This document shows, one piece after another, positions 1 through 64,000 of a stretch of DNA of 64,000 nucleotides. Source of the stretch: Marinomonas primoryensis (GTDB taxonomy: Bacteria > Pseudomonadota > Gammaproteobacteria > Pseudomonadales > Marinomonadaceae); the NCBI RefSeq assembly GCF_013372285.1, contig NZ_CP054301.1, forward strand, positions 1,784,001-1,848,000. The letters run 5' to 3'. Position numbers and translations under genes: made by a program. The notes beneath the pieces are model-generated. The model saw only the letters and a list, made by a program, of their open reading frames with translations. It did no database searches and had not been told where the DNA came from. Every line of letters begins with the position of its first letter. The first letter of the stretch is position 1.

Positions 1-52
1 CACTAACTAGACAGTGGGCTTGGTCAAACAAGCAAAAGAACTAGATCGTGTT

Positions 53-129
53 GGAGTGGTAGTTCAGTTGGTTAGAATACCTGCCTGTCACGCAGGGGGT
101 CGCGGGTTCGAGTCCCGTCCATTCCGCCA
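53..129 (+). tRNA. tRNA-Asp (anticodon GTC)
   Basis: A 77-nt cloverleaf with an encoded CCA end. The acceptor arm pairs GGAGTGG (53-59) with CCATTCC (119-125), with one G-T wobble. The anticodon arm reads CCTGTCACG, giving anticodon GTC for aspartate. The T-arm has the usual GGGTTCGAGTCCC. No second tRNA follows; it may be the last member of a tRNA cluster that starts left of the window. Confidence 0.97.
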
Positions 130-493
130 TTTCATGTTGCTTTTACAGTAATGTGGTTAATGGCAAAGCGTTACCGTTTTACAAGCCTTTCATTTGTTCA
201 ATTCATTCTGTATATATCAAGCCTTTGTCTTAGAGTCTATTTGTCATTTCAGGCATTTTTAATTATTCGTACCCTAGATTTCCCTCATTTTCTTGCCTTT
301 AACTGTTTCTCCTTGTTGTTCTCAAGTTATTTTGTGTAATTTTTATCCATATTAGTATGATATTTTTTCAATATTGTATTGCGGAAGAAATACTTACTGG
401 TAATATCAGGTTATGGGCTTCTATAATAGAAGCGTATAAGTGATTTGATAATAGAAAATAAAATTCCCAATAAAAATAACAACGGAGCTTATT
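130..493. other. Intergenic, AT-rich leader upstream of the FadL-type gene
   Basis: No supported gene. It holds the tRNA 3' flank and the promoter region of the outer-membrane porin at 494. A 62-codon open frame at 151-339 has no ribosome-binding site and a T-rich, random-looking translation, so I do not call it. A purine-rich AACGGAG lies just before the porin start. Confidence 0.6.
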
Positions 494-1798
494 ATGACTA
501 CCTCCTCAAAATTCTTGTTTAGAGCAAGCCTTGTTGCCGCCTCTGTGGCTGCTGCATCTTCCGCGTATTCAGCGGGTTTTGCTCTAAATGATCATAGTGC
601 GACAGCCTCGGGTAAAGCGTTAGCAGGTGTAGCAGCTTCTAATGAAGATATCTCTGCCAGTTTCTGGAACCCTGCGCTCTTTGTAAATGCCCAAGATACA
701 ACTGTTTTTGTGTCGGGAGCTTATGTCATGCCAAGTATGGATGTGACAAATATTTCTGCCAATAATGCAACTGCCGCTGGGGGATCATCTATAACTGGGT
801 CTTCAACAAACAGCGACTCTGTTAATAATACGTTAGTGCCTTCTTTTTATCTTGCTAAGCCTTTATCAGATAAGACTGTGGCGGGCATTTCACTAAATGT
901 TCCTTTTGGCTTATCAGGCGATTATGGCCAGGATTGGGCAGGGCGTTTTCATGCAACTGAAACTGCTGTACAAGATATCGCTTTGAGCTTTTCGTTAGCT
1001 CACCGTATGAATGATTGGGTATCAGTTGGTGCTAGTGTGCAGGTTCATAAAGCTGAGATTGTTTTAGAATCTGGTGTTGGATCTACTGTTGCGTTAGCTG
1101 GGGGAGAAGGTGTTGGCCGAATTGAAGCCGATGATACTGGTTATGGCTACAGCTTAGGTGTTGCTTTGGAACCAAAAAAAGGTACTAGAATTGGTTTGGG
1201 TTATCGAAGTGAAGTGGATTTTGATTTTAAAGGTGATGTTAAATATACGGGGGTTTCTACCGGCTTGTCTACCGCTAAAGGTTTAGTTGATGCTAATGTG
1301 AGTGATTCGGTAACGTTACCTTCTGTGCTTACCTTAGGTTTAGAGCAAGATTTAACGCCTAAATTAACTCTTGGTTTAACAGCAATAAAAACAGGTTGGG
1401 GATCTCTTGATGGCCTAAATATTAACTTTGATAGTTCTCAATCAAATTCAGTTCTCACTTTTGGCTTTGAAGATCAGTGGATGTATTCAGCGGGTTTGAC
1501 CTATGATTATTCTGATAAGCTGACCTTGCGTACTGGTGTGGCGATGGATAATTCACCAGTGACTGATGAGTATCGTTCAGCTCGAACACCGGATGGTGAT
1601 CGTAAATGGATATCTATTGGTGGGACTTATGACTTTAATGACATGACATCTGCTACCTTTGCCTTTACTCACGTGATGATTGAAGATGTGTCCGTAAATC
1701 GTACAAACTTAACGGAAGATGCAAGTCGAGGAAAGCTAAAAGCTGATTATGAATCATCTGCGAATGTTGTCTCTGTTGCTATGAACATGGCGTTCTAA
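494..1798 (+). CDS. FadL/OmpP1-family outer-membrane transport protein
   Basis: The 434-aa product has an N-terminal signal peptide (cleavage near SSAYSA-GF). It continues with the FadL-family start GFALNDHSATASGKALAG and the conserved SFWNPALF segment, where FadL proteins form the N-terminal hatch. The rest is alternating polar/aromatic beta-strands, and it ends in the aromatic residue typical of outer-membrane barrels (NMAF). Family members carry long-chain fatty acids or other hydrophobic compounds, including aromatics, across the outer membrane; the substrate cannot be read here. GGAG lies 8 nt before the ATG, and a strong terminator follows at once, so it is probably a single-gene transcript. 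Family call is firm; fatty-acid specificity is not. Confidence 0.9.
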   Translation: MTTSSKFLFRASLVAASVAAASSAYSAGFALNDHSATASGKALAGVAASNEDISASFWNPALFVNAQDTTVFVSGAYVMPSMDVTNISANNATAAGGSSITGSSTNSDSVNNTLVPSFYLAKPLSDKTVAGISLNVPFGLSGDYGQDWAGRFHATETAVQDIALSFSLAHRMNDWVSVGASVQVHKAEIVLESGVGSTVALAGGEGVGRIEADDTGYGYSLGVALEPKKGTRIGLGYRSEVDFDFKGDVKYTGVSTGLSTAKGLVDANVSDSVTLPSVLTLGLEQDLTPKLTLGLTAIKTGWGSLDGLNINFDSSQSNSVLTFGFEDQWMYSAGLTYDYSDKLTLRTGVAMDNSPVTDEYRSARTPDGDRKWISIGGTYDFNDMTSATFAFTHVMIEDVSVNRTNLTEDASRGKLKADYESSANVVSVAMNMAF

Positions 1799-1822
1799 AT
1801 TCGTTAATCTATTTTTTAATAG

Positions 1823-1859
1823 AAAAAGCCAGAGTTCGATTATGAACTCTGGCTTTTTT
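1823..1859 (+). terminator. Rho-independent terminator after the FadL-type gene
   Basis: The arms AAAAAGCCAGAGTTC and GAACTCTGGCTTTTTT pair perfectly around a 6-nt loop and end in a T run. The A run on the other side means it could also end minus-strand transcripts, but the next minus-strand gene stops at 1909, just upstream in that sense, so it may serve both convergent genes. Confidence 0.92.
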
Positions 1860-1908
1860 GTGTCTGTCGTTTGAGGGGGGGATGATTATTTGATGAAGTC
1901 AACCAATG

Positions 1909-4161
1909 CTAATAGACCATGCGTAATTCTTTTGCTTTTGCGTTGTCTTTTGCGGTCCAGTCGGACAGTGGTGAAGGCTTAGCGAAGTAGTACCCTTGTA
2001 ATGTGTGGCAGCCAAGAGCTGCCAATAAATTAGCTTGCTCTTTCGTTTCTATGCCTTCCGCGATGACTTTCATGTTAAGTGATTCAGCAAGCTGTATGGT
2101 GGACTTCACGATATCAATATGGCGTTGATCTCCCGGAAGAGGTGAGATAAAACGACGATCTATCTTAAGTATATCCGCAGGGATGTCGACAAGTTGTCCT
2201 AATGAGGCTTGCCCCGTTCCAAAATCATCAATGGCGATAGAGTAACCATACTGAGATAAGCTTCTTAGGCGCTTATGTATTAATGGGTGAGTCATCACTG
2301 AACTGGTTTCGGTGATCTCTAGTTCTAGCATGTTGGTTAGCCAGGGGTTATCTGCAATCAATGTCATTAACAAGGCAAAGAAACCATCATTCATGAGTTC
2401 TTGGCCTGCTAGGTTAAAGGCGATGGGTGTATGTATGTGTTCTTTTTGCCACTGCGAGAGTGTCACAACAAGCTCTCGTACTAGGTTTTCAGCCAGAAGT
2501 GGAAGTAAGCCTAAATCTTCTGCGATTTTAATGAAGGAAGTAGGGGGGATGAACTTTCCATTATTTTGCCATCTAGCGAGCGCTTCAAACGAACAAATTT
2601 GCCCATTTGGTGTTACTTGAGGTTGTAGCCAAATACTTATTTCTTTATTTTTAATAGCAGTGCTGAGCTTTAGGCCAAGCTTGTGTTCTTCAATTAGCTT
2701 ATTTTCAAGGTTGTGGTTGTAGTACGAAAATCGATCTATGCTCGTTGAATACTCTAACGCCATCTCACAATGTTCTAATAGTTCTTCTGCTGTCTTACCA
2801 TCGGTATGGTAGTAAGCGATGCCGACATGATAGTCCATATTCAATCTACTGCCATCAACCGTTATCTGGCTAGGTAAAATGGAATGGATAAGGGTCGATA
2901 ACTTCTTCTGGATTAGATACGTCTGTCCTAGTGGTACGAAGCAAGAAAATTTCACGCCTCTCAGGCGTCCAATAATTGCTTGCTCTGACAACCTCTTTTG
3001 AAGCATTTTTGAAAAATTGAGAATAACTTTATTTGCGCTGTCTTTACCATATTGCTTGTTGAGCAATTTAAAATGGCTGATTCGAATAATAAACATGGCG
3101 CCTGTTAGATGGCTATCTTGCTCATCTATACGTTGATTTACCTGATGACAAAAATGCCTGTGGTTGGGTAACAGAGTAAGTAAATCAAAGTGTGCTAAGC
3201 GACTGTTGGTTTGTTGAGTGCTTTCTAGTTCTTGCTGTATTGCGCGTAATTGTGTGGTGTTTTGTAGGTGGAGAACATAATGGCCATGTTGGGTTAACGC
3301 CGCTCTGCGAATTTCAATATGAATATTGGTTTTTTGTTTTAATGTGCATTCAGCGACATTGGATTGCCAGAAAAATCTTCCAGTGTCGCCAAGCGGAGAC
3401 AACCAATCGGTAATGGTTGAATCAGGAAGATATTTTTGTTTTGAATCGCTGATAAGGTCGCGTGCAAGTTGGTTTGCTTTTAAGATTTTGCCGCGCTGAT
3501 CGCAAAGCAAAGAGGGTGTACCTGTGTTCTCAAAAAACTCCTCATACATTGCGTAGTTATCATTTAGCTTGCGATAAAGTACCTTCATGTGAGAAGCGTT
3601 ACTCTCAAGGGTCTGAATGATTCGTGAAACTGCAAGGGGCAGTCCAATATTGAGTGTGACGAACGTGAGCAGTTGAAAATAAAATGATGGTGCAAGGTCT
3701 GATTGGCCGACGTTAAGACTGTCTGATGTCATTAAGAAAAAAGGATATACGTTGATTGCCATCGCGACTAAGCAGGCTCTGAAACTAAATAGCAAGCGAG
3801 TAATTAATGGGAGTGAGTACAACGAAACGAGTGCGTATTTTTCAGCATGGAACTCATCACTTAACGTTAGTAATAAAAAGCTTGTGGTTACTAATGTGAG
3901 CAGAAATAAGACTGCCGTCACTTTGGCGTATTTTTTACTAAAATAGAGCAGGCCAATCAGAAGGCAAAGATAAACACTGTTTATGCTTAAAAAAGAAAGC
4001 TCACCAGGAATGAAGAGGGAATGGAGCTCCGATATGAAAAAAATACAAACAGTAAGCGCGAGTAAGATTCTTAAGGCACTTTGCTGGAAGGTTTTTTCTT
4101 CTCGACCAAGAGGTTGATCAGAACTAACCAGAAAATAATTTTTAAGAAAATTAATAAGCAT
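1909..4161 (-). CDS. Membrane c-di-GMP phosphodiesterase: degenerate GGDEF plus intact EAL
   Basis: A 750-aa protein. Residues about 25-190 form several membrane segments, followed by a PAS-like sensor region (about 205-310; YEEFFENTGTPSLLCDQRGK), a GGDEF-fold domain (about 325-465) and an EAL domain (about 490-740). The GGDEF signature is replaced by RGVKF, so cyclase activity is very unlikely. The EAL domain keeps FEALARW, the Asn of AFNLAG, the Glu of ELEITE, DDFGTG, the Lys of LKIDRRF and EGIET, i.e. the metal- and substrate-binding set of active phosphodiesterases. Predicted role: sense a signal at the membrane and lower c-di-GMP, with the dead GGDEF possibly acting as a GTP-sensing regulatory domain. 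It is transcribed alone, convergent with the porin gene. Confidence 0.9.
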   Translation of the reverse strand: MLINFLKNYFLVSSDQPLGREEKTFQQSALRILLALTVCIFFISELHSLFIPGELSFLSINSVYLCLLIGLLYFSKKYAKVTAVLFLLTLVTTSFLLLTLSDEFHAEKYALVSLYSLPLITRLLFSFRACLVAMAINVYPFFLMTSDSLNVGQSDLAPSFYFQLLTFVTLNIGLPLAVSRIIQTLESNASHMKVLYRKLNDNYAMYEEFFENTGTPSLLCDQRGKILKANQLARDLISDSKQKYLPDSTITDWLSPLGDTGRFFWQSNVAECTLKQKTNIHIEIRRAALTQHGHYVLHLQNTTQLRAIQQELESTQQTNSRLAHFDLLTLLPNHRHFCHQVNQRIDEQDSHLTGAMFIIRISHFKLLNKQYGKDSANKVILNFSKMLQKRLSEQAIIGRLRGVKFSCFVPLGQTYLIQKKLSTLIHSILPSQITVDGSRLNMDYHVGIAYYHTDGKTAEELLEHCEMALEYSTSIDRFSYYNHNLENKLIEEHKLGLKLSTAIKNKEISIWLQPQVTPNGQICSFEALARWQNNGKFIPPTSFIKIAEDLGLLPLLAENLVRELVVTLSQWQKEHIHTPIAFNLAGQELMNDGFFALLMTLIADNPWLTNMLELEITETSSVMTHPLIHKRLRSLSQYGYSIAIDDFGTGQASLGQLVDIPADILKIDRRFISPLPGDQRHIDIVKSTIQLAESLNMKVIAEGIETKEQANLLAALGCHTLQGYYFAKPSPLSDWTAKDNAKAKELRMVY

Positions 4162-4272
4162 TTATCAACTTCATAATGCGAAAGAATAAGTTGTAACTAT
4201 TTACAACTTTAAATAGACAGTACCTAAAAATCTTTAATTTGACTACGCTAGTTTGAAATTTAACGTAAAAAA

Positions 4273-5382
4273 TCATGTGTTAATGCACCGAAGGTGATTG
4301 TCCCAATGAAAGTTCGGGTGTTTTTTAATCATTTTACTGGTGTTCTGTACTGGGTTGTTTTTTAGTTGTGTGCCTGTGCCGCTAGTCAATAAAAACTCAT
4401 GAGCATTATCCGTTCCAATGAGCCCACAAACATCACGGCAGTTTTCTATTCCTAAAAAAGTTTTAGAGTTTACATGCCAATAGGCAACAAGGCCGCCTCT
4501 TGGGGTGCTCACAGCAAGCACTTCTCCTGATTTGTCGAAGCAAACACTGCCACAATATTGTTTAAAGCGAACCCTAACGTCTTCAGGTATAGGGAGGTAT
4601 TCTATGTGTGCTTGGTTGACGCGAGATAAACCAACTAATGGTACTTGATCCCATATATCGCCTTGATATTGAAACCCTAACGCGACGGTGCCTTGTTGGT
4701 TTACATCGAGGTGTCGGATGCTCAGTTGATGTAAGTCATTACTATGGACGGACTGATTTAGTACACGGCCGTCATTAAGTGAAAGGTAGGTGACATTAGG
4801 TTTCATGGTGTCGAGGTTTAGAATGTCTCTATCATTATCTGGATGAGTCATAAGTCCACCATTGGCAATCACTAACACCTGCTGATCTAAAAATACCGAT
4901 TCATGAGGGCCAATACCATTACTGCTAAAAGATTGAATTATTTCTCCGCTTGGCCATTCACGTACAAATATCTTACCTTGGCCTGTTGGGAAATGATTTT
5001 CCTGAGTGATGAGGTGTGAGCCGTCATTAGTAAAAAGGGCATGCCCATAAAAATGATGGTCTTTACTGGGCTCAATTCGTTTTATTCTTTGGTTGTTTGA
5101 TACATTAAAGAAATCAATAAAGTAACCTGGCCTTCGAGCTACAATGCCAATAATGCTTTGATTAGGATGAATGAGCGGAGCATGCGCTCTATCTGTGAGT
5201 GATGTGCTCCAGACCATTTCTCCATCCCCATCAAAGACCCCAAAATAGTGCTCTTTTCTATTGATGGAATAGGCAGAGGCATATAATTTTTCATTAGTAA
5301 GCTGTTGAGTGATAGCGGCCCATGAAGGCGTCGCCATCATCGCACCGCTTAACGTCAGAAATGATCGCCTTGATAGCACCAC
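4273..5382 (-). CDS. DUF1513 protein with Tat signal, last gene of imelysin iron operon
   Basis: A 369-aa protein that begins with a twin-arginine signal (LSRRSFLTLSG...ATPSWA), so it is predicted to be exported folded to the periplasm. The remainder reads as repeated beta-rich segments like a propeller (for example HALFTNDGSHLITQENHFPTGQGKI in part), as in DUF1513 proteins. The start is GTG and overlaps the stop of the upstream imelysin gene by one base (TAGTG), implying translational coupling. DUF1513 genes typically sit at the end of operons with two imelysins and a di-haem oxidoreductase, as here; the biochemical role is unknown but the setting points to periplasmic iron handling. Confidence 0.85.
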   Translation of the reverse strand: MVLSRRSFLTLSGAMMATPSWAAITQQLTNEKLYASAYSINRKEHYFGVFDGDGEMVWSTSLTDRAHAPLIHPNQSIIGIVARRPGYFIDFFNVSNNQRIKRIEPSKDHHFYGHALFTNDGSHLITQENHFPTGQGKIFVREWPSGEIIQSFSSNGIGPHESVFLDQQVLVIANGGLMTHPDNDRDILNLDTMKPNVTYLSLNDGRVLNQSVHSNDLHQLSIRHLDVNQQGTVALGFQYQGDIWDQVPLVGLSRVNQAHIEYLPIPEDVRVRFKQYCGSVCFDKSGEVLAVSTPRGGLVAYWHVNSKTFLGIENCRDVCGLIGTDNAHEFLLTSGTGTQLKNNPVQNTSKMIKKHPNFHWDNHLRCINT

Positions 5383-6440
5383 TAGTCTCCATCTCTGCTA
5401 TTAAAGCCAATTTGAAACCCCAACTGAGTCACAAGGCTGGCGAGATAGGACTGACTATTGGATATCGATTTCACCAAAGGCCTTGCAATAGAAGTACGGT
5501 CGTTATTTGGCTGGTCTGCATGGAAAAAATTATTGGGCAATTGGAGCGAAAGTTTCACATTTTGTATGAGTTGTTCATCCAGCTGTGTCGCCAGGATTGG
5601 GTTCGTCTGCTTTGCCATTGTATATAAAGAGGGAGATCCTGCGTGATAGATTTCACGATAAGATTGTAAGTTTTTTTGTATGGCTTTAAGTGACAAGTCG
5701 CTTCGATAAAACTCGGCAAGCTTCAGATTTTCTCGTCCATTGTAGCCAATCGGAGTTTCAAGCTTGGCGTCTTTGACAGCGGACATGTGTTCTATCCATT
5801 GTTGCAAAAATTGCTCTAAAGCCACTTTCTCAGGGTCAAAGCCTGTGCCTTCTTCATCAAAAACCCAGTCCTCAGCTTTCCCTTCTTGCCACTGTTTTGC
5901 CACGGCATCAGCACTCTCAAAATGATGTGCAGTGACCTTTTCAAGTAAGCGACAATGATTACTGGATTGTATGGGTTCAAAATCTGGATGGTAAAGTAGG
6001 CTTTCAACAGCGGTTAAGCCGCGCACAGCAATACTGGCTGATGTCCAGAACTTAGGGGCATCCATGACGGATGGATCGCCTTGACTCAGGGCTCTAAGTT
6101 GTCTTTGTGTTACCCCTTTTTTATCTGGCCAATATTCAAAAGCGTAATAGCGCATAAAGTAAGTGACAGGGCCAAAATTAAGCCATTGTACTTGCTGCCA
6201 GTCTAGTGCATTAGCTTGAAATGCTTCTTGAGCGTTTTGAAGTGCTTGTTCAGAAGGTGCAGCGCAAAGAGCCTCACTGCGTTGTTGTAATACTTTTGAG
6301 GATTCTGTGTAGGAATCGTACCCTTGAGTAATAACACTAGAAACAATGCCATTAAGGGGGGCTTCCCATTGGCCAGCCGATGCGAGTAAAGGAGTTGTGG
6401 CGCTAATGGCTAAAGCAACTAGCTTGGGGAAATATGTCAT
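5382..6440 (-). CDS. Imelysin-family protein, second copy in operon
   Basis: A 352-aa exported protein with a type I signal peptide (MTYFPKLVALAISATTPLLASA). Overall it resembles the imelysin (peptidase M75, insulin-cleaving-protease-like) family: all-helical, with segments such as WLNFGPVTYFMRYYAFEYWP. The family's GxHxxE motif appears as GLTAVE, so the histidine is missing. That suggests a changed or lost metal site compared with the first imelysin of the operon. It overlaps its neighbours by one base at each end (TAATG at its start), so the genes are tightly coupled. Imelysins here are thought to act in iron capture at the cell surface or periplasm; peptidase activity is not supported for bacterial homologues. 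Confidence 0.85.
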   Translation of the reverse strand: MTYFPKLVALAISATTPLLASAGQWEAPLNGIVSSVITQGYDSYTESSKVLQQRSEALCAAPSEQALQNAQEAFQANALDWQQVQWLNFGPVTYFMRYYAFEYWPDKKGVTQRQLRALSQGDPSVMDAPKFWTSASIAVRGLTAVESLLYHPDFEPIQSSNHCRLLEKVTAHHFESADAVAKQWQEGKAEDWVFDEEGTGFDPEKVALEQFLQQWIEHMSAVKDAKLETPIGYNGRENLKLAEFYRSDLSLKAIQKNLQSYREIYHAGSPSLYTMAKQTNPILATQLDEQLIQNVKLSLQLPNNFFHADQPNNDRTSIARPLVKSISNSQSYLASLVTQLGFQIGFNSRDGD

Positions 6441-7825
6441 TAAAGCGACTCCAAAAAGTAGATGAGTTTTTTTCGATGTTCTTTGTTTAGCTGTTTATAA
6501 TATTCTTTGCTGTTTTGGGCTTCGCCGCCATGCCATAGAATGGCCTCTTCAATGGTCCGAGCTCGACCATCATGTAAAAAGCCTACTCTACCAGACGTTT
6601 TTTCAGATAAACCAATTCCCCACAAAGGTGCTGTTCTCCATTCGTTTGGGGTGGCTGAAAAGCTTTGAAACCCACTGGCTAGTCCTGGTCCCATATCGTG
6701 CAAAAGCATGTCCGTAAAAGGATAAAAAGTGCGGTTGTTTAATATGGCAAAACTTGAGCTTTCACCTGTTTTCATTTTTGGAATGTGGCAGCTCGCACAG
6801 GCGCTTTGTTCAAACACTTTTTTCCCTTCAAGAAAGGTCGTATCACTTAGATTGCGCATTGCAGGTGGTGAAGACAATGAAACAAAAAGATCTACTAATC
6901 TTGATTGCTGTTGATCAACTTCTAAATTGTCTAAATGTGTACTGTTACCATTTGGGCTATCTATGCATGTTTTTTGGTATTCTGTGCAATCACCTGATGC
7001 CGAAGGGTTAAGGGGTGTCGATAAGCCTAAATCAGTATTGAATGCCAGCTGATTTTGCGCAGTTATACTGGGCGTGGCAGCTTTATAACCAAAACGACCG
7101 AGGATATTTTCGTTACCGTTACTATTGGGTATCCAGCTCACTCGACCGCTGATGCCATCACTATCTTTGTCGCTAGGATCGGCATTGGCAATAATCATAT
7201 CACTTGGAATATTATCTAATAAACCCATTCCGACTAATGCAGGAGAAACAAGAAGAGTAACATCTGTACTATCCTCAAAGTCTCCATAATTCAAGCTAGT
7301 CCAATGGATATTTGGTGTTCTTAATTCGACCTTGGTTTCATCAGTTAGTGTCTCTATATGTGTACTATAAGTAAGATAGTAATCCCCTTCAGGAAGAATG
7401 CCTGGGGAGCTTTGTCCTTGGAATTGGTGGCCATAATGTTTATCACCAATATTAGGATAAATGAAATCAGCAATAGGGGAGGTATTTTTATAAGATTTGC
7501 CAAGACGGATTAGAAAAGATGGAACGGATGCGCCACTTACACCCGTTTCAGGAGCATGACCTCTACCATTATTTATATGGCAGCTATTGCAGGATCGAGT
7601 GTTATAAAGCGGACCCAAACCATCGCTGGCTGTGGTTGAAGAGGGAGAAGGCACCCAAAATTTTTGGAATACCGCTTCACCAATATAAAAATCGAGTTTG
7701 TCTTCAAGCGCAATTCCAGTAAGAGGAGATGAGTAATCACTAGCAATCGCTACGTTCTGAAAACAAAAAAAGCTGACGTAAACGCCAGCTATCAAAAAAG
7801 TAATACTTTTCAATTTTTCTGTCAT
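6440..7825 (-). CDS. Di-haem oxidoreductase (putative cytochrome c peroxidase-like / thiol oxidoreductase)
   Basis: A 461-aa protein with an N-terminal signal and two c-type haem motifs: CNSCH near residue 80 and CASCH near residue 345. The second lies in the segment FEQSACASCHIPKM, typical of the DUF1111-type di-haem oxidoreductase family. Predicted to be periplasmic, where it would pass electrons, possibly changing the redox state of iron for the adjoining imelysins. It is the second gene of the four-gene operon: 81 bp downstream of the first imelysin and overlapping the next gene by one base. The name thiol oxidoreductase is used in annotations, but no thiol reaction can be read from the sequence. 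Confidence 0.88.
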   Translation of the reverse strand: MTEKLKSITFLIAGVYVSFFCFQNVAIASDYSSPLTGIALEDKLDFYIGEAVFQKFWVPSPSSTTASDGLGPLYNTRSCNSCHINNGRGHAPETGVSGASVPSFLIRLGKSYKNTSPIADFIYPNIGDKHYGHQFQGQSSPGILPEGDYYLTYSTHIETLTDETKVELRTPNIHWTSLNYGDFEDSTDVTLLVSPALVGMGLLDNIPSDMIIANADPSDKDSDGISGRVSWIPNSNGNENILGRFGYKAATPSITAQNQLAFNTDLGLSTPLNPSASGDCTEYQKTCIDSPNGNSTHLDNLEVDQQQSRLVDLFVSLSSPPAMRNLSDTTFLEGKKVFEQSACASCHIPKMKTGESSSFAILNNRTFYPFTDMLLHDMGPGLASGFQSFSATPNEWRTAPLWGIGLSEKTSGRVGFLHDGRARTIEEAILWHGGEAQNSKEYYKQLNKEHRKKLIYFLESL

Positions 7826-7906
7826 AAATAGACAAATACCATTAACTGACTAAATGACACATCCTTCCTGGTATCCCATTTACATGTTTTTATAGGGATA
7901 ACAGTA

Positions 7907-9202
7907 TTATTCAAATACCGAGCTTGGGTTATCTAAACTATCAGACCCTTCTAGCGCGATGCCCTGAAGATTTAGCTGATGGATGATTTCTTCTGTAGTG
8001 CGTGTTTCATTCACTAATGAGTCGACAAACGTTTGTACTAGCTGATTGCCTTTAGTGTTATTCATTGCAATGAGAACGTCAAAGGTTTGTCCTTTTTTTG
8101 CCGCATCTACCATGGCTTGTGCTGCACTTTCTGTTTCATCTAACTTTTGTTTCATCTCGGCGTCTAGCTGCGTATTTTTCTGGGCAACAAGGTTGGATAA
8201 AGACGCGCCTTTTATCCAGCTACCGTCAACACGTTTGTACTCGCCTAAATAGACGTTTTTAATGCCTTTCGCGTCATAGTAGTGTGACCAATGAGTGTTA
8301 TCAGAGAAGCAATCATGCTCTTCTTCTGGGTCGTGTAACATTAGGCCAAGTTTTGTACGTTCTCCGCCTAATTCACCGTATGCAAGGCTTCCCATTCCGG
8401 TAAGAATAGTAGAAAGACCTTCTTCTGGTGTTTTTTCCAGTAGCGCAACGCGAGCGTCGCCGTTATTTTTCCAGTTATTTGCCATTTCTTCTAAGTCAGA
8501 AATGAGTAAGTCTGTTGCTGCAACTAAATAGTCACGACGACGATCACAATTGCCATTTGTGCAATTTTCTAGATCGAAATCTGTTGCTGGTCGTTCACCT
8601 GCGCCTGGGTTTGTGCCGTATAAATCTTGGCCCCAAAGTAAAAACTCAATGGCATGGTAGCCGCTTGCGACATTGGCTTCAACGCCATCGGCTTCTTGAA
8701 GTGTATTGGAGATAAGCTCAGGAGTGATATTGGAGGTGTCAACTTTCACGCCGCCAATCATTAGGCTTTTTGATGCAATAACATTAGCAGAGTAAAGAGC
8801 GTTCAAATCTGATTCTGAGCCATAGCTGTCTTTAGCAACATAGTCTATTAAACCTTCATCTAATGGCCAAGCATTAACTTTGCCTTCCCAATCGTCAACA
8901 ATAGCATTACCGAAGCGGTAAACTTCACTTTGTTGATATGGAACGCGAGCTGCAATCCATGCGGTACGAGCGGCTTTTAAATTAGCTTCAGTTGGTTCGG
9001 CTAGAAGAGCATTAATAGAAGAGCGTAATGCTTTTGCTGTCATTAAAGAATCACTATAGATAGCCTCAGCAATATTGGCATAATGAACGACAACAGAATC
9101 CGCTGTAGCAGTAGAGGATTCATTTTTTACAGCAGCTGGACCGCAAGCTGTAAGCATCGCACCTGTAATGCAGACTGCGATAGGGGTAAATAACCGTTTC
9201 AT
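7907..9202 (-). CDS. Imelysin-family iron-regulated lipoprotein (IrpA-like)
   Basis: A 431-aa product. I choose the ATG at 9202: it is preceded by GGAG at 8-nt spacing and opens a lipoprotein signal (MKRLFTPIAVCITGAMLTAC, lipobox LTAC). The longer frame to 9277 would put a Fur-like box inside the coding region. The imelysin signature GxHxxE is intact as GYHAIE, followed by FLLWGQD, and the C-terminal half shows the second helical bundle of the family. It is the first gene of a minus-strand operon with a di-haem oxidoreductase, a second imelysin and DUF1513. Known relatives are induced by iron starvation, and the upstream Fur-like box fits that. Predicted role: periplasm-facing lipoprotein in iron uptake. 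Confidence 0.9.
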   Translation of the reverse strand: MKRLFTPIAVCITGAMLTACGPAAVKNESSTATADSVVVHYANIAEAIYSDSLMTAKALRSSINALLAEPTEANLKAARTAWIAARVPYQQSEVYRFGNAIVDDWEGKVNAWPLDEGLIDYVAKDSYGSESDLNALYSANVIASKSLMIGGVKVDTSNITPELISNTLQEADGVEANVASGYHAIEFLLWGQDLYGTNPGAGERPATDFDLENCTNGNCDRRRDYLVAATDLLISDLEEMANNWKNNGDARVALLEKTPEEGLSTILTGMGSLAYGELGGERTKLGLMLHDPEEEHDCFSDNTHWSHYYDAKGIKNVYLGEYKRVDGSWIKGASLSNLVAQKNTQLDAEMKQKLDETESAAQAMVDAAKKGQTFDVLIAMNNTKGNQLVQTFVDSLVNETRTTEEIIHQLNLQGIALEGSDSLDNPSSVFE

Positions 9203-9247
9203 GTTTGAAGCTCCAATAGAATGTTGTATTAACATGATATTAGAAAT

Positions 9248-9266
9248 GAAAACGATTATCAATGAG
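9248..9266 (-). promoter_or_regulatory. Candidate Fur box of the imelysin operon
   Basis: On the minus strand the 19 bases read CTCATTGATAATCGTTTTC. They match the classical Fur consensus GATAATGATAATCATTATC at 13 of 19 positions, including an unbroken TGATAATC core. The site lies 46 bp upstream of the chosen start codon of the IrpA-like gene, a usual place for Fur repression. The function of the operon supports it; binding is inferred. Confidence 0.7.
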
Positions 9267-9304
9267 TGTTTTTGCACATTCCTTACAATTCTAGAGCGGA
9301 GAAC

Positions 9305-9889
9305 TCAATCACCGCACTGGTATTGGAAAGTATTACCCGCCGCAGTTTTAAGGTTATATTGGCAAGCATTTTCTCTCAATAAGTTTTGACCTTCCCATGA
9401 GACACTCATACTAATTGGCGACTTATTTTTATAGCTTGGTATGAATCGATAAGCCGCGACAACATCAATTGCACTGTCTGGTCCTAATTGGATCGAGTGT
9501 CCAATTAGACGTTGACGTGTTTCAGTATTGTATAAAGTGTAATCTGTTGTGTATTCCTGATCGCCGTTATCATGAGAAAAGTTAAGCCAAATTTTACGGT
9601 ATGTCTTCGGCTCAGAAGTTGGGTTGGTTAGGCGTAATTTAGTATAGATAATTTGAGAACGGGATAAGCTTGCTTGTGCATTCTGGCTTACTTTTAGGTA
9701 GGCCGAATTTGATTCTTGCCATGGCATATTAGTTCCAAAAGAAGCGTCTACTATTTGAATATTTTCTCTTGCTAAATGCATTTCAACGTATTGAATTAGG
9801 TCTTTTGCAGGGGCGTACAAGGCTAAAGCAATCACACCTAAAAGTGCGACTTTCTGAATATTACGAACAGGACTCATTAGCTTAATCAT
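9305..9889 (-). CDS. Unknown single-pass membrane/periplasmic protein, probably SOS-regulated
   Basis: I do not recognise the family. The ATG at 9889 is preferred over the GTG at 9895 because AGGA lies 7 nt before the ATG but only 1 nt before the GTG. The 194-aa product has one hydrophobic N-terminal segment (about residues 12-28, VALLGVIALALYAP). It is followed by a roughly 160-residue domain rich in polar beta-like stretches, and two cysteines near the C-terminus (NACQY and YQCGD) could form a disulfide in the periplasm. A near-consensus LexA operator sits about 40 bp upstream, so expression is probably induced by DNA damage. Its 3' end lies 39 bp upstream of the Fur box of the iron operon; it is a separate transcription unit. 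Confidence 0.75.
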   Translation of the reverse strand: MIKLMSPVRNIQKVALLGVIALALYAPAKDLIQYVEMHLARENIQIVDASFGTNMPWQESNSAYLKVSQNAQASLSRSQIIYTKLRLTNPTSEPKTYRKIWLNFSHDNGDQEYTTDYTLYNTETRQRLIGHSIQLGPDSAIDVVAAYRFIPSYKNKSPISMSVSWEGQNLLRENACQYNLKTAAGNTFQYQCGD

Positions 9890-10233
9890 ATCCACATCCT
9901 AGAATTATTTAACTGGTTGTTTATACAGTACTGTATATATAAACAGTTATTTTGTATAGCGCTATTTATAAAAAACAGTTTGCTTTTCTAAAAAATATTT
10001 TATGGTTTTCAGGATGTAGGTGTTTTTTAAAAATTATTAAATAATGTTTGATTTTATTCATCTGATTGAAAAATAAGTGATTTTTTATGATTCCCACAGC
10101 CTTCTTAACGGTTTCTGTGGACAAGTTTTTATGCCTTTTTTTTTATTTTTTTAAACGTGAAACTTACTAGATTCGATGGCAATAAAAGGGCTAGACACTA
10201 TAATGCAGCCATAAATAAGTGATGAGGTAGGTT
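9890..10233. other. Divergent intergenic region with LexA site
   Basis: About 340 bp separate the minus-strand unknown gene from the plus-strand flavoprotein gene. It is very AT-rich (long T and A runs around 10000-10160). It holds the LexA box described separately and otherwise no supported gene or RNA. GAGGTAGG just before 10234 serves as the ribosome-binding site of the flavoprotein. Confidence 0.6.
9929..9948. promoter_or_regulatory. LexA (SOS) operator
   Basis: TACTGTATATATAAACAGTT matches the enterobacterial LexA consensus TACTGTATATATATACAGTA at 18 of 20 positions, with both CTGT and ACAG half-sites perfect at the required 8-bp spacing. It lies 39 bp upstream of the ATG at 9889 and overlaps the expected promoter of that minus-strand gene. 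The plus-strand gene starts 286 bp away and is a less likely target. Confidence 0.85.
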
Positions 10234-11412
10234 GTGGATAAAGTTGACGTGGTCGTAATAGGTGCTGGTGCTTCCGGTTTAATGTGTGCAGCAACAGCGG
10301 GCTATCGAGGTAAGAGCGTGGTGGTGTTGGATCATGCAAATAAAGCAGGTAAAAAGATTCTTATGTCTGGAGGGGGGCGTTGTAACTTCACCAACATGGA
10401 TGCGGCTCCCAAGCATTTTTTATCCGACAACCCGCATTTTTGTATCTCGGCGCTACGTCGTTTTTCGTCACAAGATTTTGTTGATCTAGTAGATCGTCAT
10501 GGATTGGACTATGTGGAGAAGACACCAGGACAATTGTTCTGCGAGCACTCGGCCAAAGACTTACTCGATATCTTACTAACAGAATTAGAATGGTCTGGAG
10601 CAAGACTTAAGCTGAACACTAAAATCCATAATATCGATTTTCAAGATGGCCACACAGTGGTAAAAACAAACCAAGGTGATTTTATTTGCGAGTCGCTTGT
10701 TGTCGCGACAGGTGGCTTATCGATACCAAGCATGGGCGCAACAGGCTTTGGTTATGACATTGCTAAACAAGTAGGCCATAATATTTTAGCAACACGTGCT
10801 AGTTTAGTGCCGATTACCGTGCAGCCTGATCGTAAAGCCCAACTTGCTGAGCTCTCTGGAATCGCCTGTGATATCGCCGCGACAGCCAATGGCGTTACAT
10901 TTCAAGAGCCTTTGTTGTTCACTCATCGCGGTGTCAGTGGTCCCTCTATTCTTCAGATTACCAATTTTTGGCAACCTGGCGAAGCGCTTAGTATCAATAT
11001 TTCTCCGACCTTATCATTGGAGGAGCTAATAGATGTGCGTCAGAGTACCCCGAAGAAAAGCTTTGAAGGTTTCTTATCAAGCTTGCTTCCAAAGCGTTTA
11101 GTAGACACCATCAAAACAGAATTTCCTTGGTTAACAGAGCGCAGTGCGCAAACCTCAAACGAACAGATAGACAACCTGTTTCATTACCTTACTCATTTTG
11201 ATATCGCGCCTAATGGAACGGAAGGCTACCGAACCGCTGAAGTGACGTTAGGCGGCGTCAATACCAATGAAGTGTCCTCTAAAACCTTTGAATCGCAAAA
11301 ACAAAATGGCCTATACATTATTGGTGAAGCGTTGGATGTGACTGGCTGGTTAGGTGGCTACAACTTCCAGTGGGCTTGGGCGAGTGGGTATTGTGCTGGG
11401 CAGTATGTTTGA
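10234..11412 (+). CDS. YhiN/HI0933-family FAD-dependent oxidoreductase
   Basis: A 392-aa flavoprotein. The N-terminal Rossmann motif (VIGAGASGLMCA, residues 7-18) binds FAD, followed by the family hallmark KILMSGGGRCNFTN. The C-terminal part has LGGVNTNEVSSKTFESQ and GEALDVTGWLGGYNFQWAWASG, characteristic of the HI0933/YhiN family (known length about 390-400 aa). The substrate is not known for this family. The start is GTG with GAGGTAGG upstream. It is the last intact core-like gene before the decayed accessory stretch that begins at about 11.4 kb. Confidence 0.9.
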   Translation: MDKVDVVVIGAGASGLMCAATAGYRGKSVVVLDHANKAGKKILMSGGGRCNFTNMDAAPKHFLSDNPHFCISALRRFSSQDFVDLVDRHGLDYVEKTPGQLFCEHSAKDLLDILLTELEWSGARLKLNTKIHNIDFQDGHTVVKTNQGDFICESLVVATGGLSIPSMGATGFGYDIAKQVGHNILATRASLVPITVQPDRKAQLAELSGIACDIAATANGVTFQEPLLFTHRGVSGPSILQITNFWQPGEALSINISPTLSLEELIDVRQSTPKKSFEGFLSSLLPKRLVDTIKTEFPWLTERSAQTSNEQIDNLFHYLTHFDIAPNGTEGYRTAEVTLGGVNTNEVSSKTFESQKQNGLYIIGEALDVTGWLGGYNFQWAWASGYCAGQYV

Positions 11413-11484
11413 TGGATTTTCTCAGTTTAAACGAAGGCAATTGTAAGGAAATTCGAAATTAGAACTAAGACAGTTTAACTTGCT

Positions 11485-11900
11485 GGCAGCGTAGGTGACC
11501 TAGCAGGATTCGCCACCTTAGTCGCGCTATCAAATTCTGGCAAGTCCAGAGAACTTCCTTGACGGAGCCAAATTATGTGTCTTCATAAAAACCAAATAAT
11601 CAGCACTCATATATTGGTTATCCTGATCGTTGTGTACCAATACTTTGTGTCTAGACTTTCTCTATCAGACAGCCATCAATAAAGCATTCATGACAGAATG
11701 CCGGTCCATCACTTTATTCAACGACCAGCCCACAATACGTCGAGAGCAAATCTGATACTGCAGTCATGCGCAAAAAACCTCCATGAGTCCTGACATATAC
11801 GATGTTGCTGAACTACACTTTATGTTGTGTGTTAGGGTTTAATTGACGTTTCAATACATTGTCCGCAATCTTACCAGATTTATTAATCAGAAGACGTGCC
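11485..11900 (-). pseudogene. Decayed IS3-family transposase orfB fossil
   Basis: Translation of the minus strand in shifting frames recovers IS3 OrfB landmarks in order. They are ADNVLKRQLNPNTQ, FSNIVYVRTHGG (normally VTDITYIRT), SRRIVGWS followed by MNALLMAV, then VHNDQDNQYMSADY (normally VHSDQGSQYTS) and FMKTHNL. Several stops and frameshifts break it, and the catalytic context is damaged (D of VTD lost). Terminal repeats are not visible. The stretch from 11901 to 12254 holds no recognisable gene; a 72-codon frame at 11970-12188 on the minus strand has no similarity I can name. Confidence 0.75.
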
Positions 11901-12254
11901 TATAAAAATACCGAGGGGGATCAAAATCATTCTTTAGCTTCGCATCTAATACACTTGCTGTTAATACCCCTAGTTGGCTATCACCAGCGCCATTTTAGCG
12001 AGTGATGTGTCATAAGAAGGTGTGCAGTCGATTAAAACCAGACCGACGCTTACGATGAACATACGGTCAACATGCCCCCATTTGTCTCCATAGTATTTCT
12101 CCTTTAAGGTATTGGAGGTGCAGAGAGCTTGCTTGATAAGGTTCGATAGAAAATAGTGAAGAGCAGTTGGTTTGGCTATTGAAGGCAAACTGCAATATCG
12201 AACACCATTATTAATAGCATATCGACAAGATTATTTAGGACTGGAGAGTTATTT

Positions 12255-13949
12255 ATGGCTGTAACAAAAACACACAAAGTTGTCGATCACATCGTGGAGA
12301 CACTTTATAAATACGGTGTCCGACATGTCTTTGGTATTCCAGGCGATGCGATTAATGATTTGATGGACGCAATACGGCGTCATGGAAAAGTCGAATTTAT
12401 ACAAGTTCGTCATGAAGAAACCGGGGCATTCGCCGCATCAGCTCAAGCAAAGTTAACAGGTAAACTTGCTGTTTGTGTTGGTACCGCTGGAGGAGGCGCT
12501 ATACATTTACTTAACGGGTTGTACGACGCGAAATTGGACCACGCGCCTGTCCTTGCAATAACGGGACAGTTGCCACGTTCCGAAATTGGCAACCATTCGC
12601 ATCAAGAAATCAATTCAACGGCTCTGTTTTCCGATGTGGCTGTATTTAATCAAACGTTGTTTGCCTCTGATAGTGCCCCCGAGATTATACAGCAAGCGTG
12701 TAATAGTGCGCTAATTGAAAAGGGAGTGGCTCATATTGCGTTGCCAGCGGACGTTGCCACGGAGCAAGTAGAAGCAAATATTCGCTGTCATCCAGTAGCG
12801 GGCACTGAAACGGGTAATACAAAACCTTTAGCGTCAACATTAAACAATGCGCTTAGCTTAATTGAGCAGGTTGAAAAAGTTGTTGTTCTGGCGGGTATTG
12901 GCGCTATTTCAGCGCGTCAACAGCTACTTACATTGTTGAAAAAATGTAATGCACCATTTATAAGGTCGTTGAAAGCAAAAGTACTACTGCCGGATGAGCA
13001 TGAATACTCCTTAGGTGGGCTTGGCTTACTCGGCACCCGACCATCTCTTGAGGCAATAGAGAATTGTGATTTACTTATAATGCTGGGTACCGATTTTCCC
13101 TACAAAGAATATTATCCTAAAAATGCGAAAGTCATTCAGGTGGATAAAGATATTCGACACATAGGTCGACGTTGCCCTGTTGATGTATCAATAGTAGGAG
13201 AGGTAAGTGAGGTACTTGACCAACTAGTTGTCGATTTAGCTCAAAAAGATAACGACAGTTTTCTCACCGAATGTCGTCACCAGAAAATGAAATGGTCAAG
13301 AGAGCAAGGTAAAAAGGAAAATTTGCAAGACACGCCAATAAAACCTCAGCTCCTAGCACGTTCAGTTGGGGAGCTTGCGAACAAAGATGCAATATTTCTT
13401 TGTGACACAGGTACTGTGACCGCGTGGGTCGCACGGCATTTGCCGGTTACTGAACAACAATTATTTACCCTCTCGGGAAACTTAGCTACGATGGCATTTA
13501 GTATGGCTGGTGCGATAGGCGCGCAATTAAAATTCCCTGAGCGGCAGGTGATAGCACTTATCGGTGACGGTGGGTTTAGCATGTTGATGCAAGATTTTAT
13601 TACGGCAGTCAATCGAAAATTACCAATAAAGGTTATTATTTTTAACAATGCTAAGTTGGGGTTAATTCAACTCGAGCAAGAAAGTAGTGGTTATCCTGAC
13701 TATAAAACGTCATTAAAAAATCCAGATTTTGCCGAGTTTGCTCGCTTATGTGGTGGTAAAGGTTGGAGTGTAAGTCGCCCTGAACAGTTAGTAGATGCAT
13801 TGAAAGAAGCGTTTACTAGCACCGATGCCTGTGTGCTTGATGTCCATGTCGATCCAGATGAATTGGTTATGCCGCCAAAACTCGAATTGTCCCAAGCCGT
13901 AAATTATTCTATAGCGAAAGCCAAAGAATTTTTAAATTCAAATGATTAA
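12255..13949 (+). CDS. PoxB-like thiamine-pyrophosphate enzyme (pyruvate oxidase/quinone dehydrogenase type)
   Basis: A 564-aa TPP enzyme. The N-terminal PYR domain contains GIPGDAINDLMDAI and the catalytic Glu in RHEETGAFAA. The middle domain includes FIRSLKAKVLLPD and VIQVDKDIRHIGRR. The C-terminal PP domain has the TPP motif GDGGFSMLMQDFITA ending in NN. HQEINSTALFSDVAVFNQ resembles pyruvate oxidase/PoxB, which decarboxylates pyruvate to acetate with quinone or oxygen; acetolactate synthase-like activity is the alternative. The C-terminus lacks an obvious membrane-binding amphipathic tail. GGAGAG lies 8 nt before the ATG. It stands alone between decayed sequences in the accessory stretch. 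Confidence 0.8.
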   Translation: MAVTKTHKVVDHIVETLYKYGVRHVFGIPGDAINDLMDAIRRHGKVEFIQVRHEETGAFAASAQAKLTGKLAVCVGTAGGGAIHLLNGLYDAKLDHAPVLAITGQLPRSEIGNHSHQEINSTALFSDVAVFNQTLFASDSAPEIIQQACNSALIEKGVAHIALPADVATEQVEANIRCHPVAGTETGNTKPLASTLNNALSLIEQVEKVVVLAGIGAISARQQLLTLLKKCNAPFIRSLKAKVLLPDEHEYSLGGLGLLGTRPSLEAIENCDLLIMLGTDFPYKEYYPKNAKVIQVDKDIRHIGRRCPVDVSIVGEVSEVLDQLVVDLAQKDNDSFLTECRHQKMKWSREQGKKENLQDTPIKPQLLARSVGELANKDAIFLCDTGTVTAWVARHLPVTEQQLFTLSGNLATMAFSMAGAIGAQLKFPERQVIALIGDGGFSMLMQDFITAVNRKLPIKVIIFNNAKLGLIQLEQESSGYPDYKTSLKNPDFAEFARLCGGKGWSVSRPEQLVDALKEAFTSTDACVLDVHVDPDELVMPPKLELSQAVNYSIAKAKEFLNSND

Positions 13950-14380
13950 GGTGGCAACGCTCAGACAAGCGACTCCGAAAATACCCAAAAGAAGAGCAAT
14001 GAATACGCAAGAAATTCACTGAGCTTGATCGTTGCAGTATTATTTGCTTTAACTAGTCAGATGGCTGAAATGAAGGGCATTTTTTATTTGTATTTATCGT
14101 TGTCGCTATTTCATTTAGCTCCTGCTCTTAGGTGAAAATGTTCAATATTTCTTTTTGCTGGAGATATAGGTTTGCTTCCGCAGAAAGCTTAAGGCAATAG
14201 TGTTCAGGCAGCCTTAATTCATTTTTTGATTTAATTTCCTGCGTTTGAAATCATATTTTATTTGGTGATGGATATTGGCACTCACTTGGGAGTGTTTAGG
14301 CATCTAAAATAAGAGATATCTATTAATCTAGTAATTAATGGTCATTGTGCGGCTTTTCAATAACTCTCTTCGATTTTAGC
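13950..14380. other. Gene-free stretch in decayed region
   Basis: No intact gene. Short plus-strand hydrophobic stretches interrupted by stops around 14020-14150 (reading for example FALTSQMAEMKGIF) suggest the remains of a membrane protein, but I cannot name a family. No terminator or RNA was recognised. Confidence 0.4.
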
Positions 14381-14820
14381 TTAAGAGGCTGCCTTCTCCA
14401 GTAACGGCAACACAAGTAAGGGGCATGGTGCATTCACCGAAATATACTCCACAGTTACTTTGCGTAGGGGCCAGTGACTGTTACTTCCACGGGATACCAA
14501 AATCAACAGATCGGCACAGAGCTGACCTGCTAAGTCTACTAGTGTTTCACCGGCGCTGCCCGCCACCACATACAGACTCACGTTAAGATTAAAAGGTAAT
14601 TATTTGTGCACAAGCAGATTAAGTGACTCCTTAACCTCGGCCTTCTTCTGCTCCGGGGTGATGGAGGTAACGTACGGAAAAAACCGCTATCTCCAGGACT
14701 GTAAATACTGGCAAGGTGGAGCTCACCGCCCTTAGGTAGCATGCTTATGGCCGTCGCCAGAGCAAACTTAGCCTCACCGTCGTCTTCGGGATCAATAGCA
14801 ATCAACAGTTTCTGATACAT
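14381..14820 (-). pseudogene. Broken universal stress protein (UspA family)
   Basis: The start MYQKLLIAIDPEDDGEAKFALATAISM is a UspA-type N-terminus (shown by MYQKLLIAIDP and the alternating helix). After about residue 45 the frame shifts, near 14685. The original frame continues as TPEQKKAEVKESLNLLVHK, is cut by an in-frame TAA at 14600-14602, and resumes as LYVVAGSAGETLVDLA...LLILVSRGSNSH...CPLLVLPL, the C-terminal nucleotide-binding half. One frameshift plus one stop in a single-domain Usp of about 145 codons makes it a recent pseudogene. It lies directly downstream of a broken BCCT transporter on the same strand, an arrangement in which Usp proteins often regulate osmolyte uptake. Confidence 0.8.
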
Positions 14821-14854
14821 AGTCGTTCTCTTATTTGGTTTCAGAGGTGGTTAC

Positions 14855-15468
14855 TACTTTAGAAAAGCTCTTCCCTGGACCAATTCATTCATGCTGTACC
14901 CCCTAGAATCTGCCCGGAGCGCTCTAAAAAGTGCCACAGTCATAAAAACTAGAAGAAAGCAGAAGGGTAGGCCGAGAGAGGTAATCACGTTTTGCAGGGC
15001 ATCTAGCCCGCCAGCCAGCCAGTAACAGAGTTGCGGCGATCACATTACTGTCCAGCCCCAGGGCTGAACGTGCGTTCCCAGAGGATTGGATAGAACAGAT
15101 TACTAATACGCATGGGTAAGTTATGGTGATAGGAAAAAGTAAGCCATAGCAAGCCTCGGCACAGCAAAAATGGTCCATACCACCAGGTGAGATTAGAGTA
15201 ATCGGGGCGGCTGTCGTCAGCGCCCAGGCGGATGTTACCATAGTGGCTGAATGCCAAGCTGATCAAGAATAACAATGGGCACTAACGGAGCAATGTTGAA
15301 CCAACCGCAAATCGCGAGCTACCCACCCAGTTAACCCCCGAAACTTTCGGCAACGACTTCGTCAAACGGAACCGCGAGGATAACGAAAAGCGCAGCTATA
15401 CCTGCCGAGGTGAAAGACACCCCCAGTATAATCTGCAGTCCCAATCGGCGTTGCAGGCGTTCAAGCAT
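14855..15468 (-). pseudogene. Decayed BCCT-family (betaine/choline/carnitine) transporter
   Basis: Fragments in several minus-strand frames match landmarks of BCCT transporters in order. An N-terminal part begins MLERLQRRLGLQ and runs through a membrane segment to VPFDEVVAESFGG. It is followed by IRLGADDSRPDYSNLTWW (the family's IRLG-D-P-S-LSW region), LFYPILWERTFSP (family FYPLLGDRIYGP), and a late segment GGLDALQNVITSLGLPF and FMTVALFRALRA near the C-terminus. The full gene would need about 1.5-2 kb, so most of the middle is deleted, with several stops besides. With the adjoining Usp pseudogene it looks like a lost osmolyte uptake pair. Confidence 0.75.
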
Positions 15469-16141
15469 ATGTGCCTCCGTTTCTTGGGTAAGGCTATACG
15501 GTAACACACACATTCACTGGTTAGGGGGCGGGCATCCATTTGGTTTAGTTACCGAGCGTTCCAGTGACTATTTTACATTGCATCTGGCTCGTTCAAATTT
15601 TCATCAAGTTAGGGCTTGAGGTTTAATAGTACGAAAATAAATTTGTGATTAAATATTGTTCATTAAGTTTTCAGTAGATAATGTTTTTATATGGCAGTCC
15701 ATTATTAATTAGTGTGTAAAATCGTTCTGTTGTATTTAAAATCCATACGTTGTATTTAAAATCCTTATAGGACATCGTCAGTCTAAATGTTGTAAAAATT
15801 AACAAGGTTACTATTGAAAGCGTTACGTGTTATATCTGTTCTTCCTATGTTTACTTAAATAATCATCACGTCTGTACTCATCTTAATTTTTCATAGAATT
15901 ATCAAGCAAAAAAAACGTACGTTCGTATATGTAGTAGCTGAGTAAGCAATAATGACTAAAACGACTGTTTTGACCAGAACACAGTTTCTGATGATATTGT
16001 ATCGACCACTGAAATCGTAGCCTTTAAGCTTTTTTCTCCGATATTCCCCTCAATCATTTTAATATTATGCCTGTTCGTATTAAAGAATATGAATTGTGTA
16101 AACATTCACCAAAAATTAATAAAATTTAAAAGGAAATATTG
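15469..16141. other. Long AT-rich intergenic region before the hflKC-like pair
   Basis: No supported gene in about 670 bp. It contains a 16-bp exact direct repeat GTTGTATTTAAAATCC at 15729-15744 and 15749-15764 (20-bp period). AGGAAA at 16131 is the ribosome-binding site of the HflK-like gene. Otherwise I see only AT-rich sequence; promoters are likely but none is clear. Confidence 0.5.
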
Positions 16142-17119
16142 ATGGATAAGACAGATTTTCAATTACCGGATATACCCATTACGCCGAAAAAAATAGGCAT
16201 GAGCATTGTAATAGCCTTGGTACTCTATATCGGTTACAGCAGTTATTATACCGTCTCTGCTGAATCTGTTGGTATCGTGCAGCGCTTCGGCGAGTATCAA
16301 TATGCGGTTGATCCGGGTTTACATTTTAAAATTCCTTTTGGTGTCGATAGCGTTATTGAGGTACCAATTAAAAGGCAGCTGAAAGAAGAGTTTGGTTTTG
16401 GTACGCCTGGCGCAACGTTCACAGAGCAAATAGCAAATCCAAAGGAGTGGAAGTTGGAAACAACGATAGTCACTGGCGATTTAAATACAGCTTTAGTGGA
16501 ATGGGTTATTCAATTTCGGATTGTAAATGCCTTTGATTTCCTTTTTAAAGTACGGGATCCGGGCGCGGCGCTTCGTGACATATCAGAATCGGTAATGCGA
16601 GAGGTTGTCGGCGATAGAACAGTGGATGAAGTACTTACCATTGGTAGACAGGACATTGAAGCTAGTGCTCAGATAAAAATGCAAGCGGTTACCAGTCTTT
16701 ATGAAATGGGCTTACGCATTGATCAGGTTCAGCTGAAAAATGTAAATCCACCCAAGCTGGTGCAAGCGTCATTTGATGAGGTTAATGAAGCAAAGCAAGA
16801 GCGAGAGCGGGTGATCAATGTTGCTCGGGGTGAATATAATAAAGCGATTCCTAGAGCAAAAGGGCGAGCAAGTCAGAAAGTACAGTCGTCAGAAGGCTAC
16901 GCTATACAGCGCGTTAACGAAGCTGAAGGGGATTCGAATAAATTTAATGCGTTACTTAAAGAGTATATAAAAGCTCCGGCAGTCACTAAGCGTCGATTGT
17001 ATCTAGAAACGATGGCAGAAGTCCTCCCCAAGGTGACCAACAAGGTTGTACTCGACGACAAAGCAGCGTCGATATTGCCACTGTTACAGCTGAATAAAAT
17101 TAAAGGAGATGTTAAATGA
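16142..17119 (+). CDS. HflK-like SPFH/prohibitin-family membrane protein
   Basis: A 325-aa protein with one N-terminal membrane segment (about residues 14-33, IGMSIVIALVLYIGYSSYY). An SPFH domain follows (GIVQRFGEYQYAVDPGLHFKIPF, then the VVGDRTVDEVLTIGR region) and a C-terminal coiled coil rich in Glu/Arg/Ala (EVNEAKQERERVINVARGEYN in part). HflK pairs with HflC to form a cage around FtsH and modulate membrane proteolysis. I choose the ATG at 16142, not the TTG at 16139, because AGGA is 7 nt from the ATG. It overlaps the next gene by the ATGA junction. The usual hfq-hflX neighbours are absent, so this is probably an extra, acquired copy. Confidence 0.88.
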   Translation: MDKTDFQLPDIPITPKKIGMSIVIALVLYIGYSSYYTVSAESVGIVQRFGEYQYAVDPGLHFKIPFGVDSVIEVPIKRQLKEEFGFGTPGATFTEQIANPKEWKLETTIVTGDLNTALVEWVIQFRIVNAFDFLFKVRDPGAALRDISESVMREVVGDRTVDEVLTIGRQDIEASAQIKMQAVTSLYEMGLRIDQVQLKNVNPPKLVQASFDEVNEAKQERERVINVARGEYNKAIPRAKGRASQKVQSSEGYAIQRVNEAEGDSNKFNALLKEYIKAPAVTKRRLYLETMAEVLPKVTNKVVLDDKAASILPLLQLNKIKGDVK

Positions 17120-18060
17120 AAAAATATATCTACGTCGCCATTGCTTTTTTTATAATTTTACTCATTGCTGGGTACGGATCGTTGTATCGTGTCAATGAAA
17201 CGGAACAGGTTATTATTACCCAGTTTGGGAAACCGGTTGGCGGCATTGATAATGACGCTGGCCTAAAGATAAAAGTACCTTTTATTCAAAAAGCTAACCG
17301 AATTGAAAAAAGAATTCTATTATGGGACGGGGTCGCTAATGACATGCCAACAAAGGATAAGCTGTATATCACAGTTGATACGTTTGGTCGGTGGCGCATA
17401 AAAGACCCTCTTCAGTATTTTTTAAGATTAAGAGATGAGCGAAGCGCCCAATCAAGGTTAGATGATATTCTAGGGGGTGAGACGCGTAATGCTGTTGCTA
17501 AGCATAAGCTAATAGAGATTATTCGTACGACCAAGGGAAGAGAATCGGAGGTTGATCCACTTTTGGTCAATGCTGATAGGGGTAGGCTTTTAACGATAAA
17601 AAGGGGGCGTCGTCAAATAGAAGAAGATATTTATAAGGCGGCATCAGGGAAATTATCAGAATTTGGAATCGAATTGTTAGATATTCGATTTAAACGCATT
17701 AATTATAATGAAAGTGTTAGGCAAAAAATATACGCGCGAATGATTAGTGAGCGACAGCAAATCGCTGAACGATTTCGTTCCGAAGGAGCTGGCGAGGCAG
17801 CAAAAATTATAGGTAGTAAGGAAAAAGAGCTCCAACGTATAGAGTCTGAGGCCTATCAAGAAATTCAAACTATCCAAGGTGTTGCTGATGCAAAGGCAAC
17901 AGCAATTTATACATCGGCTTATAATCAATCGAAGTACTCACAAGAACTTTATACCTTTGTTAAGACGCTAGAAACCTATAGAAGTGTAATTGACGCCAAT
18001 ACCACGTTAGTGTTAACGACCGAAAGTGATATTTATGGTCTGTTAAAAGGAGTGGACTAG
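17116..18060 (+). CDS. HflC-like SPFH/prohibitin-family membrane protein
   Basis: A 314-aa partner of the preceding HflK-like protein. It has an N-terminal membrane segment (IYVAIAFFIILLIAGYG), then the SPFH domain (ETEQVIITQFGKPVGG, DTFGRWRIKDPLQYF, NAVAKHKLIEIIRTTKGRE) and the conserved HflC turn DIRFKRINYNESVRQKIYARMISERQQIAERFRSEG in shortened form. It ends with the C-terminal region SDIYGLLKG. Its start overlaps the HflK-like stop (ATGA), so the two are translated together. Expected role: with HflK, a membrane-microdomain complex that controls FtsH. It is followed by nhaA on the other strand. Confidence 0.9.
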   Translation: MKKYIYVAIAFFIILLIAGYGSLYRVNETEQVIITQFGKPVGGIDNDAGLKIKVPFIQKANRIEKRILLWDGVANDMPTKDKLYITVDTFGRWRIKDPLQYFLRLRDERSAQSRLDDILGGETRNAVAKHKLIEIIRTTKGRESEVDPLLVNADRGRLLTIKRGRRQIEEDIYKAASGKLSEFGIELLDIRFKRINYNESVRQKIYARMISERQQIAERFRSEGAGEAAKIIGSKEKELQRIESEAYQEIQTIQGVADAKATAIYTSAYNQSKYSQELYTFVKTLETYRSVIDANTTLVLTTESDIYGLLKGVD

Positions 18061-18167
18061 CGTTGAATTAGCGTAATAGGTAATAGATTATTTGATCAAT
18101 AAAAGCGGTGAAAATGTTAAGGAGCATCATGGCTTTAAATTTTTTCCCGGTTTTGTGGCGCTGAGGG

Positions 18168-19538
18168 TTAGAGATCCTCAGCTACCTCATTATGTTGTTT
18201 TGAAGAAATGATCCAGATATATAACACACCAAGAAATGCGGAAAGAACCGAAGAAATTAAGATCGATGTTTTTGCAATATGAAGTTGATTAGGCTGCACA
18301 TCAAATCCCAGCGTGGCAATAAATGTGGACATGGTGAAGCCAATCCCTGCAATCAATGAAGCTCCAATAACGTGTTTAAAATTAATGCCAGCCGGCAAAC
18401 TGCCTATATTGTAGCGCAGGCCTAGCCAGCAAGCGCCAGAAATGCCAATAAATTTACCGAGTACAAGCCCAGTAAGGATCCCTAGTCCAACGGGGTGCTG
18501 AATGCTATCCATAAATGAACTTATGCTAAATACTACGCCAGCATTGGTCAGTGCAAACAGTGGCAATATGAATAATGCTACCGGCAAGTCCAATGCATCT
18601 TCCCATCGACGCAAGGGGGTACTGGCTCGTTCAGATAGATCTCGAACCTTCTGTATCTGCTCGTGGTCTTCACTTCGGCCAAGAACGTCCACTTCATGTG
18701 TTTTTTTCTGTATAGAGCTGATTATTGATTTTGCCTTATCAAGCGATTTTTCTGATGTTAGCTTTGGTCTTGCAGGCACCGTCAAAGCAATGGCGACCCC
18801 GGCTACTGTGGGATGAACGCCAGACTTGAGCATCATCCACCAAGTTGCGACACCTCCGATGATATAAAAAAGCGGTTGTCTTACGCTTGCATAGTTAGCT
18901 AGCGCCAAAAAAGCAAGAAGCACAAATGCGCTCGCCAGATATATTATAGATATTTCATGAGTGTAAAATATTGCGATGACAAGTATCGCTCCGACATCGT
19001 CGACGATGGCGAGGCCAACAATAAATGCTAACAAGCTAACGGGGATTTTTTTTCTCACGATGGTCAATACACCCAGTGCAAATGCGGTGTCAGTTGCCAT
19101 AGGTATACCCCAACCGGTTTGTGAATCCAATGACCAGTTGAACAATGAATAAATCACAGCCGGACACACCATTCCACCTAAGGCGCAAAAAATCAGCATG
19201 CGTCTATTGTTTGGATTAGCGAGATCTCCGGCAAGCACTTCGCGCTTAATTTCAAGCCCAAGCAGTAAGAAAAATATCACCATTAAACCATCATTAATAA
19301 TATGCTTAAGTGACGTTTGCAGTTCAAACTCACCCAAAATTAGGCCAATCGGTGTGTGTACCAAATTCAAATAGGTAGAAGAATAAGCTGAGTTTGCCCA
19401 CCAAAGGGCTACGACTGTGGACAGCAGAAGTAACAGGCTAGAGGTTGTTTGGGCACGAATGAAGTTGGAAAATGGATGGTGAATATTTTCTAAGCCACGC
19501 TGCAATACATTTTTAGAGTCGTTGGGCATCTTAGGCAT
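18168..19538 (-). CDS. nhaA: Na+/H+ antiporter NhaA
   Basis: A 456-aa, about 12-helix transporter. The core motifs are intact: MATDTAFALGVLTIV (the Asp133 region), AIVDDVGAILVIAIFYT (the ion-binding Asp pair) and LVLGKFIGISGACW (the conserved Lys in helix X). NhaA exchanges sodium or lithium for protons and sets sodium tolerance and pH homeostasis. The protein is longer than the E. coli form (388 aa). The extra length lies in a charged loop (about residues 250-300, KSLDKAKSIISSIQKKTHEV) between helix groups, as in a known long NhaA subclass. It is convergent with the hflKC-like pair and upstream of a decayed region. Confidence 0.93.
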   Translation of the reverse strand: MPKMPNDSKNVLQRGLENIHHPFSNFIRAQTTSSLLLLLSTVVALWWANSAYSSTYLNLVHTPIGLILGEFELQTSLKHIINDGLMVIFFLLLGLEIKREVLAGDLANPNNRRMLIFCALGGMVCPAVIYSLFNWSLDSQTGWGIPMATDTAFALGVLTIVRKKIPVSLLAFIVGLAIVDDVGAILVIAIFYTHEISIIYLASAFVLLAFLALANYASVRQPLFYIIGGVATWWMMLKSGVHPTVAGVAIALTVPARPKLTSEKSLDKAKSIISSIQKKTHEVDVLGRSEDHEQIQKVRDLSERASTPLRRWEDALDLPVALFILPLFALTNAGVVFSISSFMDSIQHPVGLGILTGLVLGKFIGISGACWLGLRYNIGSLPAGINFKHVIGASLIAGIGFTMSTFIATLGFDVQPNQLHIAKTSILISSVLSAFLGVLYIWIISSKQHNEVAEDL

Positions 19539-20343
19539 CTGAATAAGTTCTATAATAGTGGTGTTAGCTTTGTTGAGAATTCACGCTAACAGGCGTGGCA
19601 CTTCGACTACATAACGCAAATTAAATTATCCTTGTTTATTGGTTTACAAGAAAAATTCTAGCATTACCGCAGATAACTGCGGAGGTTATTTAGGTTGCAG
19701 GAAGTCATGACTGGGTGTCTTTGGTAATCATAAATACTTATATGTGTTGTTCCATGATTAGTATTATTTTATCGCATTTATACGACTAGGCTAAGCCCCT
19801 TCACAGATTCCGGTCGATCAGCTGGTGTGAGCACACCGCGCCGACTGACACCTTGTTGGTTGTTGCATGTACAGCACCGACTAAAGCCATCATCACGCCG
19901 ATGGTTAGATACATCACTGATAGTGGTTGATCAGGAAATTTCGGGTGCTGGCGGAATAGCTTTTCAGGCAGTAGCGGAAATGAACCGCTAGCGGCTGAAG
20001 TGTATCTGTAGTGCTACTGTATATTAAACGGTACTGGCTAGCGAATGAAACTGTACCATTGGGTTTTAACCCTCTTGCTAAACATGAGTTCAAGTTTGAT
20101 GTGACGCATCTTTGAACGCATCCCAGTAGGGACGATAAGGGTGTAAAGATCAAATTAACTCTATAATGATCCCCTTTTTATTACTCTTTAAAGTACTTTT
20201 TTTTAACCTCGAAAATCTACAAGATACTTATGATTAGTTGTGTTGAAGGTAGGTACTTGAAAAACAACAGCGCAATGGAAATCATATGAAAATATCGTTG
20301 ACGCTGGTTAGGATATAACCACTAAGATTTTTACTGATTTGAC
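19539..20343. other. Gene-poor stretch upstream of nhaA
   Basis: About 800 bp with no gene I can support. 19540-19700 should hold the nhaA promoter. 19800-20160 has higher GC than its surroundings and broken frames (minus strand LTIGVMMALVGAVHATTNKV; plus strand ETVPLGFNPLAKHEFKF), suggesting remains of coding sequence of unknown origin. A 79-codon minus-strand frame at 19914-20153 has an unconvincing composition and no ribosome-binding site. Confidence 0.4.
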
Positions 20344-20559
20344 CTATACTTTTTCAGGAATATCTTCAAGTAGCTTTAAAATAATGAGGTTGTTACTTAG
20401 TTTTGCTAAGTCAATGAGGTAGTTTTTTTCAAGGTCTTGCATCGCTTGGTCTGCTAATAACTCTTTTAGCAATTGTTCTTCGTTATTTGCTATGGCTGTT
20501 TTTATAGCTGCAAAGTTCGCAATACTTAGTTTGTTTTTATGAGTATTGTCAGATCCCAT
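20344..20559 (-). CDS. Small helical protein of unknown function, 5' end separated from its RBS by an IS
   Basis: A 71-aa, Leu/Glu/Lys-rich, mostly helical product (for example AAIKTAIANNEEQLLKELLA, then LIDLAKLSNNLIILKLLEDI), loosely like one or two ankyrin-type helix pairs; I do not recognise a family. Its ATG (20557-20559) is directly next to the IS element's target duplication. If the element is removed in thought, the sequence upstream becomes GGAG, 8 nt, ATG, a normal ribosome-binding site that now lies at 21805-21808 on the far side of the element. The gene may therefore be silent or driven from the IS. Confidence 0.55.
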   Translation of the reverse strand: MGSDNTHKNKLSIANFAAIKTAIANNEEQLLKELLADQAMQDLEKNYLIDLAKLSNNLIILKLLEDIPEKV

Positions 20560-20580
20560 TGGTGGTATGGACCCAGTTTC

Positions 20581-21455
20581 CTAGACAGTTTCTAGCTCCG
20601 TAAAATATCGCTTTTCATATTGCAGTGGCGATAATCCATCATTGGATCCATGGTGTCGCTTTGGATTATAAAAGCACTCGATATAATCAAAAATCTCTGA
20701 ACGAGCATCGCTTCTTGTTTGATAGGTTCGATTGCGTACTCTTTCTTTTTTTAACAATGAGAAAAAGCTTTCCGCAACGGCATTATCATGGCAATTACCA
20801 CGACGGCTCATACTGGCTTCCAGATTATTATCTTTTAAGAAGGTTTGCCAATCTTTCGAGGTATATTGAGCGCCTTGATCAGAGTGTACCAGTACTTTTT
20901 TTGTGGGACGTCGCCGCCAAATAGCCATGAGTAAAGCATCAATAACCGACTCCGCTGTTGCTCTTGATCTCATTGACCACCCTACGATCAATCTAGAAAA
21001 TAGATCCACAACGACGGTGACGTAAAGCCAGCCTTCTTTTGTCCGGATATACGTAAAATCAGTTACCCAGACTTGATCTGGCTCTGGGACAATAAACTCT
21101 CTATTTAGTGTATTTGGCGCTGTGTTACGCTCAGCGCCACTATAAAAAACAGGGTGACGTTTGTAGCCTATGAGCGCTTTTAGGCCCTCACGGCGCATCA
21201 CTCTTAGCACTCGATTCTTTCCACAAGACTTACCTTCTCCTTTTAGGTCTTTGGTGATATTGCGGTAGCCGTAAACACAACCACTCTCAAGCCAATGCAT
21301 TTTAATCGTAACGGCAAGTTGGTCATCTTCTTGTTCTCGTCGACTTTTTGGGCGGTCCAGCCAAGCGTAAAAACCGCTCCTATGGACTTGCAGTGTTCGA
21401 CATAAGACAACAATAGAATAGTCGTTGAGCCGTGATTTTATGAACGTGTACTTTT
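20581..21455 (-). CDS. IS3-family transposase OrfB (DDE integrase domain)
   Basis: The catalytic half of the transposase. The frame is open from the A4G site at 21451-21455: KYTFIKSRLNDY, then SGFYAWLDRPKSRR with the HTH_21-like region. The DDE integrase core is complete: Asp in WVTDFTYIRT, Asp in VHSDQGAQYTS and Glu in GNCHDNAVAESFF. It ends PLQYEKRYFTELETV. There is no good independent start; an internal ATG at 21300 would remove the N-terminal part, so expression is expected through -1 frameshifting from orfA, as in other IS3 elements. DDE transposases cut and join DNA at the terminal repeats. Confidence 0.92.
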
Positions 21456-21731
21456 CTTTGACTCCCCGGCAAAGTACACGGCGGCCTCCTTTAGAATGTC
21501 CCTCTCTTCGGTCACCCGCTGAAGCTCCGCTTTGAGCCGTTGGATCTCTGACTGAGCGGAATCTTCCGCTTTTCGACTTGCTTCAGGTTTGCGGTATCGA
21601 GCAATCCAATCATGCATACTTTTGTAACTAACGCCAAGTCGCTCAGCCACTTCAGCAATCTTATAACCACGCTCTGTTACTTGTTTAACGGCTTCAATTT
21701 TGAACTCTTCGGTATAGCGTTTCCCACTCAT
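21438..21731 (-). CDS. IS3-family transposase OrfA (helix-turn-helix)
   Basis: A 97-aa protein. The N-terminal helix-turn-helix of the transposase_8 type (RYTEEFKIEAVKQVTERGYK, AEVAERLGVSYKSMHDWI) recognises the element ends. A leucine-zipper-like coiled coil follows (QSEIQRLKAELQRVTEERDI), leading into LKEAAVYFAGESKKSTRS. Its last codons overlap the orfB frame, with AAAAG as the likely -1 slip site giving the OrfAB fusion. GAGGTG lies upstream of the ATG. Confidence 0.92.
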   Translation of the reverse strand: MSGKRYTEEFKIEAVKQVTERGYKIAEVAERLGVSYKSMHDWIARYRKPEASRKAEDSAQSEIQRLKAELQRVTEERDILKEAAVYFAGESKKSTRS

Positions 21732-21799
21732 AATTCACCTCATCTTTACCTATTATTATATAGCTATGAGATGTCTACAAAAGTGGGTCCATACCATGG

Positions 21800-22101
21800 T
21801 GACGCTCCATTATTAGTTTGTTAATACAGTAATAGCTTGCTTCTAGTACCAACCTTATGACTCAGGCTAGCTGAATGCAACTTTTTTGGAAAACTAGATT
21901 TTAACGTTAATAGGTGTCTAGTAAAGTCTGGAAAGTCCATTAATTGACGACTCTTTTGAAAGCTTGAAGTTAAGAAAACTTATTCGCACCTAATCTAGAT
22001 TCATGTCAGACTGTTTTACGCTGCTATGTATTTTTCAGCTTTAAAAAAAACAATAGAGGTTCGTTTAAAAATATTTATCCAATTGTCATAAGGAGAAAAT
22101 A
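21800..22101. other. Intergenic region between the IS and acnA, with an orphaned RBS
   Basis: The bases at 21805-21808 read GGAG on the minus strand. They are the probable ribosome-binding site of the small gene whose start codon now lies 1.2 kb away at 20559. The promoter of that gene probably lies here too, reading leftwards, and the acnA promoter reads rightwards. AAGGAG at 22090 serves acnA. No other gene is visible. Confidence 0.5.
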
Positions 22102-24846
22102 ATGAACAATAGTTTCGACACTCAACAACAGCTCACTGTTAATGATGAGCAATTTCACATTCATTCTCTCAAGGGGTTTGGCGACAAAGCAAAACGATTG
22201 CCCTTTTCTTTAAAAATATTACTCGAAAATCTACTTCGCAATGAAGATGGCGTGAATGTTAAAGAGCAAGACATTCAAGCGTTATTGGATTGGGATCCAC
22301 ATGCCAAACCCGCAATAGAAGTCGCCTTTACACCGGCACGCGTAGTCATGCAGGATTTTACGGGTGTGCCTGCCATTGTTGATTTAGCCGCAATGCGCGA
22401 CGCGATGGAAAAGCTGGGCGGCGATCCAGCAAAAATCAATCCACTTTCTCCCGTCGAACTTGTTATTGACCACTCAGTACAAGTGGATGGTTATGGCAAT
22501 AATGGTGCGTTTGATCTAAATGCAAAACTTGAATATGAAAGAAACAAAGAACGCTACGAATTTTTGCGTTGGGGTCAAACTGCCTTTGACAATCTAAAAG
22601 TAGTGCCACCAGCCACCGGTATTGTGCACCAAGTCAATTTAGAATATTTAGCCCGTGTTGTGTTTAATGAAGACCGTCACGGCAAAAAGTTTGCGTACCC
22701 AGATACACTGGTGGGCACGGACTCTCATACGACGATGATTAATGGTTTAGGTGTACTAGGTTGGGGTGTTGGCGGCATTGAAGCTGAAGCGGTTATGCTG
22801 GGTCAACCTATTAGTTTACTTATCCCTCAGGTTGTCGGTGTTAAGTTGAGTGGCCGCCTACCAGAGGGCACCACAGCCACAGACTTAGTCCTTACCGTCA
22901 CCGAAATGCTGCGTAACCACGGCGTAGTCGGTAAATTTGTGGAATTTTACGGTGATGGCCTTGCTGACTTACCGCTTGCTGACAGAGCCACCATTGCCAA
23001 TATGGCACCAGAGTACGGTGCGACTTGTGGTATTTTCCCCATTGATGATGAAACTATTAGCTATCTTCGTTTAACAAACCGTGATGAAGAGCAACTTAAA
23101 CTCATTGAAAATTACGCTAAACACCAAGGTCTGTGGCGCAACAATGGTGATGAAGCTGATTACACCGATGCACTTGAGTTAAAACTTGATGATGTTGTAC
23201 CAAGTCTTGCAGGACCTAAGCGTCCACAAGACAGAATAGCTCTTGATAAAGCGGGTGACGTTATTCGCCATCATCTAAAAGACTTTCAAGATGAACGTAT
23301 GGCTCGTCACGATAAAAGTAGTGAAGGGCAAGCACGCATAGAAAATGAAGGCCCAGTAACTAGCCCTAATGAGTCCGTTGATGAAGCGCAAATTAAGGGC
23401 GCTGCCATAGTTAAATTCAAAGGCCAAGAATTTGAGTTAAACGACGGGGCCTGTGTTATTGCGGCTATTACTAGCTGTACAAACACATCAAACCCAAGTG
23501 TTATTTTAGCGGCTGGTTTGGTTGCCAAAAAAGCGAAACAACTGGGTATTAATGTAAAACCTTGGGTTAAAACCTCATTGGCGCCAGGCTCTAAAGTAGT
23601 AACAGATTACTTAGAAAAAGCAGGGTTGATGGAGGACTTAGAAAGTCTTGGCTTTAATTTAGTGGGTTATGGTTGTACCACCTGTATTGGTAACTCGGGC
23701 CCATTAGCGAGTGAAATATCCGATGCCATCCAAAAACACAAACTCATCGTTAGCTCTATTTTATCAGGCAATCGAAATTTTGAAGGGCGTATTCACCAAG
23801 ACGTTAAAATGAACTTTTTAGCCTCGCCTCCGCTTGTTGTTGCCTATGCCATTGCCGGTCGTACTGATATAGACGTATATAAGGAGCCTCTAGCGCAAGC
23901 CGCCAACGGCAAAAATGTTTACCTTAAAGACATTTGGCCAAGTGTCAAAGAAGTCAGCGATCTGGTTAAAGAAACCGTTACTAAAGAAATGTTCGCAAAA
24001 AGCTACGCCAACGTATACGAAGGCGACAGCCACTGGCAGCAAATTCAAATACCGGATGGCAAACTTTACGACTGGAACGATGCGTCAACTTATATTAAAA
24101 AGGCCCCCTTTTTTGATGACATGAGTATCGATCCTCCGGGCATTCCAAGCATTAAAGGAGCACGCTGTTTAGCCAAACTGGGTGACTCAGTCACCACCGA
24201 CCATATTTCTCCGGCTGGTGCGATTAAGGCCGATTCCCCTGCCGGTTTATACTTGCAAGAAAATGGCGTAGAAAAAGCGCAGTTTAATTCTTATGGCTCT
24301 CGCCGAGGCAATCACGAAGTGATGATGCGCGGAACCTTTGCCAACGTAAGACTTAAAAACTTACTTGCACCGGGCACTGAAGGCGGCGTTACTCGCACTC
24401 AACCCGACGATAACTTAGCCAGTATTTACGATGCAGCAATGGCGTATCAAGAAAATAATACGCCGCTTATTATTTTAGCAGGTAAAGAGTACGGAACAGG
24501 CTCATCGCGTGATTGGGCCGCTAAAGGCTCACTGTTATTAGGTGTAAAGGTCGTCGTAGCACAAAGTTATGAGCGAATTCACCGTTCTAATTTAATTGGT
24601 ATGGGTGTCTTGCCCCTGCAATTTAAAGACGGCGAAAGCTATGAATCACTTGGTTTAACAGGGCAAGAGCAATTTGATGTAGATGGCTTGCACGATAAAA
24701 CCGATGACGTAACCCTAGTCGCGACGAATAGCGAGGGTAAAAAAGTCAGCTTTAGTGCCGACGTACGTATCGATACGCCTAAAGAGTGGGATTACTACAA
24801 GCATGGCGGCATTTTACAGTACGTGCTACGTAATATGCTCGACTAA
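22102..24846 (+). CDS. acnA: Aconitate hydratase A
   Basis: A 914-aa AcnA/IRP-type aconitase (E. coli AcnA is 891 aa). It interconverts citrate and isocitrate in the TCA cycle, in the cytoplasm. The [4Fe-4S] ligands are in SCTNTSNP and GCTTCIGNSG. Substrate-binding segments include VGTDSHTTMINGLGVLGWGVGGIEAE, seen at about residues 205-230, and the swivel domain has GSSRDWAAKG. The start has AAGGAG at 8 nt. It is a single gene followed by a bidirectional hairpin. The neighbours (IS element upstream, catabolic operon downstream) do not explain its position, and no prpBC genes are near, so an AcnD-like methylcitrate role is unlikely. Confidence 0.95.
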   Translation: MNNSFDTQQQLTVNDEQFHIHSLKGFGDKAKRLPFSLKILLENLLRNEDGVNVKEQDIQALLDWDPHAKPAIEVAFTPARVVMQDFTGVPAIVDLAAMRDAMEKLGGDPAKINPLSPVELVIDHSVQVDGYGNNGAFDLNAKLEYERNKERYEFLRWGQTAFDNLKVVPPATGIVHQVNLEYLARVVFNEDRHGKKFAYPDTLVGTDSHTTMINGLGVLGWGVGGIEAEAVMLGQPISLLIPQVVGVKLSGRLPEGTTATDLVLTVTEMLRNHGVVGKFVEFYGDGLADLPLADRATIANMAPEYGATCGIFPIDDETISYLRLTNRDEEQLKLIENYAKHQGLWRNNGDEADYTDALELKLDDVVPSLAGPKRPQDRIALDKAGDVIRHHLKDFQDERMARHDKSSEGQARIENEGPVTSPNESVDEAQIKGAAIVKFKGQEFELNDGACVIAAITSCTNTSNPSVILAAGLVAKKAKQLGINVKPWVKTSLAPGSKVVTDYLEKAGLMEDLESLGFNLVGYGCTTCIGNSGPLASEISDAIQKHKLIVSSILSGNRNFEGRIHQDVKMNFLASPPLVVAYAIAGRTDIDVYKEPLAQAANGKNVYLKDIWPSVKEVSDLVKETVTKEMFAKSYANVYEGDSHWQQIQIPDGKLYDWNDASTYIKKAPFFDDMSIDPPGIPSIKGARCLAKLGDSVTTDHISPAGAIKADSPAGLYLQENGVEKAQFNSYGSRRGNHEVMMRGTFANVRLKNLLAPGTEGGVTRTQPDDNLASIYDAAMAYQENNTPLIILAGKEYGTGSSRDWAAKGSLLLGVKVVVAQSYERIHRSNLIGMGVLPLQFKDGESYESLGLTGQEQFDVDGLHDKTDDVTLVATNSEGKKVSFSADVRIDTPKEWDYYKHGGILQYVLRNMLD

Positions 24847-24950
24847 CCTTAAAAAGCCTTGGGGGTCTGCGATGAGGTCGAGCTATCGTACTAAATTGCT
24901 TGAACGCTTTAAAAAAGGCATCCCAACTTAGCGATGTTATCGTTTTATTG

Positions 24951-24985
24951 TCACTAAACAAGGCTAATTAGCCTTTTTTAGTGAC
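24951..24985. terminator. Bidirectional terminator between acnA and the LysR gene
   Basis: The palindromic core AAGGCTAATTAGCCTT is extended by TCACTAAA on the left and TTTAGTGA on the right, with a T6 run on the plus strand. It overlaps the last codons of the minus-strand LysR gene (stop at 24978). It is placed to end acnA transcription. Confidence 0.75.
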
Positions 24986-25883
24986 TTTGAGGGTCAGATA
25001 AGGCATTGGCTATAAGGTTGCGAAACCAACGATGAGACAAGGATTGGTTGTGACGAGACTGCCAGTGTAAAGCGACTTCAAAAGCGGGTACTGTAAAAGG
25101 TAATTCGTATATTTTCAGCGGATTACTTTCAGAAAAGAAGGTGGCAATTTTATATGGCAGTATTGCGATTAGTTCGGTTTTTGCTAGAACTGATGGCAAA
25201 ATTGAAAAGTGAGATACTTCTAAACTGACTTTACGTTTTTCTCCTAAACGTGAAAGAACTTCTTCTGTGGCGCCATGCCCTTGACTTCGAGTAACCAAAG
25301 CGTGCTTGTGTGACATGAATTGCAGCATGGTTAATTCATGGCTCAGTGGTGCAAATTTTTCATTGATAATACAGACATAGCGCTCTTCAAATATGATGTG
25401 GCGTTCGATATTTTGATTATTTAGCTGCCTGCTGCATATCACAGCATCGATCTTTCCTGATGACATCCATTCATCCACTTTATCTATTTCAAGCGGTACG
25501 ACTTCCATTTCGACATTAGGGGCTTCTTTTTGCAAGCGGGCAAAAATAGGTGGAAGCAGCGCCATTTCGCCTAAGTCTGTCATGGCAACACAAAAACGTT
25601 TTTGCGACTGAGCAGGATCAAAATGCAGCACGTTGGCTATGGTATTTTCTATCTTGCTGAGGGATTGGTTTAACTCATCATAAAGTTGTAGAGCCGTTGC
25701 CGTGGGCTCCATACCACCTTTTGTTTTGATAAATAGGCGGTCTTTAAATATGTCTCTCAATCTCGATAGTGCATAGCTAACCGATGGTTGAGTCACAAAG
25801 AGTTGTTCCGCTGTTATGGTCACACTTCGAGTGTCGTAAAGCATTACAAAAGTGCGAATAAGATTCAGATCTATATTAGCCAT
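24978..25883 (-). CDS. LysR-family transcriptional regulator
   Basis: A 301-aa regulator. The N-terminal winged helix-turn-helix is typical (MANIDLNLIRTFVMLYDTRS, then TAEQLFVTQPSVSYALSRLR and a FLI-KTKGG wing). The C-terminal two-lobed effector domain occupies residues about 90-295. It is transcribed divergently from the benzoylformate decarboxylase gene with a 101-bp shared spacer, the standard LysR layout, so it most likely controls that operon in response to an aromatic 2-oxo acid or a related compound. The effector is an inference from the neighbours. Confidence 0.92.
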   Translation of the reverse strand: MANIDLNLIRTFVMLYDTRSVTITAEQLFVTQPSVSYALSRLRDIFKDRLFIKTKGGMEPTATALQLYDELNQSLSKIENTIANVLHFDPAQSQKRFCVAMTDLGEMALLPPIFARLQKEAPNVEMEVVPLEIDKVDEWMSSGKIDAVICSRQLNNQNIERHIIFEERYVCIINEKFAPLSHELTMLQFMSHKHALVTRSQGHGATEEVLSRLGEKRKVSLEVSHFSILPSVLAKTELIAILPYKIATFFSESNPLKIYELPFTVPAFEVALHWQSRHNQSLSHRWFRNLIANALSDPQSH

Positions 25884-25915
25884 AATAAATACTATCTATT
25901 TCGGTTAGAAAAACT

Positions 25916-27571
<1,656 letters not shown>

Positions 27572-27629
27572 AAAACAAGTTTTAGATAAAATTGCCGAAA
27601 AATAAAATGAACCCAAAAAAAGGTGAATT

Positions 27630-29081
27630 ATGAAAACACATCAACTTTTAATCGCAGGTGAAGCACGTAGCGCAGCGGCCAATGCCACCTTCCAGCGCAT
27701 GAATCCATTGAGTGGCCAAGTCGTTACTGACGCGGCGGCGGCATCGATTGCCGATGCGAATGCCGCTGTAGACGCTGCATCTGTGGCTTTTGAAACATGG
27801 TCAGATTCGAGCGTCGGTGAGCGTAGACGCTTGTTGCTTAAGGCCGCTGACTTGATGGAATCCTACAAAGATGCGTTTATCGAATGCATGGTTGAAGAAA
27901 CAGGATCTACGCCTACTTGGGCTGGTTTTAACGTGATGGTTGCTGCTGGCGTGTTGCGTGAAGCCGCGTCACTAACCTCGCAAATTGGTGGTGACATTAT
28001 TCCGTCTAATGTTCCTGACAGTCTTGCCATGGGTATTCGTGTGCCTTGCGGTGTAGTAGTTGGGATTGCTCCCTGGAATGCACCTATTATTTTGGCAACT
28101 CGTGCCATCGCTACCCCTATTGCATGTGGTAACACGGTAATTTTAAAAGCTTCCGAGCAATGTCCGGCGACACATCATTTGATTGGTCAGGTGTTGATAG
28201 AAGCGGGGCTTGGTAATGGGATCGTTAACGTAATTACCAATGCACCAAAGGACGCTGCGGACGTAGTGGGTGCATTGATTGATGCACCTGCAGTGCGTCG
28301 GATCAACTTTACTGGTTCCACAGCAGTAGGGCGAATTATTGCTGAACGAGCGGCTCGTCATCTTAAGCCTGTGTTGCTGGAGTTGGGGGGTAAAGCACCG
28401 TTTATTGTGCTGGAAGATGCCGATATTGATGCTGCTGTAGAGGCTGCAGCGTTTGGTGCTTTCTTCAACCAAGGGCAGATCTGTATGTCTACTGAGCGTT
28501 TGATTGTCGTCGAGTCAGTTGCAGACGAATTCGCACAGAAGTTAGCATCAAAAGCGGCCACGTTGAAAGCCGGCGACCCTTTGGATACAAGCAATGCATT
28601 GGGTACCTTGATTGCAGCTGAAGCAGGTAAAAAATTGAATGGTCTTTTGGCGGATGCGCTTGCTAAAGGCGCGTCACTACTCAGTGGCGGTAAAGCGGAA
28701 GGCGTTGTCATGCCAGCAACGCTGATCGATAACGTTACATCACAGATGCGTATTTATACTGAAGAATCATTTGGGCCTATGGTCGCAATGATGCGCGTAA
28801 AAAATGAAGAAGAAGCTATTTGTATCGCAAATGATAGTGAGTATGGTCTGTCTGCTGCGGTGTTTAGCAAAGACCTAGCGCGAGCGATGAAAGTTGCTAA
28901 GAGAATAGAAAGCGGCATTTGCCATATTAATGCACCCACCGTTCACGATGAACCTCAGATGCCATTTGGTGGTGTTAAATCCAGTGGTTATGGGCGATTC
29001 GGTGGGAAGTATGGCATCGAAGAGTTTACCGAATTACGTTGGATGACGGTCCAGATGGGACCAAGACATTATCCGATCTAG
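27630..29081 (+). CDS. NAD(P)-dependent aldehyde dehydrogenase, probably for benzaldehyde/aromatic aldehydes
   Basis: A 483-aa ALDH-superfamily enzyme. The NAD-binding segment is GIAPWNAPIILATRAIATPIACGN, with FTGSTAVGR at the Rossmann turn. The general base Glu is in LLELGGKAPFIVL, the catalytic Cys in FNQGQICMSTER, and the C-terminal cofactor segment is ESFGPM and PFGGVKSSGYGRFGG. The closest family types are vanillin/salicylaldehyde/benzaldehyde dehydrogenases. Next to benzoylformate decarboxylase it should oxidise the resulting benzaldehyde (or a substituted form) to the benzoate. AAGGTG lies before the ATG. Substrate is inferred from the neighbour. Confidence 0.88.
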   Translation: MKTHQLLIAGEARSAAANATFQRMNPLSGQVVTDAAAASIADANAAVDAASVAFETWSDSSVGERRRLLLKAADLMESYKDAFIECMVEETGSTPTWAGFNVMVAAGVLREAASLTSQIGGDIIPSNVPDSLAMGIRVPCGVVVGIAPWNAPIILATRAIATPIACGNTVILKASEQCPATHHLIGQVLIEAGLGNGIVNVITNAPKDAADVVGALIDAPAVRRINFTGSTAVGRIIAERAARHLKPVLLELGGKAPFIVLEDADIDAAVEAAAFGAFFNQGQICMSTERLIVVESVADEFAQKLASKAATLKAGDPLDTSNALGTLIAAEAGKKLNGLLADALAKGASLLSGGKAEGVVMPATLIDNVTSQMRIYTEESFGPMVAMMRVKNEEEAICIANDSEYGLSAAVFSKDLARAMKVAKRIESGICHINAPTVHDEPQMPFGGVKSSGYGRFGGKYGIEEFTELRWMTVQMGPRHYPI

Positions 29082-29135
29082 TCATTTTTAATAACCATCA
29101 ATGGGTGGTTAGTGTCTTAAGGTAGGGGCGACATT

Positions 29136-30110
29136 ATGTCTTCACAATCAGATAAAAACTATGGCGCAATGGGTCATCAACCGCATATTGCTGTGGTAGG
29201 TGCTGGTGCGATGGGGTGCTACTTTGGTGGCATGTTGATCAATGCCGGTCACCAAGTTACGTTCGTGGATGTGAATCCAGAACAAATTGCGATTATAAAT
29301 GAACGTGGCGTGATTTTAGAAACAGACGAAGGTCGCTATGTAATGCCTGCCAAAGCAGCGCTGGCAAAAGACATCGAGAAGTCAGCTGACCTTGTTGTTT
29401 TGTTTACTAAAACCTTGCACACCCAGGCGGCAATGGAATCTATTCGCCACCTTCTCACGTCTAATACCGTGGTTTTATCTTTGCAGAATGGGCTTGGTAA
29501 TGCTGAGCGGATCAGTAAGTTTATTAATCGTGATCGTATTGTGATAGGTACAACCTTGGTACCAGCAGATCTTAAAGGGCCTGGTCATGTCGCTTCACAT
29601 GGGCCATCTAGTTCGCATGTCATGGATGCAAGTTTGAAACATCCTGCTTGGTTGTCTGATTTGGCAAAATTACTCAATGATGCGTCGTTAAAAACAGATA
29701 TTGACCCTGAAATCATGGCTGTGATTTGGTCTAAAGTTGCATTTAATGCGGCGCTGAATGCCATCTGTGCTATCACAGGTACTGCGCCTAGTAGACTGAC
29801 TCCATCACCTGTTTTTAAAGAATTGGCTCGAAATATTGTGCATGAAACGATTCTCGTTGGTGAGGCCAATGGGGTTTCTTTAAATGAAAATTACATTTGG
29901 GAGAACGTTGAGATGGCCATGCGTGATCATTCGAATCACAAACCGTCAATGTTACAGGATATTGAAGCGGCTCGTGCAACAGAAATCGATGCTATCAACG
30001 GTGCAATTGTTGAAGCCGCTGTCAGTGCTGGATTAGATGCCCCTGTTAATCGTACGTTAGCGCAATTAGTAAAATTAACAGAGCAGGTTAGTCTTAATAC
30101 TAAGGAATGA
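29136..30110 (+). CDS. 2-dehydropantoate 2-reductase-family (PanE/ApbA-like) NADP oxidoreductase
   Basis: A 324-aa protein. The N-terminal Rossmann motif is VVGAGAMGCYFGGML (about residues 20-34), followed by TKTLHTQAA and LSLQNGLGNAE. The C-terminal helical domain carries the catalytic-Lys region WSKVAFNAALNAICAITG and a late SMLQDIEAARATEIDAINGAI segment typical of ketopantoate reductases. The true PanE reaction reduces 2-dehydropantoate with NADPH in pantothenate synthesis. Within this catabolic operon it more likely reduces or oxidises another 2-oxo/2-hydroxy acid, for example a mandelate-like substrate feeding the decarboxylase. That last point is inference. Confidence 0.85.
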   Translation: MSSQSDKNYGAMGHQPHIAVVGAGAMGCYFGGMLINAGHQVTFVDVNPEQIAIINERGVILETDEGRYVMPAKAALAKDIEKSADLVVLFTKTLHTQAAMESIRHLLTSNTVVLSLQNGLGNAERISKFINRDRIVIGTTLVPADLKGPGHVASHGPSSSHVMDASLKHPAWLSDLAKLLNDASLKTDIDPEIMAVIWSKVAFNAALNAICAITGTAPSRLTPSPVFKELARNIVHETILVGEANGVSLNENYIWENVEMAMRDHSNHKPSMLQDIEAARATEIDAINGAIVEAAVSAGLDAPVNRTLAQLVKLTEQVSLNTKE

Positions 30111-30245
30111 GCTTTTGTGTATTAAGTGATCAAACACTCAATATGAGATAAAAATTGTATTTTTAAGACCATATTTACATCTGTATTTATGGCTTATTAC
30201 ACAGATTCAATAAAACAAAAATAATAGTAATAGGAAGAGAGACAA

Positions 30246-31265
30246 ATGAAAAAAATAATGAGCAGCTGTGTAATTATGGCGTCCATCTCTTTATCTTCAG
30301 TTTCTGTTTTAGCAGAAACAACACTTCGTTTCGCGCATTTTTGGCCAGCTACCTCTGATGTACAGGCTAAGCTATTTAGTGAGTGGGCAAAAACAGTGTC
30401 GAAGGAATCAAATGGGGAGTTGAAAATTGAAATGTACCCATCTCAAACACTCGTGAAGGCAAATAGAGCTTATGATGGTGCTGTGAATGGATTGGCGGAT
30501 ATAAGTGCGCTGGTTCAGGGGTATAATGCAGGGCGTTTCCCTTTATCTGAAATAGTCCAATTACCTGGTATTTCCTCTTCTGCACCTCAAGGAGCATGTA
30601 TTTTACAAACGCTGTACGACGAAGGTGATATTAATCAAGAGTACGATGATAGTCATGTTTTATTTTTGTTCACTACAGGGCCTGCTTATCTTCATACCCG
30701 TGATCAAGACATCCAAAAGCCTAGTGATTTTAAAGGTTTAAAAATCCGTCGACCCAATGCTGTAGGTGGGGAGATGCTAGTTCAAATGGGCGCGTCGCCC
30801 GTTGGTATGTCTGCACCTAATATCTATCAATCTCTTGAACGACGTGTTGTTGATGGCTTGAGCTTTCCGTTTGAAGCGATGAAGGTTTTTCGCGTTAACG
30901 AGTTAGTTAACTACCATCTTCAAATTCCATACGCGAGTGGGCTATTTGCAGTGACCATGAATAAGCGTTCTTATAACCGCTTGTCACCAGCGATAAAAAA
31001 AGTCATTGATGATAATAGTGGTATGAAATGGTCTATGAAAGCGGCGAGCGTATTTGATCAGTTGGATAAAGAAGGCCTTCAAGAAGCGGAAGATCAAGGG
31101 GACGTTATTCATGTTGTCAATGATCCAATGAATGATTCCGATTGGGGGCCTTTGTTGAAAAAAGGTACTGAGTCATATCTGGACCGTATTGAGCAAGAGG
31201 GACGCACTACCGCTCGGAGCGTTTACCAGAAAGCGATGTCCTTGAGAGCTCAGTGTGATGTTTAA
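30246..31265 (+). CDS. TRAP transporter solute-binding protein (DctP family)
   Basis: A 339-aa periplasmic receptor with a signal peptide ending VSVLAE. DctP-family features include LRFAHFWPATSDVQ, the carboxylate-binding Arg region GLKIRRPN and the helix SLERRVVDGLSFPFEAM. It would capture a carboxylic acid, plausibly the aromatic acid handled by the upstream enzymes. The membrane subunits DctQ and DctM are not beside it: a terminator follows directly. It must therefore use a permease encoded elsewhere, or serve as a sensor. AGGAAG lies upstream of the start. Confidence 0.9.
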   Translation: MKKIMSSCVIMASISLSSVSVLAETTLRFAHFWPATSDVQAKLFSEWAKTVSKESNGELKIEMYPSQTLVKANRAYDGAVNGLADISALVQGYNAGRFPLSEIVQLPGISSSAPQGACILQTLYDEGDINQEYDDSHVLFLFTTGPAYLHTRDQDIQKPSDFKGLKIRRPNAVGGEMLVQMGASPVGMSAPNIYQSLERRVVDGLSFPFEAMKVFRVNELVNYHLQIPYASGLFAVTMNKRSYNRLSPAIKKVIDDNSGMKWSMKAASVFDQLDKEGLQEAEDQGDVIHVVNDPMNDSDWGPLLKKGTESYLDRIEQEGRTTARSVYQKAMSLRAQCDV

Positions 31266-31287
31266 GTAACACCGGAATGAAGACTTC

Positions 31288-31317
31288 AAAAAGCCTACAT
31301 GACTGTAGGCTTTTTTT
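31288..31317 (+). terminator. Rho-independent terminator of the benzoylformate operon
   Basis: The stem AAAAAGCCTACA / TGTAGGCTTTTTTT with a 4-nt loop ends in seven T. It lies 22 bp after the TRAP receptor gene. Confidence 0.93.
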
Positions 31318-31429
31318 GTGAGCAGATTTATCTAGATTTGAATTTTCTAGTGTTTGATAGGCGTAAAGATCGAGTCATTCTTAAATTTCAGAGGGGGCTG
31401 CTGCCAGTTTGTGGTAAGAATGCCCTTCG

Positions 31430-31525
31430 CTTTTGTAGACATCTCATAGTCATATAATAGATAGAATAAGATGAATTATGAGTGGAAAACGTTATACCGT
31501 TGAGTTTAAAAATGAAGGTCTATTG
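31430..31525 (+). mobile_element. 5' fossil of the IS3-type element found at 20.6-21.8 kb
   Basis: From TTTTGTAGACATCTCATAG onward it closely matches the left part of the intact element (read on its coding strand). It includes the same leader and the first codons of orfA (MSGKRYTVEFKNEG against MSGKRYTEEFKIEA). It then loses similarity and meets a stop. Neither the terminal 12-bp repeat nor the rest of the element is present. The remaining sequence between 31318 and 31644 holds nothing else I can identify. Confidence 0.8.
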
Positions 31526-31644
31526 AAGGGGTAAGGTGCTGTTTTTAATAAGATACTGTTTTTAATAAAATAGTGTTTTCAGTTGTATTCGCTGGCTTGC
31601 CTTCTCTAAAAAGAAGGGGATTAATCTACAGTAAAGGCAAGTGT

Positions 31645-31679
31645 TAAAAAACGGGTGCTATTTAAGCATCCGGTTTTTT
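31645..31679 (-). terminator. Probable terminator of the OmpA-like gene
   Basis: On the minus strand, AAAAAACCGGATGCT pairs with AGCACCCGTTTTTT with one bulge and one mismatch, and ends in a T run 37 bp after the stop codon. Confidence 0.6.
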
Positions 31680-31715
31680 AATGTCATTAGCTATTCGTGT
31701 TTTGGAGAGCGATAA

Positions 31716-32342
31716 TTAATTTTTGTTTAATGCGGTACTTGTGTTCTGGTCTACGCTATAAATTGTCCATCGCTCGTTAGACAGCTGCTGTTTTGAAAAA
31801 ACTTCTGCTACTACTCGACGATTTTGTTTTCTGCCAGTGTCTGTATCGTTGCTGGCGATAGGGCGAGTTTCACCATAACCAATACCTTTTACTCTATCTG
31901 GTTTGATTCTAAAGCTATCAACAAGTACATCGGCGATTGCTGAGGCGCGTTTTTGAGATAGTGAACGGTTCAGTTCGCTTGAGCCTTTACTATCCGTATG
32001 GCCTTCAATGATAACGGTGCTTGCTGGATGATCTTGTAAGAATTTCGCGAGGTCTTTTAGCTCTGAATAGAATCGAGGTTTTATATCGGCTTTACCAGAG
32101 TCAAACAATACGTTTAATTCAACAGAGAGTAACTTTGTTATTTGGTTTGGGCAGCCATAGTTGTCAATAGCTGAGCCTTCTGGTGTATCTGGACAGAGAT
32201 CTCGAGCATCAATAACACCATCTCTATCCGCATCAGCAAGACGAGTCTGTACACTTGAGGCGTATAGGCTTTCTGCGACAGCAAAATCACTTAAGGTAAA
32301 TAATACCCCTATGAGGCTGATGGTTTTAATGAATGTCTTCAT
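31716..32342 (-). CDS. OmpA-family peptidoglycan-binding protein with thrombospondin type 3-like repeat
   Basis: A 208-aa exported protein. It has a signal peptide (ending DFAVAES), a calcium-binding TSP3-like segment (DADRDGVIDARDLCPDTPEG), then a C-terminal OmpA domain. The OmpA motifs are VLFDSGKADIKP, IIEGHTDSKGSSELN with the Asp/Arg contacts to diaminopimelate, and LSQKRASAIADVLV ... GYGETRPIASNDT ... NRRV. There is no transmembrane barrel and no lipobox cysteine. Expected role: a periplasmic or outer-membrane-associated protein that holds the envelope to peptidoglycan. It is single-gene and followed by a likely terminator. Confidence 0.9.
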   Translation of the reverse strand: MKTFIKTISLIGVLFTLSDFAVAESLYASSVQTRLADADRDGVIDARDLCPDTPEGSAIDNYGCPNQITKLLSVELNVLFDSGKADIKPRFYSELKDLAKFLQDHPASTVIIEGHTDSKGSSELNRSLSQKRASAIADVLVDSFRIKPDRVKGIGYGETRPIASNDTDTGRKQNRRVVAEVFSKQQLSNERWTIYSVDQNTSTALNKN

Positions 32343-32461
32343 GAAGTGATGAATACTCTTTGTGTTCTACGATTTGTTTAGTTTAAAAAGAATAAGGCAA
32401 TATTACTATTGCCTTTTTGTAGCTTTGTTTAACGAAGATGGTTTTATGTAACTTTATGTAA

Positions 32462-32884
32462 CTACCAGCTTCCTACGTTTTCCATTGAAGCCCATGGTTC
32501 GATAATTTCAAGTGATCCATTTTTTTGGAGAAGTTCGATGGAAATATTGTTAGGGTCTTTAATGAACGCCATGTGTCCGTCACGAGGTGGACGCAATATA
32601 GTGACGCCCATAGATTGCAATTTTTCGCAAACTTGATAAATGTCATCAACTTCAAAGGCTAGGTGGCCAAATTGATCACCACTTATGTAACTGCGGTCGC
32701 TCCAGTTATGGGTGAGTTCTACCTCTGGGGCGCCTTTTTCCGTTGCATAATAGATCAATGAGAATTGACCTTTTTCACTGTCCATGCGTCTTGTTTGAAT
32801 TAACCCCAAGCCTTCAGTATAAAACTGATGACTTTCTTCAGGTTTATCCGTTCTTATCATGGCGTGCAGATATCGAATGGACAT
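32462..32884 (-). CDS. gloA: Lactoylglutathione lyase (glyoxalase I)
   Basis: A 140-aa VOC-fold metalloenzyme. It converts the hemithioacetal of methylglyoxal and glutathione into S-lactoylglutathione in the cytoplasm. The four metal ligands are visible: His in YLHAMIRT, Glu in PEVELTHNW, His in FGHLAFEVDD and Glu in ISIELLQ. HNW and YTEGLGL are shared with E. coli GloA (135 aa). The start follows AAGGAG at suitable spacing. It is a single gene. Confidence 0.85.
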   Translation of the reverse strand: MSIRYLHAMIRTDKPEESHQFYTEGLGLIQTRRMDSEKGQFSLIYYATEKGAPEVELTHNWSDRSYISGDQFGHLAFEVDDIYQVCEKLQSMGVTILRPPRDGHMAFIKDPNNISIELLQKNGSLEIIEPWASMENVGSW

Positions 32885-32975
32885 GATAACTCCTTAATTT
32901 AGTTAAACTACGGAGTATTATTGCAGTATCGGCGGAGTAATTCAAAGGAATGAGTAAGAGACTTTTATTATCTAC

Positions 32976-33293
32976 TTATTCTTTCCATACCCATCTCAAT
33001 GGTTCTCCAAAGTCATCATAGATGACGACTTTCTTAGGTCTCTTTTTAGCAGGAGGCGTGGGTGGCGTTTTGCTGTTTTTTCTTTGTTGAATAGCGGCTA
33101 CAACGTGGTTTAATGGTGTGCGGTCTTGTTTTGGTTCGTTAAAGCCGATGTGGCTCGTGCTATACTTTCCATCAACTAAACCGGACTCACCCATATTGAC
33201 TTGTTGGATAGTGCCATTCGCCTTGATAAATTGATCTACCTGAGACTCTAGCTCTTTTCTTGTGTCTTTCTTTGTGGTCTTGGGTTTTATCAT
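32976..33293 (-). CDS. Small basic protein of unknown function
   Basis: A 105-aa product with a highly charged N-terminus (MIKPKTTKKDTRKELESQVDQF), a proline/lysine linker (SKTPPTPPAKKRPKK) and a conserved-looking tail VVIYDDFGEPLRWVW. The segment ELESQVDQFIKANGTIQQV vaguely recalls the core of SutA-type RNA-polymerase-binding proteins, but I do not assert that. It is divergent from yejK with a 90-bp spacer. Confidence 0.6.
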   Translation of the reverse strand: MIKPKTTKKDTRKELESQVDQFIKANGTIQQVNMGESGLVDGKYSTSHIGFNEPKQDRTPLNHVVAAIQQRKNSKTPPTPPAKKRPKKVVIYDDFGEPLRWVWKE

Positions 33294-33382
33294 AGTGTTT
33301 AAGGTGTGGACTATATCCTACTGTAAATCGATGGGTTAAAAATTGATCGCAATTTATCCATATTAAACGTAAGAGGTAGCTG

Positions 33383-34411
33383 GTGTCTATTAGCAACTTA
33401 ATTGTGCATGAGATTCAAAAACATGAAGGTGAGCGTAAAGCCATCTTAATCGCACGCCCGAATGAAAATCCTGTTGATGGGCAAGCGGAAGCGCTTTCTG
33501 CTCAGGTAACGAATTTATTTAATCGTTCAGGTATGAATACAGGGCGTTTTGTTAATCCGCAAGGAAGTGATGAAGGCGCGCAACTACCGACTTTGCTTTC
33601 CAAGCATTTTAAGGACGATACCTTTGTCGATTTTTCAGGGTTTACTAAAGATTGTGCAGCAGAGTATCTGACATACTTAGAGCCTGTTGAGGAAGCTGAA
33701 GGTGGTTTGTTGTGGTTTAATCATTATGAGCTGCACGACACGCATTTCTTATACATAGTGATGTTGAAGCGTAAAAAAGGCATTGGACTTAGTGTTGATC
33801 TTAGTTTGTCTCAAATAGAACAAATTGAAACAGAAAAGCTGCACATGTCTTTACGTATCAATTTGACGGCTTGGCAAGCCGGTGACGAAGGGCGTTATAT
33901 CTCGTTTCGTTTTGGCCGTGCTCCTAAGTCCGAAAGTGAATATTTTACTCAGTTTATTGGTTGTGATGAGCCTAAAGTTGCGGCAAAAGAAACGCGTAAA
34001 CTAGTGGATTTGACCTCTGCGTTTTGTCAATCAGAGGGTTTGCCATCTAAGCAGGCAAATGAATTTAAGAAAGTGGTTTCTGAGCATTGTAAGGCGAAAG
34101 CTCAAGATCGTGAACCTTTGGCTATCAAGGACATTGCTTCTCAGGTTGAATCTCGGTTTTCTATAGAGCAGGCGAATAAGTTTTTGGAAATCGCAGACTC
34201 TGATAGCTTTAAGATGGAAAAAGAAATTTTTGTCGAAAAAGCCGCACTGAAAAAACTCACACGATTATCTGGAAGTTCACGTGCTCTGACGTTAAGTTTT
34301 GATAGTGAGCTTTTGGGAGAGTCGGTGGTATTTGATGCAGACTCTGGAACGCTTGTTATTAAAGAGTTGCCAAAGAGTCTGCTCAAGCAATTGCAGTCTA
34401 TGTCTAACTAG
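33383..34411 (+). CDS. yejK: Nucleoid-associated protein YejK/NdpA
   Basis: A 342-aa protein close to the usual YejK length (335 aa). The C-terminal signature is clear: LKKLTRLSGSSRALTLSF followed by LLGESVVFDADSGTLVIKELP. The middle has FVDFSGFTKDCAAEYLTYLE and TAWQAGDEGRYISF, typical of the family. YejK binds the nucleoid; its exact action is not settled. The start is GTG with AGAGG 8 nt upstream. The gene faces the HAD gene convergently. Confidence 0.85.
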   Translation: MSISNLIVHEIQKHEGERKAILIARPNENPVDGQAEALSAQVTNLFNRSGMNTGRFVNPQGSDEGAQLPTLLSKHFKDDTFVDFSGFTKDCAAEYLTYLEPVEEAEGGLLWFNHYELHDTHFLYIVMLKRKKGIGLSVDLSLSQIEQIETEKLHMSLRINLTAWQAGDEGRYISFRFGRAPKSESEYFTQFIGCDEPKVAAKETRKLVDLTSAFCQSEGLPSKQANEFKKVVSEHCKAKAQDREPLAIKDIASQVESRFSIEQANKFLEIADSDSFKMEKEIFVEKAALKKLTRLSGSSRALTLSFDSELLGESVVFDADSGTLVIKELPKSLLKQLQSMSN

Positions 34412-34460
34412 ATTTTCTATTGAATACGCCGCACTACTCAAGTGAGCATCGGAAGGCTTG

Positions 34461-35105
34461 TTAAAGACCTAATAAGCCTTCAAGTTCTTCCATGGTATTA
34501 AAGCACTCTGTCGCGCCAGCGGCAGCTTGTATTTTTGCATCGATAGTTTCACTAAACGCCAGTACTCGCATACCTGCCGCCTTACCTGCCATAATGCCTG
34601 CAATAGAATCTTCAATCACTAAGCAATCTTTTGGGTCGACATTCAGTGCTTTTGCGGCTTTTAGGTAGAGATCTGGAGCCGGTTTGCCGTTTTCAACGTC
34701 GTCAACGCAAAAGCGTGTGGCAAATCGTTCAGATAATTGGATTTTATCCAATTTGAAGTTCATTTCTTTACGGCGAGCGTTGGTAGCCATCGCGATGGGG
34801 GTGGTGATTTTATCGAGCAAATTACGTACGCCGTGAATGGGCTCTAAGCTTGCTTCAATAATGGTGTGGAACTGCTTTCGGTAATCGTCGTCAAAATTTT
34901 CAGGTAGGGCTCTACCTAACAATTTTTCGGCGTTGGCGAGGTTTTCTTGATTGGTGAATCCGGTAAATTTTGCATGCAATGTTTCGTCATCAAGTTCAAG
35001 GCCATATTGGCTCAGCATGGACTTTAGAATGTTATTTGATATATTTTCCGTGTCGACAATAACGCCATCACAATCAAATATTATTGCTTTGTAAGAGTAA
35101 GTCAT
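34461..35105 (-). CDS. HAD-superfamily phosphatase/phosphomutase (beta-phosphoglucomutase-like)
   Basis: A 214-aa HAD hydrolase. Motif I is FDCDGVIVDTE with the nucleophilic Asp, motif II is the Thr/Asn in IAMATNARR, motif III is the Lys in GKPAPDLYLKAA, and motif IV is CLVIEDSIAGI. The small helical cap after motif I marks subfamily IA (beta-phosphoglucomutase, phosphoglycolate or sugar phosphatase types). VEDS with NGKPAPD favours a sugar phosphatase or mutase. The substrate cannot be decided. It is a single gene. Confidence 0.88.
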   Translation of the reverse strand: MTYSYKAIIFDCDGVIVDTENISNNILKSMLSQYGLELDDETLHAKFTGFTNQENLANAEKLLGRALPENFDDDYRKQFHTIIEASLEPIHGVRNLLDKITTPIAMATNARRKEMNFKLDKIQLSERFATRFCVDDVENGKPAPDLYLKAAKALNVDPKDCLVIEDSIAGIMAGKAAGMRVLAFSETIDAKIQAAAGATECFNTMEELEGLLGL

Positions 35106-35257
35106 AGAAAAGATGTTTCGTTATGAGTGAATGATTGATGATAACGAATTTGGTGGGTGTTAAGGAAGGGAGGGGTTTTATTATTTTTCTCCCCTAAAAA
35201 AATGCTATTTACGATATACTAGCACCCAACTAATGATGGGTTTTGCTCTTATAGGTT

Positions 35258-35449
35258 TTAGTTGCTTGCTTGGCCAAGATGCTGTGGACGAGCGCTGATT
35301 TTTTTGATTGCTTTTACCGTGGTTTTGAAAAATGCGACAACTGTTTTTACACGGCGAGCGCGCAATTGGCGGCGAGCGTGGTCTTCAACTGTGGTGTCGA
35401 CGTAACCCCATTTTGCTAAAAGTGCTTCATATTGTTGTTGAGAGTCCAT
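35258..35449 (-). CDS. Small basic protein, unknown
   Basis: A 63-aa product (MDSQQQYEALLAKWGYVDTT...), with an Arg-rich middle (HARRQLRARRVKT) and an amphipathic segment VVAFFKTTVKAIKKI. A good ribosome-binding site (GGAG, 7 nt before the ATG) supports expression. I know no family for it. Confidence 0.6.
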   Translation of the reverse strand: MDSQQQYEALLAKWGYVDTTVEDHARRQLRARRVKTVVAFFKTTVKAIKKISARPQHLGQASN

Positions 35450-35593
35450 GGTATTCTCCTGCTATGTTTATTTAAAATGTTGTTTTATTACAACAATGCT
35501 TATACTAGATAAGCTTGACCGATTGAACAAACGATCCTTTCTCACTTGTTAGATTAGTTTTTTTCATCATTTTGATTTCTTAAGGAAACCGCC

Positions 35594-36076
35594 TTGTATC
35601 AACCGTTAGAATGTTTTTCCAAAAATTGGATTTTTAAGCGAAACGACCCAAAAGTAGAGCCAGAAGATTTGCAAGAAATACGTCTTTTGAGCGAGCAACG
35701 AGCCGCCCAAATTTGGCGAGATTATATTAGTGATGAGCAAGTGCATCCGGATCACTTTACCGATAAAGATTGGTTGAAAAAAACCACTGATAAAGCGCCA
35801 ATTACTAAGCTTCAATGGGAAAAATCATGGGACAGTGATCAGACGTCGCTACCAGATGGTTTCTTGGCACATTTTGATGCTTGGGGTGATGACACCACCG
35901 TGTTTTTTTGCTGTCACAACGAGTTGATTTTTGAACTTAAGTGGGGAGTTTTCAAACGTACGTGGAAGACCTTTTTGTTCTTAGATAACGGGCCTGTTTT
36001 AGTCGGTAAAAAGAAGAAGCAAGCAGCGCAGTTTCATTCTAACGGTTGGGTAAATTTGTTATTTAGAGAAACCTAA
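35594..36076 (+). CDS. DUF2947-type protein
   Basis: A 160-aa soluble protein rich in Trp (NWIFKRND, IWRDYISDEQVHPDHF, WEKSWDSD, WGVFKRTWKTFLF). The pattern suits the DUF2947 family, which has no known function. The start is TTG with AAGGAAA upstream. It stands alone between oppositely oriented genes. The family assignment is from memory and moderately sure. Confidence 0.65.
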   Translation: MYQPLECFSKNWIFKRNDPKVEPEDLQEIRLLSEQRAAQIWRDYISDEQVHPDHFTDKDWLKKTTDKAPITKLQWEKSWDSDQTSLPDGFLAHFDAWGDDTTVFFCCHNELIFELKWGVFKRTWKTFLFLDNGPVLVGKKKKQAAQFHSNGWVNLLFRET

Positions 36077-36136
36077 AAGTGGGTTAGAGAGCCGGTTGTT
36101 ATTTGCACTCTGTTTTGTCTTTTTGGTGATTTACTT

Positions 36137-36847
36137 TCATATAGGAAGGCTGAGACTCCGTTTTCGACTTGCGAGGCAATGCGCATTGAATGACTGGTAG
36201 TAATTAAGCAGCAACTGACTGTGGTCATTGTGCCCTAGTGTGTCGAGTAACATGGCGGTGACTTCGGCGGTGGCAAACTGTATTTGATGGCTTGAATGGC
36301 GCACAAGAAAAGAGCGCTTCGCCTCGCTGCTTATTTCAAGATGAGGGATGTCTTTTAGCCACTCGCTTTGATGAAACATCTTGCTTGCTTGTTTCCATGT
36401 CCCGTCCAAAATAATAAAAGTATGTTTTACATCGGTTTTGTTTGTCTGTGGGACAAGGCTTCGCTGTTGTCTTTTTTGTATTTGTGCCGTTTGCGTATTT
36501 GGAAATAGCAGTGTGCAGTGTCCTTGTCGATTTTTTAGTTGGTTCAATAGTGTTGCTGATGGCTCCGTTCTGCTCCATAGGTATGCTTGTGTGTCGTTGG
36601 GAAACAGATCTGCGATGAGTCTTCCACTATTGGTTGGCTTATGTATTTCATCTCGATGAAAAAGTAAGATAAATTCGATAGGGGATGATTGGTTTACTCT
36701 AAGATGACAAAAACAGGAAAATTCGGCCATTAGGCAATGTGGACAGCGAATGGCGTTAGACCCTCTGGCTTTGAACGGCCTCATGGATTGCGTTTTACAT
36801 TCTTCGCGTAATATGTCGACGCAGTGTTTGGTTGGCACTATTTTCAT
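36137..36847 (-). CDS. tapT: DTW-domain tRNA-uridine aminocarboxypropyltransferase (TapT-like)
   Basis: A 236-aa DTW-domain enzyme. It has an N-terminal zinc-type cluster (CPHCLMAEFSCFCHL), then LLFHRDEIHKPTNSGRL, LFPNTQTA and the hallmark IILDGTWKQASKM (DTW). Family members transfer the aminocarboxypropyl group of SAM to uridine 47 of tRNA (acp3U). The E. coli protein is YfiP/TapT, about 232 aa. A small frame ends 12 bp upstream and could be co-transcribed. Confidence 0.85.
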   Translation of the reverse strand: MKIVPTKHCVDILREECKTQSMRPFKARGSNAIRCPHCLMAEFSCFCHLRVNQSSPIEFILLFHRDEIHKPTNSGRLIADLFPNDTQAYLWSRTEPSATLLNQLKNRQGHCTLLFPNTQTAQIQKRQQRSLVPQTNKTDVKHTFIILDGTWKQASKMFHQSEWLKDIPHLEISSEAKRSFLVRHSSHQIQFATAEVTAMLLDTLGHNDHSQLLLNYYQSFNAHCLASRKRSLSLPI

Positions 36848-36859
36848 GACTTGAATGCT

Positions 36860-37000
36860 CTATTTTTCGACGGCGACATTATCGACTTTTTGTCTGTCAT
36901 GTCTAGAGGGTTTGTTTCTATATTGAAGTTGATATGTTTCGCCGTAGTGTTCCTTAAGCATTGATAAAACGGGATTATAATGATTCAAGTCTAGATCCAT
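36860..37000 (-). CDS. Possible 46-aa protein upstream of tapT
   Basis: A short open frame reads MDLDLNHYNPVLSMLKEHYG...VDNVAVEK. The composition looks protein-like: the N-terminal half is hydrophobic/aromatic and the C-terminal half is charged. It ends 12 bp before tapT, as in an operon. There is no clear Shine-Dalgarno sequence, so the call is tentative. Confidence 0.35.
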   Translation of the reverse strand: MDLDLNHYNPVLSMLKEHYGETYQLQYRNKPSRHDRQKVDNVAVEK

Positions 37001-37136
37001 GCTGGGTCTTTTTTGTAGAAAACCTTACAGAAATTATGCAAATACAAAGGAATGATTTAAAACGAGCTTCTTGCTTCTGTTCGTTGTCATCAAGTCACGA
37101 TATGGTTGAGATATTATTTTTCGATATGAGCTGTTT

Positions 37137-37901
37137 ATGAGTCGTTATATCTCTCCGGTTTTATACATTCTTCTGATGTTGGTAGGGTGTGTCGCATTTA
37201 TATCCATTGCTGGGGTGCGAATTGGGGTTTTTGAGCCATTAACAGGTTTCTCCATGTTACGCAAAAGCGTGTTTGCCTCTTTATTCCTATCTTTTCTTGC
37301 TGTGTTGTCATTAGGGCTTTGTCGGAAAGAAAAGAATATTGCGAGTCAGCGTTTTTTCTTTCTCGTATTAATTGTGTCTTTGGTTTACAGCACAATGTGG
37401 ATTGGGTTTTATTTGCAAAGATCTGGGTTGCCTCAGATTAATGATATTACGACCGATACCGATTCTCCTCCTGCTTATTTGAATGTTAATTTCATTCGAA
37501 AGTACAACGAAAATAACCTCAGTTATAATCCTGAATGGGCGGCCATTCAGCATAAGTATTATCCAGAAGTTCTCCCTGTTTATACGAGTAAAAGTAAAGA
37601 TTTTGTTTATTCGGTCGTCACTGATCTTATCGAAAGTCGTGGCTGGGAAGTGGTTGCAAAGTACTCGCAAGCCGGCATTGTCGAGGCGACGGCTCGTACA
37701 CCTATTTTCGGTTTTCGCGATGACGTTGTTATTCGTATTACTCAAATAGAACCTGACAAGGTACAAGTGGATATGCGCTCTTGTTCAAGAACCGGTCGCG
37801 GTGACTATGGTGTTAATGCGCAACGTATTGAATCCTTTATGTCGGATTTAACTGGCTCCTTGACTCGTTCTTCTATGCCCAATGTAAATTCAGTTCGTTA
37901 A
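37137..37901 (+). CDS. DUF1499 membrane protein
   Basis: A 254-aa protein with three N-terminal membrane segments (about residues 5-30, 44-62 and 74-95). A DUF1499 domain follows (YTSKSKDFVYSVVTDLIESR, GWEVV, IVEATARTPIFGFRDDVVIRI and the ending RSCSRTGRGDYGVNAQRIESF). DUF1499 is found in bacterial envelope proteins of unknown function. The gene is read toward the TetR gene, 67 bp away, and may share its transcript. Confidence 0.82.
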   Translation: MSRYISPVLYILLMLVGCVAFISIAGVRIGVFEPLTGFSMLRKSVFASLFLSFLAVLSLGLCRKEKNIASQRFFFLVLIVSLVYSTMWIGFYLQRSGLPQINDITTDTDSPPAYLNVNFIRKYNENNLSYNPEWAAIQHKYYPEVLPVYTSKSKDFVYSVVTDLIESRGWEVVAKYSQAGIVEATARTPIFGFRDDVVIRITQIEPDKVQVDMRSCSRTGRGDYGVNAQRIESFMSDLTGSLTRSSMPNVNSVR

Positions 37902-37968
37902 TTTTCTACTCGTCTTCGAAAATCAGACACGCTAGACTCTCCTTATATCTTACTCAAGGAACGTTCAA

Positions 37969-38556
37969 GTGAGTCTTCGTCAGCAGCAAAAAGCCAATAC
38001 CCGATCCAAAATTAAAGCAATCGCTAAGCGCGCCTTTTTAGAACAAGGCATTGAAGCAACCAGTACTCGTTATTTGAGCGAGCAAGCTGGCATTGCGGTC
38101 GGTACTCTATTTGTTCACTTTCCCGATAAATTATCCTTAGTAAAAGACATTTTTTTTGATGAGATGGATGTGGCACTTCGTGCTGCGGTTGTTGCTCAAA
38201 AAGCCAGTTCATCACCAATGGATTACTTGCAGCAAATGGCGCAAGTGCTGTTTGATTTCTATGATGAGTATGTGGAATTTACTCGACAGGTATTATTGGA
38301 TAGCTTGGCAAAAGGCGGTTTTCATACGAACCAAATGGCGGTAATTTCAGACGGTATTGTAAAACGATTCAAACAAGTTGGAGTGGATGATAAAACAGCG
38401 GGTATTTTTGCTGAGAACATGATATCCAACTACTGGTTTGTATTGTTAAGTGGAGTGCCGAAAGGGGCGTTAGGGGGAGCTGCAATGACGCACTTGGAAC
38501 GGATGAATCTGCCATTTGAAATGTCTTATCGAAATGCGCTTAAAAATAAAGGCTAG
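37969..38556 (+). CDS. TetR/AcrR-family transcriptional regulator
   Basis: A 195-aa regulator with an N-terminal helix-turn-helix (KIKAIAKRAFLEQGIEATST, RYLSEQAGIAVGTLFVHFPD). The variable helical ligand domain gives no clue to the effector. The start is GTG with AAGGA at 8 nt. It is adjacent to the DUF1499 gene on the same strand. Confidence 0.88.
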   Translation: MSLRQQQKANTRSKIKAIAKRAFLEQGIEATSTRYLSEQAGIAVGTLFVHFPDKLSLVKDIFFDEMDVALRAAVVAQKASSSPMDYLQQMAQVLFDFYDEYVEFTRQVLLDSLAKGGFHTNQMAVISDGIVKRFKQVGVDDKTAGIFAENMISNYWFVLLSGVPKGALGGAAMTHLERMNLPFEMSYRNALKNKG

Positions 38557-38561
38557 CGTTT

Positions 38562-40319
38562 CTACTGTAATTCATTGGCCTTTCGATAAGGGCCTTGGTA
38601 GTCAAATAGGTGCTCTGTTACTTGCCAATGTTGCTTTTGTTTTTTTGCGATGACGAAATCTGGAGTGGGAAGGTAGGGTAAGAAGGGTTCAACCTCTTCT
38701 AGGGTGTCGAATTGAACCGATTGGATGCCATTGGCGATGCGGCGGCCGAAAAGATCATTAAAAGCCTGTCGTGACTTCTTGTAGTTAAAGCGAAACGTCT
38801 CAGAAAGCGTTAATCCATCTTCATCGTGATAGGTGATTTTGATGCTTTTGTCTTTTACATCGATCTCCGGCGTAATGTCAGAGCAACGCAATACCTTGTT
38901 GTTTTTTAGGTTTAGCGCACTTCTTAATAAATCGTCAGGATCGATGAGCTTTTCTGAACAGTGTTGGCACTGTCTTGCTGCAATGTCATTTTCTTCATTG
39001 CAATAGGGGCAGCATTTAAAGCGAAAGCGATACGAGCATTGCACTTCACCTTCAGTGGTTTCTACTAGCCCGTGACAGCGGCGTCCAAAATGTTCAATGA
39101 TATTACCTTCGGCGTCTTTTCTTCCCCAAAAGGTGTTGGCAAAATCACATTCAGGGCAATGTATTTGCACGGCGACTGAATCTTGAGTGGGGCGTTTTTC
39201 GCCAATCTCCGGTTGGAATATATTATAGCCATTATTGGTGTAATCCAGAATCAAACAGTCTTTTTTACCTGGGCTTAATCGTAGGCCGCGACCGACAATT
39301 TGTTGGAATAAACTGATGGATTGAGTTGGCCGTAAAATAGCGATTACGTCTACGTGGGGCGCATCAAACCCCGTAGTTAGCACAGAGACATTCACGAGAA
39401 ATTTTATTTCTCTGGCCTTAAAATTTGCTATTAACGCGTCGCGCTGTTTGATTTTAGTCTTGCCCGTAATAAGGGCGGTTTGTTCTTCTGGTAAGTAGCT
39501 GGCAATTTCTTTGGCGTGATCGATTGTCGCCGCGAAAATCATTACACCTTGTCTATCTTGGCTGAGCTGAAGGATTTGCTCAGCCACAGCTTTGGTGACG
39601 CGAGGGTGTTTGTGGATTAGCTCGTTTAACGCGATATCATCGGTGTTTTGTTCGCCGTCTAAGCTTTCTGTGAGAAGGCTGAAGTCATAGTGAGCAATGG
39701 CAGCATCATAGTGAATCGGTGGTGTTAAATAGCCTTTTTTTACCATATGTTGCAGGGGTAATTCAAAAATGCATTTTTTAAAAATAGAGTCTGTGCATTG
39801 GCGAGTGTAACCATGGTAATGACGATGATAAATCCAGCCGCTTCCTAGTCGATACGGTGTTGCCGTTAAACCAAGGATTTTAACCTTAGGGTTGAGCGTC
39901 TTAAAGTGCTCGATGGTTTTGTTGTATTGGCCACTTTCTTCCATACTGACCCGGTGGCATTCATCAATGATGATTAGACTCACTGGTTCATCGAAGGCGG
40001 TGAGGCTTGCAGAAATGGATTGAATGCTGGCAAAGGTCGTTTTTGCTGAACTGGTTTTTTGGCTTAAACCGGCGGAAAAAATACCAGCGGAAGAACCTGT
40101 GGCAAGAAACTTAGCGTGATTTTGTTCTACCAGTTCTTTAACGTGAGCAAGGCAAATGACTCGCCCCTTTGCAAGGCGGCTCAACTCTGCAATAACAAGG
40201 CTTTTACCCGCGCCAGTAGGAAGAACAATAACAGCAGGATCGTCGCTGCTGCGAAAGTGAGCGAGAGACGCCTCAACGGCTTGGTTTTGATAGTCTCGTA
40301 ATACGAACGGTTGGCTCAT
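38562..40319 (-). CDS. radD: DNA repair helicase RadD (YejH)
   Basis: A 585-aa SF2 helicase, matching E. coli RadD (586 aa). Walker A is LPTGAGKS (residues 33-40), followed by the IDECHR Walker B motif and SAT-like LGLTATPYRLG. Helicase motif VI is QIVGRGLRLSPGKKD. A cysteine-rich zinc region then has CPECDFANTFWGR, CHGL and CCPYCNEE with RQCQHC. RadD works with single-strand binding protein in DNA damage repair and recombination. The stop lies 5 bp beyond the TetR gene's stop, convergent. Confidence 0.9.
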   Translation of the reverse strand: MSQPFVLRDYQNQAVEASLAHFRSSDDPAVIVLPTGAGKSLVIAELSRLAKGRVICLAHVKELVEQNHAKFLATGSSAGIFSAGLSQKTSSAKTTFASIQSISASLTAFDEPVSLIIIDECHRVSMEESGQYNKTIEHFKTLNPKVKILGLTATPYRLGSGWIYHRHYHGYTRQCTDSIFKKCIFELPLQHMVKKGYLTPPIHYDAAIAHYDFSLLTESLDGEQNTDDIALNELIHKHPRVTKAVAEQILQLSQDRQGVMIFAATIDHAKEIASYLPEEQTALITGKTKIKQRDALIANFKAREIKFLVNVSVLTTGFDAPHVDVIAILRPTQSISLFQQIVGRGLRLSPGKKDCLILDYTNNGYNIFQPEIGEKRPTQDSVAVQIHCPECDFANTFWGRKDAEGNIIEHFGRRCHGLVETTEGEVQCSYRFRFKCCPYCNEENDIAARQCQHCSEKLIDPDDLLRSALNLKNNKVLRCSDITPEIDVKDKSIKITYHDEDGLTLSETFRFNYKKSRQAFNDLFGRRIANGIQSVQFDTLEEVEPFLPYLPTPDFVIAKKQKQHWQVTEHLFDYQGPYRKANELQ

Positions 40320-40423
40320 CTTATTTTAAATCTATGTGGCGAAATCTTGATGTGTTGGCGTTGTGGCTACAGTATCATAGCGCCCGTGGCAATTTTGCCT
40401 TTTTAAAAGTGATTAATCTATCT

Positions 40424-41116
40424 ATGTCTACCGATGTCTTTATGACTAACCATCTTTATGTGGAAAATTCGATCCCAGCGTTTAGTCGTGAAGCGCCTTT
40501 CTCCAATGTATTGACAGATTTACAGACAAAAGGCTGGAGTGTTCAGGATGACTTTTTTTCAACGGATTTTACTCAGGCTTTGATGGATGAAGTGGAGAAT
40601 ATTCACATCGCCTACATGCAGCAAGCAGGTGTAGGGCGAAAGCAAGATCATCAAGTGGTTCTAGACACTCGCCGTGATTATATTCAATGGATCGACCCGG
40701 ACAAACCGATTAAAAAAGATTTCTTGAAGATGATGGAAGATTTGCGTGTCGCGCTTAATCGTCGATTGTTTTTGGGCTTGTTTGATTATGAGGCGCATTT
40801 TGCTCGTTATGAAACCGGCGCTTTTTATGAAAAGCACATAGATGCCTTTAAAGGTGAAAGTAACCGTATTTTATCGACTGTCTTGTATTTGAACGAAGGT
40901 TGGCAAGAAGGAGAGGGGGGTGAGTTGGTTATCTACGATGAGAACGACCCAACGATTGAAATAGGGCGTTTCTATCCTAAAAAGGGGCGTTTGGCGGTTT
41001 TTTTGAGTGAGTGTTTTTATCATGAGGTTGTTGTGGCCAATCGAACTCGCCACAGTATTGCGGGTTGGTTTCGCATTAATAACACCACCAGTATGACGCT
41101 TGATCCAGATCAATAA
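40424..41116 (+). CDS. 2OG-Fe(II) oxygenase (prolyl 4-hydroxylase-like)
   Basis: About 230 aa from the ATG at 40424; the frame is open back to 40334, and an ATG at 40442 is also possible. The double-stranded beta-helix carries the HxD iron motif (FYEKHIDAFKG) and the distal His (ECFYHEVVVANRTRHSIAGWFR) with the Arg that binds 2-oxoglutarate. LYLNEGWQEGEGGELVIYD is the standard middle segment of the prolyl-hydroxylase fold. These enzymes hydroxylate a substrate using iron, oxygen and 2-oxoglutarate. The substrate here is unknown; a peptide or ribosomal-protein target is possible. Confidence 0.85.
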   Translation: MSTDVFMTNHLYVENSIPAFSREAPFSNVLTDLQTKGWSVQDDFFSTDFTQALMDEVENIHIAYMQQAGVGRKQDHQVVLDTRRDYIQWIDPDKPIKKDFLKMMEDLRVALNRRLFLGLFDYEAHFARYETGAFYEKHIDAFKGESNRILSTVLYLNEGWQEGEGGELVIYDENDPTIEIGRFYPKKGRLAVFLSECFYHEVVVANRTRHSIAGWFRINNTTSMTLDPDQ

Positions 41117-41256
41117 AACAATATGTTTGTTTTTAATCCACATGATGTATCAGGTTTTTATAGTAATAGTCTCGAAAAGGTCGTTGTAAATCTCTATAAT
41201 GCGCGCCTTGTTTAATTGCTCTGGTTTTACGTTCCAGATCGCATAGGAGAAAGAAT

Positions 41257-42252
41257 ATGTCTAACGTCGTTGTTTGTGCCCTTTATAAATTTGTTGAACT
41301 GCCTCATTTCGAGTCCATTCGCGAACCGCTTCAAAAAACATTAGAAGATAATGCTATTCGTGGCACTTTATTATTGGCAAGCGAAGGCATTAACGGCACC
41401 GTGGCAGGGCCTCGTGAAGGTATTGATGCTTTATTGGCGTGGTTGGATCTGCAACCCGGCCTAGACAATATTGTTTCCAAAGAATCTTATGACGAAAGCA
41501 TGCCGTTCTACCGCACCAAAGTGAAACTTAAAAAAGAAATCGTCACCATGGGTGTTGAAGGTATTGACCCTAAACGCGTGGTAGGTACGTATGTTAAACC
41601 AAGCGAATGGAATGCGTTGATTTCTGATCCCGATGTGGTTTTGGTCGATACGCGTAATGATTACGAAGTGCAAATCGGTACATTCAAAAATGCAGTTAAC
41701 CCTAAAACTGATACGTTCCGCGAATTTCCTACCTATGTAAAAGAAAACCTAGACCCTGCTAAGCACAAAAAAGTTGCCATGTTCTGCACTGGCGGTATTC
41801 GCTGTGAAAAATCCACGGCGTACATGTTGGAGCAGGGTTTTGATGAGGTTTACCATCTTGAAGGTGGCATCTTGAAATACTTGGAAGAGGTGCCGAAAGA
41901 AGACACTATGTGGGAAGGCGAATGTTTTGTGTTTGATAATCGCGTTTCTGTCAACCACGACTTAGAAAAAGGCGAATACGACCAATGTCATGCTTGTCGT
42001 ATGCCAATCACGGAAGCCGAAAAGCAAGACGAACGCTATGTCCAGGGCGTGAGTTGTGTGCATTGTTTTGATAAGTTTACCGACGAGCAGCGCCAGCGTT
42101 TTATCGAGCGTGAGCACCAAGTTCAACTTGCGCGTTCTCGTGGTGAAGAGCATATCGGTGCGGAAGTGTTTGACGCTGTTGAGAAACATCGTGTCGAAAA
42201 AGCCTTGGAAAAAGAGCGTCAGCGTAAGGTACATGAAGCCAAAACGAGCTAG
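41257..42252 (+). CDS. trhO: tRNA uridine(34) hydroxylase TrhO (rhodanese family)
   Basis: A 331-aa protein. The N-terminal alpha/beta domain has [26 protein letters not shown], the middle rhodanese domain has [22 protein letters not shown] and the catalytic loop [16 protein letters not shown], and a Cys-rich end follows ([17 protein letters not shown]). TrhO (YceA) adds oxygen to uridine 34 of tRNA for cmo5U. The start has AGGAGA at 8 nt. It is followed by a terminator. Confidence 0.92.
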
Positions 42253-42262
42253 TCTGCTTGGC

Positions 42263-42291
42263 ATTCGCCCGACTGCGTTGGGCGAATTTTT
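42263..42291 (+). terminator. Rho-independent terminator of trhO
   Basis: The stem ATTCGCCC / GGGCGAAT with a 9-nt loop is followed by T5. It lies 11 bp after the stop. Confidence 0.85.
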
Positions 42292-42436
42292 GTTCTAAAT
42301 ACAAGCTATTGATCTTTATAGTGAAGTTTTTTGTTATTTCTCCCCATTACCTGTCGTACAGTAGACTAAGAGTGGTTTCGAAATGCTTCGGACTGCCGTA
42401 CAATAAAAAATCGCTTTTTATCAGCCAGTATCCATC

Positions 42437-44686
42437 ATGAGTTATCAAGTTTTAGCACGTAAATGGCGCCCACAAAATTTTCTTGAAATGGCTGGGCAAG
42501 ACCATGTACTCCAAGCGTTGGTCAATGCTTTGCGCCAACAGCGTTTACATCATGCCTATTTGTTTACCGGAACACGTGGTGTTGGTAAAACCACCATTGC
42601 CCGTATTTTTGCTAAATGCTTGAACTGTGAAACCAATGGAATCTCACCCGAACCTTGCGGTACATGCGACAGTTGCCGTGAGATTACGGAAGGTCGTTTT
42701 ATTGATCTTATCGAAGTTGATGCGGCCTCTCGTACTAAAGTAGAAGATACCCGTGAGTTATTAGAAAATGTGCAGTACGCGCCGACTCGTGGCCGCTTTA
42801 AAGTCTACCTGATAGACGAAGTGCACATGCTGTCCACTCACTCCTTCAATGCCTTATTAAAAACACTTGAAGAGCCGCCAGAACACGTTAAATTTTTATT
42901 GGCGACAACCGACCCGCAAAAACTCCCTGTCACTGTGTTATCCCGTTGTTTGCAATTCAATCTTAAAAACATGACACCACAGCGCGTGGTCGATTATTTG
43001 CAAACTGTGCTTAATGCAGAGAAGGTCAATTTTGATCAGCCCGCGCTATGGCAAATAGGTCAAGCGGCTAATGGCAGTATGCGTGATGCGTTGAGTTTGA
43101 CGGATCAGGCGATTGCATTTGGTAATGGCACTATTTCTGAATCTGGTGTGACGGCTATGTTGGGCCTGATTAACCAAGCCCAGGTGTTGGATTTATTGGA
43201 AGTGGTTGCCTCTAAAAATGCCGCACAAGTACTGTCTCTCATAGAACAACTTGCTGATTATCAACCTGATTTCACTGCGATTTGTGGCAGTTTATTGGAC
43301 ACCTTGCATCGCGTAGCGATAGAGCAACAGGTGCCGGGCGCTCTGGCTGATCAGCTTGGAGATTTGGCTAGAATTCAAACTATTGCTGCCAATGTAAGCT
43401 CTGAAGAAATACAAGTTATGTATCAGAGTTTGTTGATTGGCCGTCGTGATTTATACCTAGCGCATTCAGCCCGTGCTGGTTTTGAAATGCTGATGTTAAG
43501 GTTAATTGCCTTCCGTCCCACGCCACCTATGGTGATAAGCCATGGCGCACCGGCAGCAATCCAAACAGCGCCGGAAGTTGACGCCTCGCCGCAAGCCACA
43601 ACAGAAAAAAAAACACCCGACGATGAGTCAGTAGGCGTTGCCGTCGATGACCTTATAGAAACGCCATCGACATCCATAATGCCGGCGACACCGACAACAG
43701 TAATAGACAAGAAAGAAACGCTCGCGTCTGCTGTCGCGGAACATCCACCTTGGGAAGACGCACCAGAGGTTTCTCTTACTGAGGCGCCATCTTCTTTTGA
43801 GGCTGAGAGTATTGAACCGCTGGCGGCTGAGGTGAATGAGTCAATCATCCCAATCACGTCGGAGGATACTAAATTAGCTGAAGCCGTGCAGTCACAAGAA
43901 GCCGTGCCGTTAAAAGAAACAACACCGCTACAAGTGATAGAAGCATTAGAGCAAGTTTCACCGCTAACAGAAGAAAAATCGATTGCTAGTGAGCCAGAGC
44001 CGATTCTATCATCGGAGCAAAACAATAAGCCGTTCGTCGTCGCGGAAGCTGAGTATTTAGACGCGGCGACAGACGAGGATGATGAGGACGAAGAAGAAGC
44101 CGAAGAGCGAGAAATTGCAGATATTATTAATCCCTTTAATCCAGCAGCAGACTTAGTTGATGCATTAGGGGCGGAACCTATTGCGTCACCCGAGATCGAA
44201 GAAAACAAAGAGCCTGACACGCGGTTGTCAAAAGTCCCTGATACTATAGCGCAACCCGCATTAGCCATGCCGATGCCTGCGTTAAGTCACTATAATGAAT
44301 TGACCATGAAGTTGTGGTGGCTGGTGGCGCCGCGTTTATCTTTGACGGGATTGGTGCAGAATATTTTAATGAATTCCAGCTTAGTGGATGCCAGTGATCA
44401 AGGCATTCGCTTGGAAGTGCCTTTGGAATATGGGCACATGCTCAATCAAGTGCGCTACGAGCAAGTGCAAGGGGCACTAAGCGATTTCTTCGCTATGTCT
44501 GTGCCTTTGATCATAGATACGGTGGAAGACACCAGTGGTGTTACGGCAGAGGAATTTGCGGCGAGTAAACGCGCGGAAGCATTGCAGGTCGCCATCGAAC
44601 ATTTAAATTCACATCCAGTTGTGCAGGCGCTATCGGCTACGATGGGCGCACAGTTGGTTTACGATACAGTTAAAGTTAAAGCTTAA
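42437..44686 (+). CDS. dnaX: DNA polymerase III tau (and gamma) subunit
   Basis: A 749-aa clamp-loader subunit. Walker A is GTRGVGKTT (45-53), the zinc cysteines fall in CLNCE and PCGTCDSC, Walker B is LIDEVHMLS, and the sensor 1 region is LLATTDPQKLPVTVLSRC. Domain III ends near residue 370, followed by an acidic, low-complexity linker rich in Glu/Ala/Pro/Thr (about 375-600). The C-terminus is tau domain V (LWWLVAPRLSLTGLVQNIL ...), which contacts the polymerase. An A9 tract at codons 390-392 could produce a shorter gamma form (see separate entry). It starts a run with ybaB and recR 15 and 9 bp downstream. Confidence 0.95.
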   Translation: MSYQVLARKWRPQNFLEMAGQDHVLQALVNALRQQRLHHAYLFTGTRGVGKTTIARIFAKCLNCETNGISPEPCGTCDSCREITEGRFIDLIEVDAASRTKVEDTRELLENVQYAPTRGRFKVYLIDEVHMLSTHSFNALLKTLEEPPEHVKFLLATTDPQKLPVTVLSRCLQFNLKNMTPQRVVDYLQTVLNAEKVNFDQPALWQIGQAANGSMRDALSLTDQAIAFGNGTISESGVTAMLGLINQAQVLDLLEVVASKNAAQVLSLIEQLADYQPDFTAICGSLLDTLHRVAIEQQVPGALADQLGDLARIQTIAANVSSEEIQVMYQSLLIGRRDLYLAHSARAGFEMLMLRLIAFRPTPPMVISHGAPAAIQTAPEVDASPQATTEKKTPDDESVGVAVDDLIETPSTSIMPATPTTVIDKKETLASAVAEHPPWEDAPEVSLTEAPSSFEAESIEPLAAEVNESIIPITSEDTKLAEAVQSQEAVPLKETTPLQVIEALEQVSPLTEEKSIASEPEPILSSEQNNKPFVVAEAEYLDAATDEDDEDEEEAEEREIADIINPFNPAADLVDALGAEPIASPEIEENKEPDTRLSKVPDTIAQPALAMPMPALSHYNELTMKLWWLVAPRLSLTGLVQNILMNSSLVDASDQGIRLEVPLEYGHMLNQVRYEQVQGALSDFFAMSVPLIIDTVEDTSGVTAEEFAASKRAEALQVAIEHLNSHPVVQALSATMGAQLVYDTVKVKA
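43605..43613 (+). other. A9 slippage tract in dnaX
   Basis: GAA-AAA-AAA-ACA (codons from residue 390) contains nine consecutive A. A -1 shift, or one extra A in the mRNA, gives N-T-R-R and a TGA at 43624-43626, a product of 396 aa. Loss of one A gives a different frame that meets TAG within eight codons. Either way the product ends just after domain III, as expected for a gamma subunit. Confidence 0.6.
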
Positions 44687-44701
44687 TTTGGAGAGAAAAT
44701 T

Positions 44702-45028
44702 ATGTTTAAAGGTGGTATGGGTAACATGATGCGCCAAGCGCAGCAAATGCAAGAAAACATGCAAAAGGCACAAGAAGAAGTTGCCAATATGGAAGTTGAA
44801 GGTCAAGCGGGTGCTGGTCTTGTGAAAATTGTCATGACAGGCCGTCATGATGTAAAGCGTGTGTCTATTGATGACTCTTTGTTCGCGGATGACAAAGAAA
44901 TGCTAGAAGACTTAATTGCCGCTGCGGTTAACGATGCGGTGCGTAATATTGAAGTGAGTCAAAAAGAAAAAATGGAATCTGCAACGGCGGGTATGTCCTT
45001 GCCACCAGGTTTCAAAATGCCGTTCTAG
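44702..45028 (+). CDS. ybaB: YbaB/EbfC-family nucleoid-associated protein
   Basis: A 108-aa protein with the family's Met-rich start ([26 protein letters not shown] in part). The domain continues [26 protein letters not shown] and [22 protein letters not shown], ending LPPGFKMPF. YbaB dimers bind DNA. It lies 15 bp after dnaX and 9 bp before recR, the common dnaX-ybaB-recR order. Confidence 0.94.
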
Positions 45029-45037
45029 GAGCTTGCT

Positions 45038-45631
45038 TTGTTCAGTCCCTTAATAAAAGAGTTAATTGAGTCATTGCGCTGTTTGCCGGGCGTGGGTCCA
45101 AGATCGGCTCAGAAAATGGCGCTGTATTTATTGGAACGTGGTCATCAAGGGGCCGATAGACTGGCGAATTCATTGCGTGAAGCGCTCGACAAAGTCGGGC
45201 GTTGTTCAAGTTGTCGTACATTGACGGAAGAGTCAGAGTGTCAACTTTGCCGAGATCCCGAGCGCGACGCTAAGCGCCTGTGTATTGTTGAAACGCCAGC
45301 GGATGTTGTGGCAATTGAGTCGGCGGGTACTTACACAGGACGTTACTTTGTTTTATTAGGGCACTTGTCACCGATTGATGGCATTGGTCCTGAAGAGTTG
45401 GGCTTAGATCGTCTTGAAGCCTTAGTACAGCATAACGAAGTAGAAGAGGCGATTATTGCCACTAACTCGACGGTAGAAGGTGAAGCCACTTGTCACTATA
45501 TCGCCGAGAAATTAAAAACATTGAACATCAACGTCAGTCGAATTGCTCATGGAGTTCCTATGGGTGGTGAACTGGAATACGTGGATGGGAATACTCTGGC
45601 GTTGGCGCTAGAGGGACGGAAGAAACTCTAG
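45038..45631 (+). CDS. recR: Recombination mediator RecR
   Basis: A 197-aa protein. It shows the helix-hairpin-helix [17 protein letters not shown], the zinc finger [16 protein letters not shown], and a Toprim domain with [14 protein letters not shown] and [15 protein letters not shown]. RecR works with RecFO to load RecA at gaps. The start is TTG with AGGAGC upstream, 9 bp after ybaB. It is followed by rnd with 1 bp between stop and start. Confidence 0.94.
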
Positions 45632-45632
45632 T

Positions 45633-46772
45633 ATGAATGATCAAGATGATGCTCTGAATATTATTTGGGTTGCGGATAACGACTCGCTGGCGACATGGTG
45701 TGATTACTGGGCGCAGTTGCCAGTCATTGCGGTTGACACGGAATTTATTCGCCGCACGACCTATTTTCCTATTACGGGGCTCATTCAAATTAGTGAAGGC
45801 GATAAAGCCGTGCTAATTGATCCATTGAGTATCGACGAATGGGAACCGCTTCGAACCTTAATGGTGAACCCTTCTGTGATGAAGGTGTTTCACGCGTGTT
45901 CTGAAGATCTCGATGTATTTGATCGTTTATTGGGCGTATTACCAATACCGTTTTACGACACTCAGATCGGTGAAGCCTATGCGAGCGCCCAATGGTCGCT
46001 GAGTTACGTGAAGCTGATTCATGAATATTTGCAGATCGAAGTCGCAAAAGACGAAACGCGTTCGGATTGGGTTCAACGTCCATTGACCGATGCACAAAAA
46101 CGTTATGCGGCGCTAGACGTTGTGTACTTGGCAAAAATGTATCCAATGCAAATTGCCCGCTTAGAAGAAAAAAACATGCTTGAGTGGGTGTTGGAAGACT
46201 GTGAGTCGCTGAAGTGGCAATATCAGATGAATTCTGACCCTGAGCAGAATTGGGCTGGTATTAAAACGGCGTGGCGTTTGTCTCCAGCCGGTTTAACACT
46301 GTTGAGATTGTTGTTTATTTGGCGTGATGAACAAGCTCGCAAAGAAGACGTTCCTAAAGGTCAAATATTAAAAGATCGTACATTATGGTCTTTGGCGAAT
46401 ACCTTACCGACTCATCATAAAGCGGTTTCTGAGGCAGAAGAACTGACTGGACGTCAACATCGTTTATACGGTGAGGTGATCTTACAAAATGTCGCTTTGG
46501 TAAACGAATTGTCTGCGGATGAGTACCAGTTGCCGTTGGATGTGCCGTTGCCTTCTCAAGCGGGAGATTTAACCAAATCGATTAAGTCTTTTGTTCGCGA
46601 ACAATCTGAAACATTAAAGATTGCGCCAGAAGCCATGATGAAGCGTAAACTGTTAGATCCTTTAGTGCGACACTTGTTTGATGGTAGTCCTGTGGACTGG
46701 CAGAACCCCGCCATAAAAGGGTGGCGACGAGACGTTATTGTTGACCCCATATTAAATACGTTTAAAAAATAG
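45633..46772 (+). CDS. rnd: Ribonuclease D
   Basis: A 379-aa 3'-5' exonuclease in tRNA and small RNA maturation. The DEDDy residues are in VDTEFIRRTTYFPITG, HACSEDLDVF, and YAALDVVYLAKMY. An HRDC domain follows (LSPAGLTLLRLLFIWRDEQARKEDVPKGQILKD in part). Length and order match E. coli Rnd (375 aa). It starts 1 bp after recR and precedes ycgL, as in pseudomonads. Confidence 0.93.
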   Translation: MNDQDDALNIIWVADNDSLATWCDYWAQLPVIAVDTEFIRRTTYFPITGLIQISEGDKAVLIDPLSIDEWEPLRTLMVNPSVMKVFHACSEDLDVFDRLLGVLPIPFYDTQIGEAYASAQWSLSYVKLIHEYLQIEVAKDETRSDWVQRPLTDAQKRYAALDVVYLAKMYPMQIARLEEKNMLEWVLEDCESLKWQYQMNSDPEQNWAGIKTAWRLSPAGLTLLRLLFIWRDEQARKEDVPKGQILKDRTLWSLANTLPTHHKAVSEAEELTGRQHRLYGEVILQNVALVNELSADEYQLPLDVPLPSQAGDLTKSIKSFVREQSETLKIAPEAMMKRKLLDPLVRHLFDGSPVDWQNPAIKGWRRDVIVDPILNTFKK

Positions 46773-46823
46773 AAAAAATTAAAAAAAGTCCTAAGATGGC
46801 GCAAAACTAGTTAAGAGAAATTT

Positions 46824-47117
46824 ATGAAACAGCATTTAATCGTACAAGTATTTCGCTCTTCAAAACATGACGGGATGTATTTGTATGTAGAGAAAAGCCT
46901 AGGTCTTAAGGACATTCCTGAAGAGCTAATGACACGCTTTGGAAAGGGGATTAGCGCAATGGTCATGCTTTTAACAGCAGAAAGTAAGCTGGCGAGAGCG
47001 AACCCTGAAAATGTGATTAAAGGCATTCGGGAAAAAGGCTTTTACTTGCAGCTACCGCCAGTAAAAGAAGAGTATCTGTTGGATTTGTATAAAACTCCGA
47101 CACAAGCTGTTTATTAA
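46824..47117 (+). CDS. ycgL: YcgL-domain protein
   Basis: A 97-aa protein of the YcgL family: [29 protein letters not shown]-like [17 protein letters not shown], and [16 protein letters not shown]. The function is unknown; the family usually sits beside rnd and ycgN as here. AGAGAAAT precedes the start. Confidence 0.88.
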
Positions 47118-47134
47118 CTACTCGGGTTCAGATA

Positions 47135-47614
47135 ATGATTGCAAAGCGTTACGAACCTTTTTGGAAAACCACGCCATTGGAGAAAATGTCTCCTGTAGAG
47201 TGGGAATCTATTTGCGATGGTTGTGGAAAATGTTGTCTTCAAAAGTTGCAGGATGATGATACAGAAGAGGTTTTTTATACCAACCTTTCTTGTCATCAGC
47301 TGAATGCTGCAAGTTGCCAATGTAAGGTATATGAGACTCGAAAAACGGAAGTACCGAGCTGTATTACGTTAACACCGAATCAAATTGATGAGTTTCAATG
47401 GTTACCAGATACTTGCAGTTATCGCGTTTTACACGAAACGAAAGCGTTGCCAAATTGGCACCCTTTGGTGGTTGGTAGTAACAAAGAAATGCTTCGACAA
47501 GGATTGACGGTTCGACACTATGCCGTAAACGAGCAAACAGTTGACGAAGAAGAATGGGAAACCCATATTATCAAGTGGGTACATGGTACACCCGAACCGT
47601 ATGATATAACTTAG
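47135..47614 (+). CDS. ycgN: YcgN-family cysteine-cluster protein (UPF0260)
   Basis: A 159-aa protein. The cysteine pattern CDGCGKCCLQKL, LSCHQLNAASCQCKVYETRK and VPSCITLTP, with WLPDTCSYR, belongs to the YkgJ/YcgN zinc-or-iron cluster family, of unknown function. It starts 17 bp after ycgL, in the conserved rnd-ycgL-ycgN order. Confidence 0.9.
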   Translation: MIAKRYEPFWKTTPLEKMSPVEWESICDGCGKCCLQKLQDDDTEEVFYTNLSCHQLNAASCQCKVYETRKTEVPSCITLTPNQIDEFQWLPDTCSYRVLHETKALPNWHPLVVGSNKEMLRQGLTVRHYAVNEQTVDEEEWETHIIKWVHGTPEPYDIT

Positions 47615-47666
47615 TTGCGGTGAATGGTCGCTAATTTCAGCAAAGTAGTTCAAGGAGTTCGCAAAC

Positions 47667-49538
47667 GTGAAGTGGTTGAAAATAAATACTGTGTTGTTAT
47701 CGGCTGTATTGTCCTTTTGGGCGCCGTTGAGTCAGGCGGACACTCAATTCCGCGTTATTGTGGATGCTTCTGGCAGTATGCTGATCAGTGATCCTGATAA
47801 GCTCACTTCGGAAGCGCTCCGTCTTATATCAAATCTCGCCCCTGAAGAAGAAGCGACCTTAGGCATTTGGTTGTTTGGTGAAGAGCCTCGTGTGCTGTTG
47901 CCAGAATCTATCGTCAACAAAGCCACAAAGTCTAAATTAGCCAGCTATGTAAACAGCTACGTCACGCAGGATGTGAAAACCGACCTAGAAGCCATTATTA
48001 AACTCTTGCTGGACACACCGGACTCAGGAAACTTAGCGCCTGAATTTAACCGCCACTGGATTCTGGTGACGGACGGTATGGTTGACATTAGTTTGGATGA
48101 GGTGGTGAACAAAGCCTCTCGTGATCGTATTTTAAATGAGTTAATGGCTAGGTTAGAAGAGCGAGACATTCATCTTCATACAGTGTCTATGACAGGTTAT
48201 ACCGATAAAGACCTACTTGAATCTCTTTCGCTAAGAACCGATGCGACTCATACAGAAGTCGCCATTCCAGAAGATTTACTCGATACCTTTGATCGAATTT
48301 TTACGCAGGCATCACCTTCTGATGAATTGCCGTTTGATGGCAATCAATTTGTTGTTGATGATGCAATTGATGAGCTAACGTTAGTGGTATTTCATGAAGA
48401 TGGCGTACAACCGCACGTCGTTAAGCCAGATGGTTCACTTTTGTCTCTGGTTAATGATCGTAATGCTTCCGTTGCGGCATCGGACCATTACACACTAATC
48501 ACAGTGCGTATGCCGGATGCTGGTGTGTGGCAAGTCAATAATGTGGACCTTGAGCGTAGCAGCATTAGGGTGATTACCAACCTAAGCTCCCAAGCTACTA
48601 AAATTGCTCCCATTGTATTTGTGAATGAACCTATTTATTCAACCGTTGGTTTGTTCCAAAAAAACGTGATCATTAAAGATGATAATATTCTGAATTTGGT
48701 GACGGTAAAGCAAACCTTAATACGGTTGAGTGGAGAGCAAAAAGAAACGATTTTGTCCCACGATATGACTCAAACCAATGGACAGTTTAAGCAGCGCTTA
48801 GAAGGTATTGTTGAACCGGGTAACTATGAATTAGTGAGTCTGTTGGATGGCAAAACATTTTCGCGGCAGCTCAGCCAATATTTTACCGTGCATCCTGCTA
48901 TCGACTTTAAAGGCACAAACCCAGGCGGTAATTTAATTGCTTTTTCTGCCCATCCAGTCAACCTGAAACTGAATGTATCACGTTCAAATATAAAGCTTGA
49001 GTTTACCTACAACAATGGCACGACTGAAACAGAAGAGATGCAATTGGTTGGCCAAGGTTATTGGGAAAAAATTATTCCAGTGTCCGCGGACGACAATGTG
49101 AAAGTTCGAGCTAAGCTCATTGGCATGACCCAAACTGGATTGCGTTTCGACTATTGGACACCCTTTTGGCACTTTAACCGGAAAGGGGATGAAGCGCCGA
49201 CGGTAGGATTGGACGATGTTGATCCTACTAGCATGTTATTAATGTCGATCCCTTCATCCAACAGAGATTTGATGCCAGTCATGGTTCTTCCTGCGGTCTC
49301 GGTGGTTAATGAAGTGGAAGAAGATGGTGAGCTGTCTTCTGAAACTGATGCCGCTGACATTCAAACGTCAGATGTTGTTAAGGCCGTTGAAAAGACAGAT
49401 AGCTTGTCAAAAACAGAATGGATGATGTACATAGGCTTAAATCTAGGCGGTATTTTGATTATCGCCGCTGGTATATTCTTATATCGACGTATGCAAAAAA
49501 ACAAATCCCTTAAGAGTGATGATACAGACGATGTGTGA
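47667..49538 (+). CDS. Secreted/anchored VWA-domain protein
   Basis: A 623-aa protein. It has a signal peptide (ending LSQADTQ), then a von Willebrand factor A domain with the MIDAS motif DASGSM (near residue 34) and the later VTDGMVDISLDE. Long beta-rich regions follow, with a C-terminal transmembrane helix (GLNLGGILIIAAGIFLYRRM) and a short basic tail. It should be held in the inner membrane with the bulk in the periplasm. It recalls the TIGR03503-type proteins, but the function is unknown. The start is GTG with AAGGAG at 9 nt. Its stop overlaps the next gene's start by 8 bases. Confidence 0.85.
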   Translation: MKWLKINTVLLSAVLSFWAPLSQADTQFRVIVDASGSMLISDPDKLTSEALRLISNLAPEEEATLGIWLFGEEPRVLLPESIVNKATKSKLASYVNSYVTQDVKTDLEAIIKLLLDTPDSGNLAPEFNRHWILVTDGMVDISLDEVVNKASRDRILNELMARLEERDIHLHTVSMTGYTDKDLLESLSLRTDATHTEVAIPEDLLDTFDRIFTQASPSDELPFDGNQFVVDDAIDELTLVVFHEDGVQPHVVKPDGSLLSLVNDRNASVAASDHYTLITVRMPDAGVWQVNNVDLERSSIRVITNLSSQATKIAPIVFVNEPIYSTVGLFQKNVIIKDDNILNLVTVKQTLIRLSGEQKETILSHDMTQTNGQFKQRLEGIVEPGNYELVSLLDGKTFSRQLSQYFTVHPAIDFKGTNPGGNLIAFSAHPVNLKLNVSRSNIKLEFTYNNGTTETEEMQLVGQGYWEKIIPVSADDNVKVRAKLIGMTQTGLRFDYWTPFWHFNRKGDEAPTVGLDDVDPTSMLLMSIPSSNRDLMPVMVLPAVSVVNEVEEDGELSSETDAADIQTSDVVKAVEKTDSLSKTEWMMYIGLNLGGILIIAAGIFLYRRMQKNKSLKSDDTDDV

Positions 49539-50313
49539 GTTATTGGGCATGAGTGCCAATGTGCCAACCGATATTTGCTTTAGTTTTTCTGGTTTACGCG
49601 CTCGTGGTGGGCGCACTGGTCCTCATAAAGATGGCTGGGGGATGGCAATGTATCGTGATACTAATGTGTGGACACTGCATGACCCAAGCCCTAGTGCAGA
49701 CTCAGACATAGCGGAAGTAATCAGTAATACATCATTAAAGTGTGACATCGTCATTAGCCATATTCGACAAGCCAACGTAGGCGCAGTGTGTTTGTTAAAT
49801 ACGCATCCATTTAGCCGCTTATTGTGGGATAAAACCTGGTCTTACGCGCACAATGGACAACTAGAAGATGCAAACGCACTGCCAATCACACTGTATCATC
49901 CACTAGGTAACACCGATTCTGAACGGGCTTTTTGCTGGATCATTGAACAGCTTCAAGCGCGCTTGGGCGAAAGCGAACCATCACTGGACGAAATATCAAC
50001 CATACTGTCTGAATTAGCCTTACAACTAAAGAGTCGTGGCGTGTTCAACATGATGCTGTCCGACGGTGTGCGTTTATATTGTTTCTGTACCACCAAATTG
50101 CATTGGATCACCCGGCGTGCGCCGTTCAAAAAAGCCACCTTATCAGACGAAGACGTCATTATTGATTTCAAAGAAGTCACCACAGACAAAGACGTCGTCA
50201 CCGTTATCGCCACACAACCTTTGACCCATGATGAGACTTGGCAACAAATGGAAGAAGGTGAATTGTGTGTGTTTGAAGGTGGTGAAGTGGTTTGCCAGAT
50301 CAAAGCGAACTAA
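49531..50313 (+). CDS. Class II glutamine amidotransferase (YafJ-like)
   Basis: About 260 aa, starting at the ATG at 49531 so that Cys2 (MCELLGMS) is exposed as the N-terminal nucleophile after removal of Met. FSFSGLRARGGRTGPHKDGWGMA, HIRQANVGAV, and the NTHPF and AHNGQL segments define the YafJ/GATase_6 family. It would release ammonia from glutamine; the acceptor is unknown. It overlaps the VWA gene (ATGTGTGAG inside GATGTGTGA), so the two are coupled. Upstream ATGs would spoil the N-terminal Cys. Confidence 0.9.
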   Translation: MCELLGMSANVPTDICFSFSGLRARGGRTGPHKDGWGMAMYRDTNVWTLHDPSPSADSDIAEVISNTSLKCDIVISHIRQANVGAVCLLNTHPFSRLLWDKTWSYAHNGQLEDANALPITLYHPLGNTDSERAFCWIIEQLQARLGESEPSLDEISTILSELALQLKSRGVFNMMLSDGVRLYCFCTTKLHWITRRAPFKKATLSDEDVIIDFKEVTTDKDVVTVIATQPLTHDETWQQMEEGELCVFEGGEVVCQIKAN

Positions 50314-50320
50314 TACAAAA

Positions 50321-50481
50321 GGTGAGAGTAATAAATCACTCAGTCTCTTCCACTTTTTCAATGGAAGACGGAAGGTGAAGCAATAAATCACTCAGTTTCT
50401 TCCCCTTTCTTCAAGGGGAAGACGGAAGGTGAAGCAATAAATCACTCAGTTTCTTCCCCTTTCTTTAAGGGGAAGACGGAA
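50321..50481. repeat. Three tandem 53-54-bp direct repeats, each with a hairpin
   Basis: Units lie at 50321-50373, 50374-50427 and 50428-50481. The last two are nearly identical and the first is diverged. Each starts GGTGA and contains AATAAATCACTCAGT, then a stem: CTTCCCCTT/AAGGGGAAG at 50399-50421 and 50453-50475. In unit 1 the stem is CTTCCA/TGGAAG (50347-50367), where a C-G pair has become A-T on both arms. They fill the gap between the convergent GATase and ABC-importer genes; GGGG-TT-CCCC follows. Confidence 0.85.
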
Positions 50482-50543
50482 GATGGGGTTCCCCCTCGAA
50501 TTAACAAACACCAAAGTAGTTTACTAGGCGATTGAAAAACAGC

Positions 50544-50846
50544 TTAGGCGCGAATGTAAGACCAACCTTTTGCTTGCTGATGAGCAAGGTACTGAACCGC
50601 TGCGTCGACTTGCCTAACCTGAGGTTGAGCGGAAAGTGTTTGAGCTTGCAGACTATTACGACAAATTACCAATCGACTTAAAATATCCTCGTCATTTAAA
50701 GTGACAGCCAACGCCGTCGCAGGACCATTGACGACGATTTCCACTTGGGCATCAGATTCCAATTTAAGCAAATTACGAGCGTTATTCTGAGCTCGTTTCA
50801 AAGCATCCACTGTTGGCGCATGGATCAACAACTGAGTAACAGCCAT
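50544..50846 (-). CDS. DsrE-like small protein at the end of an ABC-importer operon
   Basis: A 100-aa protein: LLIHAPTVDALKRAQNNARNLL, then VEIVVNGPATALAV, VICRNSLQAQTL and AAVQYLAHQQAKGWSYIRA. This is the DsrE/DsrF-like fold, with a single Cys in the position of the sulfur-carrier Cys of the family. It is 19 bp downstream of the ATPase gene of the transporter. The link between a sulfur-relay-like protein and this uptake system suggests that the imported compound may be a sulfonate, but that is inference. Confidence 0.75.
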   Translation of the reverse strand: MAVTQLLIHAPTVDALKRAQNNARNLLKLESDAQVEIVVNGPATALAVTLNDEDILSRLVICRNSLQAQTLSAQPQVRQVDAAVQYLAHQQAKGWSYIRA

Positions 50847-50865
50847 AACTGTATCCTTTTAAAAA

Positions 50866-51597
50866 TTAAAGTGCGTTTGCAATGTCTTGAGCTAATTTTT
50901 GCAATGCGTCTGTGCCGCGACGACGCGGACGAGGCAGGTCTATGTGTTTGTCTAACACTATGTTCGCAGGCGAGCCAGACAGCACCACGACACGGTCTGC
51001 CAAATATATCGCTTCTTCAATGTCATGGGTAATAAACATCACCGCTTTGCGAGTCTGTTCCCAGATCGCCAATAACTGATCTTGTAAATGTTGACGGGTG
51101 ATGGCGTCTACCGCACTGAAAGGTTCATCCATTAATAACAAGTGAGGCTGGACCGCCAATGCTCTGGCAATGCCGCCACGCTGAACTTGCCCACCAGACA
51201 ATTGGTGTGGCCAACGCTCGGCCAACTCTTCAAGTCTAGCCAGTTTCAGCACCTCATCCACGCGGGCGCGTTTCTCATCTGCCGTCAATTTAAGCCCTTT
51301 TAGGCCGTAAGCCACATTGCTACGCAATCGACGCCAAGGCATTAAACGACCATCCTGAAACACAACCCCACGAGAGCGTCGAGTATCATCTTCTTCAACA
51401 TGAAGAGAGATGTTGCCATGACTTGCCGTCGCTAGACCTGCAACACAACGCAACAGAGTCGATTTGCCAACACCAGAGCCACCCACGACCGCGATGAACT
51501 CACCGTCTTCCATTCGAAGATTCAAATCAGCAAAAACTGGCTCTGGATTGTTATCATAGTGATAACTTAAGTCTTCAATATTTAGGATGGGCGCCAT
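50866..51597 (-). CDS. ABC importer ATP-binding protein (TauB/SsuB/NrtD-like)
   Basis: A 243-aa ATPase. Walker A is GGSGVGKST, the Q-loop is VFQDGRLMPW, the signature is LSGGQVQRGGIARAL, Walker B is LLLMDEPFSAVD, and the switch His is in FITHDIEEAI. It powers the uptake of nitrate/taurine/sulfonate-type compounds. The start overlaps the permease stop by 16 bp, so it is coupled. Confidence 0.92.
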   Translation of the reverse strand: MAPILNIEDLSYHYDNNPEPVFADLNLRMEDGEFIAVVGGSGVGKSTLLRCVAGLATASHGNISLHVEEDDTRRSRGVVFQDGRLMPWRRLRSNVAYGLKGLKLTADEKRARVDEVLKLARLEELAERWPHQLSGGQVQRGGIARALAVQPHLLLMDEPFSAVDAITRQHLQDQLLAIWEQTRKAVMFITHDIEEAIYLADRVVVLSGSPANIVLDKHIDLPRPRRRGTDALQKLAQDIANAL

Positions 51598-52364
51598 GTT
51601 AACACTCGCTTTTCAATGAAACCAAATAGGGTATCGCTCAGGGTGTAAACCAGAGAAATAATCAGCATGTAAACCACCACCACTTCGTAAGCACCTACGC
51701 CAGCGGCTGAATTCATCTCTTGTCCCATACCTGGAACGCCCAACAACTCAGCGGCGATTAACGTCATCCAAGCTTGACCGATTCCGGTTCGCATGCCTGA
51801 GAAAATACCCGTTGCCGCTCCCGGTAAAGTCACTTGAAGCGCCTGACGTAAATGCCCATTCTGACCAAAAGCACGCGCTAACTCATAAAAACGAGAATCC
51901 ACGTTGCGTACAGCAGAATAGGTCGCAAAGTAGTTTACCCAGAACACGCCTATAGCAATAACAAAGGCGGCTCCGGCATGGCTGACTTTGAACCAAGCAA
52001 TGGCAAAGACGACCCAAGCCAAAGGAGGGATGGGTCGAAGAATTCGTGCTAACCAAGCGTGTAACGCGTCTAGCAAGGAGGAGGAGGCTGCCAATGTACC
52101 GACTAAGAAACCAAGAAAAGTCCCAATCGCCAAGCCCCAAGCGTAGTGAATCAAACTAGAAAGAACCGCTGGCATCAAACGCTCGGATGTCCACTCATCG
52201 GCCAATGCTTGTGGCAATCTAAATGGGTCTGGTATGGTGCCTGCTGCTGCCCAACCTGCTGATTGGGCGTATTTCCAGAGCATGACAAACGCCGCCACAC
52301 CGATGATTCCCAGTAAAGCACGTCCTAATCGGGTACGTGTTAAAGGATGAGCCTGTGATGCCAT
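51582..52364 (-). CDS. ABC importer permease (TauC/SsuC-like)
   Basis: A 260-aa inner-membrane protein with about six hydrophobic segments. The EAA-like loop, which contacts the ATPase, is in YELARAFGQNGHLRQALQVTLPGAATGIFSGMRTGIGQAW in part. RPIPPLAWVVFAIAWFK marks the nitrate/sulfonate/taurine permease class. It starts 9 bp after the binding-protein gene. Confidence 0.92.
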   Translation of the reverse strand: MASQAHPLTRTRLGRALLGIIGVAAFVMLWKYAQSAGWAAAGTIPDPFRLPQALADEWTSERLMPAVLSSLIHYAWGLAIGTFLGFLVGTLAASSSLLDALHAWLARILRPIPPLAWVVFAIAWFKVSHAGAAFVIAIGVFWVNYFATYSAVRNVDSRFYELARAFGQNGHLRQALQVTLPGAATGIFSGMRTGIGQAWMTLIAAELLGVPGMGQEMNSAAGVGAYEVVVVYMLIISLVYTLSDTLFGFIEKRVLTWRPS

Positions 52365-52373
52365 GACGGGGAA

Positions 52374-53393
52374 TTACTCCTTAACTAGATCGTTATAAAA
52401 ACGAATATCAAACAAGGCTTCGAGGTCGACTTTGACTTTAAGTGTGCCTTGGCTGGCTTGAAAATCATGCATGATACGAGTGCCGTCAATAATGGCATTC
52501 GGATCGGCTTGGAACTGATTATGTGAGTTTTTCAACGCATTTAAGACAATCTTTTCTGGTAAGCGACCGCCACCGACATATTTACCAACGGATTTCAGCG
52601 ATTTTTCTGGATCATTACGCAATTGGTCGGTTGCCGCGATGTGCGCTTTTACTAATGCTTTCACCAACTCAGGATGCTCATTGATTAATGATTCACGCAC
52701 AACCAACACCGCACCGGGCTGATTTGGGAACATACCAGAGCCAGATGCGACGACTTTCGCATCGGATTTTCGGTCACGAATGATACTGACTACCGGCTCC
52801 AAAATCGCCGCGCCGTCTACAGCTTCGGTCATTAGAGCTTGTTGAACTTGAGCGGCACCTTGGTAAATAATGTCGATGTTTTGCTTAATCTCATCACGGC
52901 TCATGCCTAACTGGTTTTGCAACCAATACTGCAACACCGTTTCTGGCACAGACCCTCTAGGGAAAGTGGAAATAACCGCGTTACGACCTTTATCAGCCTT
53001 GAAGCGGGCAAACGCAGTTTTCGCATCACCGTTATCAAAGTATGGAGACAAGCTACCTAACGCCACCATGCTGATTTGCTCAACAATATTAGAAGCGACT
53101 ACTTTAATATCCGCTCCTTTAGCGCGAGCAACCATGGCTGGCCCAATACCAAGATAAGCAACGTCTAACTGACCGGCCAACAGCGCTTGTACAATGGCTG
53201 GACCATTTTGAAACTGAAACAATTTAGGATCGCTAACCCCCGCGTTTTCCAAGGTATCACCCTCTAAAACAATAAACGCTTGGGAAATAGGAATAATAGG
53301 CATATAGCCAATTTCAAGGGTTTTGTCAGCAGCGGCTACTAAACTACTCCAACCACCCAAGAACAAAGCCATCAGAGTTATAAATTGGCGCAT
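52374..53393 (-). CDS. ABC importer substrate-binding protein (NMT1/TauA-like)
   Basis: A 339-aa periplasmic protein with a signal peptide (ending SSLVAA-ADK). IGYMPIIPISQAFIV, QFQNGPAIVQALLAGQLDVAYLGIGPAMVAR and the VASNIVEQ segment fit the NMT1/TauA family. It heads the operon: binding protein, permease, ATPase, DsrE-like. The ligand is one of nitrate, taurine, an alkanesulfonate or a related compound; the cysteine synthase gene downstream is separated by two unrelated genes and does not decide it. Confidence 0.9.
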   Translation of the reverse strand: MRQFITLMALFLGGWSSLVAAADKTLEIGYMPIIPISQAFIVLEGDTLENAGVSDPKLFQFQNGPAIVQALLAGQLDVAYLGIGPAMVARAKGADIKVVASNIVEQISMVALGSLSPYFDNGDAKTAFARFKADKGRNAVISTFPRGSVPETVLQYWLQNQLGMSRDEIKQNIDIIYQGAAQVQQALMTEAVDGAAILEPVVSIIRDRKSDAKVVASGSGMFPNQPGAVLVVRESLINEHPELVKALVKAHIAATDQLRNDPEKSLKSVGKYVGGGRLPEKIVLNALKNSHNQFQADPNAIIDGTRIMHDFQASQGTLKVKVDLEALFDIRFYNDLVKE

Positions 53394-53720
53394 CAGAGCA
53401 CTCCAGATAATTAAAATTTAGGTATGAATTGTATATAAATTAAAGGTATATTAAAACCGTTCTAAAGACCGTTTTGAACTAAGTAAATAAGTCATTTTGT
53501 AGAAAAACAGCAAAAGGGTCGGACCCCTTTTTGCTTAAAAGCACCTTCGCCAAAGCAAGCCCAATCGCTGGACACTGTCGTTTGACTTCGTTTTAGGGTT
53601 TTGCTTTGTCTTTTTGAGGCTTCATAATCTAAATTTTCTCTGGAAATAGGTTCTAACTGGGGCCACTTCGAATGTGCAACACAACAGGTTGTTGAGTACA
53701 CATTACGCAAAGGAAGAAGC
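53394..53720. other. Intergenic region with REP-like palindrome
   Basis: The imelysin-like frames found here are not credible (76 codons, no ribosome-binding site). It should hold the ABC operon promoter reading leftwards and that of the small membrane protein reading rightwards (AAGGAAG precedes 53721). A near-palindrome GCAAAAGGGTC/GGACCCCTTTTTGC lies at 53510-53534 and resembles the hairpins at REP elements or RAYT transposon ends. No transposase is beside it. Confidence 0.5.
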
Positions 53721-54023
53721 ATGAGTACCGTCGTAAAATTTTTGATTCTATACTTGGTGCCGGTTTTATCCTTCGCAGGCGTTCTTGGTATTTATATGTT
53801 GGCTTACGGGAAGAGTTTAGACAGTCCTCTAATTAGCCTTGCGTTATTTCTCGTGGTGTCTAGTTTTATCGTTTCATCTTATGTGGCGGTAATATTAATA
53901 TCTCAGTTTGCTGCTAATGGGGGGATTTACTCCGGTCTTTTATTTTCCATTCTTGGCTGGCTTCTTGGAGGAGTCCCCATATTTTTTTATCTTGTTATGT
54001 TTAAAGACATTTTTAGTCCATAA
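53721..54023 (+). CDS. Small three-helix membrane protein, unknown
   Basis: A 100-aa protein, almost all hydrophobic: segments about 7-27, 34-60 and 70-92 (FLILYLVPVLSFAGVLGIY; LALFLVVSSFIVSSYVAVIL; SGLLFSILGWLLGGVPIFF). A good ribosome-binding site (AAGGAAG, 6 nt) precedes the ATG. No family recognised. Confidence 0.65.
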   Translation: MSTVVKFLILYLVPVLSFAGVLGIYMLAYGKSLDSPLISLALFLVVSSFIVSSYVAVILISQFAANGGIYSGLLFSILGWLLGGVPIFFYLVMFKDIFSP

Positions 54024-54129
54024 AACGTCACTTTTCATTTCTCAACATAATGTGTCTTACCTTCCTGTTTTTATCGAGCTGCAATAACTGTTATTCTAGC
54101 GCCATTATTGATGCAACAGAGTAGATAGA

Positions 54130-54378
54130 ATGATTAATGACAACGATGTAATTGAAACCTTAGCCGAGCTTGAGACGTTTTTACGTGCGATAGAAAACGG
54201 AGGCTTAGGCCTTGCTAATGCAGCTGGTGTTGCGTTGGCCACAAATAATACAAACGGCCGCCCATTCCTTGCTGTGCTGGATGATAATCAGCAATTGCTC
54301 TTGGGGCGCTGGGTGAGTGCAGATGTGTATGAAAACGGCAAAGACATGGTTCGTTACGGTACGAAAAAAGTGCATTAA
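54130..54378 (+). CDS. Small acidic protein of unknown function
   Basis: An 82-aa protein: MINDNDVIETLAELETFLRA, then GGLGLANAAGVALATNN and LLLGRWVSADVYENGKDMVRYG. The ribosome-binding site is weak (GTAGATAG). It is followed by a bidirectional terminator. I do not recognise the family; the translation is protein-like. Confidence 0.6.
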   Translation: MINDNDVIETLAELETFLRAIENGGLGLANAAGVALATNNTNGRPFLAVLDDNQQLLLGRWVSADVYENGKDMVRYGTKKVH

Positions 54379-54400
54379 TAAATGACGCTAATTTAGATGC

Positions 54401-54440
54401 AAAAAATCCCGCTTAAGCGTTTGCCTAAGCGGGATTTTTT
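54401..54440. terminator. Bidirectional terminator between the 82-aa gene and cysK
   Basis: The arms AAAAAATCCCGCTTA and TAAGCGGGATTTTTT pair exactly around a 10-nt loop, with A6 and T6 at the ends. It suits both converging genes. Confidence 0.93.
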
Positions 54441-54455
54441 ATGCCATAAGGAAGC

Positions 54456-55421
54456 TTACTGTACTAGTTCGTTGTCGGTGAACTCACCTTCAAACAAAGC
54501 TGTAGACAAGTAACGTTCTCCAGAGTCAGGTAATACCACGACGATTTTTTTGTCTTTAAACTCGGCCAGTTTACTTAATCGTTCTGCCGCCACCACGGCG
54601 GCACCACAAGAAATACCGCATAAAATGCCTTCTTCACGCATTAGACGTTTTGCCATGTCAATCGCGTCTTCATTAGTCACTTGCTCAACTCGATCCACCA
54701 TAGACAGGTCTAAATTTTTCGGTATAAAACCTGCGCCAATGCCTTGGATTTTATGAGGCGATGGTGATGGCGTTTCGCCCTTCATGGTTTGTGTAATAAC
54801 AGGGGAGCTGGTGGGTTCTACGGCAACGCTGATAATGGCTTTGCCTTGGGTGTTTTTAATGTAGCGACTCACGCCTGTGATCGTACCGCCCGTACCAACG
54901 CCAGCTACGAAAACGTCAATTTCGCCATTGGTGTCTGTCCAGATTTCTGGGCCTGTGGTTTTTTCATGAATTTCTGGATTGGCGGAATTATCAAATTGTT
55001 GAAGGTGTACCACGTTTTCGTCTTGTGCAATTTCTTCTGCTTTGGCAATCGCGCCTTTCATGCCTTTCGCTGGTTCCGTTAATACGATGGTCGCGCCGAG
55101 AGCTTTCATAACTTGGCGACGCTCTATGCTCATGCTGGATGGCATTGTGATCGTAATAGGATAACCACGAGACGCCGCAACGAAGCACAGGGCGATACCT
55201 GTGTTGCCACTGGATGCTTCAACAATCGATTTGCCTTTGCTTAGAATGCCTTTTTTCTCCGCATCCCACACCATATTGGCACCGATACGACATTTTACCG
55301 AGAAAGCAGGGTTACGAGATTCGAGCTTCGCCCAAATATTGCCATTACCAATGCGGTTTAAACGTACCAGTGGCGTATTACCAATAGTAAGAGAGTTATC
55401 TTCAAATACGTGATTAGACAT
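54456..55421 (-). CDS. cysK: Cysteine synthase A
   Basis: A 321-aa PLP enzyme that makes cysteine from O-acetylserine and sulfide in the cytoplasm. The PLP Lys is in [11 protein letters not shown] (residue 43), the phosphate loop is [12 protein letters not shown], and [17 protein letters not shown] and [12 protein letters not shown] are typical CysK. I choose the ATG at 55421 because AAGGA lies 7 nt upstream and [20 protein letters not shown] is the usual CysK N-terminus; the frame is open to 55472. The end FTDNELVQ is close to the family's C-terminus. Confidence 0.94.
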
Positions 55422-55601
55422 ACCATTTCCTTTTTTGGTCAATGAGTGGTTGCTGCCGATCAAATGCAGCATATTGGTTTCACTATAACCTCTTCATGGG
55501 GATTAATGTTAGAATTTCCAATTATATAGATAGAAACGGCACCCGCTGCGCACTTATCAAATAACACCAGTGCCAATCAATTAGGATACTTTTTTAATAC
55601 C

Positions 55602-58600
55602 ATGCCAAATCATCCTGTGATGACACGTGATCGTCATCTTATTGTCCGTAAACAAGAGCAACTTGCTAAGCGCCGAAAAGACGGTTTACCCAGTGACCGT
55701 ATGGCAAATGAACTTGACGCTATTATCGAAAAGTCGAGTGCGTTGCACCAAGCGCGTACGGCTCGTATGCCTAAAATCACCTATGACGAGAGTTTGCCTG
55801 TTGCGGCCCGCGCCGATGAAATTATCAAGGCGATTCAAGAAAACCAAGTCATCATTATTGCGGGTGAAACGGGCTCCGGTAAAACGACTCAGTTGCCTAA
55901 GATGTGTTTGCAAGCAGGGCGTGGCTTAGCGGGTCTTATTGGGCACACTCAGCCCCGTCGAATTGCGGCGCGCAGTGTGGCGGAACGAATCAGTGATGAA
56001 CTGCAGGTTAAGCTTGGTGAGCAAGTTGGCTTTCAAGTCCGTTTTAGCGACGAAAGTAATGAAGAAACGCTGATCAAATTAATGACAGACGGTATTTTGC
56101 TGGCGGAAATACAGCAAGATAAACTGCTTTATAAATACGACACTATTATCATCGATGAAGCCCACGAACGAAGCTTGAACATCGATTTCTTGCTGGGGTA
56201 TTTAAAACAAGTACTAGCGGCACGTCCTGATTTAAAAGTCATTGTGACGTCTGCGACCATCGATGTAGAGCGCTTTTCAACGCATTTCGATAAGGCGCCG
56301 GTTATTGAGGTGTCTGGTCGAACCTATCCGGTAGAAGTGCGTTATCAGCCGTTATTGAGTAAGTCAGATTCGGAAGAGCTGGACGAAGACCAAAGCATGG
56401 AACATGGAGTTCTGGACGCGGTGGAATTATTGATTGCCGAAGAAAGAACGTCAGGCTATCGCGGTGCCGGTGATATTTTGGTGTTTTTACCGGGTGAACG
56501 TGAAATTCGTGAGACCGCTGAAATTTTACGCCGAGCCGAGTTGCGTGGCACCGAAGTTTTGCCTTTGTACGCTCGATTAAGTGCGAGCGAGCAGCAGCGT
56601 ATTTTCAAATCTCATTCTGGACGTCGCATTGTATTGTCGACCAACGTCGCAGAAACCTCGTTAACCGTTCCGGGTATTCGTTATGTGATTGATCCCGGTT
56701 TAGCGCGTATGAGCCGCTACAGTGTGCGATCCAAAGTTCAGCAACTGCCCATCGAAAAAATCAGCCAAGCCAGCGCCAATCAACGAGCAGGGCGATGTGG
56801 TCGTGTGGCAGACGGTATTTGTATTCGCCTTTATGACGAAGCAGACTTCAGTAATCGCCCTGAATTTACGGATCCAGAGATTTTCCGTACTAATTTGGCG
56901 TCAGTTATCTTGCAGATGGCGAATTTGAAGTTGGGGCCAGTTGAAAAATTCCCTTTCCTTGAAATGCCTGAAAAACGCATGATCAACGATGGCTATCAAG
57001 CATTGACAGAACTGGGCGCTTTGAAAAATGAACGATTGACAACCGTCGGCCGACAGCTCGCCAAATTACCGATTGACCCGAAACTGGGGCGGATCTTGAT
57101 TGCTGCCGAACAGCACAGTGTCTTAAAAGAAGTAGCGATTATTGTCAGTGCGTTATCCGTTCCCGATCCACGGGAGCGTCCTCAAGATAAAAAAGCGCAA
57201 TCTGACCAAGCGCATGCTGTAGACAAAGACGAAGACTCAGATTTTGCCGTTTTTCTGAATTTATGGGAGCGTTATGAAACCCAACGCCAAGAATTATCTC
57301 AGAATCAACTTCGTCAATATTGCCGTAAGCAATTTTTGAATTTTATGCGCATGCGAGAATGGCGAGATATCCATCGTCAAATCATGATTGCCTGTAAGCA
57401 GCTTGGTTTCAAAGAGGTTCAGCATGAAGAGCGTCATTATGAAGCCATCCATCGATCTTTATTGGCCGGCTTATTTACACAAGTCGCGAATAAGATGGAA
57501 GACAGCAAGGAAATGCTCGGTTGCCGTTCACGTAAATTGGCGATCTTTCCAGGTTCTATGCTATTTAAAAAACCACCACAATGGATAATGGCCGCCGAAT
57601 TAGTCGAGACCAGCAAGCTTTATGCGCGTGTCACGGCACGAATTGATCCTGTTTGGATCGAAGAATACGCCGCACCTTTTGTGAAACGTCAATATTTTGA
57701 TCCGCACTTTGAGCGCACTCAAGGGCGCGTCATGGCTCAAGAGCAAGTGTCTTTGTATGGATTGGTCATTGTGGCTAAACGGCGCATGGACTACGGCCAC
57801 GTAAACCCTGAAGAGTCGCGTGAAATTTTCATTCGTTCAGGATTGGTGGAAGGTGAACTTCGTACCAAACAAGCCTTTTTTCGTAAAAATAAAGCGTTGA
57901 TTGAAGGGCTCGAAACGCAAGAAGCTAAACTGCGTACACGCGATATTTTGGTGGACGATGAAGTGGTGTTTGCTTTTTATGATCAGCGTTTACCCGCGGA
58001 TGTACGTAACTTAAAAAGCCTAGAATACTTTGTTAAAAAGTCTCCCGATGCGCTGCTTATGACCCGTGATGACTTGGTTAATCAAGACGTTCATGTGGAC
58101 GACGTCGCGTTTCCAGACTCTTTTGGTTTGAATGGCGTGGCGTTACCGATTGATTATCAGTTTGATCCGGGCAAAGAAACCGACGGCGCGACGTTAAAAG
58201 TCCCTGTTGGATTATTAAGACAGTTAAGTTTAGAAGATCTAGGGTGGGCGGTGCCGGGCTTTATTAAGGAGCGCTGTGAAGCGCTATTAAGAGCGCTCCC
58301 CAAAGTATTACGTCGTCGTTTTGTGCCGATTCCTCAGTTTGTGGATCGTGTCTATCCCAACTTGTCGAAAGAAAAGGGTGACCTGCTTGAGCAACTTAGC
58401 TTGCAGATTAAGCGCGAAACCCTGATTGATATTCCTCTGAATGAATGGAATGCAGAAAAACTAGATTCTCATCTTACTCTAAATCTAGAAGTTGTTGATG
58501 AACGTGGCAAGGTGCTAGGAGTGGGTAAAAATCTTGCGCAACTCCAAACGCAATTTAGTGATCTTGTTCAAGAGAGCTTTGCCAAGTTTGGTACGAAGCA

Positions 58601-59477
58601 ACATGAGCAAGAAGGATTAACCACTTGGCCAGAGCAAGGCATTCCAGAGCGCCAAGAAATTAAGCAGGCAGGTATTAAAGTCACCGCATTTCCTGCCTTG
58701 GTCGCCCAAGGGGAAAGCGTTGCTTTAAAAATGTTTGATGACCGTAACACGGCGATAGAAACACACCGAAAAGGCGTTATTACGCTACTAAAATTGACTT
58801 TAAGTAAGGAAATGCGCTATTTACAAAAGAACCTACCGCATTTAAGAGAGTCCATGTTGATCTTTTCGCCACTGGGGCAGAAAGAAACGTTATTGGATGA
58901 TCTGTTGAATGCCGTGTTAGACAAGGTGTTTTTAGATGGACGATCTTTACCGCGCACAAAAGAAGAGTTTGAACAGTGCGTGTCGACACATAAGCTTAGT
59001 TTGGTGAGTGTTGCCAACGAGATGGCAGAACAGCTGTATCGGGTATTGTCTTCTTATCAGGGCGTGGCTAAAAAAATGAAAGGCAGTATTCCTCTGCCTT
59101 GGACAAGAGTGTACGGTGATATTAAAGTTCAGTTAGGTCAGCTGGTGTATCCTGGTTTTATTGGCAATACACCGTTATTTTGGCTTGGGCAGTTGCCGCG
59201 ATATTTTAAAGGGATTGAAGTCAGGTTAGAGCGTTTTCAAAACCATTTGAATAAAGAAAATGCCTATGTGACGGAATTAGAAAATTTGTGGCAAACCTAT
59301 GTTCGCCAGAAAAAAGCGCACGATGATAAAGTGTTATATGATCCTGAATTAGTGAAATATCGTTGGATGTTAGAAGAGTATCGTATTTCATTGTTTGCCC
59401 AGTCTGTCGGCACTTTGGAGTCAATATCTGAGAAGCGTTTGGCAAAGCAATGGCAAGAAGTGAAAAAACTGGTTTAG
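55602..59477 (+). CDS. hrpA: ATP-dependent RNA helicase HrpA
   Basis: A 1,291-aa DEAH-box helicase (E. coli HrpA is 1,300 aa). Walker A is GETGSGKTT (88-96), followed by the DEAHERS box, SAT in VTSATIDVERFS, and motif VI QRAGRCGRVADGICIRLY. HA2 and OB-fold segments follow, then the long HrpA-specific C-terminal part (DUF3418), starting near residue 700. It unwinds structured mRNA and helps release stalled ribosomes. It is divergent from cysK, single or leading to mlaA 57 bp downstream. Confidence 0.95.
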   Translation: MPNHPVMTRDRHLIVRKQEQLAKRRKDGLPSDRMANELDAIIEKSSALHQARTARMPKITYDESLPVAARADEIIKAIQENQVIIIAGETGSGKTTQLPKMCLQAGRGLAGLIGHTQPRRIAARSVAERISDELQVKLGEQVGFQVRFSDESNEETLIKLMTDGILLAEIQQDKLLYKYDTIIIDEAHERSLNIDFLLGYLKQVLAARPDLKVIVTSATIDVERFSTHFDKAPVIEVSGRTYPVEVRYQPLLSKSDSEELDEDQSMEHGVLDAVELLIAEERTSGYRGAGDILVFLPGEREIRETAEILRRAELRGTEVLPLYARLSASEQQRIFKSHSGRRIVLSTNVAETSLTVPGIRYVIDPGLARMSRYSVRSKVQQLPIEKISQASANQRAGRCGRVADGICIRLYDEADFSNRPEFTDPEIFRTNLASVILQMANLKLGPVEKFPFLEMPEKRMINDGYQALTELGALKNERLTTVGRQLAKLPIDPKLGRILIAAEQHSVLKEVAIIVSALSVPDPRERPQDKKAQSDQAHAVDKDEDSDFAVFLNLWERYETQRQELSQNQLRQYCRKQFLNFMRMREWRDIHRQIMIACKQLGFKEVQHEERHYEAIHRSLLAGLFTQVANKMEDSKEMLGCRSRKLAIFPGSMLFKKPPQWIMAAELVETSKLYARVTARIDPVWIEEYAAPFVKRQYFDPHFERTQGRVMAQEQVSLYGLVIVAKRRMDYGHVNPEESREIFIRSGLVEGELRTKQAFFRKNKALIEGLETQEAKLRTRDILVDDEVVFAFYDQRLPADVRNLKSLEYFVKKSPDALLMTRDDLVNQDVHVDDVAFPDSFGLNGVALPIDYQFDPGKETDGATLKVPVGLLRQLSLEDLGWAVPGFIKERCEALLRALPKVLRRRFVPIPQFVDRVYPNLSKEKGDLLEQLSLQIKRETLIDIPLNEWNAEKLDSHLTLNLEVVDERGKVLGVGKNLAQLQTQFSDLVQESFAKFGTKQHEQEGLTTWPEQGIPERQEIKQAGIKVTAFPALVAQGESVALKMFDDRNTAIETHRKGVITLLKLTLSKEMRYLQKNLPHLRESMLIFSPLGQKETLLDDLLNAVLDKVFLDGRSLPRTKEEFEQCVSTHKLSLVSVANEMAEQLYRVLSSYQGVAKKMKGSIPLPWTRVYGDIKVQLGQLVYPGFIGNTPLFWLGQLPRYFKGIEVRLERFQNHLNKENAYVTELENLWQTYVRQKKAHDDKVLYDPELVKYRWMLEEYRISLFAQSVGTLESISEKRLAKQWQEVKKLV

Positions 59478-59534
59478 TGTCGGAAGAGTTCGTGTCTTTT
59501 CCATTAAGGTCATTTTAAAGGTGTGTAAAATACA

Positions 59535-60350
59535 ATGCTAAATGTGATTGGTTCTTTGTTTTTGAGTTTACTGCTACTTTCGCAAGCGGCGGTGGCAGCA
59601 ACCGAAGAGGACCCATGGGAGGGTTTCAATCGCTCTATGTTTACCTTTAATGATGCCATTGATGGGGCCGTTTTAAAGCCCATTGCGAAAGGATATAAAG
59701 CGGTAACGCCTAATCCCGTGCAAAAAGGGGTAAGCAATTTTTTCTCTAACCTTGGCGAAATTGGAAACATCACTAATAATCTATTACAAGGAAAATGGGA
59801 TGAGACGGCCTCTTCCACTTTTCGTTTTTTGATTAATAGTACCGCAGGCTGGTTTGGTATTTTTGATGTCGCAAGCGAGCTGGGGCTAAAACATTATAAA
59901 GAGGATTTCGGCCAAACGTTAGGATACTGGGGAGTCTCATCTGGTCCTTATCTAGTATTGCCATTTTTTGGTCCTTCAACCGTCCGTGATGGTTCGGGCT
60001 TAGCGGTTGAATACACGTATATTGACGAAACAGAAGCTCTTAATTTGAGCCGTGATGATAAATTGGGATTGATGGCTCTGGATGTTGTCGATACTCGTGC
60101 TCGTTTGCTTAGCGCTGAATCTTTGATTGTAGGAGACCGGTACAGCTTTATCCGAGACGTGTATTTACAGAGTCGAGCGTATGATGTTTATGACGGTAAC
60201 CCCCCACGAAAAGAGCAATCACATGAAGGCTCGGTTGATGGTAGTTGGGGCGAGGATAGCAATGACGATTCCTGGGGCGATGACTCTTGGGGTGACGATG
60301 AAGCGTTTTCTAATAATGACCAGCCTGAAGAGACGAGCTGGTCTGAATAA
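59535..60350 (+). CDS. MlaA/VacJ-family outer-membrane lipid-asymmetry protein without lipobox
   Basis: A 271-aa protein. The core reads PWEGFNRSMFTFNDAID, PVQKGVSNFFSNLGEIGN, AGWFGIFDVASELGLK, and DFGQTLGYWGVSSGPYLVLPFFGPSTVRDG, i.e. MlaA, which removes misplaced phospholipids from the outer leaflet of the outer membrane. Standard MlaA is a lipoprotein, but here the signal peptide ends AVAATEED with no cysteine, so it is cut by signal peptidase I. The C-terminus is extended by acidic repeats of SWGDD type (DSWGDDSWGDDEAF). The neighbour downstream is a diguanylate cyclase 18 bp on. Confidence 0.88.
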   Translation: MLNVIGSLFLSLLLLSQAAVAATEEDPWEGFNRSMFTFNDAIDGAVLKPIAKGYKAVTPNPVQKGVSNFFSNLGEIGNITNNLLQGKWDETASSTFRFLINSTAGWFGIFDVASELGLKHYKEDFGQTLGYWGVSSGPYLVLPFFGPSTVRDGSGLAVEYTYIDETEALNLSRDDKLGLMALDVVDTRARLLSAESLIVGDRYSFIRDVYLQSRAYDVYDGNPPRKEQSHEGSVDGSWGEDSNDDSWGDDSWGDDEAFSNNDQPEETSWSE

Positions 60351-60368
60351 TTGGAGCAATGGTGATGA

Positions 60369-61394
60369 ATGAATAAGAAGCTTCCAGTATCTCATTGGTT
60401 TAACGATGACCTTTTCAGTGAAACCTTATTAAAGGTTTTTTTACTGGTGATTGGCGTTTCCTGTCTTATTCTTGTTTCTCTCAATATCCTTGCGGAACAT
60501 TATACTGTTGCATTTATTGAAACCTTTCTTCTTATTTTAACAATCAGTGTGTGGTTTCTTCCCAGGCGATGGCAATATTACCAATGGGTCGTTTTCTTTT
60601 ATGTGTCCTTCATATTTTTAGGCATTTTGGCCACGGTTGCATTTTCGCCTTTGTTCTCAGGAAGACAGGTGTGGGTGTTAATTTTTCCTATGAGTTCCTA
60701 CTTAATGTTGGGGCGTCGTATTGCGGTGTGGTTGAACGGTGGTTGCCTCGCGTTAGTGGCGATAATTTTATATTTACGCTTCTATGAACCACATGGTATT
60801 CAACTCGTTAGTGTTGTGATCAATTTAGTCTTTGCCTATCTTTTTCTCTGGGGGCTTACTCATGGCGCAGAAAAAATATATAAAAAAATGTTGGCTACCT
60901 TAACGGTAGTGGCTTCAACAGACCCTTTAACGGGCCTTGCTAACCGCCGGAATATGATCGCTAAATATGAGCAACAGTTTAAAGCGGCAAAAAAAGATGG
61001 CGATGGGCTGGCGTTTGTTTTAATCGACTTGGATCATTTTAAAAGAGTGAATGACAACTATGGTCACGACATTGGCGACGCTGTCTTGGTTGATTTTGCT
61101 GAAAGGTTGAGAGCTCATGAGGGAGACAGCGAACAACTGTTTCGTTTAGGTGGCGAAGAGTTTTGTGTGCTGATGTCAGCGTCGAAAAGCAAGGCATGGG
61201 CAGTGTCGTTTTGTCAGTATATTCACGACACGCCTTTTCGCTTTAATGGCCATGATATTTGTTATACGGCTAGTATTGGTGTTTCAAGCAGTAACGAAGA
61301 CGGTGGTGATTTTAAGCATTTATATTCGATTGCTGACCAACGTTTATATAAAGCCAAAAACAGCGGACGAAATTGCGTTGTTCTAGAAGTGTAA
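60369..61394 (+). CDS. Membrane diguanylate cyclase (GGEEF)
   Basis: A 341-aa protein. Several N-terminal membrane segments (about residues 18-180) are followed by a GGDEF domain. It keeps DPLTGLANRR, LIDLDHFKRVNDNYGHDIGD and the active site RLGGEEF, so c-di-GMP synthesis is likely. There is no RxxD inhibitory site at the usual position (5 residues before GGEEF), as far as I can see. The start is one of several overlapping ATGs; GGAG lies upstream. It may be co-transcribed with the MlaA gene. Confidence 0.9.
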   Translation: MNKKLPVSHWFNDDLFSETLLKVFLLVIGVSCLILVSLNILAEHYTVAFIETFLLILTISVWFLPRRWQYYQWVVFFYVSFIFLGILATVAFSPLFSGRQVWVLIFPMSSYLMLGRRIAVWLNGGCLALVAIILYLRFYEPHGIQLVSVVINLVFAYLFLWGLTHGAEKIYKKMLATLTVVASTDPLTGLANRRNMIAKYEQQFKAAKKDGDGLAFVLIDLDHFKRVNDNYGHDIGDAVLVDFAERLRAHEGDSEQLFRLGGEEFCVLMSASKSKAWAVSFCQYIHDTPFRFNGHDICYTASIGVSSSNEDGGDFKHLYSIADQRLYKAKNSGRNCVVLEV

Positions 61395-61433
61395 ATTTTA
61401 GTGATGTTAAGGGCAGCAAAGGATGCCCTTAAC

Positions 61434-62555
61434 TTAATTTTTAAGGGTGGTGGCCGTGGTCAGCGTGATTCTTAAAAGCTTTCCAGAGTCCGTACCAATA
61501 TAGAGTGCCCCTTTTGAATCTTGAGCAATAGAGCGCAGTCGTTCATCTAAGTTTTGAAGGTAACGTGTTTCTGTTACTTCACCGTTAGCCTCAATTTTCA
61601 CCTTATTTAAATGCCTTAATGCGAGTGCCGTCGATAGAAAGTCACCGTTCCAGTTGGAAAACAAAATACCTTGATAGCGTAATAAGCTACTGGGCGCAAT
61701 CGACGGAATAAACACTTTAGCAGGATTGTCTATACCTTCTTTTTCTGTGCCTTCGCCCACATCGATAGGTCCCCAATATTCCTTGCCGTAAGACACAATT
61801 GGCCAACCATAGTTAGCACCTGGACGAATCAGATTAATTTCATCACCGCCTCTTGGTCCATGTTCGTTTGACCATAAAGTATGGCTGTTTGTGTCATAAA
61901 ATAAACCTTGAGGATTACGATGTCCGTAACTCCAAATTTCATTTCTGATGTTGGCGTGCGTTACAAAAGGGTTGTCCGCTGGCACTTGACCATCCAAGCT
62001 TAAGCGAATAATGCTGCCAGCGTGATTGGTCAGTTCTTGCGCGTTTTCTCTGACGCCTCGATCACCGACCGAGAAAAACACATGGTCTTGATCGTCAAAG
62101 GCTATGCGTCCGCCATAGTGTTTTGTTTCCGTCGTGGCAGAGTCTGAGACGAGTAAGTCGTGCCATTCGGTAAGGGTGTTATTAACCAACTTAGCCCGTG
62201 CGAGCGTGGTGCGTGATCCTTCATTCGACGGCTTTGAATAGGTGAAATACAACCATCCTTGTTCGGTGAATACGGGCGACTTAGCCACATCCAGTAAACC
62301 GCCTTGGCCGGCGTTATCGACAGTAGGGAGTCCGGTCAGCGCTTGTTTTTCACCTGTGACTAAATTGACTCGGTAGGCATCACCTTGTTTTATAGTGATG
62401 ATGGCTTCTTGATCATTAAGCACGGCGATACCCCATGGAGTACCATTAAACTGTGTAATTTGATCGATGTTTAAGGAATCATTGCCAATGTCGACATCTG
62501 AGGCGTTTGCACCAAGCGCCACAAGACTAGCTAAAAATAGAATCCAATTTTTCAT
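61434..62555 (-). CDS. PQQ-dependent aldose-type sugar dehydrogenase (YliI-like)
   Basis: A 373-aa periplasmic protein. I choose the ATG at 62555, which opens a signal peptide (MKNWILFLASLVALGANA) and has AGAGG upstream; the frame is open to 62609. GHRNPQGLFYDTN, NEHGPRGGDEINLIRPGANYGWP and the RSIAQDSKGALYIGTDSGKLLR end define the soluble PQQ sugar dehydrogenase (beta-propeller) family. It would oxidise aldose sugars using PQQ. No PQQ-synthesis genes are near. Confidence 0.87.
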   Translation of the reverse strand: MKNWILFLASLVALGANASDVDIGNDSLNIDQITQFNGTPWGIAVLNDQEAIITIKQGDAYRVNLVTGEKQALTGLPTVDNAGQGGLLDVAKSPVFTEQGWLYFTYSKPSNEGSRTTLARAKLVNNTLTEWHDLLVSDSATTETKHYGGRIAFDDQDHVFFSVGDRGVRENAQELTNHAGSIIRLSLDGQVPADNPFVTHANIRNEIWSYGHRNPQGLFYDTNSHTLWSNEHGPRGGDEINLIRPGANYGWPIVSYGKEYWGPIDVGEGTEKEGIDNPAKVFIPSIAPSSLLRYQGILFSNWNGDFLSTALALRHLNKVKIEANGEVTETRYLQNLDERLRSIAQDSKGALYIGTDSGKLLRITLTTATTLKN

Positions 62556-62741
62556 AAAGCGACCTCTCTCGCGTGTTTCAGTGCAGTATATAGAAAATTG
62601 TCGAGACAAGAGGGGCGAAGAGGGTATTTCCTTAACAATTGCCGATTACTTACCCAGTTGTAGAAAGAGTTCAGCGAACGTTCGTTAAAGCATGAAAGTG
62701 TGGTTTTTTAGCGTAATTATGCAAAAAAAACATTGAGCCGA

Positions 62742-63254
62742 TTATCCGAAATAGCGCTCATTTTCTTCTACGTGGCGAGTAACGACGGCATTTGCGGCAA
62801 TAATGGCGTTATTGCCAATGTTGATGCCGGGTAAGATTTTGGCGCCGCCACCAATCCACACATTATTGCCAATCGTGATAGGTCGTGTGAAGCATTCACC
62901 CGAAGCACGTAATTTCGCGTCTCTTGGGTGATCGACCGTATAAAGATGCACGCCTGGGCCAATCAAGACATCATCGCCAATATGAATAGGTGCACTGTCT
63001 AGAAAGACGCAATGGAAGTTAATAAACACGTTTTTACCAAGGTGAATTTGAGAGCCGTAATCACACTGAAAACCGGGTTCGATGACAACGCTGCCAAACT
63101 CAGCAAACAAACGAGTAATATGGCGCAAATTGCCTTTACTTGGGTGCGCATTGAATTTGGCGCACGCTAGACGAGCGGTTTCTCTGCGCAGGCGAAGGTC
63201 TGTATCAATCCCATTAAAAGTATCACCACGGATCATTTTTTCAAATTCAGTCAT
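62742..63254 (-). CDS. Sugar O-acetyltransferase (maltose/galactoside acetyltransferase family), short
   Basis: A 170-aa left-handed beta-helix enzyme. The N-terminal Maa domain is EKMIRGDTFNGIDTDLRLRR, followed by hexapeptide repeats including IHLGKNVFINFHCVFLD and the catalytic His in YTVDHPRD. The usual C-terminal segment with GNPAR is missing: the frame stops after VEENERYFG, about 13-15 residues earlier than Maa/LacA. It probably still folds. It would transfer acetyl from acetyl-CoA to a sugar hydroxyl. Confidence 0.85.
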   Translation of the reverse strand: MTEFEKMIRGDTFNGIDTDLRLRRETARLACAKFNAHPSKGNLRHITRLFAEFGSVVIEPGFQCDYGSQIHLGKNVFINFHCVFLDSAPIHIGDDVLIGPGVHLYTVDHPRDAKLRASGECFTRPITIGNNVWIGGGAKILPGINIGNNAIIAANAVVTRHVEENERYFG

Positions 63255-63324
63255 TATCAGTTGCTCGTTACATGGTGGCTTTTATGTAGGATAGAAGCAT
63301 GCAAGCATAAAATAAAGGGGCATA

Positions 63325-63350
63325 AAAAACGCGACCTAGGTCGCGTTTTT
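63325..63350. terminator. Terminator downstream of transaldolase
   Basis: A perfect 26-bp palindrome of AAAAACGCGACC, T-A-G-G centre and its complement ends in five T on each strand. It lies 24 bp after the minus-strand transaldolase stop. Confidence 0.88.
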
Positions 63351-63373
63351 AACTTTTTCCGCAGTCGCCATGA

Positions 63374-64000
63374 TTACAGCATAGAGGCCAAAGTGACTTC
63401 TAACTTACGCTGATCGGCAGCAAAGTTACGAATACCTTCAGACAATTTCTCTGTCGCCATTGCGTCTTCGTTCATAGCCCAACGGAAAGTTGCTTCTGTA
63501 ACCGCAGCAGGCGCTGGTTTCACATTAGTGGTTGGAATCAACTTACGCTCAAGCTTGCCTTCGTCTTTTTTCAATTCTTCAAGCAGGTTCGGGCTAATAG
63601 TCAAACGATCACAGCCAGCAAGTTGTTCGATTTCACCGATATTACGGAAGCTTGCGCCCATCACAACGGTTTTGTAACCATGTTCTTTATAGTAGTTGTA
63701 GATCTCAGTAACAGACACCACACCTGGATCGGTTTCTGCGGTGTAATCTTGGCCAGTCGACTTTTTGTACCAATCAAGAATACGACCAACAAAAGGTGAA
63801 ATCAGGTAAACACCGGCTTCAGCGCAAGCTTTGGCTTGAGCAAAAGAGAAAAGCAAGGTCAGGTTACAGTTGATGCCTTCTTTTTCTAGTTCTTCAGCGG
63901 CCTTGATGCCTTCCCAAGTAGACGCGGCTTTGATTAGAACGCGTTCACGAGAAACACCAGCGTCTTCATACAGAGCGATCAATTTACGTGCTTTTGCTAA
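63374..64000 (-). CDS. tal: Transaldolase, 3' part (cut by window edge)
   Basis: The C-terminal about 208 residues of a transaldolase B-type enzyme. The reading frame continues past the edge: the last bases give [15 protein letters not shown], so an internal TTG near 63982 is not the real start. The Schiff-base Lys is in [13 protein letters not shown] (E. coli Lys132), followed by [12 protein letters not shown] and the [13 protein letters not shown] phosphate site. It transfers a dihydroxyacetone unit in the pentose phosphate pathway. It ends at a strong palindromic terminator. Confidence 0.95.

Follow-up and report, generated by a model that had tools for sequence, protein, structure and literature searches.

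The closest described counterpart of the site analysed here is found in dnaX of Thermus thermophilus. According to excerpts of two papers, this gene carries nine A's on the sense strand within a single tau ORF, with stop codons near in both other frames, and gamma is made from mRNAs in which the number of A's is other than 9 or 9 + 3n (PMC1088944, PMC5009743). Runs of nine A's or T's are described as efficient slippage sites in vivo in the excerpt of PMC5009743, and in E. coli the run from Thermus dnaX causes shifts in either direction, as stated in an excerpt of a further study (PMC6260861). The Marinomonas dnaX gene analysed here likewise presents an A9 tract in a single tau ORF and near stops in both other frames; heterogeneity of the mRNA at the run and production of tau and gamma at about 1:1 are additional marks of the Thermus type. 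The two genera belong to different phyla.

E. coli dnaX provides a second point of reference. It shares with Marinomonas the gene itself, the linker region in which the site lies, the A-rich nature of this site and, as predicted for Marinomonas, a gamma that lacks the alpha-binding part. It differs in its heptamer, A_AAA_AAG, which is accompanied by a stable 3' fold and, at a distance of 10 bases on the 5' side, by AGGGAG, whereas the Marinomonas tract has A_AAA_AAA and neither helper. E. coli heptamers that lack a stimulator shift at no more than ten times a background of 0.055% in the excerpted part of PMC4066793, and hence at well under 1%. For the two-ORF dnaX genes of Chlorobium and others, which hold poly-A runs of 7-10 A, slippage has been proposed (PMC3711429, excerpt); tau requires the shift there, whereas it is the unshifted product in Marinomonas. 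Slippage leading to alternative products at about 15-55% is reported for tssM of Citrobacter rodentium and for mxiE and spa13 of Shigella (PMC4256274), the runs being of A or T (PMC6260861; both sources as excerpted). Slippage on A/T runs is also what we propose here, but these are secretion genes and do not encode a replicase. As far as the excerpt of PMC3290774 goes, most non-enteric bacteria lack frameshift signatures in dnaX. The importance of gamma outside enterics is an old question. Among the literature matches listed, no paper dealt with slippage in Marinomonas dnaX, and a literature search for Marinomonas together with transcriptional slippage gave none.

The window, a stretch of 64,000 nucleotides, comes from a Marinomonas genome of 4.07 Mb in one contig (G000 in the panel used below), whose nearest named relatives (L002-L034) are all Marinomonas. 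The following features of its dnaX locus are relevant here:

42437..44686, + strand: dnaX, tau subunit of DNA polymerase III; a single 749-codon ORF with Pfam domains
43136..43513, + strand: domain III (PF12169, residues 234-359), the final folded part retained in the putative gamma; Pfam match, residues converted
43605..43613, + strand: A9 tract, GAA AAA AAA ACA, candidate RNA-polymerase slippage site; from sequence and conservation
43606..43612, + strand: A_AAA_AAA, phased as a slippery heptamer for a -1 ribosomal shift would be; phase counted from the ORF start at 42437
43624..43626, + strand: TGA closing the predicted A10 or -1 ribosomal-shift product (396 aa); from sequence
43632..43634, + strand: TAG closing the predicted A8 (398 aa) and A11 (399 aa) products; from sequence
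44315..44671, + strand: tau domain V (PF12170, residues 627-745), missing from gamma; Pfam match, residues converted

In the window, tau is not split over two frames in the DNA, and an A run of at least nine lies within its one ORF of 749 codons. The sequence-only reading had located this A9 within dnaX at 43605-43613, which the sequence bears out, and had assigned it to codons 390-392; the position is right, and the true span is codons 390-393, the run beginning with the second base of codon 390, covering codons 391 and 392 entirely and ending with the first base of codon 393. As that reading also held, the tract lies just past domain III, about 30 residues beyond the end of the Pfam match (residue 359) and well ahead of domain V (from residue 627), which makes the contact with the polymerase alpha subunit. 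With one extra A, or after a -1 shift, the predicted product is 396 aa long and ends at TGA 43624-43626. With one A fewer, translation is predicted to stop after 398 aa at TAG 43632-43634, seven codons past the tract, and two extra A's are predicted to give 399 aa. The predicted C-termini read EKKNTRR for A10 or a -1 ribosomal shift, EKKHPTMSQ for A8 and EKKKHPTMSQ for A11, of which the A8 and A11 forms could not arise by a -1 ribosomal shift. Both the claimed closure of the -1 frame at 43624-43626 after 396 aa and that of the +1 frame within eight codons agree with these products, and the computed masses (43.8-44.1 kDa for the short products versus 81.8 kDa for tau) come close to the forecast of about 43 and 80 kDa. 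The genes 3' of dnaX are, as we take it, similar to ybaB, recR and rnd; ybaB is found downstream of dnaX in E. coli as well.

Comparison of the dnaX loci of 48 Marinomonas genomes revealed exactly A9 in 31, A8 in one and no tract in 16, and a run longer than A9 in none of these 48 genes. The 33 named Marinomonas loci, which appear to overlap with the panel, include 20 with A9, one with A8 (L004), one with A7 (L010) and 11 with none; among the best 30 dnaX loci (L082-L111), A9 is present in 26. All 31 A9 genes spell the site as (G or C)AA AAA AAA ACN, in a single phase, and the linker around the tract is scrambled in sequence and length, the codon at which the tract lies ranging from 378 to 438. 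The base directly 3' of the run (43614 in the window) is C, within a Thr codon, in all 31 genes; ACN accounts for 401 of 924 A[CGT]N linker codons, so this constancy exceeds what codon use predicts. Slippage alone does not obviously call for a C after the tract. The A9 tract is not due to chance. Conservation in relatives had been named as a check, and loss of the tract in close relatives as a refutation, which holds in part: the exact A9 recurs in 31 of 48 genomes, and its run length appears to be kept by selection, though 16 genomes, some of them nested among carriers, have no tract. Because of these 16 and of five changes on the genus tree (see below), gamma made by slippage would seem to be dispensable in some lineages.

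Sites were ranked against the other in-frame positions of the same gene's linker for anti-Shine-Dalgarno pairing, 3' folding energy and the closeness of the following stops in the -1 and +1 frames, a low rank denoting a strong signal. E. coli dnaX, the positive control, ranked at 0.054 (Shine-Dalgarno), 0.12 (fold), 0.031 (-1 stop) and 0.51 (+1 stop), and the mean ranks of 20 non-Marinomonas A_AAA_AAG genes, taken from 47 loci (L035-L081) some of which are incomplete, were 0.048, 0.125, 0.146 and 0.544, respectively. The 31 A9 genes, window included, showed no signal for a Shine-Dalgarno sequence upstream of the tract (mean rank 0.479) and none above background for a stable 3' structure (0.497). 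At the tract, neither the window nor any of the 31 A9 genomes has an A_AAA_AAG heptamer; A_AAA_AAA is found instead in 31/31. A fold at 43613-43690 in the window was considered as a stimulator and rejected, given that its -20 kcal/mol corresponds to z = -1.22, that 23 of 200 shuffles equalled it and that the 31 genomes have no such signal in common.

The stop ranks of the 31 A9 genes are low in both frames (0.388 for -1 and 0.335 for +1), with KS p values of 5e-5 and 2e-5, respectively, that are not fully corrected for relatedness. Both other frames close soon after the run, on average within 7.84 codons and at most within 14.0, as compared with 20.9 in the null. None of 20,000 resampling draws was as low as 7.84, a figure likewise not fully corrected for relatedness, and early closure of both frames also holds when the set is thinned by hand to 24 or to 18 genomes.

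These findings bear on the model that gamma arises, as in E. coli, by ribosomal -1 frameshifting, here at the A_AAA_AAA of 43606-43612 and with the usual helpers absent. The heptamer is in phase and followed by a -1 stop within 7.4 codons in 31/31 A9 genomes, a near -1 stop being a feature of E. coli-type sites too, and the tRNA patterns described below, judged by eye, suggest a single kind of tRNA-Lys, which is the E. coli situation. We nevertheless regard this model as unlikely. Neither of the two stimulators leaves a signal in the 31 genes, the +1 frame is closed as well, for which a -1 shift has no need, and unstimulated E. coli heptamers work at the low level mentioned above (PMC4066793, excerpt). 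Moreover, in-phase A_AAA_AAA occurs in the 48 linkers 31 times within A9, once within A8 (G027) and once within A7 (G009), and an A precedes the heptamer in just 6 of the 59 A_AAA_AAG sites found in our survey of the order; the unit that is kept therefore appears to be nine long and not seven. Some ribosomal shifting may still take place, because the tract contains A_AAA_AAA in the ribosomal phase. RNA-polymerase slippage is the best reading of the site, ahead of ribosomal frameshifting. Since slippage on nine A's is efficient and unstimulated heptamers are weak, an argument carried across species from excerpted sources, the sequence should favour the polymerase over the ribosome by a wide margin. 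The sequence-only reading had judged tract length and stops to fit the slippage type, and the exact A9 in 31 of 48 genomes, the missing stimulators and the early closure of both frames speak in its favour.

In the excerpt of PMC5009743, the presence of two tRNA-Lys in Thermus is put forward as what may underlie slippage there. When the Marinomonas genomes were searched with tRNA patterns, the one for a UUU anticodon loop gave matches in 48/48. The corresponding CUU pattern gave them in 8/48 among the matches listed, and by eye only the two places in G045 are tRNA-like. In the window's genome, there are four UUU-type places, which have one tRNA-like 30-mer in common, and no CUU place. As opposed to the two tRNA-Lys of Thermus, these patterns, judged by eye, suggest one kind in Marinomonas genomes except G045, which also has A9. 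On these patterns, a second tRNA-Lys does not account for the tract here as it may in Thermus, because the window's genome carries A9 with UUU-type matches only and tRNA-like CUU places were seen in G045 alone.

A different explanation is that selection acts on the peptide EKKT and that A9 results incidentally from the codons used to spell it. EKKT or QKKT is indeed encoded in 31/31 A9 genomes, with Thr always in the next position. Between residues 356 and 600 of the 48 dnaX proteins, [EQ]KK occurs 35 times; Thr follows in 31 instances, all of which are encoded by A9, and the other four, which have no A9, are EKKV (twice), EKKE and EKKR (in the A8 genome). Lys is encoded by 81 AAA and 64 AAG codons in the linkers of the 31 A9 genes (56% AAA) and Glu by GAA in 61% of cases, so that spellings with G would be expected often, yet 0 of 31 [EQ]KKT peptides are spelled without A9. 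All-AAA usage was seen in 2 of 13 invariant Lys columns of these genes. Together with a control site in a response regulator gene, where QKK persists in 17/30 genomes but A9 in 4/30, these counts make selection on the peptide extremely unlikely.

That control site (L183, codon 22) and a second one in fmt (L160, codon 27) are sense A9 runs near the gene start in the window's genome which relatives seldom keep. For each, 47 or 48 genomes gave matches, of which the best 30 were compared; the fmt run was kept in 1/30, this being the window's genome itself, which is also among the 4/30 for the response regulator. Slippage at these two sites may be a cost. Avoidance of A runs was assessed against synonymous-codon shuffles in 40 stretches of this genome, 800 kb in all, which yielded 584 N-free ORFs with a length of 150 aa or more. 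Sense A runs of at least nine numbered 4 versus 20.3 +/- 3.3 expected, an approximately five-fold avoidance, and A8 was also below expectation (21 versus 38.5), whereas A5 to A7 exceeded it (A7, 149 versus 127). Runs of nine are therefore avoided in this genome, as has been reported for many bacteria (PMC1088944, excerpt). Nine of the first 30 A9 places in this genome (67 in total), dnaX included, fall within sense ORFs that are 120 aa or longer. A neutral homopolymer devoid of any role would be compatible with the 16 genomes that lack the tract and with the presence of A9 in other genes of this genome. We consider it very unlikely, however, given the avoidance of A9 in genes, the decay of the control sites, the constancy of A9 in length and phase across 31 genomes and the near stops in both frames.

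The A8 tract is located at codon 396 of dnaX in L085 (G027) and L004 (M. pontica LMG 22531), which we take as one assembly because their match tables are identical. The 0-frame ORF stops at codon 407 and the C-terminal part of tau goes on in another frame, a layout that resembles the two-ORF dnaX genes as excerpted from PMC3711429. Five other genes tested in 9 kb of L004 are intact, and the split of tau is either an assembly error or a real reversal. The A7 of L010 is doubtful and probably reflects an assembly error, because the gene upstream of dnaX, presumably a Rhodanese-like one, is likewise broken by a frameshift. Neither the A8 nor the A7 assembly is counted as evidence here. Although A8 in one named assembly and A7 in another could point to a replication-slippage switch, i.e., phase variation of tau, such a switch is exceedingly improbable: tau is expected to be essential, 31 of the 32 tract-bearing panel genomes are in frame, and the broken neighbour gene in L010 suggests an error.

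Taking these comparisons together, we propose, with a probability of roughly 0.8, that the A9 tract serves for programmed slippage during transcription. Judged from its sequence, this ordinary-looking run of A's very probably functions in recoding and would add a gammaproteobacterial member to the Thermus kind. RNA polymerase would realign on the nine template T's and thereby generate mRNAs whose run comprises 8, 9, 10, 11 or more A's. Those mRNAs that have 9 (or 9 + 3n) A's would be translated into tau, and all others would encounter a stop within 15 codons, giving rise to a gamma-like protein of 396-399 residues in the window that retains domains I-III and is devoid of the polymerase-binding part. 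The dnaX RNA would accordingly be heterogeneous at the tract, and gamma would be produced in useful amounts.

On a genus tree derived from the DNA of dnaX domains I-III, the A9 label needs five changes, a number that is forced by well supported branches. Most simply, this history comprises one gain and four losses, the latter on the branches of G021, of G011 with G022, of G007, G012, G026, G043 and G044, and of G017; more gains and fewer losses are possible. Earlier-branching genomes without A9 are G035, G003/G023/G042, G020/G009 and G016. At codon 428 of its dnaX, G020 (L123) has A_AAA_AAG preceded by AGGAG (pairing rank 0.005) at a distance of 10 bases, the same spacing as that of AGGGAG in E. 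coli; a -1 stop follows about six codons on, and there is no 3' fold (rank 0.569). Its sister G009 has A_AAA_AAA (A7) and no Shine-Dalgarno sequence. Within the genus, a ribosomal cassette of the kind common in the order may have given way to A9, which is a simple history because the early branch G020 has an E. coli-type site. Independent gain of A9 is possible as well because neither kind of A-run site was seen in the earliest branches of the genus.

The survey of the order covered 145 genomes that are at least 90% complete and were drawn evenly from a larger group; six were Marinomonas, four had no match, and dnaX could be read in 131 of the remaining 135. Among these 131 non-Marinomonas genes, 59 have A_AAA_AAG with a -1 stop within 10 codons, two have A_AAA_AAG with a far stop, two have A_AAA_AAA with a -1 stop within 10 codons, 14 have runs of A9 or A10 and 54 have no site of either kind; one or other site (59 A_AAA_AAG plus 14 poly-A) is thus present in 73/131. 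Linker runs of length 6 were found 69 times, of 7 ten times, of 8 three times, of 9 four times and of 10 ten times. The 14 genes with runs of at least nine compare with 4.0 +/- 1.7, and a maximum of 9, in 300 synonymous shuffles. Mean ranks of the 59 A_AAA_AAG genes were 0.142 (Shine-Dalgarno), 0.168 (fold), 0.184 (-1 stop, whose nearness is part of the definition of this group) and 0.527 (+1 stop). The 14 poly-A genes ranked at 0.435, 0.638, 0.284 and 0.149 in the same order, with KS p values of 0.0028 for the -1 stop and 5e-9 for the +1 stop, so that the ranking sets the two kinds of gene apart in this sample too.

The 14 poly-A genes (L305, L309, L312, L344, L349, L361, L375, L382, L383, L389, L393, L398, L413 and L416) are distributed over eight families, of which f12, f16, f35 and f41 also hold an A_AAA_AAG gene among those sampled. 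AAG ends the run in ten of them, which are possible hybrids because the E. coli heptamer sits at the run end; the run of L416 (codon 362) may be due to chance. Over the order, the poly-A label changes 15 times, five of these changes being forced by starred branches, on a rapidly built protein tree in which many branches are long. We lean towards the view that a short clamp-loader subunit is kept by two interchangeable devices and that lineages of the order repeatedly swapped the ribosomal cassette for a slippage tract, sometimes via a hybrid that, through a G after its nine or ten A's, unites the slippage run with A_AAA_AAG; Marinomonas would represent one such swap within a genus. The same output seems to be maintained while the mechanism moves from translation to transcription.

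The linker of the window's dnaX is also covered by a 281-aa antisense ORF on the minus strand (43423-44268). This ORF seems to be a side effect of linker composition, because the longest antisense open stretch ranges from 84 to 287 codons in the 48 dnaX genes of the genus.
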